NCBI GenBank assembly: GCA_018417955.1
Contig: JACTVC010000041.1
Location: forward strand, 186,001 to 250,000
From: Laccaria trichodermophora
Lineage: Eukaryota > Basidiomycota > Agaricomycetes > Agaricales > Hydnangiaceae
Direction of reading: 5' to 3'
Length of the DNA: 64,000 nucleotides
The notes beneath the pieces are model-generated. The model had not been told where the DNA came from. It ran no database searches and saw nothing but the letters and a program-made list of their open reading frames with translations. Positions 1 through 64,000 of this stretch are shown piece after piece (position 1 is the stretch's first letter; every line of letters begins with the position of its first letter). Both the position numbers and the translations under genes were made by a program.

Positions 1-362
1 GTAATGAAAAAGCCAAAGACTACAAACATTTGTAGTCAAAAAAGCGGACACTACAAACATTTGTAATGAAAAAAGCGCACACTACAAGCCTTTGTAATGA
101 AAAAGGCAAAGACTACAAACATTTGTAATGAAAAAAGCGCACACTACAAACATTTGTAGTCAAAAAAGCGGACACTACAAACTTTAGTAATGAAAAAAGC
201 GCACACTAGTAATTTTACAAAGACTACAAACATTTGTAGTCAAAAAAGCGCACACTACATGCATTTGTAGTCTAAAAAGCGGACACTACAAAGTTCAGTA
301 ATGAAAAAAGCGCACATTAGTAATTTTTGTAGTGAAAAAGCGGACACTACAAACCAAACTGA
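1..362. repeat. Short tandem array, about 32 bp unit
   Basis: About ten imperfect units built on the motif CTACAAACATTTGTA followed by AAAAAAGCGGACA or AAAAAAGCGCACA. Unit starts near 20, 51, 83, 113, 146 and 176 give a spacing of 30-33 bp. The core ACAAATGTTTGT is itself close to a palindrome. The same AAAGCGGACACTACAAA motif reappears once at 906-924, just beyond the next array, so the 170 bp array seems to lie inside this one. No gene is visible here. Confidence 0.85.
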
Positions 363-905
363 TATTATGTAATGACTTTCCAAATTAGGAAATATGCGAA
401 CATCGTCATAAACAATGACAACACTAAGCTAGCCACTAACTCCAGTGGCCCAAAGAGCGTGGGAAACAGTTCCCAACCTAAATGTGCATTGTGCCTGACA
501 TTAGGTGTGGCAGAAAAAAGTGTAACGCTTTTCCCAATTAGGAAATGGCCGAATTAGGAAATAGTGCGCACATCATCATTAACAATGACAACACCATGCT
601 AGCCATTAACTCTTCTGGCCCAAAAGGCGTGGGAAACAGTTCCCAACCTAAATGCGCACTGTGCCTGACATCAGCTGTGTCTAAAAAAAGTGTAACGCTT
701 TTCCCAATTAGGAAATGGCCCAATTAGGAAATAGTGCGGACATCGTCATGAACAATGACAACACTAAGCTAGCCACTAACTCCAGTGGCCCAAAGAGCGT
801 GGGAAACAGTTCCCAACCTAACTGCACACTGTGCCTGACATTAGGTGTGGCAGAAAAAAGTGTAACGCTTTTCCCAATTAGGAAATGGCCCAATTAGGAA
901 ATCAT
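363..905. repeat. 170 bp tandem repeat, about 3 copies
   Basis: The segment TTCCCAATTAGGAAATGGCC occurs at about 532, 702 and 872, giving a period of 170 bp, and the internal piece GTGGGAAACAGTTCCCAACC recurs at the same spacing. Each unit holds short open frames of about 60 codons on both strands, but 170 is not a multiple of three and the frames do not continue between units. I treat these frames as by-products of the repeat. Confidence 0.9.
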
Positions 906-1034
906 CAAAGCGGACACTACAAAATTTTAGCCTCACTTCAGTCAAAGCTATTGGTAAATATATGTAAACAAACTTCGAAATGAGGGTTTTCTGCCTTCCT
1001 CTGCCTAAATAAAAATAGATTATGGTTCCTGATA

Positions 1035-1392
1035 CCATGGTATGGTATGAGGGTGCATGGTATGGTATGGTATGAGGGTGCTATACCATGGTATGGTATG
1101 GTATGGGAGTGTGATACCATGGTATGGTATGGTATGAGGGTGCAATACCATGGTATGGTATGGTATGAGGGTGCAATACCATGGTATGGTATGGTATGGG
1201 AGTGTGATACCATGGTATGGTATGGTATGAGGGTGCTATACCATGGTATGGTATGGTATGGGAGTGCAATACCATGGTATGGTATGGTATGGGATTGCAA
1301 AACCATGGTATGGTATGTTATGGGAGTGCAATACTATGGTATGGTATGGTATGAGAGTGCAACATGGGATTACAACACCATGGTATAATATT
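1035..1392. repeat. About 31 bp tandem array with ATACCATGGTAT core
   Basis: About eleven units of the type GTGCAATACCATGGTATGG. Each contains the perfect 12 bp palindrome ATACCATGGTAT followed by extra GGTAT steps. The unit lacks stop codons in some frames, so it is open on both strands for over 110 codons (938-1306 minus, 1047-1388 plus). The predicted peptides are pure repeats without domain character, so I do not call a gene. Confidence 0.9.
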
Positions 1393-2094
1393 TTGATAAT
1401 GGAGACTCTGACAAGACTTTGGATTGGACAGATTCACCTAGCTTCAATAAATTGGACCAACTATTATGACAAAGAAGACTTTGGCCAAACAGTCAGGACA
1501 ACAATACTTGATTCCAACATATGTAGTGTTTAAGAAAATTGAGATTATATGATGGTGTTGTTGGCCATACTATATGTGTATGCTATGTAAGTAGGCAGGA
1601 CTGTCTGATTGGCCCTACTGGGCAAAATATATTTAACCTATTATTGAAAGCATTCATATTAATGGCTTTTCAGGAATGAAAAAACCCTCAATTGAACTGA
1701 TTTTTAAAGGTTGGAGTTCACTATCTGGCCTCCACTTGGAATTGGAAATCTTAGCAAAAACCTGAAAGCCTTTTCACTTTTCTTTTCTTCTCTATGACCA
1801 CTTCATCACAATAGATGTGGTTTTGTTTGATTTGGATGAATATTGTTTTAATAGAAAGGATTGGGAAAGATATGTATCATTAAATGGCTTTGGATACATG
1901 GGAAAGCTGGGATAAAGCCTATTTAAACTCATTTTCAATAGATGGTTTGGACTATCTGGCCTCAATTTGTAGCCTAATATCTCAGGAAAAACCTGGAGAA
2001 CCACCCCACAAAACATGGCACCCAATGGACCAGTATTGCAGCCTGCAGAAATAATTTTTATATTTTGGAAAAGGACCCCAGACACCCTATGTCA

Positions 2095-2260
2095 GCTTTG
2101 GTATGATGGTATGAAGACATCATACCATCTGGTATGGTATGGTGACATGGTATTGGTATGGTATGGTAACATGGTATTGGTATGAGTGGGGTATGGTATG
2201 GGTTTTCCATTCCATGGTACCATGGTATTGGTATGGAGCTCATATACCACCCCGGAATGG
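2095..2260. repeat. Second GGTATGG-rich block
   Basis: A shorter, degenerate block of GGTATGGTA and GGTATTGGTATG steps, including CCATGGTACCATGG at about 2213. It is compositionally the same as the 1035-1392 array and lies inside the interval bounded by the two foldback-like termini. No coding function is supported. Confidence 0.7.
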
Positions 2261-2331
2261 GTACCCTCAAGGTACCCTAAATCAAGGAATTGATGTACCT
2301 CATAGGTACCCAAAAATGGGTGACTGAAGTG

Positions 2332-4620
2332 AACTGAGACTCTTTGTGCTCTAAGGAACATCAGGAAAATGGTTCTGGGCTGTAGTTTGGCCATATTTAC
2401 ATAGTCTCCATAGGCTTGGTAGGTCAACATAGGTTAATCATTACCTCTGTAGACCATGGTAGGTACAAAAGATAATCTGAGCCTACAGTAGACTATCAAA
2501 ATAAATCTCACCTCATTAAAAATCTGGAATGATGAAAACATGATATCACAGTCAATGAGGTATGAGGGAAATTATGATCATAATACCATTATATATGATA
2601 CAAGCTACCCTGGACTACAATTTATTAGACACATCTTCTCACTGTTTGCAGTGGAGATGAACAGTGTTTTAAAAGTTTTGCCAGCACCAGTGGTATGTAT
2701 AGCACAAACAGCTATATATTTCAAAGGCCTGAATAGACTAACTGTAATATCGCATGTGTGGCTGATCTTTTGTGTAGGCCTCTCCGTAAGACTCTGAGTT
2801 CAATTCCCCTAAGATGTAATATTTATTCTCTCCGTTGTGCTCACCTGTGTTGTCAAAGTTATAAAACTAATCACCTCCGAAATTGAAACAGTTCATTGTG
2901 AAAGGTGATGGTAGAGTGAGCACCTCAGCAAGAGATGAAATTACATTTTCGGTAGAATAGGGTTGAAATACAGTACCTATGGCAACCTACTGCCAGCCTA
3001 CATAGACTACTCACTGACCTATGTATTCTATATATCAGGGGGGAACCTATGAAGCTATGGTCCCTACATAGGCTCCATAGACCTACATAGGTCTCAACCA
3101 ATTTCCTGATGAATATTCCTGCTCTCGAGGGCTTGACACATTTCAACTCATTTGACTCTGCTAACAAATTCTACAGGTACGACTAGTTCAGAATTGTTAA
3201 CTAATAGCATTTGTATTCATAGGAATACACCAATGCAGAGTCATAGACTCTAACAAACCTGGAGCTGCTGAGTGAGCAAGGATGAATACATGGTGAAACT
3301 TGGAATAATAACCTGCAAGACAGTCCCAGAAGGCAACATCCCTGCAATACACAAGATGAAAACCTTGCACCAGATCCACCTGACACTGAAGGGTCAGCAA
3401 GAAGGGTTGCCCTGGGGCATAGGGTGTGTAATATCAACTCATTTCATGAAATAAGTATCACCTTCCCCCATTTTTTTTAGATCCCTCTCACTCCTCTTCT
3501 GAATCACATACTATCACCCTGTGCTCCTTCTATGCAAATGGCCATTGGTGCTAATCATCAAATTATCTCACCCTGGTGGCAGCAGGTGCAACCAACTCAA
3601 AGAGATCCGTCGCTCTGCAAAACCAGCACCAACAAGCCCATCTTCAATGCAACCAAGCATTGCAGACCAACCAATGTATTTATCATTTTGTCCCCCAAGA
3701 CTCATGCACTCAATGAATCCATTTTTTTCTTTTTTGTTGAATAGCTACTCCCAATGCCTGCTCTTTGGCTCAGCAACGACAGTGCAAGCATGAAGCACAA
3801 TAGCAACAAAGTGTTAGTGGAGTTGAGAGTCAGCAAAGTAAGTACATTGTAAGTACATGGCTATTATCAAGAAAGGATGGTATCAGCTATTCCGACATAT
3901 TTCCACTTGAGGTATGGCATGACCACCTTTGGTCCCTGAGTGTGGGAACTAAGTCCACCTACAGTAATGTATGTGTAAATACTCAGAAAATAGGAAGAGG
4001 GTGGGTGGGCAACTATCAAGATAGAGTGAGCTATTGTAATAACAACCCTAGAGAAGAAAAGAAATTCGCACCTAGCTGAGGGAGTGAACTCAACCAATCA
4101 TGAGCATTATCAAGAAAGGTCCCATGCAAATGCATGGGTATCAGCTAGTATATAATACTCAACAAATGTGAGAATGGGATCAAACAACCTCTTTCTCCCT
4201 CCCCCATCCAGCAGTGCCAGCTGACCTCTTGACATTGTCCATCATAAACTGGCTAACATCTTCCATTTGGTAAGTGCTTTACTTCAGAGGCATTACTAAT
4301 TGAGTTCAATGTGCCAGACCTGCTCAAACACAGGAAAGTGCTTCCCTGCAGACTGGATGAGGGGAAAGGGGAAATTTTGGTGGGCTATGGCGGGGATGGG
4401 GATGAGGATGAGGATGATATGGAGTATCAGGGGGCTCAGTCTGGGAATGAGGGTTTGGGAAGCAACGATGTGTTCATCCAAGCATCGATATTGTAAGTTG
4501 GTTGATACCATGTAGATAGGTTGTATGTAAACACTCAGTTATAGCCTCAATTTCATCTGTCTATTGAGTTTTTTATACCAGTCCAATCAAAATTCAATGT
4601 GGTGATTTCTATCTGTTGGA
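2332..4620. other. Gene-poor stretch
   Basis: I see no supportable gene. The stretch has CCTATGTAGG-like motifs around 2990-3100. A sequence like ATTATCAAGAAAGG..TATCAGCTA occurs in direct orientation near 3863 and 4105. A tRNA-like B-box (GAGTTCAATTCCC) lies near 2808 and could belong to a short interspersed element, but no A-box at proper spacing is convincing. Open frames are short and uncorrelated. Confidence 0.5.
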
Positions 4621-4639
4621 CAAGGAGTGAGAAAACCCG

Positions 4640-4890
4640 TTTTCCCAGCTATTTTGCCTCTACAGTACAATGTGATTAACAGGTTATAATAACTGTTACA
4701 ACGAGACCTGGGAGTGGGTTATTTCCGTCATATAACAAGTTATTCTAACCAGGTATCAACAACCTGTTGACCAAGTTATTTTATTTACCACCCAGGGATT
4801 GTAGTCTGAGAAAGTAGTTATTATAACCTATATACCCAGTTCAATTACACCCAGGGAAAATAACCTGACCTGGGTGCACAGTGTAGGCTG
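4640..4890. repeat. Palindromic AT-rich segment with repeated ACCCAGG/GGTTATAATAACC motifs
   Basis: GGTTATAATAACTG near 4682 and AGTTATTATAACC near 4817 are inverted copies. ACCTGGG, ACCCAGG and AGGTTATTT are scattered in both orientations. The arrangement looks like a small foldback element, but I could not fix its termini or a target duplication. Confidence 0.4.
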
Positions 4891-4933
4891 ACTCTGTCAC
4901 ATACTGTGGCATTATTTGTCAGAATTGTCAACA

Positions 4934-4965
4934 ACACCTGTGGTGAAGTGGTTATCATGCTTGCC
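4934..4965 (+). pseudogene. 5' fragment of tRNA-Gly
   Basis: These 32 nt are identical to nucleotides 1-32 of the tRNA-Gly at 35817. The match stops at the base just before the anticodon. Upstream, ATTGTC and AACAAC are also shared with the true locus apart from a 3 nt gap, which points to a DNA-level duplication of the tRNA start and its leader. It cannot make a tRNA. Confidence 0.75.
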
Positions 4966-5379
4966 AACTTAAAATTTGGGGTGAGATCTTACTTCAGCAA
5001 AATCAAGCCATTCTTTCACCATACCACACTCAGCATGCCTTCCCCTCAGACACCACTCTTTCCCCTATCCGTATCTCTGCTGTTTCCTTGCTCACCATTG
5101 ACAACTCTGAATCACTCGAGTGTTGGCAACTTGCATACCAAGAAGACACATCCTGGCATGAATCCCTCCTTGCTTTCACACAAAGTGCATGGTCCTCACT
5201 GTTGATGAAGCCCTTTGTGTTTGATGAGCCCCTGCATTGGTGCAGCTCCTTGCTTGTTTTCTTTGTCTCTTGATAGAACTTCAAGAACTTCTTGGCCGAA
5301 TTTCTCAGGTGATCCATGTCTGCTCCAATCTTTCTCCAGCCTCCACTCCAAATTGAACAAAACTTCCTCAACAGGTGAT

Positions 5380-6390
5380 AGATGAGTTCACTAGACGGGC
5401 AGACAGGTGCCTCTCCAGGCTCAAATCTGATCTTGATCTGTGCATTGCACCACAATTCCAGCAGCAGCAAAAAGAGCCAGAACAACAACAAGAAACACAA
5501 CAAGAGCCAGAGCAATTACCATGACATGACTTGCAAGAAGAGCTGGACCAGGAACCTCAGCAAGAGCCAGAACAAGACCTGGAACAAGAACCACAACAAG
5601 AGCCAGAACAATGATCACAACAAGAGCCAGAACCATGGGGATTAAGACTACCTGACAATCTGATGAACAATCAGCAGTACCAAGACATCGCACACTTTGC
5701 TTCAAACTACAACAAGCCCACTTTGAATAACTCACTCTTCCAATACATCGTCAATGCACCACAACGCTCAAAGAAAAAACAAGACCTTATAGAGGCTGTG
5801 CTCAAAAGACTCGTCATGGGCTACACAACCAAACCCACTGCCAACTGGGTTTGTCTCTTTCTTTGTTTTTCATCCCCTTCATTCCCTTCATCATCCCCTG
5901 AAAGGCTGCATTGGTGTTACCCTACATCAAAAACATTGACAACTGGCAAAACACATGCAAAGCTTTCATTCAAAGTGATGCCAACCCTGACTTTCAAGCC
6001 CACATTGAAATGAGAGAAAAGGTGCTTCCGACATTCTCCCATGTTGTCTAACTCTCACAGTAATGCATATAGTATATCAAAGCAACACCAAGCACCAGCT
6101 GCACCATCACATTTGTCAACTACGTGATCAGAACTGTCGAAACACTCATGTTTATGATTGAATGGGGAACCAAGGATCAAACTTCAAAATTGAATTACCT
6201 CACATCGCTCTTCACTCAATCTCAAGGCCCAACCAACAGCACCATACCTGAAATGAAAAAAGCTTGCAAAAAATTTGTAGTTGAGCACAGCAAGCTCATG
6301 GCTGCTTGCATACATTTGTTGATGCTTTACCACTCTGTAAATCCCTCCTTCTTATCTTCCTTTTCTCTTTTGTCCTTATTAACCCTTTAG
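5380..6390 (+). pseudogene. Decayed Gln/Glu/Pro-rich coding remnant, unrecognised
   Basis: One plus-strand frame reads a repetitive acidic tract of units like QQEPEQ from about 5455. TGA stops interrupt it at 5522-5524 and 5612-5614. It then reads coding-like sequence including NNQQYQDIAHFASNYNKP and QDLIEAVLKRLVMGYTTKP to about 5850, and further pieces to 6390 in shifted frames (FVVEHSKLMAACIHLL). The length, the repeats and the disabling stops suggest an old transposon ORF. I do not recognise the family. The same bases give an Asn/Lys/Ser-rich frame, which I regard as a shadow. Confidence 0.4.
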
Positions 6391-7308
6391 TTTGGTGTAA
6401 ACATACTCCTGGATCCCTTTTGGGACATTCCCACCAAACCACCAATGTACAAATGAGACTTTCTTCAACTGTCCACCCTCCTGGCTGCACACCCACCTTC
6501 TCAGTCATTTCACATTGTCAATCACACCAGATATTTGACTGCCAAAGAAGATGAATGAAACAAAGATATTCAAGAGCTTCCATGCAACATCGCTAGCATG
6601 CAGCCAAGTTTCGATACCATTGTCGGTCTGCTGGATGCACTTTGTGGTGATGATATTGTATTGGATTACATGGAGTCATTTCTAAACAGATTTCCCCCAT
6701 TGTTTACACTATCATTGTAGTATTTGAACAATAACAAGTTGTTACATCTCAATGCCATTAACCTCTGTAAACATCCCCTCGAACCATTCTGCAGGAACCC
6801 CATCTAGATCCATCTTTGTTTCAAACATCCCCTCCACCCACTCTGCAGGGATAACACCCAACTCAGTTCCTATGCACTTGTAAGTTGTTGAGGATCAATG
6901 AGTCAGTATCCCCCACTGAGGTGTTGTTATTGGCCTGTGCACTGTCCCTAGTGGTCTTCCTTGATGATGCCTTGTATTGTGTTAACAGGTTGAAAGCTTT
7001 GGCAGTCATGTCGCCTTCATGTTGTAAACACAGGTGGTCAACAATGCTGTCGATGTTCCTGCAAGACACTTTGTTTGTGGCGGCGTCTCTTGTGGCAAAT
7101 GTATTGGTGTGCTACTGCACTGAATCAGCTACCATTCTTTGCAAAAAAACAAAGCAGAACACACACTGCCTTCATCAAAACATTGATCTTCATGCTTTTT
7201 GAGGAGTTGAGCCACTTGGTCTTTGACACCATGAAAGTTGCCCTGCTGGTGGTGCAGGAGGTGAGCATCAGAGTGCCAAACCTTCACAGCATCTTCCTCA
7301 GAACAGGT

Positions 7309-7622
7309 TGTTGAATACCACTAAACTACGCATACCTTAGTGGTATTCAACATAAAGTAAACCCGACAGCTCAGTGGCTTAATCCCTGAAGTCTCATGTT
7401 TGACTCCTGCTTGTGCCAGATAGCATAAGACCCATGAAGGCAGACTACAGTTGCCAAATGCATAAAAGGGTGACACTATGGAATATTAGTTGAATTACTA
7501 CAGTGCATGTAGTCACTGGCCCCACTGTATGGGGTCATAGGGGGGTTATTCACTGACTACTGGGTCAGGTTTACTTTATGTTGAATACCACTAAGCTACA
7601 CATAGTTTAGTGGCATTCAACA
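7309..7622. mobile_element. 314 bp TRIM/SMART-like element with palindromic 44 bp terminal repeats
   Basis: Terminal repeats at 7309-7352 and 7579-7622 begin TGTTGAATACCACTAA and end ATTCAACA. They are direct copies of each other, and each is also a hairpin with 15 bp arms. The inner flanks ATAAAGTAAACC and GGTTTACTTTAT extend the inverted relationship. The 5 bp CAGGT is duplicated at 7304-7308 and 7623-7627. TG..CA ends with a 5 bp duplication are the hallmarks of small LTR elements, whereas long inverted termini are those of a MITE, so the class is unsettled. The interior has a tRNA-like promoter (next entry) and no ORF. Confidence 0.75.
7366..7415 (+). promoter_or_regulatory. tRNA-like internal promoter (A/B boxes)
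   Basis: CAGCTCAGTGG resembles the pol III A box (TRGCNNAGTGG). About 20 bp later, TGTTTGACTCC resembles the B box (GGTTCGANTCC), with mismatches. The pair sits just inside the left terminal repeat of the 314 bp element and suggests a tRNA-derived core. The spacing is slightly short. Confidence 0.4.
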
Positions 7623-9400
7623 CAGGTAAAGTCTTCAGTGCAATCTGGGCAGACTCTGTCTTGGGTGTAGCAAGATTCTCTCAGGTTGATCATATTTCTG
7701 TAATTGAAGGTTTTGAAAATGCTTTGCAATAGGCTAGAGGTTGAGACATACTTCATAAATTGAATGTGATGCTGCATGTTGCCCTCCAGTTGAGCATCTA
7801 ACTCCTCTCTCTTGAGGGTATTGTAAGGCTCCAAATTGATGTTCAATTCAACAACTTCATGGTCTTGATTATCTTTGCCATCATCATACATGTTGTTCTT
7901 GGAGCCTTGTGCAGCTTGTGCAACAAGGTTTGTGATTTGCAAGTTGCCAAGTTCCTTCTGTCACCTGTTGATATTGTTGGTTGTAATAGTTACTCAAACC
8001 TCTGATGTTGCTCATGCTGCCATTCAGTTTGGTATGCTTCTTGTTCACGCCTAATCAGGTGCTTGATCCTCTGAAGGGTCCAAGCATATGTACTGCCAGC
8101 CATGTCATTCCATGATAGTATCGAAGTGTCATACTAGTAGTGTATCATCGTCAGCTGAGAATATGCACAGAAAAACATTGGTACGCACTACAACTTGTTT
8201 CTAATCTGTGAGTCCTAGAGCAAGGCAGTCTTTGAGGTCGATTGCTTGCTGCAAGAGAATCTTCAGCATTGGCACACACCTCTCTAACTCATTCTGATCA
8301 AGTGGGGTGCCAGCCACCTTCTCCAACCTTCAAAATGTATTAGATAGATGCAAGGACACTGATATACAATCTTACCTGTTGAGGGCTGGCTGATGACCCT
8401 GCCTCATGTTCCACACAGATTCTACTGTTTCACCTAAAATGAGACTGACAAAGTTGGTTCAATGAATATCATGATCATATGTCGTCTCCAGGGTGGTGCT
8501 ATTGGCCTTATGGGCCATTGCCTTGTGTGCTTTATCCTTGCTGGCATGATTGGCAATGACTGTTGCGAAATACCTCCTCATGGCATACAATGTCACACTG
8601 CTTTCACTACCTAATCCTGGGGGGTAAGAAAATGTTAGTGCCAAGATGAATTCAATTTCTTACCACCCAATCCAACTGATATGCCGATGTGCTGCATGAA
8701 TTCCCTGTGATTGTTGTTGTGCATTGGTTTTGTAGGATCAATACTGAGACCCTGCTTCGTTGATTGGACAAAAGAGGTGTCTTCGAGTGCCAGCAAGAAG
8801 ACTTTTGAGGCTGCCATGGTGCTTGAACAATCTGTGCCAGATTCCATGTGCCACAAGGTAGCATCTGATGTCCAAGTCAAGGTGTTCGGCTACCGTTGTT
8901 GAGCACAACATATATACGATGCACAAGTGTGATGTATCATGGTACCCCTTCCACCACTCAATGGTCAACTCAGATGCAAAGCGACCAGGAGAATCTGTGT
9001 TGTGGAAGAATTTTATGTTCTGCTAAACCATTAGAATGCATTGTAGTGGCAGGGCAAATAAGAAACTCACTTTGAACCTTATGTAGCAGTCGTGATAATT
9101 GCATACGGCAAAAGCTGAGGAGGGCTGGATGCCTGTTTTGAGCTCCAAGATGATTGTGATGGTATGTTGAAGGGACTAGATTTGGATTAGCAAAAGGTAC
9201 CTGCAGATAATAAGAAGTCACTTACATTATCATAGCATACAGCATCTATCATAGCTCTAGCAATCAGCAGCTTCACCTCATCCAGACCAAAGTATGACTT
9301 GATTGTCAGTTCAGTGTCCAATTTGAAAGTGTGCTGTGCCTGTTTTACCCACTACAGAGGATCAAATCAATGAAATGGGCATGAATAAAGTATGCACACA
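7607..9400 (-). pseudogene. Decayed multi-exon mobile-element gene, minus strand
   Basis: Reading the minus strand gives several coding-like pieces separated by GT-AG-like introns: FKLDTELTIKSYFGLDE near 9300, SELTIEWWKGYHDTSHLC near 8970, CSSTMAASKVFLLALEDTS near 8800, YAMRRYFATVIANHASKDK near 8560, and RIKHLIRREQEAYQTEWQ near 8060. A divergent copy of the 8150-8960 part lies inverted at 21690-22445. The piece around YAMRRYFAT..TTLETTYDHD is weakly reminiscent of the C-terminal Arg/Tyr region of tyrosine recombinases, but I would not assign it on this alone. Stops and shifts show that it is broken. The giant foldback is inserted at its upstream end. Confidence 0.45.
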
Positions 9401-10799
9401 AGAAATGTTGTGTGAGCCATTGTGGCACTTCAGTCACCCACCTTGAACAAGCTATTAGCCTTGAAACATATAGGTATATATCCAGGCTAATAGGTTCCTT
9501 GGCCATTTATTTTTTTGCCTCTGGAGGAAAATATATTATTGCATTGGGCAAAAATGTTTGACCTTCAATATTGTGACCAGAAATATTTGGGTTGATATAT
9601 TGCATTGAAAAATATCCTAGCCATCTGAAAGTGGTCAGAAATGTTTGAAGCATGTTAGAGTGGTAGGAAATATTTGAAGTGTTTCAGACTGGTCAGAAAT
9701 GTTTTAGCTATGTCACACTACTGAAAAATCTTTTTGTCATGTCACACTGCTAAGAAATGTTTGAGTGATGTCACACTGCTGAAAAATCTTTTGAGCATGT
9801 CACACTGCTCAGAAATGTTTTAGCCATGTCACATAGCCAAAAAATTTCCTGCCAGTGTCACAGAGTATCTGGGGTCCTAGTTTCAAAAAAATAACTTCAA
9901 AAATTTCTGACCATTCAAACTTTTATCTTCTGGATTCAACTTTTCTACAAAATTTATCATAAAGATAATTTTGGTCCTAAACTTGCCATTTAACTTTTAT
10001 ATTGTATTTTTGTTATAGAAACAGCAGATTATATATTGCATGCAACTGTATCTATTGGTATTCAGCTATTTTTTATATAGTTATAGCCTCTAAATTCTGC
10101 TTCATCAGATCATGAAGGTTGTTACTGACTGCTCTTATATTGAGTTTATATTGGTAATTGCCTATCATAGACTAGCCCTACCTACTGAATCATTACTGTT
10201 GTCTATTATTCATGCAAATTACCAGAGGTGAATATTGGCTGATGTGCAAGCAATATTGTTCACTGCGGTAAACATATGTTTCTGAAAACTAGAGAGAGTT
10301 CTGGGGATTGTTACATTTACTATGCTAGCTATATTTTCTCACTCCCATAGAGGTATCTTCCTGAGCACTGGAGAGTTCTGAGGATTGTCAGAGTATGATG
10401 TTTCATGTAAAACTATATGTCATGTATTTGTGTTTGTTGACTATAATGACCTATTGAATTTCCTGCTTGACCACCATCATGACTGCCAGTACTTTACTGT
10501 GCCCCACCTATTTCTGCAGAAATGGCTAGAATCCTGCAGAGTTCTGATGTCTCTATCAAAAGTAGTTGAATTTTCTTTTTTAGATATGCATTTTAGACCT
10601 TGACAACAGTACCCAACAAGAAGTCCTATTTTTTCTCATTTTTACCATATTTTATCAATGATTTTGCTTTAAAATAGTAATATTTCTCATTTGAAAATGC
10701 AAAATGGACTCCAAAATCAGCCCTGCAACATTATGACCACCAGTAATTACCATCTACATTTTCCCCAAGTTACTCTCATTTTATTGTGATTTTCTGGCT

Positions 10800-12090
10800 A
10801 TATTTGCACAAATTACCCTATTTGGAAATATGCACAGGTCATGTCCACTATGCACCCACATTGTCAATAACAGTCAATAGTATGTCTGTCCTTTTCTCTC
10901 TCTTTTCTTTTCTGATTCGTACAGTATATTTGCATCAATTACTATATTAGAAAATGCACATAAACCATGTATATGGTATTTCAATATTCCTGACAATATT
11001 CTATTATTTGCCTCTTTTGGCTGTAATTTTCTGGCTATATTTTCATTATTTACTATATTTTGAAATATGCACAGACCAAGTAAACAGTGCACCAAGATCT
11101 ATTTACATCACATGATTTTTATTTTATTTTTCTAATTATATTCGTATTAATTACTACATTAGAAAATGTGCACAGGCCATGTATATACCCAATATTGTCA
11201 ATGATGGGTCCATTTTCTCATTTTTCTGGCTATATTTGTATCAATTACTATATCAGAAAATGTGCACAAACTATGTTCATAGTATGTCAAGTTTGTCAAT
11301 AATAGTACAGTATTTTTCTGTTTTTCTTCTGATTTTCTAGCTATATTTTCATTAATTACCATACTTGGAAATATGCACAGACCAAGTACACAGTACATCA
11401 AAATTATCACATATTATTTGAATTTATTTATTTATTTTTCTGCGTATATTTATGTTGATTACCATATTGGAAAATATGCACAGACCCTGCACATTGTACC
11501 CCAATATTTTTAACATTACTTTTTTACTTTTATTTTTATTTTATTTTATTTTTCTGACTTTCTGGCTTTATTGAGTTTCCTCTATTATTTTTTCTCTTTC
11601 TCTTCAATTTTTCATGTAGAAATGCAATACTTACTTTATTTTGCCATTGTAGTAGCCACATTATTCATGCTAAAATCTTTGCTGGCTATCACATGATGAA
11701 ACCACATGACATATCACATGATCTATATCACATAAGCAGGCCACATGATACCTCACATGATCATATCACATGATTGATCACATGTCATATCATATGACTG
11801 TATCATGTGACATACAATATGAACAACTATATGATGCATTTATCATGTGCCTATCAGATGAAACCATATCAGCTGGAGTCAGACATCAATTTTCTGGCCA
11901 TATTTTCACTAATTACCACATTTGGAAATGTCCACAGACCAAGTAAACAATACATTAACATTATTAATGACCATTTCCAGCATGTGAATTTCTTTTCTTA
12001 TTTTTTTCTGACTTTTTGGCTGTAATTTCAGTAATTACTATATAGAGAACTGTGCACAGACCATGTAAACATCACCCCATCATCAACACC
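10800..12090 (+). repeat. Inner-arm repeats of the giant foldback, left side
   Basis: Repeated units of about 100-130 bp contain the string TTCTGGCTATATTT, then AATTACTATATT, then AAATATGCACAGACC, separated by T-rich spacers. The reverse complements fill 13340-14230. The arm is therefore a repeat array in its own right, and copies can pair out of register. A CACATGAT-rich patch at 11690-11800 has no clear partner on the right. Confidence 0.75.
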
Positions 12091-13340
12091 CAATTTCTTT
12101 CTGATTTTATTCTAGTAGTATTTCAAATTTGGGTGGTCTAATGGATTATATGTGCATTAAATGTGGAAGCTGTCAATGAAAGTGGTATGGCAAGCTGGAA
12201 TGACAATGGAAAGAAGACCCAGCTGTGATCTTGGTCACAGCTACAGTTCAAAGAGAGGAAGAATGAGGGTTAGAGACTAGATGTGGGTGTATTTTAACAA
12301 GATTCAAGATTGCTCCAGATATTCAAAGCTACCCTGGAAATCCATGAGAGGTTGGATACAGATGCAGGAAGAGATAACAGTGCAGATCTGATAAGACCTG
12401 CCCTGATAGACTGGGTCTTGTGACACCAGAGTCACTGAATAGGCATTCAGTTACACTAAATAAAAGATTACAGCTTGTCAGCAGGTTGGTGGTTTGAACC
12501 AAGCCAGAGGCAAGATTACATTGCCAGTTCATTTACAACTGTAGCAGTAAGTGACAAGTTGCAAGGTGAGATCCCCTGGAGTCACCTATATCATGATGAC
12601 TACATGTTGGAAGGTCCTGGTTGATGTTATAGAGTAGGGGAGGCTGTAAGGCTGTATTAGGTATACAGCTGTCTACACTACCACATATATGGACCAGTAG
12701 ATGAAGGAGTAATCTTTCATTTATCCAACCTTTTGGTGTAGAATTTCCAGAGAAGGAGTGGGGATTGTGCAGTGGAATTCTGAAGCATGAATGATCTCCA
12801 CTAGATACTAGCAGAATGTCTCTTGAATCAAGATCTGACTTATATTGTAGCCAATCACAGCTTGGTCTTAACACCATTATCATTTTGGCTCACTATACAA
12901 CATTCATCAACAGCTCCCCATGTATAACACATAGATAATGTGTTACACATCTGCTGGGGGGTGAGGATCATTGAATAAAGCACTTTATATGCTCATAGTG
13001 ATCATCTAGTTACTGTCATTTGTGGATAGTATAGACATATTGCATGTAGATATGGACATTGTAATTTGTGGGTATGGTATAGGGAAAGCATAAGATTTGT
13101 AGGCACCCTACTACTATTACAAGGACATAACAATGACCCAATATGCACTCACTACCAACATGCAATACACCACCACCCTGTAGGAAATTCAGTATATTGG
13201 TTCTTGATATTATATAAAACCATTGTAAATGGTGCAGAGGATTCCACAAAGTAGAGGAGTAAGGGCTCTTATTTGGGTATTGTCTTTGGCATGGGGACAG
13301 AGCAGCAAAACATAAGAGCAAGGCAATAGACCATTACTAA
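12090..13340. other. Unpaired central spacer of the giant foldback
   Basis: No arm similarity and no gene I can support. One segment near 12490 (GGTGGTTTGAACCAAGCC) resembles a tRNA B-box but lacks a matching A-box. Open frames are short on both strands and none shows a domain. Confidence 0.5.
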
Positions 13341-14230
13341 TGGCCTGTGCACATTTCCCATTATAGAAAATCAGACAAAAAGAGGGGAAAATAGATATAT
13401 GGTCAATATGGTAATTAATACAAATACAGCCAGAAAATTAAAGAGAAATCCAATAATGCTAGAAAATTAGAAAATTAAAATTAAAATAATAAAATATTGT
13501 TGAAAATATTGGGGTACAATATACAGGGTCTGTGCATATTTTCCAATATGGTAATCAATATAAATATAGGCAGAAAAATAATAAAAACTTCAAATGATAT
13601 GTGATAATTTTGATGTACTGTTTACTTGGTTTGTGCACATTTCCAAATTTGGTAATTAATGACAATATGGCCAGAAAATTAGAAGAAAAACAGAAACATA
13701 ATGTACTATTATTGACAATATTGACATGCTATGAATATAGTTTGTGCACATTTTTTGACATAGTAATTGATACAAATATAGCCAGAAAAATAAGAAAATG
13801 GACTATTGTTGACAATATTGGTTATGTACATGGCCTGTGCACATTTGCTAATATAGTAATTAATACAAATGTAATTAGAAAAATCAGAAAAATCATGTGA
13901 TGTAAATAGGTCTTGGTGTACTGTTTACCTGGTCTGTGCATATTTCCAAATATAGTCTATAATGGAAATATAGCCATAAATATACAGGAAAAAGAGAAAA
14001 ATAATAGACTATTGTCAGGAATATTGAGGTACCATATACATGGTTTGTATGCATTTTATAATATAGCAATTAATATGAATATAGTGTGAGAATCAGAAAA
14101 AAAAAAGCAGCAAAAAAGCACAGACATACTATTAACTGTTATTGACAATGTTGGTGCATGGTGGACATGATCTGTGCATATTTCCAAATAAGGTAATTTG
14201 TGCACAAATATGGCTAGAAAATCATAATAA
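13340..14230 (-). repeat. Inner-arm repeats of the giant foldback, right side
   Basis: This is the reverse-complement array of the left inner arm, with units such as GGTCTGTGCATATTTCC, AATATAGTAATTAATA and AATATAGCCAGAAAA. It pairs with 10800-12090. Confidence 0.75.
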
Positions 14231-16218
14231 AATGAGAGTAACATTGGAGAAAATGTAGATGGTAATTACTGGTGGTCATAATGTTGCAGGGCTGATTTCG
14301 GAGTCCATTTTGCATTTTCAAATGAGAAATATTACTATTTTAAATGAAAATCATTTATAAAATATGGTAAAAATGAGAAAAAATAGGACTTCTTGTTGGG
14401 TACTGTTGTCAAGGTCTAAAATCCATGTCTAAAAAAGAAAATTCAAATATTTCTAATAGAGAGATCAGAATTCTGGAGGATTCAAGCCATTTCTGCAGAT
14501 ATCGGTGGGGCACAGTAAAGTACCAGGAGAAGAAATTCAATATGTCATTATAGCCAACAAACATGAATACATTACATCATATACATTTACATGAAACATC
14601 AGACTCTGACAATCCTCAGAACCCTCTCCAGTGCTCAGGAACATATCTCTATGGGAGTGAGAAATATAGCTAGCATGGTAAATGTAACAATGCCCAGAAC
14701 TCTCTCTAGTTTTCAGAAACATAGGTCCACTGCAGTGAAGAATATGTGTAGTATGTCAGTCCAGTGAGCAACTTCCTACATACACATCTTACTCTTTCCA
14801 CTCCCCAACATTGTGCAACTATCAGTCTGTAACCATATGCTTAGTCAAATTCTGCTTACATCATCCATTTTGTACATTACACCTCATGTAGTCCATGAGG
14901 GAATCTATCCCGTCAACCACACTCTTGCTCATGTTGCTCAACTTGAAGCCCTACTAACAGCTGTAACTTGAACACTAGGCAATATGTGTGAGGAGCCTTC
15001 GTGACTTGCATGATCATAGCACTCTCCAATGGGACTGTCCATGAAGATCAGAGCATGGGTACTATGAACTGTCACATTCCATGGCTCCTAGCTATTGATT
15101 GATTGGCTGGAACAACCTATTCCTTGGGTCACAACAACTTTGGTTGCATTGTCCGTTAGACATTCCAACAGCTGTTCCACTACTCTAGGGACACTTACAT
15201 TCAGTAGTGTACCACAATATAGCTTGCACATCAGCCAATATTTATCTCTGCATGAATAATAGACAACAGTAATGATTCAGTAGGTAGGGCTAGTCTATTA
15301 TAGGCAATTACCAATATAAACTCAATATAAGAGCAGTCAGTAAAAACCTTCATTATCTGATGAAGCAGAATTTAGAGGCTATAACCATATAAAAAATAGC
15401 TGAATGCCAATAGATACAGTTGCATGCAATATATAATCTGCTGTTTCTATAACAAAAATACAATATAAAAGTTAAAGGGCAAGTATAGGACCAAAATTAT
15501 CTTTATGATAAATTTTGTAGAAAAGTTGAATCCAGAAGATAAAAGTTTGAATGGTCAGAAATTTTTGAAGTTATTTTTTTGAAACTAGGACCCCAGATAC
15601 TCCATGACACTGGCAGGAAATTTTTTGGCTATGTGACATGGCTAAAACATTTCTGAGCAGTATGACGTGCTCAAAAGATTTTTCAGCAGTGTGACATGAC
15701 AAAAAGATTTTTCAGCAGTGTGACATAGCTAAAACATTTCCGACCAGTCTGAAACACTTCAAATATTTCCTACCACTCTAACATGCTTCAAACATTTCTG
15801 ACCACTTTCAGATGGCTAGGATATTTTTCAATGCAATATATCAACCCAAATATTTCTGGTCACAATATTGAAGGTCAAACATTTTTGCCCAATGCAATAA
15901 TATATTTTCCTCCAGAGGCAAAAAAATAAATGGCCAAGGAACCTATTAGCCTGGATATATACCTATATGTTTCAAGGCTAATAGCTTGTTCAAGGTGGGT
16001 GACTGAAGTGATTGTGGTGGCTCTCTCAGTGCCTGACAAGTCCGTAAATTCAATCATCTTGTAAGAAATTGATCAGTACACACATGGAATGAAACAAGCT
16101 TGTTATACCAGGAAAAGGCAATCCCATCTGAGTCTGACCATGCTGCTATAAGTCATTAACTTGCTCTTTTTGCCTTTTGAACATGTGACATGATGAAAAA
16201 AAAAAAACGACTGCCAAC

Positions 16219-16907
16219 CAAGGGGGTGCCGGCATCAAAAAAAAAGACCTGGGGTCGATTTTTTTGTTAAGGCGACATAGAGGTGGACTAACTAACTAAC
16301 GTAATCAGGCACATGTCTAAATATAGCAATATGACATCATCTACATGAGAGCTTCCCCCCACGTCCTCTCCCGGAAGCCGCACAAGTCACGCATACCCAA
16401 TTCCGGGGTGCTGGCACCAGTTCCACACATTTTAGATGGAACTGGGCATATAACGTGAGTCGTAAAATCACTCTGTTCTCATGATACAATGTACTCACCC
16501 ACTGTGTCTCACAACCAGCTTGTTTGCACTTGAGGACCTCATCCTCCAAGCCGTTGAGGACTACTCTATTGTTCATGTCATCAGTCAATGAACAAGTATT
16601 TTGCTGGTAATAACTCATGAGGACACAAGTGTGGTGTGTAAATTTCAATGTAATTCAATAATGACGACCCAAATCAAACCCAAATATGGAATGAAATTCA
16701 TGAATATCTTGTTTTCTGGTGCTTTATGGTCTCTATTAGAGCTGTATTCTTCCCAGTACATTCTGTAGTTACTATATTATGCAACAAGGTACTCAATTTG
16801 ACGATCCAAGGCCCTCTGCTCAAGGTGTCTTTTTTTTTTTTTCACAGCCTGCGGCTGGACTAACTAACCGGGTCCCGGTACGGGATTCCCGGGCCGGCAC
16901 CCCCTTG
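16219..16907. mobile_element. 689 bp hAT-type non-autonomous element, 8 bp TSD
   Basis: Perfect 15 bp inverted termini CAAGGGGGTGCCGGC lie at 16219-16233 and 16893-16907. They are flanked by the perfect 8 bp duplication CTGCCAAC at 16211-16218 and 16908-16915. A CA-rich terminus with an 8 bp duplication is the hAT signature. The direct motif GGACTAACTAAC lies near each end (about 16284 and 16856). It carries no transposase. Its interior holds a minus-strand PHD-finger fragment (next entry). Confidence 0.88.
16337..16648 (-). pseudogene. Captured PHD-finger gene fragment with intron
   Basis: On the minus strand, LEDEVLKCKQAGCETQW is interrupted by a GT-AG intron of 57 bp (16442-16498, GTGAGTAC..GCCCAG) and continues FHLKCVELVPAPRNWVCVTC. 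After splicing, the cysteine/histidine spacing (C-x4-C, W-F-H-x2-C, W-V-C-x2-C) is that of the second half of a PHD-like zinc finger. Similar tails are common in agaricomycete proteins linked to mobile elements. The first zinc-binding cysteines are not obvious, so this is a partial domain. It lies wholly within the hAT-type element, and the retained intron implies DNA-level acquisition. Confidence 0.6.
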
Positions 16908-16919
16908 CTGCCAACAATC

Positions 16920-19080
16920 TAAGGGGATGAGTCACAAAGGAGAGTGCAAAGAAAGTCAAGTCCTAACTCATAAACTCTGAACCATCCTCACCCCAGCTCC
17001 ATTCATGTCCCATGGCTGCAGGGTATTGAGTTCAAGTGAATTCCCCATACTTTTTGGCAATGTTGGCATGGTCCACTTTAGTGTGCTCAGACCTGATTAT
17101 AATGTTGGAATCCTCCCATGACTTGAACAATTTTACCATGGTCAATGTTCAAATGAAGTGTGTATTACATAATTAGGTACACTAAGTCATAAGCCTCAAC
17201 TTCTTACTGGCAATCCTTTTTTCTTCAGAATGTTGTTCCACTGCTTGTTGGTGGACTTGAATGGCAAGCTGAAGTTCTTGTTCTTGCAGTTCTAATTTTC
17301 ATTTCTTGAGTTCGTTAGTTTCCCACTGGACAGATATCTCTTCTTGCAGATGACTACTTTGTAGCCTCGGATGTGCAGTTGAGTTGTGATAGAATCATCA
17401 GGGAGGGGACCTTGGAGGTAGATTGCTTTTCGAAGCTTGTCAGCATAGTCCTTGGTGAACTAGCATTATCAGTTTCTCTTGGTTCAAGCACACAGAGAGG
17501 TAATGCACATAATTGGAGTTGAACTGAAATGTCCTGGTGTGAAGCGATGTTTTGGTGAATATAAGGACTCACCTCCATCTAAGCACAGTTAGTGAAAAGA
17601 TAAAATGATCAATATGAGGACTCACTACAGTGTTGGCCTTCAAGGCCCTTGGTTTTGCTGCCACCTGAAAAGCAATTAGTGGTGTTAGGTGGTACACAAG
17701 CACATACCTTTGTTTTCAGAGCAGAAACCACGTCTACCACACTTGGGCACTTGGGTTCTTTGGCATTGTCGTTTGCACCCTTGGAGACGGTGTTCTTGTT
17801 GGTGTCATCCATGCATACATGCTGCTTGGGAGCATCAGCCACAGACGAGGTTGTTCTGGGAATGCCAGAGCTGTCAGCAGTAGGTTTGGCAGGGCCTTGG
17901 TTGCTATTCTCTGATAAAGTGGTGTGAATGCTTGGTGCCTTCATTTTGAGATTCTTGGTAGCCCTTGCCAGCCTATTCCGAGAGGAGAATGTTGCTGCTT
18001 TCCCTGGAGACTATGAAGAGCTTGGTAAACTGTGGTAAATGAGATGGTAGGTACTCACCAAGACCTCAACCTCATTGTCACTGTCTGGCACATAATTCTT
18101 ATCCTGCTACTAATATCAGGACAAAGACTCGCTAATGGAGTTGGGCTTGCCAGTTTGTCCTGTGCTTTTTGTTTTTGTGCATTGTCACATGTATTGCTGA
18201 TAGTCTGGACAATGTGGACAATGGTCAGCAGGTGTCAAAATAAATGCAGGTATGCCACTGTTCTTTGAACAGTGCAGTCTTGGCACTTGACTTTGAGAAT
18301 GGCTTTGGTGGTTGATACTCGATGGCTGATGGTATAGGGAGCTCTGTCTTGGGCATTGACAACAGGGATGGGCAAGCCATGAATGCTGTTGATGGATCCC
18401 TTCCCCATTGACCATGATGGTCAGGGAATGAGCAGGGGCTACAGTCAATTGCACAGGCTGGATATTATATCTAGCATATTTTTTTATTTACCAACTCCTT
18501 CGATGGGGCAAATGTGATCAATACATTGGTGCAGGAAATTTGACTGCAACACATACTTATGCCACATGGATGCCACCCTGCAACCATGCACATGCACAGA
18601 ACATTGATTATAAGGAACCCATAAAATTGCCAATAAACGAAAGCAATGCAAAACGAGATTGGTATAAGATAGTATACAGAAACGATACAAACACTTGGAT
18701 TGGAGGGTGCAGAGTACTCAGGTTGCATGCCCTGAGCAGGGGAATGGCCAATCTTGAATCTTGAATCTCCACAAATTTTGGGTGCTAAGGCCAGCTGAAA
18801 ATGGTGAAAGAGTGGGTTAGTGGTACAGAGGCAAACAATGATGCAATTGGCTGACTGCCAAGGGAGCTGGAGCAGCAACGAGATGTGAATAGTTGCTGTA
18901 TAATTTGGCATGCATCTCTGTGATAAGCAGATCCCATATAGAAATTTTGAAACTCTCTAACATCAACATGCAATAACTTCTGCCATGGTTCTCAAAAGCT
19001 TCCAGAGTGCCCACTCCTTGATAGTTGCCTTGTCCTGTTGAGTCCAAAAACTGAGAAAAATCAGCAAGAATCAGTCAAAA
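16920..19080 (-). pseudogene. Mixed decayed coding relics, unrecognised
   Basis: Short minus-strand frames look coding-like, with conserved small introns, but no domain emerges. The longest, about 17609-17944, is Ser/Thr/Pro/Ala-rich and starts MKAPSIHTTLSENSN. Another lies at 18471-18911. They face the same way as the relic at 7607-9400, from which the foldback now separates them, so they may be the other half of one broken element. This is inference from orientation only. Confidence 0.3.
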
Positions 19081-19168
19081 TACTGAGCAGTTAGGTCTGT
19101 AGAGCCTTTGGAAAATGGCTTGTTTTGTCTAAAACAGGCCAAAAATGACCATTTTCTGGAGGCTCTAC
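19080..19168. repeat. Left part of a palindromic element split by a hAT insertion
   Basis: CTGAGCAGTTAGGTCTGTAG and the following sequence form the left part of a hairpin element of about 115 bp. The rest resumes at 20740 (GGCTCTACAAGCATAACTGC). An uninterrupted relative is at 21271-21391. Confidence 0.75.
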
Positions 19169-20739
19169 TAGTGATTGTCACGGGTTTCGCAACCCATGTG
19201 GGTTGCGGGTAAGGGTACGTCCGGGTATGGGTATGGGTTGGATCTATCCAACCCTCGCTGTACCCGTACTCCCAGCGTGGGTTGGCGGGTTACCTGCCAT
19301 GAAGCTGGCAGGTTTTCCATTGGAGTTCGAAATGTGATCAACACCTCACTATGTTCAGCATCCCCATAACCAGACTTTCATTCAGTGGAACACGCATACA
19401 TGAAGTTGACCTCATCCATATCCTCCATTCTCTTTTGAACAATACAGGGATAGTGTAAGTTTCTCTGCCTTCTGTCTGCTTCCCCTCCTTCCTTCTAGTG
19501 AGTCCCAATTCCCATCCTTTCCATCATCCGACAATCATCTCAGGCGCCACGTCGCTGACAGCGACATGTCAATGAAACAACGAATAATGAACCTGTCGTT
19601 GCTCACAACAGACAATGCCGAGCCTAGGTGAGCAAACTCACCTCCCACGCATCGCTAATCTCCTCAAAACGGAATATGGGTGCAAGGTTGACCACCACAG
19701 CCTCATCCATGGACACCTCCCCTCCAACAAGCACTCCCAACTCCCAATGCCACTGCATCACCACTGTCATCAACAGCCACCGCTGCCCACAGCCATCATC
19801 AACCACCCACAACCCCCACAGCACACACTAACGACAACAGCAACAACATGACAAGGCCACGTCACAAGCCCCAGCAACTGAACGAGTGCGTGGTGTCAAG
19901 ACTGGCATGTCAAACTAAGCAATGCCTATACATGACGACTCACGAGCAATGATGGCCAATGACAACACACGACGATGACAACAATCATCAACGTCATCCC
20001 TCCACAGTGAGAAGATTAGAAGGGGGAAATGGTGACGGAGACAACAACAACAACATGCCAACTCGACACACAACCAGCACATCCCACTCCTGTGCCATCT
20101 GGCGGTCCATGCGCCGTTGCGCCTCTGCTCCCATGCCGCCTCTTTGCCCCCACCTCCCCCATTGACACCATGTCCACGCGACACCTCCAATAGCCGCAAT
20201 CTAGCCATGGCACTTCTCTGTGCTCATGGAATCTTCACCCACCAACTCCCTCTCCTCTCCTTCCTACCATTCCTACCATTCTCCATCTACTCCATGATGT
20301 TTTTAGGTTTGAGCCTACCTTCGATATTGTTGATTAATATCATTTGTATTAATGAATTAATTTTGTTTCTGGCATGCTTTCAAGAAATCTGTTGCTACAG
20401 TATATTGGTAAGAAACTACAAATGCAAGCCACTGGTGAGATTGGATAAGGGAATCGTAGTGAGGGATTCGAGCTATGGACAGACAGAAGGGGGGAACAGC
20501 AACAATGACGCACAATGACAATAGACGAGGACTTAATAACGAGCGTGTCCGTCACATTGCAAGCCTAAGTACATAGTACATACCTGCTATACCCGCCAGA
20601 CCCACCAGACCCGCCAAACCCACCCAAACCCATACCCTTACCCACAGAAACCCCTACCCGTGGTTGAGGGTATGGGTTTCCATGGGTAGGGGTACAGGTA
20701 TGGCCGAAAATACCCAGGGGTTACCCATGACAATGCCTA
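19169..20739. mobile_element. 1571 bp hAT-type non-autonomous element, 8 bp TSD
   Basis: The left end TAGTGATTGTCACGGGT and the reverse complement of the right end, TAGGCATTGTCATGGGT, agree at 14 of 17 bases. GGCTCTAC is perfectly duplicated at 19161-19168 and 20740-20747. Subterminal GGGTA/GGGTT motifs fill 19180-19300 and their complements 20585-20720, typical of transposase-binding subterminal repeats. The middle has a (CAA/CCA)-rich low-complexity stretch (19610-20160) open in several frames, but no hAT domain. The empty site exists at 21341-21391. Confidence 0.88.
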
Positions 20740-20747
20740 GGCTCTAC

Positions 20748-21640
20748 AAGCATAACTGCTCAGTATTTTTAACTAATTCTTTGATAGGCTCATTCAGGTT
20801 GACCAGAGGTATGTTCTGGCTACCTCCCCAGTTAGCACTTTTTTTTTTTTCAGATGCCAAAAATGGCCTCCAGAATAAAAACCTTCTCAAGGCTCCAGCT
20901 TTCACTGAAATTAGTCCATACCAAGGGAAGTGTGACACAACTACATAGTGTAAAAGAATATACAAATACATTTGGGGTACAATAGATTTTTAGAAAGAAC
21001 CAGAAATGACCCAACCTTCATTCTTTTTGCCCTCATCTGTACCATGGGTCATTTTCTGGTTCTTTGCAAGAATATATTGTGGTCTAAATGTAGTTGTGTT
21101 ACACTTCCCTTAGTATGAACTAATTTGGGTGAAAGTTGGGGCCTTGAGGAGGTTTTTGTTCTGATGGCCATTTTCAGCACCTGAAAAAAAAAAAAATTGC
21201 TAACTAGAAAGGGAGCCAAAAGATACCTCCGGTTAGCCTGAATTAGCACATCAAAGAATTACTTGAAAATACTGAGCAGTTAGATCTGTAGAGTCTCTGG
21301 AAAATGACTTGCTTTGCGAAAAAGTGACCAAAATAGCACAAAATAACCATTTTCTACAGGCTCTACAAGCATTACTGCTCAGTATTTTCAACTGATTCTT
21401 TGATGTGCTCATTCAGGCTAACCAGAGGTATCTTTTGGCTCCCTTTCTAGTTAGTGCATATTTTTTTTTTCAGGTGCTGAAAATGGCCATCAGAACAAAA
21501 ACCTCTTCAAGGCCCCAACTTTCATCCAAATTAGTTCATACTAAAGGAAGTGTAACACAACTACATAATGTAAAAGAATACACAACTACATTTAGACCAC
21601 AATATATTCTTGCAAAGAACCAAAAAATGACCCATGGTCC
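20748..21640. repeat. Three alternating copies of a roughly 230-250 bp repeat
   Basis: The segment containing GGTGCTGAAAATGGCCATCAG, TCATACTAAAGGAAGTG and GGTTCTTTGCAAGAATATA occurs at about 20780-21015 (plus), 21040-21260 (minus) and 21400-21630 (plus). Neighbouring copies can fold back. Each carries a poly-T/A tract. Small frames in them are shadows. Confidence 0.8.
21271..21391. repeat. Palindromic element of about 120 bp, intact copy
   Basis: It starts CTGAGCAGTTAGATCTGTAG and ends GGCTCTACAAGCATTACTGC followed by TCAG, a hairpin with a short AT-rich loop. It is the uninterrupted counterpart of the copy split by the hAT-type element and so defines that element's pre-insertion site. Confidence 0.75.
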
Positions 21641-21689
21641 ATTCTTTAAGCACACCAGTGTATGTTGCACTCAACAACAGTAGCTGAAC

Positions 21690-22445
21690 ACCTCAACTTG
21701 GACATTTAATGTTATCTTGTGGTGCATGGAATCCACTGTGGATTGTTCAAGCACCATGGCACTCTCAAAAGTCTTCTTGCCAGAACTGAACACTGGATTC
21801 AATACAAGGACAAAGTACTCAAAGACACCTTTTTTGTCCAATCAATGAAGCAGGGTCTTGGTATTGATCCTACAAAAACCAATGCATGACAAGAACCACA
21901 GGGAATTTATGCAACATATCGGCATATCAGTTGGATTGGGTGGTTAGAAATTGGATCCATCTTGACATTAAGATTTTCTTACCCCCAGGTTCAGGTAGTA
22001 AAAGTGGTGTGACATCATATATGATATGTCATAAGGAGGAATTTTGTGACAGTCATTGCCAATCATGCTGGCAAGGATAAAGCATGCAAGGCAGTGGCCC
22101 ATAAGGCAAATAGCACCACCCTGGAGATGACATATGTCAGTCTCATTTTAGGTGAAACAGTAGAATCTGCATGGAACATGAGACATGGCCATCAGCCAGC
22201 TCTCAACAGGTAAGATCATATATCAGTGTCCTTCCACCTATCTATACATTTCAAAGGTTGGAGAAGGTGACTGGCACCCATTTGATCAGAATGAGTTAGA
22301 GCAATGTATGCCAATGCTGAAGATCCTCTCACAGCAAGCAATTGGCCTCAAAGACTGTCTCAAGGGATGGTGGATTGTAAACAAGTTGTCATACATTCCA
22401 ATGTTTTTCTGTGCATATTCTTGGCTGATGATGATACAGTGACTC
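21690..22445 (+). pseudogene. Inverted divergent copy of the 8150-8960 gene relic
   Basis: The plus strand here matches the minus strand of 8150-8960 over most of its length. Shared landmarks are TTGTTCAAGCACCATGGC, AAGCAGGGTCTTGGTATTG, CATATCGGCATATCAGTTGG, GGTGAAACAGTAGAATCTG and GAATGAGTTAGAG. It has its own shifts and stops, so both copies are decayed members of one mobile family. Confidence 0.75.
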
Positions 22446-22979
22446 CTTTAAGTTTTGCATCGCATAAAAAATACTATAGCTTCCTCAAGTTCTGGGGACT
22501 AGTTACCATATAAATGTGATAATATGCAAATATTCTATATACATTTTTGACATGAGTATGAGGTCTGAATCTCATTCTCTGCTTTATGTAGGAAAAAGTG
22601 AAAAAATGAGGTTTTGACAGCTCCACAAATCAGAAAATCTTGAATTTGGAAAAGCTGGCTGTCTGGCATTTTCCCAGTACTTCTCAGTCCCCCACAGAAT
22701 CCTGCAGGACTGAGAGGAATCCTGGGGAATCCTGAGGAATCCTGCAGGACTGCACTATAATTTTGGTAATTTTGAGTTGGAGTAAAAATTCTGTCAAGTC
22801 CCCAGGAATCCTGAGGACTACATGTGCTAAACTAGATGGAAAATTCCAGCTTTAGCCCAAGGTCATGTGACTGAGACCTTATTCTGAGAACTTTTGAAGT
22901 GATTTAATGCTAAGAATTCCTTATGATAGGTAAATTTAACCAGAGAAAAACAAGGTGTATTGAATAGAATTACATTAAG

Positions 22980-23640
22980 TTTATTTACTACATTTAATTT
23001 AAAGGGGGGAGAAGGATGAAAAGGGGTGAAGGGAGGGGGGAAGTGATGGAGGAAGTGGTGGAGGAAGTGGTGGGGAGATGTGGTAGTGGAGAGTGAGGGG
23101 GAGGAGAGTGAAGGAGGGGGTAGTGTGGAGAGGAAGGGGAGTGAAGGAGGGGGTAGTGTGGAGAGGAAGGGGAATGACGGAGGGCTAGGGAGTGGTGGAG
23201 AGGGAGGAGAGGGGAGTAATGGAGGGAGGGAGAGTAATGGAGCTCACTCACCTGGGCTCGTCGTTGCCAGTTTCCATTCATGGGTCATGGCTATCATCCA
23301 TCTCCATTCATGGGCGGTCGGCCTTGCTTGTGGGTGATCGTGTTGGTGACGTGGCACGTCGTCTGTGTGGTGTCGTTGTCCATGGGCATTCGCACCATTG
23401 TCCATGGGGGTTCTGTTGTCGTGGCATGCAGGCGTCTGTGTTACTGGGCTGTGGTTCGTGGGCGTCGGTGCCACATTGACTCCATGGGCAGTGGGCGTTT
23501 GTGGGCACTGGCTCATTGTTTGTGGGCAGTGGGCATCATCGACATTGGAGGGTGTGGGTGCTGGTTGGTGGGTCCCAGTTCGTTGTTGGTTGGTGGGGGC
23601 TGACCTTGATACGCTTTGCACGGGGATGGTTGTGAAAGTG
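22980..23640. repeat. GGAGG-rich and TGGGC-rich low-complexity tract
   Basis: GTGGAGAGGAAGGGGAGTGAAGG-like units to about 23240 are followed by CATGGGC/GTGGGC-rich sequence to 23640. Several frames stay open on both strands only because of composition. A similar TGGGC/GTTGTT tract is at 25260-25610. Confidence 0.6.
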
Positions 23641-23667
23641 CGAAAACACGCAAACAAGGATCAAGTG

Positions 23668-25181
23668 TGTTGGGGGAAGACCCTAACACCTAACACTCAC
23701 TCACACACACAATCACAGTCTCGGTGCAAGAGTTCAAGGGCCTTTGGTATTAAGAAATACCTCTTTTGTCTTCTTAGGTTAAGTCTCAAGAGTTTTCGTA
23801 ATAAAACAGGGTTTTATTATGGGGTGTGGTATTAGAATAGTTCAATAGAATAAAGTTATGTCTTTCTGGGATCCTGGTTTCTCAAATGCAAAGTTTTTGA
23901 ATCACAGTTTCTTTAATTGACACGAAACACGAATTTATCAGACTTTTATAACTCCCTTGAGCTTTTATTATGTCACTACGCTCCAAAACAAATTGTACAA
24001 GTATGCTGCCTCGTCTAAATGATACTGTGCTTAAAAAAAACCTCTTATTCAAGTCTCCAAGTAAGTTGACTCCCAAGCACGCTGGCTTTGTTCACACTGT
24101 ACTTTTCTGACCACAAAGAAAACTCCTTTAATTGATTACAACTGTCCACCTCCTAAGTCTCTACTTGGAGTGCAACTAGCTGGTCAATCGGGGACGATTT
24201 CCTACCATTTGACCTGCCAGCATGCCCTTTTTATACTCCAAAATCCCTATCTATGCTTTTACATGTGTTTTTCTATGGTTTTATATCAGCCCAAATTACA
24301 AATGGCTTTTAATGAACATATGGTATATGTTGTAGTGTTTCTCTGGTGGTACACTACAGTTTTGTAGTGTTGCATCTTTCATTTTCAAGCACATCAATAT
24401 TTGATGTGTGCGTGGAGTTTAGCCGGTGTGCTATTCTTAGCTTGGCATGATTCCGTGTGTTTCTTTTCTATGGCCTGGTGTACTGGTTTGACAGATGGCA
24501 TCAGTAATGATTAACCTTTCCTGATGCATTGATGCACATGCGTACGCATTGCCATTAGCCTTTGGTCTCCCATCATTTCCGGGTTTTTAATTAAAATGCC
24601 TCATCTTGGCTCGTCTGTTCATTATGGAGGTCGGAAGACACTCTGAGAATGTTTTCAAATGTCTCTGGGATGGATTACATAATGTATCTCCAGGTGTGCG
24701 CTTCATGTGTATTGGACATTGCGATGCATCACTCTTTGATGCGTATATGGAATTGCCGTACTGGACACATTACATGGCTGCAAGCCACACTTGGTCTTTG
24801 TACATATACTATCTGCTCATAGTATAGTCTTTCTAGTAGTAGAACATTATTTCATAATGCTCACATGTAGTTTATCCTTCAAAAGTCTTGGTAGTCTTAC
24901 CACAAGATAAAAGACTGAGTTTTTCCATATAAAATCCATTACTTGTTTCTAAACCCTTGGTAGTAATGCAATCTTGTCCCTGCGTTGGGTGGTTTACTCT
25001 AGAGCCTCTTTGTACTCTATTTCATGGTGGGTGAATCTTAGATAGGCTCCAAGTATAATGTTATGGCGCATACTGCTGCCAGCTCCAAGGCCTTTGTCCT
25101 ATGTTCAGACTTGACACATGTGCACTTTTAGTCTACTAAACCGGGTATGTTCAAAGACTCTCTATCATTGCAAACCGTACA
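23668..25181 (-). mobile_element. Candidate solo LTR, minus orientation
   Basis: On the minus strand the interval would start TGTACGG and end CCCCCAACA. A good TATA context (GAGTATAAAAAGGGCATG) lies about 950 bp in, near 24230. The flanking pentamers AAGTG and TAGTG differ at one position. The unequal composition of flanks and interval fits an insertion, but no second copy is present in the window for comparison. It could equally be ordinary unique sequence. Confidence 0.25.
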
Positions 25182-25869
25182 TAGTGTAGTTACAGAGAAG
25201 ACCTTTTAACAGTAAAATCATGAAAATCAGATGTTATATGGTTGAATATGTTTCACCTGTATCAATGTTTGTGGGTGGTGGGTCGTTATTGTTGGGTTCC
25301 ATGGGCATCGTCGTCCATGGGTGCTCGACGTTGCCGTTCAGCAGTCATGGTTGCATGTGGGGGGGTCATGGTCATCTGTGTGTGGGCGGTCATGGCGTTG
25401 TTGTTGTTGTTTCCATGCCTCGTCCTGGCGTGTGGGTGTTCGTTGGCCTGAAAATTGCTGTCAACGTGGCACGCACGCACAGTTTACGTGTGTGCCACAT
25501 TGTTGGTTTGGTGGTGGTGCCGTTTGTTGGGCACCACCATCATTGTTGTTGTTGTTGTTGTTGTGGCCGTCGATGTTGTCGTGGTCGCCGTTGTTTGTTG
25601 TGTGGAGATGGTGAGGAAAGAGAGAGGTGACATGATGTGTCACATATAATCACACCACATGATGTATCCAAGCACATGCTCATGGGTCATGTGACTCATC
25701 AAATGAATCATTCCTGGGACTAGTCCTGTCCGAAAATCCTCAGGACTGTCTTCAGTCCTCAGGAATGGACCCCCACAGGACTCAAAAAATTGGCTGGCAC
25801 ATCAGCCAATATAGAGTCCTGGTCATCCTCAGGAATCCTCAGGAATCCTGCAGGAATCAGTGGGGGACA

Positions 25870-26413
25870 ATAAAGACCTTGCACACTGCCCCATCACAGT
25901 CTTACCTCCCCCTGCTCACTCAGATGACACAGCAGGAGGACCCAACAATGCCAATGAGGTATGTGGGATGCACTCTGCCTTGTGTTGGTGTCTGGGCTCA
26001 TACATGCCCTCCTCCTTGTCGCCCTCCACTTTGTTTCCCCCCTGTCTCCTTTTTTGTTACTCCTGGCTGACAGTGCCTGTTGGTTGTGGTTGCAGGTGCC
26101 CTGTGACATGGTGGTCAACATTGCACATGACGTGGCTATCAATGTGGTTGATGCTGTGTGATGTCGTGCATGATGTGGTGGGCACCAAGAGGCAGGGGTA
26201 TGATGGAGCACCATTGATGATGTTGTGGCAGGTGGAACTGGCCTCAGTAGGTGAGTTGCAGGTTAAACAGGAAGTGAAATGGGTCACATAGGCTTGTTTC
26301 ACAACACATCTTGCAGATCTCTCCCACCTTGGGTTTCCCCTCAAGCTGCCTATCCACAGACCATTTGCAAAACAAATGTCAGCCCACACCATTTCACAAG
26401 TATACATAGGCGT
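25870..26413. other. No supportable gene
   Basis: Several overlapping open frames exist on both strands, the longest of 143 codons on the plus strand. They have no domain features and compete with each other, and I see nothing else here. Confidence 0.4.
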
Positions 26414-26689
26414 CACTATAGTACCATAACAATAGAAATTGACAATTGTCCCAATAAGTCATAGGGCTACCCCAATGGGCCTAATACACATGGACACTAT
26501 GGATCCATACCTGGGACCAATGGATGTTTACAGCATATGGTATTAATGTGTGGCCCAATGCATATTCTGCAGATGTGGTTATTGCCATAATCAATGATAC
26601 CATAGGTACCCAAAGTATAATCTACAGAATGGCCAAACATTGGGCCACATGTGTTCAAGAGATCACCCAGAGCATTGACATGCTGAGTG

Positions 26690-28085
26690 CAAGTGCTCTG
26701 AAAACGCGACTAAAAAAATGTCCGGATTTGTGGTTGCCATGTTGGATGTCACTGCCCCAAATATGCGGCTGAAGAAAGGTCCAGATTTGTCACTAGCATG
26801 CAGAATACCAGTGCTCCAAAAATGCAGCTGAAGAAATGTCCAGATTTGTCATTGACTTGGTGAATTTCACTGCCCAGAAAATGTGACTGAAAAAACATCC
26901 GGATTTGTATTTAATATGCTGAATAACATTGCCCTGACAATGCAGCCGAAAAAATGTCTGGAGTTGTAGTTGACTTGGTAAATGTCACCGCTTCGAAAAT
27001 GCAGCCGAAAAAACATCCGAATTTGTATTAGTGTAAAAGTGTCCGAAATTTCGGATGTAATTTTGACAGGGGCTAGACAACCCCCATGAAATGCTCCAAT
27101 GTCCGAAATTTAGGACTTCAAGCACCCGAAAATGTGGCCAAAAAAACATCCGGATTTGTATTCAACATCCTGAATGTCATGGCCCTGAAAATGCGGCTGA
27201 AAAAATGTCCGGACTTGGGATTAAATTGGTGAACATCCCTGCTCCAAAAATGTGGCCAAAAAAACATCTGGATTTGTATTAGTGCACCAATGTCCAAAAT
27301 TTCAGATGTAATTTTGACATGGACCACACAACCCCCCACAGACTGCTCTGAAGTCCGAAATTTTTTAAGTTAATTGCATCTGGATATAATGATCCCTGTA
27401 GACTGCACCAATGTCCGAAATTTCAGATGTAATTTTGACAGGGGCCAGACAACCCCCATAGCTTATTGGTCTGTTACACCTGCGGGCCACTGGTTAGAGC
27501 TCCATGGATGTGAGCATCCGGATTTGTATTTAACATCCTGAATGTCATTGCCCCAAAAATGCGGCCGAAAAAATGTCCAAATTTGTGATTAACTTGGTGA
27601 ACATCCCTGCTCCGAAAATGTGGCCAAAAAAGCATCCGGATTTGTATTAGTGCACCAATGTCTGAAATTTCAGATGTAATTTTGACATGGACCAGACAAC
27701 CCCCCTGCAGAATGAAGTCCAAAATTTTGTGGGTCATTTCCATTCAGATGTATTAATCTCTGTAGAGTGCACTGATGTCCAAAATTTCAGATGTAATTTT
27801 GACAGGGGTGAGACTACCCCCGTGGAATGCTCCAATGTCCAAAATTTAGTACTTCAAGTACCTAAAAATGCAGCCAAAAAAACATCCAGATCTGTATTTA
27901 ACATGCTGAATGATATTGCCCCAACAATGCAGCTGAAAAAATGTCCGGACTTGGGATTAACTTGGTGAACATCACTGCTCTGAAAATGCAGCTGAAAAAA
28001 TATCTGGATTTGTATTAGTGCAATAATGTCCGAAATTTCAGATGTAATCTTGACAGGGGCCAGACAACCCATGGAATACTTTGAT
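26690..28085 (+). repeat. Tandem units GAAAATGCGGC..CATCCGGATTTGTATT
   Basis: More than a dozen imperfect units combine AAAATGCAGCCGAAAAAA, CATCCGGATTTGTATT and ATGTCCGAAATTTCAGATG, with local spacing of about 60-70 bp. They supply most of the left arm of the inner palindrome. Short frames such as those at 27091-27282 simply translate the repeat. Confidence 0.8.
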
Positions 28086-29146
28086 GTCTGAAATTCTAGG
28101 CTACAAAACTTTGTAATGACCAGTTGAACTCAGGCAGAACTCTCTCAATTCTTAACTGATTTCGATGTTCTTGGGCTCGTTTTGACAGGTAAACCCGTGG
28201 TGTTGTGTGTATGGGTACTCTACAGGTCATGTGTGGGCCACTTGTCCAATATCCATAGGTTTTTTTAGTGTCCTTGATCATGAATGAGTATATGGGTTCA
28301 TGGGTCTATGGTTGAAGGAGTGAAAAGGGTGCCATACATCCCCATGAACATATGTACTTATTCATTAGTGTCCAATGTCCCAAACTTGAAAGTTTGTACT
28401 TCACTTTTCTGACATATAATTTGTAGTGTCCTTCACTATGAATAAGTACATAGGTTCATGGGACTACTCCTTGAACCATATCTCCATCAACATATATATA
28501 CTTATACATAGTAAACCAATGATACAGCAATGGCAAAATGTCCACCCTTTTCACTCCTTCAACCATAGACCCATGAACCCATATACTCATTCATGATCAA
28601 GGACACTAAAAAAACCTACAGATATCGGACAAGTGGCCCACACACGACCTGTAGAGTACCCATACACACAACCCCACAGGTTTACTTGTCAGAACAAGCC
28701 CAAGAGCATTGAAATCAGTTAAGAATTGAGAGAGTTCTGCCTGAGTTCAACTGGTCATTACACAGTTTTGTAGTCTAGAATTTCAGACACCAAAGTATTT
28801 CATGGGTTGTCCAGCCCCTGTCAAGATTACATCTGAAATTTCAGACATTATTGCACTAATACAAATCCAGATGTTTTTTCGGCCCCATTTTCAAAGCAGT
28901 GACATTCACCAAGTTAATCCCAAATCCGGACATTTTTTCAGCTGCATTTTCAGGGCCATGACATTCAGGATGTTGAATACAAATCTGGATGTTTTTTTGG
29001 CCACACTTTCAGAGCAGGGACATTCACCAAGTTAATCACAAATCTGGACATTTTTTCGGTCGCATTTTTGGGGCAATGACATTCAGGATGTTAAATACAC
29101 ATCCATGGAGCTCTAGCTGGTGGCCCGCAGGTGTAATGGACCAACA
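27468..29146. repeat. Inner palindrome of the CACTA-ended element
   Basis: The left arm 27468-28332 and right arm 28545-29146 are inverted copies. The outer landmark is ACACCTGCGGGCCAC on the left and GTGGCCCGCAGGTGT on the right (complementary, with small differences). The inner landmark is AACCATAGACCCATGAACCC at 28560 versus its complement at 28300. The left arm has about 260 bp more repeat units. The loop of about 210 bp also contains short inverted pieces. Confidence 0.8.
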
Positions 29147-29540
29147 GGCTTAACAAATGGCATGGCCCACAGGTACCACAGAAGACCTGTTGGCCTGTGG
29201 GTCCAACAGAGCAACAAGTCGTCCTCTGCGGGTGTAATGTGATTGTTCATCTGTGGGTGTGACAGAACAATCATTGGTCTGTGTGTGTGTGATGGAACAA
29301 TCATTATTCTGCAGGTGTGTGATGGAACAATTGTTAGTCCATGCCAATCGTTAGTCTGGGTGTAATGGACCAATGGGCTTAACAAATGGCATAGCCTGTG
29401 GGTACCACAGAAGACCTGTTGGCCTGTGGGTCCAACGGAGCAACAAGTCATCCGCCATGGGTGTAACACAATTGTTTATGTGCGGGTGTGATGGAACAAT
29501 TGTTCGTCCATGGGTGTGACAGACCAATCCCATGATTTCA
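29130..29540. repeat. Direct repeat with about 227 bp offset
   Basis: AACAAATGGCATGGCC..GGTACCACAGAAGACCTG..GGGTCCAACAGAGCAACAAGT occurs at about 29150 and again at about 29377, separated by GTGATGGAACAAT-rich steps. Confidence 0.7.
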
Positions 29541-29549
29541 TCTGCCTAT

Positions 29550-30060
29550 TTCCACTGCATTTTACATTTCATCCAGAACTATTTTAGCTGTGTTTTTGCA
29601 TTTCATCTGGACCTATTTTTCATTTAATCCAGACCTATTTCCCCTGTGTTTTTACATTCCATCTGGACCTATTTTTGCATGTAATCCAGGCATATTCTGC
29701 TGCATTTTTGCATTTAATCCGGATGTATTTCTGCCCCATTTTTGAATTTCATCTGACCTATTCCCCTGTGTTTTTGCATTCCATCTGGACCTATTTTTGT
29801 ATTTGATCTGGGTGTATTTCTGCCGCATTTTTTCATTTAATCCGGACCTATTTCTAGTGTTTTTGCATTTCATCCGGACCTATTTCCACCCCATTTTTGA
29901 ATTTCATCCAGACCTATTTCCCCTGTGTTTTTGCATTCTATCCGGACCTATTTTTGCATTTAATCCGGACCTATTTCCACTGCATTTTTGCAATTCGTCC
30001 AGGCCTATTTTTGCATTTCTTCTGGACCTATTTCAGCCTCATTTTTTTCACATTTGATCT
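29550..30060 (+). repeat. About 34 bp tandem array, TTTTTGCATTTCATCCGGACC
   Basis: Roughly fifteen imperfect units alternate TTTGCATTTAATCCGGACC with TATTTCCCCTGTGTTT or TATTTCTGCCGCATT. The periodic Phe-rich frames (for example 29797-30057) are translations of the repeat. Confidence 0.8.
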
Positions 30061-30500
30061 GGTCCATCCATCTGCCCTGTGGTCCATGGGTAATGGAACC
30101 AGCCCAAAACCCGAAAATCCAATGGGTCATTGGGCTAAGCTATGAACTATAGCCTATATGTATCCATGGGCCCAACATACAAGCCATATCATATGAATTT
30201 CGCTGTTGGGCCCAACTTTCTCTGTTAACCCTTACCTATGTTGGGCCCAACTATCAACTGTAGCTTAATACAATCATTTATCAATGGTCAAAATTACCCC
30301 CCCATTTGAGCCATGTGGCCAATCTATAAACCCTTAGCATTGACATGGCAGCTTCATTGGGCCCAACAATCAAATATACATATCCCTACATCATTGGGCC
30401 AATGTACAGTATCATAATGTCTTTTGTAATTGGGCCCATTGGGGTAGCCCTATGACTTATTGGGACAATTGTCAATTTCTATTGTTATGGTTCCATAGTG

Positions 30501-33500
30501 TATCTACTGAATGCCCTGACCATTTGAGTTGGAAGGGGGGCAGATGACACAGTGATATTCATTCACATCATGAAGATCAAGTCCTGTAAACACCTATACA
30601 ATAAGTAAAATAAAATAAAGGCAAACAGTGAGGTGCACTTACAATCCATTTCTCAAGGCATTCAGACAGCATTCAGATAAGAGGCATTAAGAGTTTGTGA
30701 TGAAGTTCATTGGAACTCCAACATCACATGGTCATGTTGAATTCCCAACATCAAATGTTTCCTCCAGTTTTCTGTGTTCTTCCTCCCACCACCCACCAAT
30801 CTACCGTGTCCATGTGCTCAGATGGCCTCGATGCCTCTATGACCTTGCTGATGCAGCTCCACATCCAGCCCCATTGTCCTCAATCGCCACAGATTCAGTC
30901 ACATCGCCACAGCTCCACTCACTGACACCAAACTCAATGTCCCTCTCCTCATCACCATGCTACTGCCTTTGCTAAAACTTGCACTAGTAAGACAACATGA
31001 CAATGATGCAACACAACTATCTGGTGTGTCATAGGGCATTGCCAGATGGCTGTATGGATGGTCATGATTGCTTTTGAGAAGTTTTGCTTCAAGTACCCTC
31101 TCTCACTTCAAGCCTTACTCTCTGTTGAAACCTTCTCTTTGTTCAAGCTTTCTCTTGCTCTCTTCAGGCCATCATTGAAGTGAAGGTGAAGCCTGCTAAG
31201 ACAAAGGTATCTTTGCCCTCTCTTCCACATTGACCACAATGCTCATTGCCAATGATAGCTCAAGGGGTCTGCTGTATCACAGTGTTTTATGCTGAGGTAA
31301 GTTTATCAACATCTTACTGATTCTAATTTCTCTATCCTCTACAGAAACTGATGATTGGGATTATGAAAGAAGAAGGACTGTGGGCTACAGTCAGCTTCCA
31401 TGGCCTTCAACATTGTGCCACTACCTGGGGTGGAGTATGTTTGACTCAATGACCAGCATGCCACTGTGTAGGCAATCATTTCTATGTGTAGGATGTCTAT
31501 ATCATAGAGCAATATAAATATATGTGGCCAGTATAGTTTATGACTTCCATGAATGAAATGGTTTCGAAATCAGTGCATGCAAGGGAAATGTTGGTGAATG
31601 CAAGGGAAATGTCAGTGAAATATATTGTGAATGTCCTGAGAATTTCTTTCAAGTCTGCTGACACCTGTCTAATTGAGGAAATTGGCAGAAACACTGGAAT
31701 CCAGGTTTTCTGAGGAAATTGGGGGAAGTAGTCAGGAAATAAGGGGAGATTTTCATCAATTTCCAAAGTTGGTTTTCTCTGATGTTGTGACTGTGTCAGC
31801 AGAAGCACTATTTTCGTGTTTTTGCCATTCCTGCTCAGGACCTTGCTGTGGCTCATTTCAATTCATCCTAAACTTGTTTAAACACTCCTGCATGCCACGA
31901 AAACGCTCCAGCAAACTGTTCATGAATTCATCAAGTCCTTGTGGAGGTATGTCTGTTTCTATTTTTGTCTTTTTGCCAATATGCTAACCCTGCTCAGGAC
32001 CTTATCGTGGCTCATTCACTTCATCCTAGACTCATTTAAACACTCCTGCACGCCACAAAAATGCTCCAGCAAACCGTTTACGAATTCATCAGTACCTTGT
32101 GGAGGTATGTCTGTTTCTATTTTTGCCTTTTTGGCATTATGCTGCCCTCTGCTCAAGACCTTACTGTGGCCCATTTTGCTGCATCCTAGACTTGTTTGAA
32201 CAGGCTTCTGCATGCTACCACCAACACCATCACCCATTCACTGGGGATGCTATACACAAAGCCCTCAGCCTTGGTGCCTTCAACATGTAGTCCAATGGAT
32301 GTGACATATGCTGTGAGGACATAGCCTGGTAAGTTGTTGACATTGCATTGAGAAGTTTTGTGAATGCTTATAGTGATCAGGTACCATCAGCCAGATGTTG
32401 ACAATGCTACACATTTCTGTGAACTTGGTCTTTTAGGGAAATGAGTGGAGAGCTGAGCAGGTGGTGGAGAGAAAGGGAGCCAAAATGGTGGTACATGCCC
32501 TAACATCATGCATGTTTCTCTCCACCCCACCCCTTCCTCTCTCTCTCTGTTCCCAGGCTATCAACCCTCCAACCAGTGGAAACTCTTCACATCCATGGAA
32601 CTCTACCTTCTCTGACTCAAGTACAGAAAATGCACTCATCTCATGGATGCCATGGTTCCCATCCTCAACTTTCTGGATTCTCCTGACATTGTCAAGAAGG
32701 AACTGAATGGGCAATCAACACCCTTTCAATATGCAAGATAAGCACAAGGTGTGAACATTGCCAAACTTTTGAAATGAAGCCTTTGCACTGTGTGGCTGGT
32801 GTAGGCATTTGGGAGTCTGTAATGCCAAAGGAACAGCCAGCAAAGTGCCTCTGTGTGTCTGGGGAAATACAAGTGATACAACAGATAACTATGTTGTTGT
32901 ACACTAATTAAATACATTCAATATACACTTTATATATTCAAATATAGTGTGGTGAGGAAAAATGAAGGCCCATAAGGTCTGCTTCAGGGCTTTGTAAGGA
33001 CAGCCCAGGCCACTCTAGGACAACCTTAGTGCACCTCAGGACAACCTCAGGTTGCTCCTGGGAAATCAAAAAAAAGAACCTGTACCTGGGGGTAACCTGA
33101 TGCCCTGGGTTCCATGACAACCTCAGGTATCCAGGGTAGACCCTGGATACCCTCAGGGAAGAAGTGATTTTCCTGATGTATCTATCCCCTCTCTAGGGGA
33201 TAGATTTCCAGATGCACTGGTTGAGAATATAACTTCTTGGTTATTCTGCCTTTGGCTTAGGTGGTCCTTTGTGCATTCTAGGGACTGCTTACATGTTGGA
33301 CATTACACCAAACTGGGGTTTCATTCTACTATGGATCAAAAGATATTAATTCCAAGAGAGACATGTAAGCATAGATCTTGATGCATACCTAATGAGAGAA
33401 GTCATTCAGTCATGTGCTATGAAGCATGATCAAAGAAGTCATGTGGTGGTACACATCACATGCATCAATGCATCACACATCCTTGCATCATTGACCTAAA

Positions 33501-33720
33501 ATAATTCAGTTTCAAGGAATATTCCAAAGCCTCCCACAAGCCTCCCAAGAAGCAAAACATGAGTGAGTGCAGTCTGAGACCCATTCACACTATCTAATAA
33601 TAGAGAGAAAATCACTAAGTGAACCATTTGCCTGGGGTGAACTGATTGTGATAACCATTTATGATTGTGAAAACTGTTTACAGTGGTTCCTGTGTATGCA
33701 TCAATACTGGTGTGTTGCAT
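30501..33720. other. Gene-poor stretch with a 160 bp tandem repeat
   Basis: I recognise no gene. A tandem repeat of about 160 bp (2.4 copies, roughly 31834-32210) is marked by GCTCAGGACCTT..GTGGCTCA and CTTGTGGAGGTATGTCTGTTTC; starts are near 31834, 31994 and 32152. Around 33000-33170 there are CTCAGGACAACCTCAGG-like repeats. Small plus-strand frames near 30697 and 32461 have no supporting features. Confidence 0.6.
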
Positions 33721-34358
33721 TAGGGGGAGTCAGAGTGACCAGTTCAGCACGATTCAGGAACGATTCAAAATCAGGTTCGACAACGATTCAGCAAGTTTGT
33801 TTTTTGTGTGAACCGTTGCTGAACCGGATTAAACTCTGACCTCCCTGATTTAGCTCAGCACATTTTTTCAGGTTCAAATTCAGTTCAAAGCCGGTTCTGT
33901 AGCATTTGGGCTTTGTTGTCCTCTACACCTCCTCGCGTATGAACTTAGCTGTAGATTAAGAAGCATTAAAGGTTGCTCAAAATATATCTACTTTCAATAC
34001 TGCAATTTTATAAAATTTGGCCATTCTGAAAGCATTGTAGGATCAGAAAATGGGAGAAAGCTGCACTAAAATGCAGGATAATGGACAACAATAAAATGCA
34101 GAAAAGATGTATGAAAAATTAGATAACAAAAGAATGTATTTGGAGAAGAAACTCACCTGCAAGGGGAGTTATAGTATGAAGCAGGTACGAAGGAGGGAGA
34201 ACCGAGATTTGAACTGGCAGTGAAGCACCTCCAGAGGCACTTCATGACAGTTCAGGTTCAGTGATGATTCAGCGAGTTCCCACAATTCAGAGGAACTTTG
34301 AACCATCTGTAAACTGTTTCCTGAATCGTCACTGAACCACTCACTCTGACTCCCCCTA
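33721..34358. mobile_element. 638 bp TAGGGGGAG-ended element
   Basis: The left end TAGGGGGAGTCAGAGTG and the reverse complement of the right end are identical over 17 bases, and similarity continues through GTTCAG..ACGATTCAGGAA. Repeated AACGATTCA/GGTTCA motifs occur in the subterminal zones. TAGGG ends are hAT-like, but the flanking octamers (TGTTGCAT and TTGCCACA) do not match, so the duplication is not confirmed. No ORF is present. Confidence 0.65.
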
Positions 34359-35816
34359 TTGCCACATAAGAGAAAACACTATGAAAACTTAAAAGAACTC
34401 AGCTCAGTTGTGCCACACATAACTAAGCCACTTCAAACCTTTACTAAAAATCTTTATGAATTGACCTGTAATCAACAATAGAAAACATAGAATGTATAAA
34501 AGGAGGGTGTGCACAGGCTGAAACAGAAGGAATTCTCCCCCACCTTGACCAGCTGTTGCACTCCCAGTACCATCTGAGGTAGTGAATAAGTTTGTAATCA
34601 ATTAAAAGGAATTTTCTTTGCAGACATATGTAAAGTGTGCTCATAACCAGTGTGTTCAGTGGGGATTACTAAGCTTTTGTAAGGTTGTCTCATCAATCAG
34701 TAAGAGTGCTCTCTACTACTTCTGAGGAATCCAAGTGAGCATGCTTGAAGAGTCTTTAAGACTATTTGGAATTGAATCAGAGGCATAATAAAAGCTGAAG
34801 GGAGTTACAAAAGTCTACAAAAAGTATAGTTCCTTATCATTTCTTCATACAAAGTTAGAATACAATCCCAGAACACTGGGATAGTCCCATTAAAAGCTGT
34901 TTTCTCTTTGAAAACTACTAAGTTTCAAATTTTATACTTGTGACTGCACATAAAAACAATATCATTTGTACCAAAAGGTCTACTAGACTAGGACAAGTGT
35001 TATAAAATATACAAGACAGTTTCTTGACAAAACAAGTGTAGTAATTCTATTTACAATACAAACCTGAACTTGAAGCACCAAGCATGTACCTGTGGTGATA
35101 AGTGTTTAAGGTGTTAGTATGTGTGTGTGTGTTGTTAGATGTTCACACATCTTGTCAGTGTTTTCAATTGCACTTTGCTCACTCCCACATGTCACAGTCT
35201 TTTCAATAGCCATTTTCCAATAAAATTTGCTCTTTGTTGCCAGTGATATACTCAGTTGAGTGGAGCCTTTGATGACAAATGAATCATTTTTGAACCTTTT
35301 ATGTGATTAGGACAGGCTATTTTAACTTATTGTTCAAAGATAGAAAACAAATGTTAAAAAATAGATGTTGCAATTTTTAAAAGGTGTCTTCAAATGTGTC
35401 TACAGGACAAAAGGATTTTAAGAACTAAAAATTGCAAGGTGGACAGATTTCAGGAACAATTTAATTCTTCAGGCAACATTTTTATTTTGAGCAATGCTTC
35501 ACCTTGGGAACACAGTTGCAGACAGCTTAGAACAATATATATCAATTGTGTTATTCTATTGGCCCCCTTGGAACAATAGGCAAATGCATCATCAAAATTA
35601 AAATTGTCCCACAGATATGTGCTAATCACGAAAAGGTACAAAAATGCTTAATTTGTCAAGGCATCTTTTAAAGACTTCACTCAGCTGCCTGATTATTTCT
35701 TCTTGTTTAAGTTGTATAATGTGGAAGTGCTGTTTGAGTCTGCTTTTGACTGAAATTGAGGCCATAAATGTCCATTTCCTCATGTCGAGTTGAACTTGTC
35801 TGCATTGTCGTCAACA
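34359..35816. other. AT-rich intergenic region, nothing recognised
   Basis: No supportable gene, repeat or element termini seen. It forms the border between the transposon-rich left part and the gene island. Confidence 0.5.
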
Positions 35817-35912
35817 ACACCTGTGGTGAAGTGGTTATCATGCTTGCCTTCCATTCCGAACTCTAACTTCGGGACACAGCAAGCGGCACGGGTTCGATTC
35901 CCGTCGGGTGTA
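35817..35912 (+). tRNA. tRNA-Gly(UCC) with intron
   Basis: Acceptor strands ACACCTG and CGGGTGT pair (one G-T), with discriminator A. The A-box region TGGTGAAGTGG and B-box GGTTCGATTCC are intact. The anticodon stem is CTTGC/GCAAG, and the loop reads C-T-TCC-A, then an intron of about 24 nt (TTCCGAACTCTAACTTCGGG and 4 more bases), then A. The T-stem ACGGG/CCCGT is perfect. A TTTTT run at about 35919 serves as pol III terminator. It is a canonical cytosolic tRNA gene interrupted at the usual position after base 37. Confidence 0.93.
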
Positions 35913-36219
35913 GCATCCTTTTTGTTACTTTATGGATTTAGAAACGAAGAAGATTGGCGGCGGAACATAATTATTAATTAGACACACCGTTCAGAACCCT
36001 TCGTTATTCTTTCAAATTTGTCAATTCCACAAAGGCACTGTGACTCTCCTTGTCAATTTTTCGGAAAGGCAACATAGGTGCTTCGGCAATGTGTCAACAA
36101 TTATTTAACATAGCTAATACTTTTTAGGTCACGTAAAGATGACAGAAAAGAAGAAAAAAACAGCATCGCTCAGAGAAGAAAAAACTGTGGACGTAAGCGG
36201 TATTGTATCCGGGATTATA

Positions 36220-38244
36220 TCACGACTCTAGATGAATGCGAACATGTTGACCAAGGTTATCGCGACGGCTGAAAGACTTGTCGCAACCCTTGTAAGGACA
36301 AGGATGCGCTGGTAAAAGAAGGTTGAGAGATGGGCAGGTCAACAGGACAGAGAACTCACGCTTGTCGTGTGTATGAATACTCCTAACATGGCGCTTCAAG
36401 TGTTCGCCGCGAACGAAACACTTGCCGCAACCAGGGACAACGCAAACATACGTCCTTTTCCCTCCCTCGCCTAGACTGTATAACGTGGTGCTTTTTTTTC
36501 GACCCCCACGCACCGACGGCTTGAAGGTCTCACCATCATCATCCATCTCGTTTGATTTTTCGTCTTGACCAGCAGGAGACCCACCACTCGAGACATCCAT
36601 CTTGATAGCATCGCTCTCAGCTGTGACCTTGTCAGGGGCGACATAAGGGACCTTCCTTCCTCTACTCTTCTTGATAAGGTGCGGCACAGGAACGGGAAGC
36701 GGAATGGGGTTATTCTTGCGTTTCCTGCCCGCCTGAATACCTCTCAAATTTCGCCCATCTTCATCCAGAGATTCTTCGTCCGCTTCCACCGAGCCTTGGC
36801 TTTCAATACCCAAGCTGCCGACCTCCTTGGCACTCATCTGGGTGACGACCGCCAAAGCAAGAGCAGCGCTGCCTTTGGCTTTCCCCTTTCCCCGTCTGGT
36901 CCGCCTCCTGCCATTCTTCGGTAATGTATCCCTAGAGACAAAGTCCGGGAAGATGAATGGCGACGAAGGGAGCGACTCGGACTTGGAGGGATCAACAGAA
37001 GGGGAGCGGGATGGCTGATAGTAATCCGAATGGTCGTCATCCCCGCCGTCGCCATCTTCTTCCGAGTCGTAGGTATCCCCCTTGTCCATGTGCCCGGGCA
37101 GAGTGAGAGAGATCGCGGATCTACGACTGCGCCTAGTGGGTCTTATGGGCCGAGTGCTGCCTTCACTGCTAGCGCTTGATATGGCAGTATCAGGAAACTT
37201 GAACGACGACGGAAGGGCCGGCGATGGAAGTGGAGAGATGTGGGACACAATCTTCGCGTCAGTGCCTAATGTCCGGAACTCGACGGGACTAGTTTGTCCC
37301 CAGCCTGAAAGACCCCGACCCTTCCGAATCGGCTGAGGCGCAAAATGCATTTTTGGACCCAAGATCGGCGAGCGACCTCGAGACGGTGAGGAATTGGGTG
37401 ACTGGTAGGGAGTCGACTGCGCGAGGGGCTCGAGACGTGCTGGGAAGGGCGAAAGATGAGAAGCGCTGCTTTCAAGGTAAGGAGCCGTTAAATAACCCCG
37501 CTCGTTAGCCTCTCGTTGAAGTTTTGTATACTGCGTTCGAGAAGGCGTTATGAACTGCTGGGTATGGCCAGGACCGACAGAGAGATGCGACATGACGCCC
37601 TCAAGCTCGTGGTGATGATTTGAGTACATCGGGATCGTATGGGCCACTGACTGCGTGGGTTCAGCGATGTTAAAAGTCGGGGGAGGTAGAGTTAGTCGAG
37701 ACAGGTCGAACGCAGGTCCATCTACAGGATAGTTCAAGCTTGCGATGCTTGAAGACGGCGTAACGCAGTTGAGGCCGTCGACCCAGGAAGTGGAGCTTGT
37801 AATCGAACCCGGACCAGAGTTCGAAGTGTTCAAGTACATCTGCCACTGATTGTCGTCTTGAGATGGGGCAGCGGAAACCATCGTGTGCTCTAACCCCGAT
37901 GCAAGGTCCACCTGTCCGGACGAGAAAGAGGAAGAATGAGCGGAAGAAGGAATACCAACGTCGGTAAACTTGGCGCTCGCAGAATAGTCCTGTTGATGAC
38001 TTGGCGCATACATAGTCGACTTCTCCTCTTCCCAAGGCATGATCGCCAACTGCTGTGCGTCGACTACGGATGGTACCATAGGATTATGGCTGGTCGAGGA
38101 GTCCGCCAGCCTCGACGGTGGTGGTAAGAACGCAGGTTCCATAAAGCGAGCGATATCCGGGTCTGAAGAAAAGACGGCGGAAATCGTACTCCTGTCTGTC
38201 GATACCATGTCTAGCAGCGTCTCCATGTCAAGACTATCAGCCAT
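36220..38244 (-). CDS. Msn2/Msn4-like C2H2 zinc-finger transcription factor
   Basis: A nuclear DNA-binding regulator of about 657 residues. Two C2H2 fingers lie at the extreme C-terminus. The first is C-x4-C-x12-H-x4-H (YVCVVPGC..HLKRHVRSIH) and the second C-x4-C-x12-H-x3-H (CPYKGC..NLGQHVRIH). A 51 bp GT-AG intron (36309-36359) separates them; it happens to keep the frame open, but splicing it out restores the linker HDKPHPC expected between tandem fingers. The fingers and their spacing resemble the stress-regulator family Msn2/4. The rest is Ser/Pro-rich and probably disordered, with an acidic patch (SEEDGDGGDDDHSDYY) and basic RRTRRGKGKAK and GRKRK stretches likely to act as nuclear signals. 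I choose the ATG at 38244 (MADSLDMETLL); an earlier in-frame start would need a non-ATG codon. Confidence 0.9.
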   Translation of the reverse strand: MADSLDMETLLDMVSTDRSTISAVFSSDPDIARFMEPAFLPPPSRLADSSTSHNPMVPSVVDAQQLAIMPWEEEKSTMYAPSHQQDYSASAKFTDVGIPSSAHSSSFSSGQVDLASGLEHTMVSAAPSQDDNQWQMYLNTSNSGPGSITSSTSWVDGLNCVTPSSSIASLNYPVDGPAFDLSRLTLPPPTFNIAEPTQSVAHTIPMYSNHHHELEGVMSHLSVGPGHTQQFITPSRTQYTKLQREANERGYLTAPYLESSASHLSPFPARLEPLAQSTPYQSPNSSPSRGRSPILGPKMHFAPQPIRKGRGLSGWGQTSPVEFRTLGTDAKIVSHISPLPSPALPSSFKFPDTAISSASSEGSTRPIRPTRRSRRSAISLTLPGHMDKGDTYDSEEDGDGGDDDHSDYYQPSRSPSVDPSKSESLPSSPFIFPDFVSRDTLPKNGRRRTRRGKGKAKGSAALALAVVTQMSAKEVGSLGIESQGSVEADEESLDEDGRNLRGIQAGRKRKNNPIPLPVPVPHLIKKSRGRKVPYVAPDKVTAESDAIKMDVSSGGSPAGQDEKSNEMDDDGETFKPSVRGGRKKSTTLYSLGEGGKRTYVCVVPGCGKCFVRGEHLKRHVRSIHTHDKREFSVLLTCPSLNLLLPAHPCPYKGCDKSFSRRDNLGQHVRIHLES

Positions 38245-38474
38245 TATTGTAGAAAAGGAGAAGGAAGATGGCTGCGAGAACTGTGACGGTGGAGCGATTT
38301 TGTAAAGGGGCTTTTGTGGCTGACATGAGATCTGAAGACGACCCAGTTTTCTTTGAAATCCCGGAACTTGACATTTTTCGTACCTAATTATAGTTTTAAT
38401 TCTCGAGCACACCAGAACTCTTGCGAACCGATTGTTTGTGGTGGATTGCTGGGAAATGACTCATGCATTCTGGG

Positions 38475-39830
38475 TCATTCAAACAAGTTATTGCGTCTTT
38501 CACAAGAAAGGAAAACAGGAGAGACGATGAGAGGAGGCGCGCAGGTTTTGGAAGTAGATTGAATTGGCACTGAGGATGTTGTTCGAAGGGTCTTGGTTGC
38601 ATGATTGAGGAGCTTCATACGAGAGAACTTTCGGGAGCGACAGAATTGTTGCAAGTTCGTCGTTGACTGGAAGGGCCGTCTGGCGTTACGGCTTGAAACC
38701 CTGATCGGGACGCCGGAGTTGTACAAACGAAGTGAGCTGTAAATATCTAGTTAGGGGGTTGAACTCACCTTCGCGTTGAACTTCCGCCGTAACACTCACA
38801 TGGGAATTTCCATGGTATTGATGGTTGAAGCAAGGCAGCTATCGGTGCCTGCAACTGACCTTCATGCCCAGCAGAAGTGCAAACCATCTCAGTTGCAGCA
38901 ACACGGGGAAGGTAAGCCAAAGTCGTAAAAACTGTCGGCCCTTGGTAAGTCGCGTCGCCTATTCAAGTTCTAACGAGGGCAATGGGCTTACAGCAGATTA
39001 ACAGATGCTTTGGATGCGCGGGACATGAGGGAACGTCGTGATGACCTTCGGAAATTCGAATAACAGTAAGCGGTGGCAGGGTGTGGTTCTTGCGAATGTG
39101 CTCTATTGACCAAAAGCGGTATCCCACAATCCTTATCCCCTCGGTTTGTCGTCGGTCGTTCGATTTTTGTTGAAGTGAGGGGGACAACTCACCGGCTGGG
39201 ATCGATGCTTCGGTCTGGTACGTCGCTTGCGTTATTTCTATAACGGGTTAATGTAGACGGGAGGAGAAGCGCCGTCAGGGTTGGATATTGAAGAGGTAGC
39301 GTAGTGTAGGTGCTTGTCGTCATTTAATTGGAAGCCCATTGCAGAGAGGTGCAGGTGGTGGGCGGATATTGTGCCCCGATATAACTGGTACTTTTGAACC
39401 TTATGACAACGCTGAAAATTTTGTGTTGGAAAGTTGGCTCTCAATGAACTGTGGGACCAATCTTTGTTGCAAAATACACACCTGGAGTTCTTCCCTGGAC
39501 CCACGTTGGTTCCTCGCGATTGATACAGCTGAATAGTGGTATAACTCGCTACTGATATTGGTGTCTTCGCATGATTGAAGGCGCTTGGAGAGCTGGTGAT
39601 GAAATAGTTTGAACTGCGGTTTTCCCTTCTCGAGGTTCTTTGTCGCAAACTGGTTGAGAATTACGTGTATCGATGATACTTACGGATTCCCAGTGTTCTT
39701 GAGGAGCTTCTAAGGCCGTAAGGGTGAGTGAGGTGGAAGGTGGTGGCTGTGCCACAGTCTGCATCAATTGCCAAACAGTTTGAAACACGTTGCGATCCCG
39801 CCATTGAAAGACGCCAAAAAAAGCTTTCGA
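38475..39830 (-). CDS. Unrecognised multi-exon gene
   Basis: Successive minus-strand exons read well: QFKLFHHQLSKRLQS (about 39600), HHLHLSAMGFQLNDDK (about 39340), GIRIVGYRFWSIEHIRK (about 39120), HDVPSCPAHPKHLLIC (about 39010), VFTTLAYLPRVAATEMV (about 38920), IPWKFPCECYGGSSTR (about 38800) and a last exon ending CERRNNLFE with stop at 38475. GT-AG introns fit at roughly 39640-39675, 39410-39485, 38940-38990 and 38735-38765. The frame across 39180-39260 and the start codon are not settled. I see no known domain. The last exon is basic (RKFSRMKLLNHATKTLR). It lies between the zinc-finger gene and the membrane-protein gene, in the same orientation. Confidence 0.5.
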
Positions 39831-39939
39831 ATCTTTACTTAAAAGTTAAGTGGTAACACAACAATAATATGTTAGCAATATTTATACGTCTTCACTTCCG
39901 AGTCCCTTTTCCTTAAGATAATCGGGGCTCTGAGCAACT

Positions 39940-42016
39940 TCAGATTAATGTGTCATAGCTGAGAAATCTCGGACGTACCACCCTTGCCGTTGAGGTTTTT
40001 TTCTCCATCTCGTCCCCAGAAAACTCTGTCTGTGTATCAATCTTGATTGATATATTTGCCTGCTGCTGTCAAGACCAGCCTTTCATCAGGAATCATTGCG
40101 TAGAGGAAGTGCGCGTTGAATTTCGAAAACTCACCTTTTCTTTGGACACTGTAGGATTAAATCTGCTTAGTGGTTTCAGGGATACGGCATGGCTCTCGCT
40201 CGCGCTGCTGCTGTGAACCCCATCAGAAGCTTGGCGGATACTCTTGCGCGCGTTTAGTGTTGCAAGAAGGGAGTTTGTGTAGACTGTTATTATGTGATAT
40301 TATTTGGCTGGAGAAGTTGGAGGGAGAGGCAGGCTTACGACGGCCCATACAGAAGAAGAAGGCAATGTAAATAAACGTCTGGCCGGCAGCGAGGATCTGT
40401 CATAGAGCATTAAAACTAAATTGCTCAATAGTAAGAAAAGAACGTACGGAAACCAGGGACGCTACGGCACACAGGCTAATTTCGTTTTAGTTGGTGAATG
40501 CTTGAAATGACACTAATGTTCGTACCTGGTAAGGAGACCTGTGTTTACTGAGAAAATAATCTAAAACGATTGAGTCAGAAAAACGATACAAGGGAACACG
40601 CCAGAATATTACAAGTTTATTGATAATGGTATCAGTTCTGTATAAGAAACGCTAATTAGTTGGTAGCCGAATATAGGGAAGAGAAAAAGAGACCGATGGA
40701 AGCCAGTGCGAGAGAAATGCAAAAGGGTGCATAGCGTTCCAGCGATGAGGACATCCCCTGCCGCCGCCAGTACATTGACTGTGATTGATAGTGTCTACAA
40801 AAAGTGTTTTCATTTAGGAAAAGATGTGCAGAATCGGAGGATGGAATTTACTTTGAGCTGTGTTAACTGAGCGAAAGTCTTGTATTGCAACCTGTATCGC
40901 GATGGTCAACACCCCATCACAAATAGAGAAACGTCGACCTACGAGATGGCGGTATATACTTGATGGAATCAATAAGTGAGCCGATTGAAGGGGGGAAAAT
41001 ATTAAAGGGAATAACCGAGAATGCAGACTGGATCATAGAAGTCGAGTCAAGAAAAAATGGGTAGGCAGGATGAAGAAACACATACCAAACTCTCCAAGTA
41101 CGAGAATTCCCTGTGATATTGTATGAGACGTTGAGTTGCATTTAAAGAGAGGGAACACACGATGAGGCCCGTGATCCAAATATTTCGGTTGCTTACTGCG
41201 AATGAGGTAAGAATCGGATTTGGAGGGGGCAAAGATTGCGTGGGGCGGGCTTACAATTCCAAGCGCGGTATGCGAGGAAACTGAATCAAAATAAAACTAT
41301 CATCTTCAACGAAATCAAGTCAACGAACCTTTGAACGAGGAACGCAGTCAAGCCCTTCATCGGATATTTAGACGCCGCGGCAGAAAAAAGTAATATGAAG
41401 ACGCACGTTGAATAAGACTTCAATCAAAAGAGTCCTAAATTTTGAAGTCGATTCAGAAAATGAGAATGGGAGGCGAAGGGTGCGTACGGAACAAGTTCTC
41501 CCAGAATAGCCATGTTGCCCCAGTTTGAAATCACATATCTGTAAACTTAAATAACACCTAATTAATAAAGAATTTCACAAAATACGGGATGCCCATACTT
41601 ACCAGTGTGTATGATAAGTCCTTGGTGTATCGTATCGAACATCATCGCCGCGGTGACCTACGTTTGAATGTGAGCAAAAAGGGAATTTTAATTAAAAAAA
41701 TGTTATTTACCAGAAGCTTGAGATGCCATCGATCGCTTTGGTGGGTAAAGTAGTACCACGCTTGAACGCAAGATACTAGAGTAATCTCGGCGAAATGGTT
41801 GATGAAAGGCGACGAAAATGACAGACCTCCGTACAAGCTGTTGAAGCGTCAGATAATGGTGATCAAAAAGCACACAAACACGAACCATCCCGCCACCACA
41901 ACTCCGATATAAGCTGCGCCAAGTCTGCAACTGAGGATGAGGCAAGCAAAAATCGCTAAATTGAATCAAACGCACGTGTTGTCGAGAACGAGATGTGTCC
42001 CAGAAGCATCTGCCAT
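39940..42016 (-). CDS. DUF6534-type multispanning membrane protein
   Basis: About twelve small exons give a typical agaricomycete seven-helix protein of the DUF6534 kind, function unknown. Exon 1 (42016-41976) reads MADASGTHLVLDNT. Introns follow at 41925-41975, 41838-41885 and 41658-41710. The next exons give LGAAYIGVVVAG, CLYGGLSFSS, VSCVQAWYYFTHQSDRWHLK and MMFDTIHQGLIIHT. Then come YVISNWGNMAILGELVP, AAASKYPMKGLTAFLVQR, SNRNIWITGLIVC, TVNVLAAAGDVLIAG, TDTIINKLVI, LAAGQTFIYIAFFF and YTNSLLATLNARKSIRQ. The DTIHQ motif, the TDTIINKL segment and the NSLLATLNAR tail are family landmarks. The cytosolic tail runs to a stop at 39940. Expression and role are unknown. The gene appears intact. Confidence 0.85.
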
Positions 42017-44243
42017 ATTATACAAACCTCTTGAAAATGAGAAGGTGTCAAGTGGGGCAAGCTATCCGTTCGATGAAAGGTTTTCGCGGATGGCTTTTAT
42101 GTTTGCTCACAGAGCTAACCCTGGCGTCGATCCTGTATTCCCTGAATTTCAAAATTTGCTTCTTATCATTTTAGAAGGTTCAGGATTGACGACTCAATAA
42201 TACCGAATGTTTGAGTCCATGGGGTGCGATGGTCATGGGTTGTAAGAATGGCGACCGTATTGCGGCATTGGCCGAGAACCAATCCCAGTACCTTTTCTGA
42301 GCCCTGATGTACACAAGTACATACAATGAGAGGGCTTCAAATTTTTGCGCGTTTTGGGAAGAGTCGACGAGCGAATGATATCAATTTGAAAATTTCCCAA
42401 CATTCCGAGCTGGTGTGGTTGGTTGACCCTTCAGGCTGGGAGCTGCGATGTGAACATTAAGCTGCATCAAGTCCAGATGCACCTGTTGCCGCAACTCGGC
42501 GCGGCACCAATTGCCAGTGCTTCGCCTCTCATCAGATCGAAACTACTTACGGCTAGTCACCCACGACTGGAATGGCGCTGGTCGTATGGTAAATCTGTAT
42601 TGTGCTTTGCCAGGGGTGATTCAAGAGATATAAAGTGCTTGGGGTCATTAAGGTCAAGTGGGAACTTCCGAAAACTTCATGATGGGGCATAGCTTCATTT
42701 TGAGCTTCAGACTAGAGTTTACAGTTACAAATTCGAATTTGAGAAAGTTCGATGAAGGGAAAGCTTTTAATAAGTAAAGTTCATGACAGGAACTGCCAAT
42801 GCTTAGAATTGGTCGCGTAGCTAAAAATCAAATAGAGCGTCGCCTCCGGCGACTTGGCACTTAGGCAGTGATTCAATGGGATTCAATGATCCTTGAATCC
42901 TCGATCGAGGTCAGAGTAAGATAAGCGACTCAATTGCTGGATATCCACTTGTTTTGTGCTTTACATACTGCGAGTCAGTGTTTGGGATTCGACCTTTAGC
43001 TAAATTCTACCACAACCGCTACACTAGTACACTCAGCCTCCAAAAAGTTCTGTGATGTTGTAGGCATCTCATGAACATACCTAAGATATGTTGTGGATCA
43101 CAAACTTACGAGTCATCTTCAAGCTCCCGACGACGACATCTTGTACATTTGCCGCAGCCTCCGTTGGCTTCCATAACCGGACAGTTAAAAAAAAATAGCA
43201 AATAGACTATCATAGCTATACGGTGTATGACATTATTCATGAGTGTAAACTTAGCATACTCATTGAATTGGGATTGGAAGTTGATTGGAAGTAAAGTTGG
43301 GTCACACGAACTCCCAGCCCGGATCAATCATCCACGTGTACGCACGGATCCGTCTTTTCCGGCCCCCGGGAGTTTTTGTCCATGACCCGCTTCAAGTTGC
43401 TCCCGCTCATCAAAAAAAAGGTCAGTAGGGTCATGAATTTGAAATTCAGATAACCCTAGGAACAGAGATGAGGATTGGCGCCCCAAATTGTAGCAGGGTC
43501 ACAATACGCTGGACACGAATTCATATGTACACCGTTTTGTCTTTCGTTTCTCTGAAGTTCTACATATATCTATTCGTGTATTTCGTTCCGTGCGACATGA
43601 AACAACGATAACAAACTTGAAGCCCTGCATGCCTACTCAAGCTTTTACTCGGCGGAGTGGCATGCTGTGGTCTTTTAATCCCTTGATGGATACTTTATGT
43701 AGCTCCACCTCGTGTGAAGCAACAAGTCTGGTTTATGTGTGAGATGGTGCCAAGCCTAAAGCTTGAGAAAACATTGTGTGTAGTGACTATGTCCTTAGAT
43801 TCCCTGGAGATTTTATCGGAAAGCAAGTACATACTTGGCACGCTTTGGGCACGCTTCAAAAGGCAAGTTCAAAAGGATGTGGCAAATGCGACCTCCGACA
43901 TTCCGAGTCTTCGCGTTCGTGAGTATCGGCATGGGTCCTTACGCGTACGACTCACTGACCGGTCAACGACATCTCTTCGATGAGTCCGCGCTCTGTAAGA
44001 TAGTTAGCTAGTCATGCGTTGAAACCCTTCAGAAACTAGGAGCAACTGTTTCCGCGGAAGCAACAGTGCGAGCAACGGTGTCCATCATGCATGAATTCAT
44101 GTCAGATTAGTCATTATGTAGAATAGTATATGGTATCCGAAACCGCCGTCGCATCAATCCATCCAGCTCATACCCAAATAAAAAAATCATCGCACCTGTC
44201 CCAAGAAGCCAAAACAAAGAAAAAACAACCATGGAGTGTACGC
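42017..44243. other. Intergenic, no firm gene
   Basis: The only hint of coding is a minus-strand exon-like piece near 43190-43110 (MEANGGCGKCTRCRRRELED followed by a GTAAGT donor) that I cannot extend. A perfect short palindrome GTCGCCTCCGGCGAC lies at about 42839. The rest shows nothing I can support. Confidence 0.4.
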
Positions 44244-45941
44244 TTAATTGGTAGTCGCCGTTGTGTAAGCAGTAGTGGCGAATCCAACTCGCTTGTTGGT
44301 CGTGTCAAAGACAGAGTAGAACCGCTCAAGGAATGCGTAACCGTTGATGAAATCGAGTCCTTGGCCGCTTTGGGATCCAAGATTGGCGACAATGAGGTAA
44401 ATGTTGCCAGCCGTGCCGCCAATAAGCGTGTTGAGAGAACGGGGAAACAGCTGAGCATTAGCTGTAAGAGTATACGTGACCTGTTTCATTTTCCTGAGCT
44501 ATGAATTGTGCTACGAGTTGGGGAAAACCTACGCCGCCCGTGGTAAAATATAGGTTCTGCAGGTTTGCAAACTGGGCGGTGGTGATGCGGAGGAGACCAG
44601 TGTTTGAGTCAGGAACGGCACCGGTGGCTGACATGTATCTGCTGAAAGCGTCACTGGCGATCATGATCAGGGTAGTTCCTGTATTGAAACCCATGAGGAC
44701 GTGCTGTCAAAGCTAGAAAATAAAAGAGGACGAACCGGTGTCGACGATACCGGCCGTTGTTGAAAGAATGTTCGTCGAAGATCCATAACGAATAGACTGA
44801 TTGATTCCCCAGTAATTGCTAGCGGGTGAGGTCGACGTTACCGGTGTGTAGCTAATCGTGCCTGTGTACTTGGTGCTATCGGTTCCACCTAAACGGCGTT
44901 GTGAGCGTGAGGCCAGTAATTGTGTAAGAATGAAGGTACCATAGGTAAGCTCCCCGTTCTGAACCGATTGTTGAGTAGTTGGCGCAAAATAGATACCAAC
45001 CTGGTTGGCAGGGATGAGGCCTTGGCTGAACAAATTGTCTGTCACTGTCGGGACTGTTGCGCTTGTCGCGGGAAACAAAGTGTCTATATGCGCGTCAGAG
45101 TGAGGACGTGGGGAGGAAGAATTTGTCTTGAGATTACTTTCTGTCAGGTCGACTGGGCCGATGCTGCGTTGCATAAATAAATAGGAACGCAACCAATAAA
45201 ATAATCCTCTTACCCGAGAATGCCATCTACACCTTTGAACCCTTGAGACTAAAGGGCGCTATCAGAACAAAGCATTTTGGATGGCTTGAGACTTACCGTG
45301 ATTGCAGCACCGATCGATTGAGACTTGATAACTGCGTTTGGAGAAATTGTGAGGGAGTCGGTCACCTCAAGCCCTTGGAAAGATCCTGATCCATAGGTAA
45401 CCGTCTGCATTTTGTTCAGTCAGCTCCGAGACGGCGTTGATACTAGTGATCGCAACTCACAACTAAATTTAAGGGAGGTCGGATGTTTTGTATGCTGATC
45501 TGGTATCGTTTGTCGGCGCCGACCCAGGTATTGGAACTATTTGAATACCGTGAATGAGATGCCACGTGTGATAGGAAGCACTAACCTTCCTGTGTCAATG
45601 AGAAGCGAATCTAAACACGGCGGGTAGCCCATTAGAAACCATTGATTACAACAAGATATATGCGCACAAGTTGTAGGCGGGTTGCCGACGCCAACCGACG
45701 CGGTGTAAGTGACAGCTTGATTCGTGATCTGCGTGTTGACAGGAACGCCCTTGGATGCGCGATTCTTCAACTGCTGCGCGCGAGCTTGATCATGAGCGAC
45801 GAGGTTGTGGGCGTTGGTGAAGTTGTGCTGTCTAAATAGCGCAAGCTTTATTGGAGATTGATTAATGACGGCGGGATTGGCGACGACGCCCAACGCGAAT
45901 AAAAGGAGCGTGGAAAGTAAAGAACGGCGGGGTATAGTCAT
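44244..45941 (-). CDS. Secreted aspartic protease, peptidase A1 (polyporopepsin-like)
   Basis: An acid endopeptidase expected to be secreted as a zymogen. The N-terminus MTIPRRSLLSTLLLFALGVV is a signal peptide, followed by a propeptide of about 70 residues. Both catalytic motifs are intact once introns are removed: DTGSSNTWVGA, split by an intron at 45537-45585, and DTGTTLI, split by one at 44679-44735. Other introns include 45611-45667 and 44481-44532. The protein also has TVTYGSGSF (flap tyrosine), SIGAA, VDGILGIGPVDLT, and the C-terminal FINGYAFLERFYSVFDTTNKRVGFA typical of pepsins. The start is the ATG at 45941; longer versions would need TTG. Such proteases degrade extracellular protein for nutrition. 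Confidence 0.95.
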
Positions 45942-46000
45942 TATGGTCGTGATAGTCAGGGTCAAAGTAATGCGATCAGGCGCGTAAAGCGCGCCGACCC

Positions 46001-46010
46001 TTTATGTATA
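46001..46010 (-). promoter_or_regulatory. TATA-like element of the protease gene
   Basis: On the minus strand TATACATAAA lies about 60 bp upstream of the protease ATG, followed by GC-rich sequence. The position fits a core promoter for a short 5' leader. Confidence 0.4.
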
Positions 46011-48000
46011 AACGCCGGAAAGTATCTCCCACGCACAGGCCCTCGTTCCAAGAATAGTTTCGTCAGCCACCACAGAATTCTCTTATTCTAAAGCGCAAAA
46101 AGGTCACCTGAAGCACAAGATCTAATAAAGGTATTTCTCTAAAAAAAACTGGCAGGGAGAACGCGCCTTTTACGAATATTTATTCAGATGTATTCGATAC
46201 TAGCTTTCCTTTTGGATACACTCAAAGTACATGAATTGATAGCACACAGAAGAGTCGGATTTCACAAGAAGGGGACCCTTTTCCGAATACATTCCGTCTT
46301 AATCCAATTTCAACTTGTCCGTCATCGAGTCAACCTGACCACTGGGTTCCATCCTGTAATTTCGCGTGCCAGCAGCTTTCGCGCAATTACGTCATTTCAT
46401 CATCCAACAGGTGCCCGTACTTACTCCGTGGATACAGATTCAATATGTGCAATTATGACCAGCTCGGAAGCCCTGATGCAGAACATTGCCGCCATGCTAT
46501 GGTGACTAGTTACTTACACCAGAAAAAAAAAATGTTGACGAACCGACCCTCGACACTTTGCAACCTTTGCCTTGGAATTGAACCCAGTATTGACCAATAT
46601 ACTAACAAAGAAGTTGGTTTTAGCTGGTTTTTGTGTGCAACTACTTGATTTAAGTCCGGGCAAGGACGGGATGGGAATTCAAAGCGAATTACTTCACATA
46701 ATAAAAACATTTATCGTTTTTCGTTCGGGTGGAACATAGAATCTAGAGCCTGGAACCCGAAGCACAGTGCGCAAAGGAGGAGTTGCCAAAAAAATTCAGA
46801 AAGCCTCATACTGATCTACCATCTGGGAATCGAACCCAGCCCCCGCGCATCATTCATGTTAATGGACGCGATGGCAGTAGCGTAACCGTAGTGCGTGTGT
46901 AAGCACCTACACTAACAGGATGTTGAAGTGAGACGAGGTAAGTATATGGGTGTTGAACGTTGAACGCAGAGCTCACTGGGTACGCACAGCAGATGCGTTG
47001 AAAAACCCGTAAGTTTATTCATGATGGAGTGGTTTGCTTCGCTGAGATTTATCTCCAAGAAGCTCGGTGAAGTAAAATCGTCGAAAATACGGTAATTAGT
47101 GACTTGAAGGAGCCTGGGCTCGTGGGGTGGTGTTTAAGCATAGCACCCCTTGCAGTGACTGCCGTATGGTGTGCCCTATAATAGTTATATATCACACGTG
47201 AGTTGCTTTTACTGTATAAATTACTCGGTGCAAGCTGTGAGTGTCACTGACAGTGACTGAGTGAGCTGCAAGTTCGGCTAAACCCGATCTCCCTTCGACA
47301 GTACTACCACCACACTCAACCGCACCGTCATTGCACCACTCATTTACCATGGCTCGCATATACTATTGATATACAGTAACGACTTCAACGACGACGTCGA
47401 TCTCATCCAATTTTCTTTTCCAAAAAAAGCAGAACCGCGGCTTTATCCGATGGGACTTAGGGATCACGTTGGCAAGAAACTCGAAGGAGGCCTTCAACAT
47501 TCCACAGATGGTCAGACGGTCAGACCCTTGTTTGCAATTGAACCCTCCATTCAAGAGGCGAGCTTATCTGGATTGATATATTATTAGATTAGGGGCCCAG
47601 GGTGGTTGGTGTAGGGTCGGTTCTGAGTCGGTTTTGTTGTCGGTTTTTAGGGCCGTTCTCAGAGCAGAACTGGATGGGAACCGGGGTGGTCAACCGAAAA
47701 AATCACATTCGGTTTGATTTGGGGAGCTTTGGCCGGTAAAACCATCTAGAACCCTCGCGAAGAGGAGATTCTGCATTATTGGTTTGCATTGATCCTAGAT
47801 CTGGTTCTGCTTGTTCTTCTTCTTCTCGCGAATTAAAATGCAGAACCAATGAGACGCAGAACCACCAGCTTTCTAAGAATCAACACGCTGATGGGACATT
47901 CTCGCCTCTGAAACTGACATCGCTAAAGTTTTTCAGGTTGTCGAGACTGTTATAATTAAAAGTGGACAAGCTAAGAATTCTAGCACAACATGAAAGATAC
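46011..48000. other. Intergenic with tRNA-like relic, no protein gene
   Basis: No protein gene can be supported. A segment at about 47600-47880 has repeated GGTTCTG/CAGAACC motifs in both orientations, suggesting a small foldback of which I cannot fix the ends. The region near 46816-46890 is listed separately. Confidence 0.4.
46816..46890 (-). pseudogene. tRNA-like sequence (CAT anticodon position), probably degenerate
   Basis: The minus strand has a perfect T-arm (CTGGG TTCGATT CCCAG), a 3' acceptor strand ATGGTAG pairing 5-6 of 7 positions with CTACGGT 75 nt upstream, and a 3 bp D-stem CGC/GCG. The anticodon stem pairs poorly, base 33 is not T, and the D-loop lacks GG. CAT falls at positions 34-36. 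I read it as a decayed tRNA or a tRNA-derived element. Confidence 0.3.
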
Positions 48001-48068
48001 TCGTAAATGGTCATTTCATTAACAGAAATGAAAAATGGAAAAGAAATCAAACGCCTTTACGTGGCATT

Positions 48069-49420
48069 TTATGAACCAATACTAGTATCTTTAACATACC
48101 GACGCCACTTTATCACCTCCCTTGCTTGAAGAGAAGGCGTCGGAATAGCTTCAATATACTCCAACTGATCAGATCGCAGTTCGCGATAGGTGCAATTTTC
48201 ATCGACGTCACAGTTCACGACCAGCACCTCCTTCAGCGACATCCATGTCCCCTCCCTCTCGAAGATTTTATCCACGGAGAGCCAGTCACACTGTCTCAAA
48301 TCTTCAATTTGATGGCCTACCGTACTCATCATCAGCACAATCTTCTCCACAGTGTTGCGCTTGTTGCAGGACGCCAATACGTAGGGGACCCACTTAAACG
48401 GCATGGCTGAGAAGTAGGTTCCGGAATTCTCATACATTGTCTGTGTAAAAAAATAGGTAAGTTTGATGGATAATGTGATATGACGGAGGTTGGTAAGGAT
48501 GCCAAGGTCGAGGTCGATATATTCTGGGAGTACAAAAACTTCATATGAGTTTAGGGTGAATTAGGGATAATTAACTACTCACCATCTTCGCCATCAATCT
48601 CGAGTTCTAACACTTGAAGAGAGGAGGAACACAACTTAAGTAGCCCTTGTGGACCACCCCGACATCTGGTATACCCAACCGTCCTCAATTTAGACCAATT
48701 AAATGGCGTTCCGGGGCCAATGAGGCAATACTGGAGACCGCCACGGAGGCGAACTTCTTCGACGTACACCCTTCCTCTCATTCCCGACAGAGAAAGCTTG
48801 TCGGGACGCCCCAGAGACGTGCCCACGTCGAGTGTCTGGAGATTATTTAATACCCTCAATCGGTTTACGGGGATGTCGCACTTGTTCAGTGTGACTGAGC
48901 GTAAGCTGCTGCGTTGCAGAAGAGCGAAGACGTAGACTTTCACATATTTATCAAGTTCATCCCATCTTACTCTGATGTCCAGACTGATTGATGTTAGGTC
49001 ATGCGTTAGATCGCTAACCAGGGAAAGGACGCCGCGCGCTTTTTCTTTGCCAACATAGCCAAAGTCATCCAGAGTCGAAAGGGATATGGAGTTGCCTAGG
49101 GTAGGAGGACATTGGAATAATTCAATCCTGATGAAAAGCTTTTCAGGTAACTGGGCTTTGTGAATGTAGATAGTGATGTGTTGGTATGTGTGGGGGTGAC
49201 AATATGACCAGAGAACTGGGAAGGCAGCGCACAAAGCCATGATCGTGGATTTGGCGAGGTAGATGTTAATGATGTGATACATTAGATCTAGGGGAAGTGG
49301 TATATTCCACTCATTTGAATGGTTAGCTAGGTCGGGTCCTCGGCGCTTGAACATTGTGTGAAATCGATGGAGGAGGGATGCGGAAGAGGGTGTTTTTCTT
49401 GAACGAAATCGACCCAGCAT
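48069..49420 (-). CDS. Gene A1: F-box/LRR-like protein
   Basis: The model has two exons (49420-48583 and 48538-48069) joined over a 44 bp GT-AG intron and encodes 435 residues. After a basic N-terminus (MLGRFRSRKTP) comes an F-box-like stretch (WNIPLPLDLMYHIINIYLA..ALCAAFPVLW). It is followed by irregular leucine-rich segments (SLRSVTLNKCDIPVNRLRVL, NNLQTLDVGTSLGRPDKLSL, LQVLELEIDGED) and a C-terminal part ending in VIKWRRYVKD. In basidiomycetes such proteins form large, fast-evolving families, presumed substrate adaptors of SCF ubiquitin ligases. That role is inferred here, since the F-box match is weak. The ATG at 49420 is shared with A2. It lies 341 bp downstream of B1. Confidence 0.75.
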
Positions 49421-49761
49421 TATGTTTGGGAGGTTCGAGGTGGTAGTTGAAAATGAGGTTGTCAGAGCCTCTGGAGGTGCACGATGGATGAGATAACATC
49501 TTGACACGTAGCCACCACGACTTTGGAGGGTGGCCAAATCGGCTAAGGAAGAAAAAAGGCAAACGCAAACACTGATGTCATCGGCATTTGTAGTCAAACC
49601 TGGGTCAAACTCTATCACATTCTGATCCTATTTACAAACTATCAACGCACCTGCCTCAATTCTTGGTCGACTCACGGCATCACCTTCGCAAAGTCTCCTC
49701 GATAGACAAACCTTCTTTACCAAGTTCTCCCTTCACGTCAACGTACTCGCATTATGCATGA

Positions 49762-51450
49762 TCAGTATTCTTCTTGAATTCGTGCGATGGGTCGGTACCC
49801 TAGGTTCGCACCCAAATCGTCACGCCGCACCGCATATTCTGTCCCACTCCCAGGCGTAGAAACATGGAACACGTGATTGGGGGTAATTGGTCCATAACTT
49901 TCCAAATTCTGCGCGATCCGTACCCTCATCGCACGCTGCATATTAGCCCTGCCATTCCCACGACTGTGTTCGGGAAGGGCGCTTAGCATCGTTAGACTTT
50001 TCAAAATAGGTAGAGTTGCGCATATGTCCAAAAGCGACCACTGAATTTTAAGTTTAGCACCGTTCGACTAGTTTTAAATGGAAAGGCATACGATTGCATT
50101 TTCTCTGGTAGGGGATGGATTCTCCGCATCATCACAGATCTCTTCTTCTCCTCTCGGAATGTCCTCTGAGTTTATGGGTAATTTGAGAAGGGTGAGGCGT
50201 GTGCCTCTTTTGATAACGTTGGAACAATGGTTTCCAAAACACCACTTCCCTTCATAACTTGAACGGACTTGAAGTGTCTCCAGAAAAGAGATATGATTCT
50301 CGAGACCTTGTTCATAAAAGTGGATCGCAAGTTGATTGGACACCCATGGAGGTGTGCGACACGATGATGTCGAAATAAGCCTGAGACGCCGAAGACCAGA
50401 AAATGATGTTAAGTATTCGACCAAGGCAGGTTGGACGGCGTCAGTGACAAGTTCTTGTAAATGGATTTTCTCTGATCGCAAAGTTGACCAAATTTTTTCT
50501 GCCAAAAATTCGGGACCCTGATATTCCGTAGTTTCATCACGGGGCGAGAAAATGTCTACAATAGTGAGCGAGATCAACGATCTCAAATGGCATAGTGGGC
50601 TAGCGTCGAATTTCACAAGTAGGCCGTTCAAATGGAGATTTGTGATTTTCAAGCAAACTGAACTGGATGTCTCGGCGAGAAAGTCTTGGAGGTTTAGCGC
50701 GTACCTGCCGTCACGGTGACTAGCATCAACAAATTTGAGACTCGTCAACTCCGGCTGATTCCGTCCAATAAGTCCTGCGACGGTGCAGATTACTGAGGTG
50801 CGATCATTGCAGCAGGAGCTAAGGGTGAGTTTTTTTAGGTTTGACAGCCGCTGGAATGGCACAGGTGAATTTAGATGCCAGTGCCACAGAACACGCAAAT
50901 TAAGGTCCTCCAGAACCGGGAGTGCGACAAGGGCATCTAAGACTAAAAGAGTTGCCCACTCTGGGTCGGAATTCAGTTCCCATCTAGTGGATAATTGAGG
51001 AGTTAATGTATTCTCTGAATCCTGGGAGTTGACTCACAGTATTTGACGAACCCCAACAAGGGAACCAAGAGCGGGCAGTAGGAACGACCTAATCTTGACT
51101 TCTTCCAACGATGTAGCTCCGTTTTGATGTAATGAGGGCAGTAGGGGACCTATTCTGAGCTTGGTTGCATATTTCGAGGCGGACGTCAGCTTTGGTTCCA
51201 TTGTAGCCAGACTCTCAACTTGAGACGCAAGACGTTTCCAGGATAAAACGATCTCCGACAGAATTTGTGGCTCCAAAGCGAAATTAATCCGTTTACATAC
51301 TAAACGGAGAGTCTTGTCGGCTGCCTATCCAAGAAACCTGAGTGAGTTGAATGGCGGCTGAAAGTTGGATTTTTCAAGATCTGAAAGCCAACATACCTCA
51401 GCACCTATTTCTTGGAGAAGCTCCGTAGGTAGCGACAATAGCCTGCTCAT
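49762..51450 (-). CDS. Gene B1: F-box-like protein with leucine-rich segments
   Basis: Four exons (51450-51397, 51324-51038, 50983-50092, 50040-49762) sum to 1512 nt and encode 503 residues, exactly the same length as B3, which supports the model. The N-terminus MSRLLSLPTELLQEIGAEAA continues into DKTLRLVCKRINFALEPQIL, a good F-box-like motif. It is followed by LRR-like pieces such as LSNLKKLTLSSCC, LRSLISLTIVDIF and FSGLRRLRLIS. The C-terminus ends TPNHVFHVSTPGSGTEYAVR and a short tail. An in-frame ATG at 51552 would add 34 residues, but it is out of frame in B2, so I prefer the conserved start at 51450. The likely role is an SCF adaptor, by family inference only. Confidence 0.82.
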
Positions 51451-51677
51451 AAACCTGGGATGACAAAAGGCACCGAGTTGCCGTGCACTGAGTTTGTCTT
51501 CGTCAAGGTTGGGGGTTTGAGTACTGAGTCTTGACGCATCGATGGTGGGCATTGCTGCCGCCGGCAAAGTCTGACGCCAGCAACTCCGCACCCCTTACCG
51601 AATCGGGACACAACAGTTCACAAACTGCGGCAAACAAGCCGCTTCAGCGGAGGAAAATGCTCGGGTCGCTAGTCATA

Positions 51678-52282
51678 CACTGCGGGCCCTGGCTTATATA
51701 TCCACTGGGATTAACGTGAAAAAATGGGGTAGATATTAATAATAATGCTACCATTTAACTACCAGATTTACTTGAAAAATATTTAAAACCTTTTATTTCA
51801 TTTTAGCATTTTTTTTCTGTCAGAGTTATTAGGAATTTTGTGGGTGGATAAATGTTGAAGATATGGGAGAAGATATTTCTACAAAAGGCAAGTCTATATC
51901 TGCAGCAGATATGTGGAAGATATGAATGACCACAAGGCTAAGAAAATTCCAAATATAGCAGTATTCCCTGAGCTAACACTTGCTGAATTAGGAGAAAACT
52001 GCTATATTTGGAAATTTCTTAACCTCGTGGTCATTCATATCATCCACATATCTGCTGCAGATATAGCATTGCCTTTTGTAGAAATATGTTCTCCCATATC
52101 TTCGACATTTACCCACCCACAAAATTCCTAATAACTCCGATGGAAAAAAAATGCTAAAATGAAATAAAAGATTTTAAATATCTTTCAAGTAAATCCGGTA
52201 GTTAAAAGGTAGCATTATTATTAATATCTACCCCATTTTTTCACGTTAGCCCCACTGGATATATAAGCCAGGGCCCGCAGTG
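51678..52282. mobile_element. 605 bp hairpin MITE, 285 bp arms, ATA duplication
   Basis: The two arms, 51678-51962 and 51998-52282, are exactly equal in length and nearly identical inverted copies around a 35 bp loop. The termini are CACTGCGGGCCCTGGC. ATA flanks both ends (51675-51677 and 52283-52285). CACTG ends with a 3 bp duplication would suit the CACTA group, but three bases are weak evidence. The element lies just upstream of gene B1, within its probable promoter, where unit 1 stops matching units 2 and 3. Frames inside are shadows. Confidence 0.85.
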
Positions 52283-54430
52283 ATACCTGCTGACCTCTGC
52301 TGCGCTGTTCAAAGGTGGAGAGAATCACGAGGTGGTGATAGCAGTAACAAAGGGTCGCCGAAGGCGAGCCCCAAAATTTTTTAGGCTGGGGAGTGTAAGC
52401 TACACTACACTACGCGTACAAATGTGGATACAATTACATTAGAATAAAGTCCTTTATGAGAAAAAAAAGAGAGATAAAAAGAAAGAAGAGGGAGTGGAGG
52501 GAGGGCCAGAGAAAATCTGAAGAGATTCTGCAGGAGGCACAATACGTGAGTATTGAGCTGGGCAGGGTCTTACGAAGCTTCTTACAATCTGAGTCTAGCA
52601 GACGAAGTCTGAACCAGAAGGATGTAAGAATGTGCACAAAGCTCAATATGAAGAAAAGGCCTCACCAAATGAAGAGTGATTAGAGTGCGTTTGTAGAAAA
52701 CGATAGGCAGAGCCTAGATGCGAGGATCACTGTTCATTTGGATGAGTATGCGGCGCATAGAGGGAGAGAGCGCGGGGCGCTTACCTGTGCTGGATAGATG
52801 TGGTCTGAGAGAGAGAGAGCCAGCACAGGAGAGGGAAGCGACACCGATTACTTCTCCTAACCCAGCATCTGCCAAACTTTGGCACTGAGTCAGGGATCGA
52901 TGTCGCGACAATGATTGACGAGCGGGGCTCGAGGGGAAAAGGCTCAGCGGAGCTGAGCGTTTTCCGAGCGGAGTTTTGAGTTGGCGCAGAGGCCTACGAA
53001 ATGCCTCCTTACCCTTGGAACCCGCCATTACGACGATCACTACTGAACGGAGTTTAAAAAGATCACATGACCTTTCAATTTGGGATGCCGATGCCCGGCA
53101 AATGATGCTCCTCTTCTTTTGCTCCTTCATTCAACACCATATCTGAAGCTATATATTAGTTTGAATGTACTTTTATTTTATTTTTCAATGCCAAATTGCC
53201 ACCTAGCATTAAAGATACTTGAAAATCTTACAAAAGAATTTGAAAAGAATAATGGAGGAACCTGAAAATACAGATATGAAATTGCAAGCTTTGTATGTAG
53301 TACTGAATGTTAGGGAAGGGATAAGTAGTAGAAACAGGAAGCAGAAATTTATATGTTTAAATATTGAATTGATGTAACATACTTGAGTAGCAAGGTAACC
53401 AGAATGAATGGTGGGCAGAGCAACATGGCATGCCTACTCACAATCACACATGGCTTGCGGAAACAATCAGCATTGAACTGGAAAGGGGAGAGAGGGTAGG
53501 GGTGTGGTCTTGCATGTCTGAATACACAGGTTAGGGGAGCTGTGGGTGGTGGCTGAGGCATTAGCATTGGAATGAAAAGGGGGGAGAAGGCAGAAATATG
53601 GTTGTTTGTGTCTGAATTTGGTGGTGGTTGAGGTGTTGGCGAGGACAGTGGGGACGAGGATCTAGCAGCGGATGGTGCACACAAACAACGGCTACTTGGG
53701 CCTGTGTTTATGCCAGGTGACGAAATGGGCATCCACGTGATTCACAAATTACCTAAGCGCTGCACATGTGATTCAGTAGTGATTCAGTAGTGAAAACTGG
53801 CCTGTATTGCTCAATATGCCATGGAAAGGCATATAAATTTGTATATTTGCTTATCTATACATCTAAATTATAGCTGAATTTTTTTAGTGTGAGGGAGCCA
53901 CTGGAAGGTACCACACAAAGTAGTGAACTCGCTATTGAATATTTGATAGGTTCACTACTGCTGTGGCTATGCTGATGCCAAATAGAACCAACCATTCCTT
54001 TCACCGTCTGAGTTCGCACAAGCTGACCAGCTCGTGAAGGCTGCCTGAATATCAGCTCAAACCATACCTTGGTCAGCCAAATCCCTCCCTTTTTCTTCCC
54101 TTTTTTTCCCCTTCCTTCTTTAATTATTTAAAATTTTGGACACAAGTATGAGTAGGGAGCCAAAGAGAGAAAGCAAGTTATGTTTGTTGTTTGCTGTTGT
54201 TGTCTTGCACCTTTGAACTTCTATAGCTGCAAACACTTCATTCAAACATCATCACCAAGAAGGAGGCAATTTTATTTGACTGCTTTGCGCTTTGCTTGAT
54301 GCCCTCGGGGAACACTCACTATTTGATCCACAAGAGCCGGAGCTGAAACCACTGGGTTCAAATTCATCAACTCTTCCAGAACTTTTACATAAATAGGGAG
54401 TGTTGGTACATTTTCCACATTCTGCCACCC
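52283..54430. other. Mixed region with two unrecognised minus-strand frames
   Basis: A minus-strand frame from an ATG near 53028 (MAGSKGKEAFRRPLRQLKTP, ending MRRILIQMNSD near 52714) is basic and Ser-rich. Another at 53349-53732 (MPISSPGINTGPSSRC) is Pro/Ser-rich and then hydrophobic. Neither shows a domain, and neighbouring sequence offers no partner exons, so I do not call genes. The remaining sequence is AT-rich with no features I can support. Confidence 0.35.
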
Positions 54431-54620
54431 CCCTGCCTTCTTTACCAAGTTATCCCTTCATAGTCGCATTATACATGATCAGTCTTCTTCAAATTGTGCG
54501 ATGGGTCAGTACCCTATTTTTGCACCCAAATTGTCGCACCGTCCCGCATATTCTGTCCAACATGTAGAAAGATGGAACACATGATTAGGGGTGATTGGCC
54601 TGTAACTTTCCAAATTCTGA
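54430..54620 (-). pseudogene. Relic of a fourth A/B unit (B 3' end)
   Basis: The stretch from TTCTTTACCAAGTTATCCC to ACTTTCCAAATTCTG matches 49718-49912, 59270-59465 and 62028-62223 (B last exon and the sequence behind it), but it is more divergent and truncated on both sides. It shows that the tandem array was once longer. Confidence 0.75.
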
Positions 54621-55479
54621 GGTCTTTATGCTGCCAGTGCTTTTCCAAGTGGACTCCATCAGACTTGGGATAATCAGAATGGATATTTTTTCGTTGTGTG
54701 AGTGCAGTAATTTTCCAATGCTTTCCCAGGCATTTTTGGTCAGACCACTGAGTCCAACAGACTTTTCCGATGGACTACTCTTGGACTGACAAAGGGCAGC
54801 AACCAACGGAATTCCTGCCTGTGGCCAACAGAAGTCCAATGGAATTCCAATGGACTATGTATATCAAAAGTATTTTATCTCAATTTTTTTGCTTGTTCTG
54901 TATTGTGAACAGTGAATCGAATGAAGTTATTACCATATCAGGAAAGGACAAAGAGAATGGAAACACCCTTTGGCCACTTGAAAGCTGAACACAAAAAATG
55001 GACAAGATAGCTGTTTTTGAAAAATGGTGTTTTCGGATCTTTTTTCATGTCATTTTTGTGCCCATTTTTGATTCTGTTTTTCAGAAGAACGAAATGAAAA
55101 ATGAGATGAAAAATAAAACAGTGACTGTGAATGATGCTAATGTAAATTACTAGATTAATTACAGAAATAAAAAATGGAACAGAATTAGAGGCCTTTACGT
55201 GGCATTTGATTAACTAGTTAAAAGGAATTGTAATACTTATTGCAAGTTATTGGAAAAGGTTACATGCTATCTTTAACGTACACGCCACTTTATTCCAAAA
55301 TATGTTTCTACCCCCTGTAGTCTTTGATCCAACCCTGGTTTACAAAGTACTGATCCAGCAAAACCCAAATGTACTGAGACAACCCCCATTATTAGATATA
55401 GAAAGTACTGATCTAACCTTTTTATAAGTACTGATCCAGCATTTTCCAAGTACTGAGTCAACTCTTTTGGAAGTGCTGA

Positions 55480-55700
55480 TACAACCCCAGTTTTGATGTA
55501 TTAAAGTACTGATCCAACCTGGGTTTTGGTGTATCAAAGTACTGATCCAACCTGGGTTTTGATGTATTAAAGTACTGATCCAACCTGGGTTTTGATGTAT
55601 TAAAGTACTGATTCAACCTGGGTTTTGATGTATTAAAGTACTGATCCAACCTGGGTTTTGGTGTATCAAAGTACTGATTCAACCTGGGTTTTTTACTTAC
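55480..55700 (-). repeat. 33 bp tandem array in the MULE left arm
   Basis: About six units of AGTACTGATCCAACCTGGGTTTTGATGTATTAA type. Because 33 is a multiple of three, the minus strand has an open 11-residue repeat (KPRLDQYFNTS). This is probably a by-product of the repeat. Related GGGTTGGATCAGTACTT units occur in opposite orientation at 57000-57640. Confidence 0.85.
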
Positions 55701-55857
55701 CATATTTGGATTATGATCAATAATTCTTTTTGATTGATAACAGATAAGCTACATCTTGGCCACTTACCACCACCATTCTAGCCTCTGCTATACCACCACC
55801 ACTCTAGCCTCTGCTGTACCATCACCACTATAGCCTCTGTTGTCTCTGCACTCAAAT

Positions 55858-56540
55858 ATGCCATCAAAGCAATCAGGTCTCCAATATGCTACTCTAACTG
55901 AAGAGGAAGATGGTTCTCTGGTTTGCTCTTGTCAAGCATTCGATCAAACTGGCAAAGCTTGTGTTCATATCAAGGCTGCTAGGCTCCAGATTGCCTATGG
56001 ACCAGTGACTGACTATATTGGTATGTCTTATTAGTCTTCAACTAAAAGAATAGCTGTACTGATGGAACTTAAGAACTTGAGACTACACAGAAAACTCAGG
56101 GTATCAAAGCAAAGGGCCAGAAGCAGAACCCTTCCAGGCCTATCAAGGGCCACTGTCATCAAGCTGTCTCTGATGCAGCTGTTTCTAGGGAGTTGGATAA
56201 AATTCTCTCAAAATTAGGGGATGATTCTGATTCTGAGCCTCCATCTACTCTACTTCCGATTTCTGATAGTGATGAGGCTTATCAGTCTCTGGATGTCAAA
56301 ATCCTTCAGAACCAGGCAGACCACCAAAAGCTAAACCACTTCATCCTAATTGCACACCAGTTCAGTTCAGCCAGAAACCAGGACCCAAGCCGAAACCTCA
56401 TATTTCTCTTTTACCATCTCAGTCAAAATCACCAACCAAGCCAGTCAATTTTTTTCCCAAGAAGAGTCCAAGCAAAAAGTTTCTTTCAAACAAAAACAAT
56501 GAATCAGATGAGGATATGGATGATCTTGAGGTAAATATAA
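55858..56540 (+). pseudogene. C-terminal fragment of a MULE-type protein with SWIM zinc finger
   Basis: The frame beginning MPSKQSGLQYATLTEEEDG contains VCSCQAFDQTGKACVHIKAA. Its C-x-C-x9-C-x-H pattern (55924-55968) is a SWIM zinc finger, a DNA- or protein-binding module that follows the transposase core in Mutator-like elements. A stop follows at about 56032. Coding-like sequence resumes in other frames (KGQKQNPSRPIKGHCHQAVS, then LDKILSKLGDDSDSEPPS at 56195), suggesting introns or shifts. The catalytic DDE core that should precede the finger is missing. The fragment therefore looks like the surviving 3' end of the parent transposase gene. Confidence 0.65.
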
Positions 56541-56999
56541 TATTTCAAAGTTTTTTTGGCTGATCAAGCATTTCAGGAGTTTAATCCTGATGAACAGCAG
56601 ATGTTTCAATTGGATTATTCATGCTGGAATACAGTGAAATATCAGCTCTGTCAGGATGAGATCATTGGTATTGTGGAAGTGCTTAAGTCAAGGATCTGCT
56701 GGTGCTTGTGCTAAAATACACATGTTAGATTTTCCAATGAAGATTTGCATGTACTTTCTACCTTAAAGCTCTTAGCATGATTTTTGACCTTGGAAGGACT
56801 TGCACCTTCAGAGTTTGATGTTGAGTGCTATTTATCATACATCAGTGATATTAGATGGGAAATGAATCAATCTAACAGACTTACATGATGTTTCTTTGAC
56901 CTTTAGCCATAGTATGGAGAGGAGATGGTGGTACAGAGTCAAGATTACAATAGTTGTGGCAGGTGCATGCAGCTGATGGCAGGTGTCCAAATTAGGAAA

Positions 57000-57640
57000 T
57001 TTGAAAAACCAGGGTTGGATCAGTACTTTTGTGAGGCAAAAACCTGGGCTGGATCAGAACTTCTGTAAGGCAGAAAACAGGGTTGGATCAGTACTTCCAT
57101 AGAACATTTTAGGGGCTGAATCAGTACTTTCATGAGAGATACTATAGGCTGAATCAGTACCTAATTAAACAAAACAGGGTTGAATCAGGAGTTTAAAAAC
57201 TATAAAACCCAGGGTTAGATCAGTAGTTAAACATTCAAAAGAAGGGTTGTATTAGAACATCATATACCAGGGCTACATCAGTAGTTTAAGAGCTTGTAAA
57301 GAGGGGTTGGATAAGTAGTTTAAAACTTCACAAGCAGGGTTGTGTCAGTACTTTGGGAGCTTGAAAAGAGGGTTGGATCAGTAGTTTAAAACTTCAAAAG
57401 CAGGGTTGGATCAGTACTTTGAGAGCTTGAAAAGAGGGTTGGATCAGTAGTTCAAAACTTCAAAAGCAGGGTTGTGTCAGTACTTTGAGAGCTTGAAAAG
57501 GGGGTTGGATCAGTACATTAAAAACCTGGGTTGGGTTTGTAATTTCCTCAAGGTTGAATCAGTACTTCATATTTAGTTGGATCAGTACTTTTATTTTGGG
57601 GGTTGGATCAGTACTCATAAAAGGGGGGTTGGATCAAAGA
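57000..57640 (+). repeat. GGGTTGGATCAGTACTT repeats in the MULE right arm
   Basis: About fifteen imperfect units of GGGTTGGATCAGTACTTTGAGAGCTTGAAAAG or a shorter form are inverted relative to the left-arm array, so the element's subterminal regions can pair extensively. Confidence 0.8.
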
Positions 57641-58957
57641 CTACAGGGGGTAAAAACCCATCTTGCCACTTTATTACCCCCCTTGCCTGAAGAGAAGGCA
57701 TTGGAATAGCTTCAATATACTCCAACTGATCATCTCGCATGTCACAGTTCACGACCAGCACCTCCTTCAGCGACATCCACGTCCCCTCCCTCTCGAAGAT
57801 TTTATCCATGGAGAGCCAGTCACACTGTCTCAATTCTTCAAGTCCAAGACAGCCGAACGTACTCAGTATAAGGACAATCTTCTCCACAGTGTTGTGCTTG
57901 TTGCAGGACGCCAATGTATAGGGGACCCACTTGAACGGCATGGCTGAGAAGTAGGGTCTGAACTCAGAATACATAGTATGTTCAGAGACATAGGAAAGTT
58001 TAATGGATAATGTGATCTGACGGAGGTCGGTAAGAATGCCAAGGTCGAGGTCAATATATTCTGGGAGTACAAAAACTTCATATGAGTTTAGGGTGAATTA
58101 GGGATAAATAACTGCTCACCATCTTCGCCATCAATGTCTAGTTCTAACACTTGAAGAGAGGAGGAACACAACTTAAGTAGCCCTTGTGGACCACCCCGAC
58201 ATCTGCTATACGCAATCGTCCTCAATCTGGACCAATTAAACGGGGTTCCGGGGCCAATGAGGCAATACTGGAGACCGTAACGGAGGCGAACTTCTTCGAC
58301 GTACACCCTTCCTCTCATTCCCGACAAAGAAAATTTGTCGGGACGCCCCAAAGACGTACCCACATCGAGTGTTTGGAGATTCCTCACCACACCCAATCGG
58401 TTTACGGGGATGTCACACACTTCCAACGTGACTGAGCGTAAGCCGCTGCGCTGCAGAAGAGCGAGGACGTAGGCTTTCACGTATTTATCAAGTTCATCCC
58501 ATCTTACTCTGATGTCCAGTTTGATTGATGTTAAGTCATGTGTTAGACCGCTAACCACGGAAAGGACGCCGCGCGCTTTGTCTTTGCGAGCATAGCCGAA
58601 GTCATCCTGAGTCGAAAGGGATAGGGAGTTGCCTAGGGTAGGAGGACATTGGGATAATTCAATACTAATGAAAAACTTTTCAGGTAACCAGTCTCCGTAA
58701 ATGCAGACAATCATGTGTTGGTATGTGTGGGGGTGACAATATGACCAGAGAACTGGGAAGGCAGCGCACAAAGCCATGGTCGTGGATTTGGCGAGGTAGG
58801 TGTCAATGATGTGATACATTAGATCTGGGGGAAGTGGTATATTCCACTCATTTGGATGGTTAGCTAGGTCGGGTCCTCGGCGCTTGAACATTGTGTGAAT
58901 GCGATGGAGGAGGGATGTGGAAGAGGGTGTTTTTCTTGAACGAAATCGACCGAGCAT
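57615..58957 (-). CDS. Gene A2: F-box/LRR-like protein with transposon-derived C-terminus
   Basis: Paralog of A1. Exon 1 (58957-58120) is the same length, 838 nt, and is followed by the same 44 bp intron position (58076-58119) and exon 2 (58075-57615). The sum gives 432 residues with an open frame. The F-box-like and leucine-rich parts are conserved (WNIPLPPDLMYHIIDTYLA; LRSVTLEVCDIPVNRL). After VIKW the ancestral ending RRYVKDTSIGS is replaced by QDGFLPPVVFDPTPLL, read from the inverted repeat of the inserted Mutator-like element, which also supplies the stop codon. The protein may still work, since only the last 11 residues are changed. Its 3' UTR and polyadenylation must come from the element. 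Confidence 0.7.
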
Positions 58958-59317
58958 TATGTTTGGGAGGTTCGAGGTGGTAGTTGAAAATGAGGTTGTC
59001 GGAGCCTCTGGAGGTGCACGATGGATGAGATAACATCTTGACACGTAGCCACCACGACTTTGGAGGGTGGCCAAATGTGCTAAGAAAAAAAAGGCAAATG
59101 CAAACACTGATGTCATCGGCATTTGTAGTCAAACCTGGGTCAAACTCTGTCAAACTCTACAGATCATATTCTGATCCTACTTACAAACCATCAATGCACC
59201 TGCCTCACTTCTTGGTCGACTTACGACATCACCTTCGCAAAGTCTCCTCGATGGACACATCTTCAAGTTCTTTGCCAAGTTCTCCCTTCACGTCAACAGA
59301 CTCGCATTTTTGCATCA

Positions 59318-60950
59318 TCATTCTTCTTCTTCAGTTCGTGCGATGGGTCGGTACCCTAGGTTCGCACCCAAATCGTCACGCCGTACCGCATATTCTGTCC
59401 CACTCCCAGGCGTAGAAACATGAAACACGTGATTGGGAGTGATTGGCCCATAACTTTCCAAATTCTGCGCGATCCATTCACGTTGCATGTTAGCCACGTT
59501 CCCACGATTGTGTTTGCTTCGCATCGTTAGGCTTTTCAAGATAGGTAGAGTTGCGCATATGTCCAAAAGCGACCACTGAATTTTAGGATCAAAAGCGTAC
59601 GCTTGGTTTTAAGTGAAAAGACGTACAATTGCATTTTCTCTTGGAGGGGATAGACTCTCCGCATCATCGCGGACCTCTTCTTCTCCTCTCGGAATGTCTT
59701 CTGAGAGTATGGATAATTCGAGAAAGGTGAGGCGTGTGCCTTTTTTGATTACGTCGAAACAATGCTTTCCAAAACACCACTTCCCATTAACATTTGAACG
59801 AACTTGAAGAGACTCCAGAAAAGAAATATGATTCTCGAGACCCTGTTCATAGAAGCCGGTTGCAAGTTGATCGGAAACCCATCGAGGTGTGCGATACAAT
59901 GATGTCGAAATAAGCCTGAGATGCCGAAGACCAGAAAATGATGTTAAGTATTCGACTAAGGCAGGCTGGACGTCGTCGGTGACAAGTTCTTGTAAATAAA
60001 TTTTCTCTCTTTTCTGTCAAAAGTTTGTGACGCTGATATGCCGTAGTTTCATCCGGGGGCGAGCAGATGTTTACAATGGTGAGCGAGATCAACGATTTCA
60101 AATGGCGCAGCGCGCTAGCGTCGAATTTCACAAAGAGGCCCTCCAAATGGAGATGTGTGATTTTCAAGCAAACTGAACTGGATGTCTCCGCGAGAAAGTC
60201 CTGGAGGGTTGGCGGGTCCCTGTAAGGAGCAGCAACAATTATGACACTCGTCAACTCCGGCTGATTCCGTCCAATAAGTTCTGCGACGGTGCGGATAATT
60301 GAGGTGCGGTTATCGCAGCAGGAGTTAAGGGTGAGTTTTTTGAGTTTTGACAGCCGCAGGGCATGGGGTGGCACAGGGGAATCTTGAGACCACCAAAAAC
60401 ACAAATGAAGGTCCTCCAGAACAGGAAGTGATGCAAGGGCATCTAGGACTAGAAGAGTTGCCCAGCCTGGGTCCAATTGGCCCAGCTCCCATCTAGTGGA
60501 AGGAGTTAATGTATTCTCTGAATCCTGGGACTTGACTCACATTACTCGACGAACCCCAACAAGGGAGCCAATAGCGGGCAGCAGGAACGACTTAATCTTG
60601 GCTTCTTCCAAAGGCCTACCTCCGTTTTCGTGTGGTGAGGGACATAGGGAACGTATTCTGAGCTTGGTCGCATATTTCGAGGCAGATGTTGGCTTTGGTA
60701 CCGTTGTAACCAGACTCTCGACTTGAGACGAAAGACGTGGCGATGATAAAACAATCCCCGACAGAATTTGTGGCTCCAAAGCGAGATTAATTCGCTTACA
60801 TACTAAACGGAGAGTCTTGTCGGCTGCCTACCCAAGAAACCTGAGTGAGAATGGCAGCTGGAAGTTGGATTTTCGTAGAGCTGACAGCCAACATACCTCA
60901 GCACCTATTTCTTGGAGAAGCTCCGTAGGTAGCGACAATAACCCGCTCAT
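59318..60950 (-). pseudogene. Gene B2: F-box-like paralog, frameshifted
   Basis: Exon layout equals B1 (exon 1 60950-60897, exon 2 60827-60541, exon 3 60492-59627, then the last exon to 59318). Exons 1 and 2 have the same lengths as in B1 (54 and 287 nt). Exon 3 is 866 nt against 892 (B1) and 889 (B3), and its length is in a different class modulo three. A 20 nt loss near 60010, between CAGAAAA and GAGAAAAT where B1 encodes KIWSTLRSE, shifts the frame. Downstream, FYEQGLENHISFLESLQVRS is preserved in the old frame. The gene is otherwise well conserved, so inactivation looks recent. Confidence 0.8.
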
Positions 60951-61170
60951 AAACCTGGGATGACACAAGGTACCGAGTTGCTGTGCACTGAGTTTGTCGT
61001 CGTGACTCGTTGGGGGTTTGACGCATCGCTCTAATTCGCATTGCTGCCGCCGGCAAAGTCCGACGCCAGCAACTCCGCTTGAACTCCCCACCCCTCAAGC
61101 AGTCATACCGAATCGGGACACAACAGTTCGCGGCAAACAAGCCGCTTCAGCAGAGGAAAATGGTCCACAA

Positions 61171-61815
61171 AGGCTTGGTCGCGGTCAGTGAAGATTTATC
61201 TTTAAACCGGTGCTATACCTTATTGAAGTTGATTGAAAACAATGATATCCGGGAATTCACTTGCTTTCTTGCGGAGATTACATTGAGATTACATGTCTGC
61301 GTTTTTTCCAAGAATTCCCTCCTCACTGTTCGTATTGTCATAACCTCTTCATTACAGCAAGATGAAAATTTCTAGACACCTCTGCAAAAATTCTCAGACT
61401 CCGCCTCGCTTTGAACATTTGGCTCAATTCCGTATGATAAGATTGGAGCACGTATACCTACTATAAATGGAGTGCTGCTCGTATCTCTTCGAAAACTTTT
61501 GATAAATACCTTCTCAAGAAAGACAGTGTCTGGACACTGTCTTTGTGGAATGACACAAAAACATCGTGAACGCCATCGCAATCTTGATAAAATAACTGTT
61601 CCGTTGTTTACACAAGGAAGAATATAAGTGTCCGAGACGCTAGGAAATGCACCAAGGTGAGGTTGGTGGAGCAAGGAGCACAGGGTTTGCGTCATTTATT
61701 CCCCGCCTTCTTCCTCAAGCGGTCTTTGCACAAAGCGAGCAAATGTGGTCTTGTCTGCGAGCTCTTGGAGTCTCGATCCTCGCAATTATATCTGTGCCCC
61801 TGTTTTAAATTTTAA
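61171..61815. other. Unrelated filler replacing gene A3
   Basis: Between B2's upstream region and the A-type upstream sequence that resumes at about 61816 lies 645 bp without similarity to A. Gene A3 should be here. A minus-strand frame at 61372-61695 has no recognisable features, and short TCGA/GAAAATT-rich pieces give no clue to origin. Confidence 0.55.
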
Positions 61816-64000
61816 TATTGACGCGTAGCCACCACGACTTTGGAGGGTGGCTAAATCGAAGAAAACAGGCAAACGCAAGCACTGATGTCATCGCCATTTG
61901 TGAGTTCTACAGGCCAAACACTACAGATCATATTCTGATCCCATTTACAGACCATCAGGGCACCTGCCTCAATTCTTGGTCGATTCACGACATCACCTTC
62001 GCCAAGTCTCCTCGATAAACAAACCTTCTTTACCAAGTTCTCCCTTCACGTCAACGTACTCGCATTATGCATGATCAGTATTCTTCTTGAATTCGTGCGA
62101 TGGGTCGGTACCCTAGGTTCGCACCCAAATCGTCACGCCGCACCGCATATTCTGTCCCACTCCCAGGCGTAGAAACATGGAACACGTGATTGGGGGTAAT
62201 TGGCCCATAACTTTCCAAATTCTGCGCGATCCGTACCCTCATCGCACGCTGCATATTAGCCCTGTCATTCCCACGACTGTGTTCGGGAAGGGCGCTTAGC
62301 ATCGTTAGACTTTTCAAAATAGGTAGAGTTGCGCATATGTCCAAAAGCGACCACTGAATTTTAAATTTAGCACCGTTCGACTAGTTTTAAATGGAAAGGC
62401 ATACGATTGCATTTTCTCTGGTAGGGGATGGATTCTCCGCATCATCACGGATCTCTTCTTCTCCTCTCGGAATGTCCTCTGAGTTTATGGGTAGTTCGAG
62501 AAGGGTGAGGCGTGTGCCTTTTTTGATTACATTGGAACAATGGTTTCCAAAACACCACTCCCCTTGATTACTTGAACGAACTTGAAAAGACTCCAGGGAA
62601 GAGATATGATTCTCGAGACCTTGTTCATAAAAGTGGATCGCAGTTTGATTGGACACCCACAGAGATGTGCCACACAACGTCGTCGTAATAAGCTTGAGAC
62701 GTCGAAGACCAGAAAACGTTGTCAAGTATTCGACCAAGGCAGGCTGGACGGCGTCAGTGACAAGTTCTTGTAAATGGATTTTCTCTGATCGCAAAGTTGA
62801 CCAAATTCTTTCTCCCAAAAATTCGGGACTCTGATCTTCTATAGTTTCACCAAAGGGCGAAGAAATGATACGAATAGTGAGCGAGGTCAACGATCTCAAA
62901 TGGCGTAGTGCGCTCGCGTCGAATGTCAAATATAGGCCGCTCAACGTGAGATGTGCGATTTTCAAGCAATTTGACCTGGATGTCTCCGTAAGAAAGGCTT
63001 GAAAGGTTGGTGGGTCCCCGTCGAAAGCAAACTCAGTGATTGTGAGACTCGTCAACTCCGGCTGATTCCGTCCAATAAGTCCTGCGACGGTGCGGATAAT
63101 TGAGGCGCGATACTCGCAGCCGGTATCAAGGGTGAGTTTTTTGAGGTTTGACAGCCGCCGGCCAGGGAATAGCACAGGAGGATCTCGATACTTATAAACA
63201 CGCAAATGAAGGTCCTCCAGAACCGGGAGTGATGCAAGGGCATCTACGACTAGAGGATTTATCCACTCTGGGTCGGATTGACCCAGATCCCATCTAGTGG
63301 AAGGAATTAATGTATTACCCGAATCCTGGGACTTGACTCACACTACTCGACGAACCCCAACAAGAGAACCAATAGCGGGCAACAGGAACGACCTAATCTT
63401 GACTTCTTCCAAAGGAGTAGCTCCTTTTTGACGGAATGCCTCGGGCCATAGGGGATCTATTCTGAGCTTGGTTGCATATTTTGAGGCGGACGTTGGCTTT
63501 GGTTCCGTTGTAGCCAGACTCTCAACTTGAGACGCAAGACGTTTAAAGGCTAAAACAATCCCCGACAGGATTTGTGGCTCCAAAGCGAGATTAATCCGTT
63601 TACATACTAAGCGGAGAGTCTTGTCTGCCGCCTACCCAAGAAACCTGAGTGAGTTGAATGGCGGCTGAAAGTTGGATTTTTTAAGATCTGAAAGCCAACA
63701 TACCTCAGCACCTATTTCTTGGAGAAGCTCCGTAGGTAACGACAATAACCCGCTCATGAATCTGGGATGACACAAGGTACTGAGCTGCTGTGCACTGAGT
63801 TATCTTCGTCAAGGTTGGGGGTTTGACGCATCGATATCGATGGTGTGCATTGCTACCGCCGGCAAAGTCCGACGCAAGCAACTCAAAGCACCGTTTGTAT
63901 ATTGGCACCGAATCAGGACACAACATGTACAGTTCGCAAACACGCCCCTTCAGCAGAGAAAAACGGTCCACAAAGGCTTGGCCGCATTCAGTGCAAATTT
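61816..64000 (-). repeat. Tandem duplication unit 3 (A upstream remnant plus B3)
   Basis: Resumes similarity to units 1 and 2 at GACGCGTAGCCACCACGACTTTGG, within the region upstream of A. It continues through B3 and to the window edge, where the upstream AAACGGTCCACAAAGGCTTGG is shared with unit 2. Confidence 0.85.
62075..63757 (-). CDS. Gene B3: F-box-like protein with leucine-rich segments
   Basis: Four exons (63757-63704, 63631-63342, 63293-62405, 62353-62075) sum to 1512 nt and encode 503 residues, the same total as B1 although exons 2 and 3 each differ by one codon in opposite directions. MSGLLSLPTELLQEIGAEAA opens an F-box-like motif. LRR-like segments follow (LSNLKKLTLDTGC, LTSLTIRIISS, GLRRLKLITT), then the same C-terminal block as B1, whose last exon is almost identical while exon 3 has diverged more. 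The frame is intact with GT-AG introns throughout. Regulation is unknown. The upstream sequence is shared with B2. Confidence 0.82.

What the first reader, a model, noticed from the sequence alone, without database searches (positions are those of the whole stretch)
9419..16017. Giant 6.6 kb foldback transposon with readable ends and 7 bp duplication
Inverted arms of over 2 kb end in perfect 20 bp termini (CACTTCAGTCACCCACCTTG) and are bracketed by ATTGTGG. Such long arms, a 7 bp duplication and no ORF do not fit hAT (8), MULE (9-11) or CACTA (2-3). It may represent an undescribed foldback family.
Basis: partly seen in the sequence, partly recalled or inferred. Interest (0 to 1): 0.85.

Follow-up and report, generated by a model that had tools for sequence, protein, structure and literature searches.

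The report
Giant palindromic KDZ transposon family
The 6.6-kb palindrome is a real DNA transposon without its own transposase; it shares its ends with KDZ transposase-carrying elements in the same (apparently fungal) genome, and related copies show that one giant arm gets copied over the other.

Summary
In detail: 9426-16010 is a 6,585-bp foldback element bracketed by ATTGTGG. The exact 20-bp terminus occurs 152 times in the 59.0-Mb assembly (reversed control 0). Of 43 end-pairings tested, 30 have an exact target duplication: 14 of 7 bp, 16 of 8 bp, so 7 bp is not diagnostic. Its arms are imperfect (87-94 %) and one carries a 470-bp LTR-like insertion.

It is best read as a non-autonomous KDZ (Kyakuja-Dileera-Zisupton) element. 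Two intervals bounded by the same termini and 8-bp duplications carry a KDZ transposase gene. In that lineage the gene ends 1.40-1.44 kb from an exact terminus at 7 of 11 scored loci (one after subtracting a nested copy), against 0 of 8 chosen control KDZ loci. A 29-bp subterminal repeat is shared.

New here: arms evolve in concert. In six close copies, 18 of 19 element-private variants are in both arms. In two copies the LTR-like insertion is in both arms, 881 bp from each end, while inner arms remain unequal: a conversion tract. Galileo (P superfamily) is the closest analogue; no KDZ foldback was among the paper rows listed. New variant of a known kind.

The parts
9419..9425 (.). left target-site duplication ATTGTGG
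16011..16017 (.). right target-site duplication ATTGTGG
9426..16010 (.). whole non-autonomous KDZ-type foldback element, 6,585 bp
   Evidence: same 33-bp end at KDZ-carrying intervals with target duplications
9426..9445 (+). terminal 20 bp CACTTCAGTCACCCACCTTG, left
15991..16010 (-). terminal 20 bp, right (inverted)
9426..11591 (+). left arm
   Evidence: inverted-repeat alignments
13434..16010 (-). right arm (includes the 470-bp insertion)
9630..9833 (+). 29-bp-period subterminal tandem array, left; unit resembles that of KDZ copy L045:346-447; candidate transposase-binding sites (inferred)
15632..15804 (-). 29-bp-period subterminal tandem array, right
10781..12071 (+). diverged repeat units spaced mostly about 100-125 bp (from inner left arm into the loop)
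   Evidence: families D1 and D2
13340..14206 (-). matching diverged repeat units (from the loop edge into the inner right arm)
   Evidence: families D4, D5, D7, D8
11592..13433 (.). loop between the arms, no ORF; piece 12120-13320 also found in other copies
14747..15216 (+). 470-bp LTR-like insertion (TGT...ACA, flanked by ATATG/ATATA) in the right arm only; present in both arms of two other copies
   Evidence: ends read

Best explanation
A non-autonomous foldback transposon of the KDZ superfamily. Shown: it has the termini, the subterminal 29-bp repeats and the 7/8-bp target duplications of KDZ-transposase-carrying intervals in the same genome. Shown on related copies: private mutations, and even a 470-bp insertion, appear mirrored in both arms. 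Inferred: the KDZ transposase, made in trans by those elements, binds the subterminal arrays, excises the element and inserts it with a 7- or 8-bp stagger. Inferred: the two arms pair with each other as a hairpin, or serve as mutual templates during repair of excision or replication breaks, and one overwrites the other by gene conversion. That would keep kilobase palindromes near-perfect until heterology freezes them, as in the subfamily to which the window copy belongs.
For: KDZ link. C67:1435137-1450884 (15,748 bp) has the same 33-bp end at both sides, the 8-bp duplication TAGTGGTG and a KDZ domain at 1437136-1437903. C39:72107-109322 has the duplication CATATCCC and a KDZ match at 106328-107887. 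Of 11 loci at least 88 % identical to the transposase ORF (a lower bound; 83 of 238 candidates scored), 7 have an exact terminus 1,404-1,436 bp beyond the match (one after subtracting a nested copy), 1 has it 1,508 bp from a truncated match, 1 at 2,171 bp, 2 have none. Of 8 control KDZ loci at 71-74 % identity on contigs fully listed, 0 have it. The 29-bp unit is shared; the outer 440-470 bp align at 76.5-80.3 % with two KDZ copies. A CxC1 cluster lies upstream of KDZ in L045. None of 89 hAT dimer matches lies in a copy with an exact duplication (checked by eye).
Concerted arms. In six close copies 23 of 25 ungapped variable columns agree between both arms of every copy (500 re-pairings reach at most 2); element-private variants are in both arms 18 times and in one arm once. 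L015 vs L030: 26 substitutions and 4 indels mirrored, 0 one-sided. In the inner-arm tree the six palindromic copies with both arms entered pair left with right, while the window's subfamily groups by side. The LTR-like insertion lies 881 bp from both ends of C45:134795-143350 and C67:106226-113411; its two C45 copies are identical over 441 bp although 3.4-5.0 % from those of W, L033, L035 and L009. The inner arms of these two elements differ (94 vs 86 % and 94 vs 89 % to the window's left arm).
Against: 13 of 43 pairings lack an exact duplication; some are probably nested mispairings or rearrangements. No listed hit of the inner-arm query falls in the C67 or C39 KDZ intervals (only 40 of 279 candidates were scored), so the origin of the inner arms is open. 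No transposition was observed. Homogenisation is not universal: L033 and L035 have unequal arms and different 7-bp duplications; L017/L018 show 0 mirrored and 6 one-arm substitutions, L029/L036 39 and L031/L036 37 one-arm substitutions.
Confidence: 0.86

Rival explanations
1. The palindrome is re-made from a single end at or near transposition (snap-back synthesis or template switching), rather than maintained by gene conversion between two existing arms.
For: Whole arms of 2-3 kb identical to 99.97-100 % in several copies (L015, L016, L021, L029, L030); both arms of symmetric L013 resemble one side of the asymmetric subfamily.
Against: Two copies have the insertion mirrored in the outer arms but unequal inner arms, a tract and not a whole new arm; copies with unequal arms have their own exact duplications.
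Confidence: 0.15
2. The element is mobilised by an unrelated transposase (P/Galileo-like or hAT); the KDZ gene is only a passenger that acquired the same ends.
For: Galileo has the same architecture and 7/8-bp duplications (PMC4168063 passages); hAT dimer domains exist in the genome.
Against: KDZ gene at near-fixed spacing from the terminus at 7 of 11 scored loci; 0 of 89 hAT dimer matches inside copies with exact duplications; no P-type RNase-H match (but the control was silent, so weak).
Confidence: 0.05
3. Assembly or polishing artefact (false palindromes from fold-back reads).
For: False palindromes from missed adapters are a known sequencing artefact (recalled); no reads were available.
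Against: Loops, flanks and target duplications are intact, copies sit at many sites, and 87-94 % arms coexist with 100 % arms.
Confidence: 0.02

Closest known systems
KDZ1-KDZ3 of Cryptococcus neoformans (PMC12810828, passages seen)
   Same: CxC1+KDZ transposase, terminal inverted repeats, 8-bp duplications (4-8 bp for KDZ2 and KDZ3)
   Different: TIRs of 139-241 bp, elements of about 9-11 kb with a transposase gene; no kilobase palindromic derivatives in the passages seen
TET-carrying Kyakuja families of Agaricomycetes (PMC12730594, passages seen)
   Same: KDZ superfamily, 5'-CA..TG-3' termini, 7-bp duplications
   Different: described without TIRs; here giant TIRs, 7- or 8-bp duplications, and none of 76 Tet_JBP matches inside the C67 or C39 KDZ intervals
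Galileo (P superfamily, Drosophila; PMC3573991 and PMC4168063, passages seen)
   Same: foldback arms up to 4.7 kb with tandem repeats, 7- or 8-bp duplications, 98-100 % identity of the two TIRs within a copy, TE insertions that become part of both TIRs, conversion proposed
   Different: unrelated transposase superfamily; here conversion is tested with mirrored private variants and a tract boundary
Tetris (PMC4079207, passages seen) and Tm1 (PMC3169594, search listing only), foldbacks assigned to Mutator
   Same: long repetitive arms, variable loop without ORF (Tetris)
   Different: 8-10 bp duplications for Tetris; no KDZ affiliation stated

Membership tests
KDZ superfamily | KDZ transposase encoded by elements with the same ends and target duplications | tested here: met
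   C67:1435137-1450884 and C39:72107-109322
KDZ superfamily | the window copy itself encodes the transposase | tested here: not met
   no frame of 120 or more codons: non-autonomous
KDZ superfamily | 7- to 8-bp target duplication | tested here: met
   14 of 7 bp and 16 of 8 bp among 43 pairings, 13 without
KDZ superfamily | 5'-CA..TG-3' termini (stated for Kyakuja) | tested here: met
   CACTTC...GAAGTG
KDZ superfamily | CxC cysteine cluster upstream of KDZ | tested here: met
   CxC1 in one copy, L045; not examined in the C67 and C39 copies
KDZ superfamily | mobilised by KDZ transposase | not testable with these tools
   needs a transposition assay
Kyakuja lineage | no TIRs, 7-bp duplications | tested here: not met
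   against PMC12730594; transposase phylogeny not tested
Zisupton or Dileera lineage | 8-bp duplications | tested here: inconclusive
   8 bp in 16 and 7 bp in 14 pairings; transposase phylogeny not tested
foldback elements | very long inverted arms with internal tandem repeats around a loop | tested here: met
Galileo / P superfamily | P-type transposase in copies with these ends | tested here: inconclusive
   PF21787: 0 matches in the genome, but the control was silent too
hAT | 8-bp duplication and hAT transposase within bounded copies | tested here: not met
   7 bp in 14 pairings; 0 of 89 hAT dimer matches inside
MULE | 9-11 bp duplication | tested here: not met
   no exact match longer than 8 bp in 43 pairings
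CACTA/EnSpm | 2-3 bp duplication | tested here: not met
   7 or 8 bp in 30 of 43 pairings

The most novel reading that the evidence does not exclude
A self-maintaining palindromic lineage of KDZ transposons in which arm-to-arm gene conversion, probably fed by breaks left by the KDZ transposase itself, repeatedly rebuilds perfect 2-3 kb arms and spreads any insertion into both arms. Foldback architecture would then arise convergently in unrelated superfamilies (P, Mutator, KDZ) as a by-product of break repair in long TIRs, with frozen asymmetric lineages, like the window's, as escapees.
Probability: 0.4. Interest if true: 0.7.

Novelty: new variant of a known kind. Interest (0 to 1): 0.52.

Why it matters
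It places a giant foldback family in the KDZ superfamily, shows 7- and 8-bp duplications in one family, which weakens duplication length as a lineage marker within KDZ, and supplies natural conversion markers (a 470-bp insertion in one or both arms, mirrored private variants). With these, the idea that foldback arms are kept alike by conversion becomes directly testable. It also suggests how kilobase palindromes can persist and multiply in a genome.

Tried and rejected
Empty site: the joined window flanks match only their own two halves, so no unoccupied copy was found in this assembly. Arm extension by recruitment of loop DNA: L031, L036 and L014 against longer-armed relatives looked suggestive, but internal deletions explain them equally; not claimed. 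L013 as a converted copy: both arms are alike and nearer to one side of the asymmetric subfamily, but it could predate the insertion; not counted as proof. C12b was first read as one KDZ-bearing element; it has an internal terminus and no duplication, so it served only as the source of the ORF. C56:786017/801456 was not counted as a bounded KDZ copy for want of a duplication. Control KDZ loci: besides the 8 used, those at C39:1122 (contig edge), C76 (two), C67 (two) and C77 (contigs not fully listed) and the partial C27:475720 were left out before the count. Rfam: no match. The P-superfamily search was silent in the control too. The organism was not identified: the closest named KDZ relatives by identity are Laccaria amethystina 72 % and L. 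bicolor 67 %, and a window ORF hit four unnamed proteins. The KDZ sub-lineage was not resolved.
Full report
The observation. The window is G000:C36:186001-250000 of a 59.0-Mb, 77-contig assembly. The element is at 9426-16010 with ATTGTGG on both sides. Its arms align as 834 bp at 93.6 % and about 1,340 bp at 87.3 %; between these blocks the right arm alone has 470 bp (14747-15216) starting TGT and ending ACA, flanked by ATATG and ATATA. No frame reaches 120 codons and Rfam has no match.

A family, not a one-off. The exact 20-bp terminus occurs 75 times forward and 77 times reverse; the reversed pattern never. I tested 43 end-pairings, which use 85 of the 152 exact ends (one left end, C56:786017, was tried with two right ends): 30 have exact duplications, 14 of 7 bp and 16 of 8 bp, and 13 have none. 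Of 1,804 non-partner pairings none shares 7 or more bases and one shares 6. Both lengths occur among close relatives: L009 has 8 while L033, L035 and the window copy have 7; L020 and L025 have 8 while L015, L021 and L030 have 7. Sizes in the first 32 copies run from 887 bp to 11.3 kb.

The autonomous partner. KDZ transposase domains (PF18758) give 182 matches in the genome, a lower bound since 150 of 355 candidates were scored. One lineage goes with these ends. C67:1435137-1450884 (15,748 bp) carries the 33-bp window-type end on both sides, the duplication TAGTGGTG and a KDZ gene. C39:72107-109322 has the duplication CATATCCC, a 520-residue open KDZ frame near its right end, and two intervals with the same termini nested inside (84006-96965 and 99384-103303), each with its own 8-bp duplication. 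Eleven scored loci are at least 88 % identical to the query ORF (83 of 238 candidates scored). The distance from the match to an exact terminus is 1,404 (C1), 1,435 (C39), 1,406 (C56), 1,432 (C67), 1,433 (C77), 1,409 (C4) and 1,436 bp (C11:661856, after subtracting nested L021 and its duplication); it is 1,508 bp at C11:521892, whose match stops at residue 459, and 2,171 bp at C12; C34:2444753 and the C17:238543 fragment have none. Of eight control KDZ loci at 71-74 % identity on contigs fully listed (C1, C4, C12, C17, C18, C23, C27, C34), none has an exact terminus there. A CxC1 cysteine cluster precedes the KDZ domain in L045, the C1 copy, whose far end was not seen. The outer part of the window element aligns at 76.5-80.3 % with the left ends of KDZ copies L045 and L038, including a 29-bp tandem unit: TGGCCAGAAATGTTTGAGGCGTGTCAGAC in L045 and AGTGGTCAGAAATGTTTGAAGCATGTCAG in the window. 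None of 76 Tet_JBP matches lies in the C67 or C39 intervals. hAT dimer matches exist, but by eye none of the 89 lies in a copy with an exact duplication.

Arms evolve in concert. In 18 of 31 copies the first 1,400 bases of the two arms are at least 99.9 % identical over ungapped positions. In some the nearest arm of any other copy is clearly further away (L013 100 % against 95.3 %, L016 100 % against 92.5 %); in others, such as L017/L018, another copy is just as close. In six close copies chosen (L014, L015, L020, L025, L030, L032), 23 of 25 ungapped variable columns agree between both arms of every copy, whereas 500 re-pairings reach at most 2; private variants lie in both arms 18 times and in one arm once. 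L015 against L030 gives 26 mirrored substitutions, 4 mirrored indels and nothing one-sided. Against that, L017/L018 show 0 mirrored and 6 one-arm substitutions, and L029/L036 and L031/L036 show 39 and 37 one-arm substitutions, so some copies are decaying. In a tree of inner arms (26 arm sequences), the six palindromic copies with both arms entered pair left with right at zero distance, while the window's subfamily (W, L009, L033, L035) groups by side with support 1.0; several deeper nodes are weak. L033 and L035 have the same length, match each other fully over the arms compared and sit at different sites with different 7-bp duplications, so unequal arms can apparently be moved unchanged.

A conversion tract with a marker. 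The 470-bp LTR-like segment has 26 matches. By distance from known ends it is in one arm of W, L033, L035, L009, L024, C4x (split by an insertion) and C12:4615051. In C45:134795-143350 and C67:106226-113411 it lies in both arms, 881 bp from each end. The two C45 copies are identical over 441 bp, while 3.4-5.0 % from those of W, L033, L035 and L009 (7.5 % from L024, about 9 % from the 283 bp aligned in C4x). Farther in, the arms of these two elements are still unequal: 94 and 86 % in C45, 94 and 89 % in C67, to the window's left arm. Independent insertion at mirror points is not credible; copying of an outer tract from one arm to the other is. Two direct-oriented 71 % matches 11 kb apart on C4 (740758 and 751938) would fit the LTR pair of a distant relative (inference).

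Mechanism. Shown: shared ends, subterminal repeats, target duplications, gene-terminus spacing, mirrored variants and a tract. Inferred: mobilisation in trans by KDZ transposase, its binding to the 29-bp arrays (for Galileo, the title and abstract opening of PMC3688188, seen in the listing, report multiple transposase-binding sites in long TIRs), and conversion during repair of breaks.

Comparison. Cryptococcus KDZ1-3 have TIRs of 139-241 bp and duplications of 8, or 4-8, bp (PMC12810828, passages). Kyakuja is described with 7-bp duplications and no TIRs, Zisupton and Dileera with 8 bp (PMC12730594, passages). Galileo shows the same architecture in the P superfamily, with TIRs of 98-100 % identity within a copy, proposed conversion and insertions that become part of both TIRs (PMC3573991 and PMC4168063, passages). 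Three further searches listed no paper whose title or abstract opening describes a KDZ foldback: 15 of 256 papers shown, none found, 15 of 72 shown. The passages seen in the L. bicolor transposon survey (PMC3411680) do not use the word foldback. Most subscription papers are not held, and the founding KDZ and Zisupton papers were not read.

Limits. The inner-arm and loop searches scored 40 of 279 and 40 of 119 candidates, so their copy counts are lower bounds.

Noticed in passing
C1:873414-876615 and genome-wide: 76 Tet_JBP matches in the genome, one of them about 2.5 kb from a KDZ match, consistent with TET-carrying KDZ elements of other lineages.
   Followed up: no
L011, L022, L027, L034: Foldback copies with higher GC (0.43-0.45) and repetitive minisatellite-like frames in the loop; similar-looking frames occur in KDZ copy L045 around 8044-8980 (not aligned).
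   Followed up: no
C17:567980-569260 (L026): An 887-bp miniature copy with the same ends and an exact 8-bp duplication.
   Followed up: no
L024 element, 3702-4583 in element coordinates, minus strand: Frame with a sub-threshold DDE_3 match (Tc1/mariner-like, by recall) inside a copy of this family.
   Followed up: no
C39:17-109 kb, C45:84-143 kb, C4:865-902 kb, C67:88-126 kb: Termini are clustered, and some copies are nested in others.
   Followed up: no
window 44713-45192: Aspartyl protease domain fragment (Pfam Asp, E 5.4e-9) on the minus strand.
   Followed up: no
C12:3092642-3113998: A 21-kb interval between two exact ends with equal inner-arm scores (1104 and 1104 bits), probably a palindromic copy with a large loop or nested insert.
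   Followed up: no
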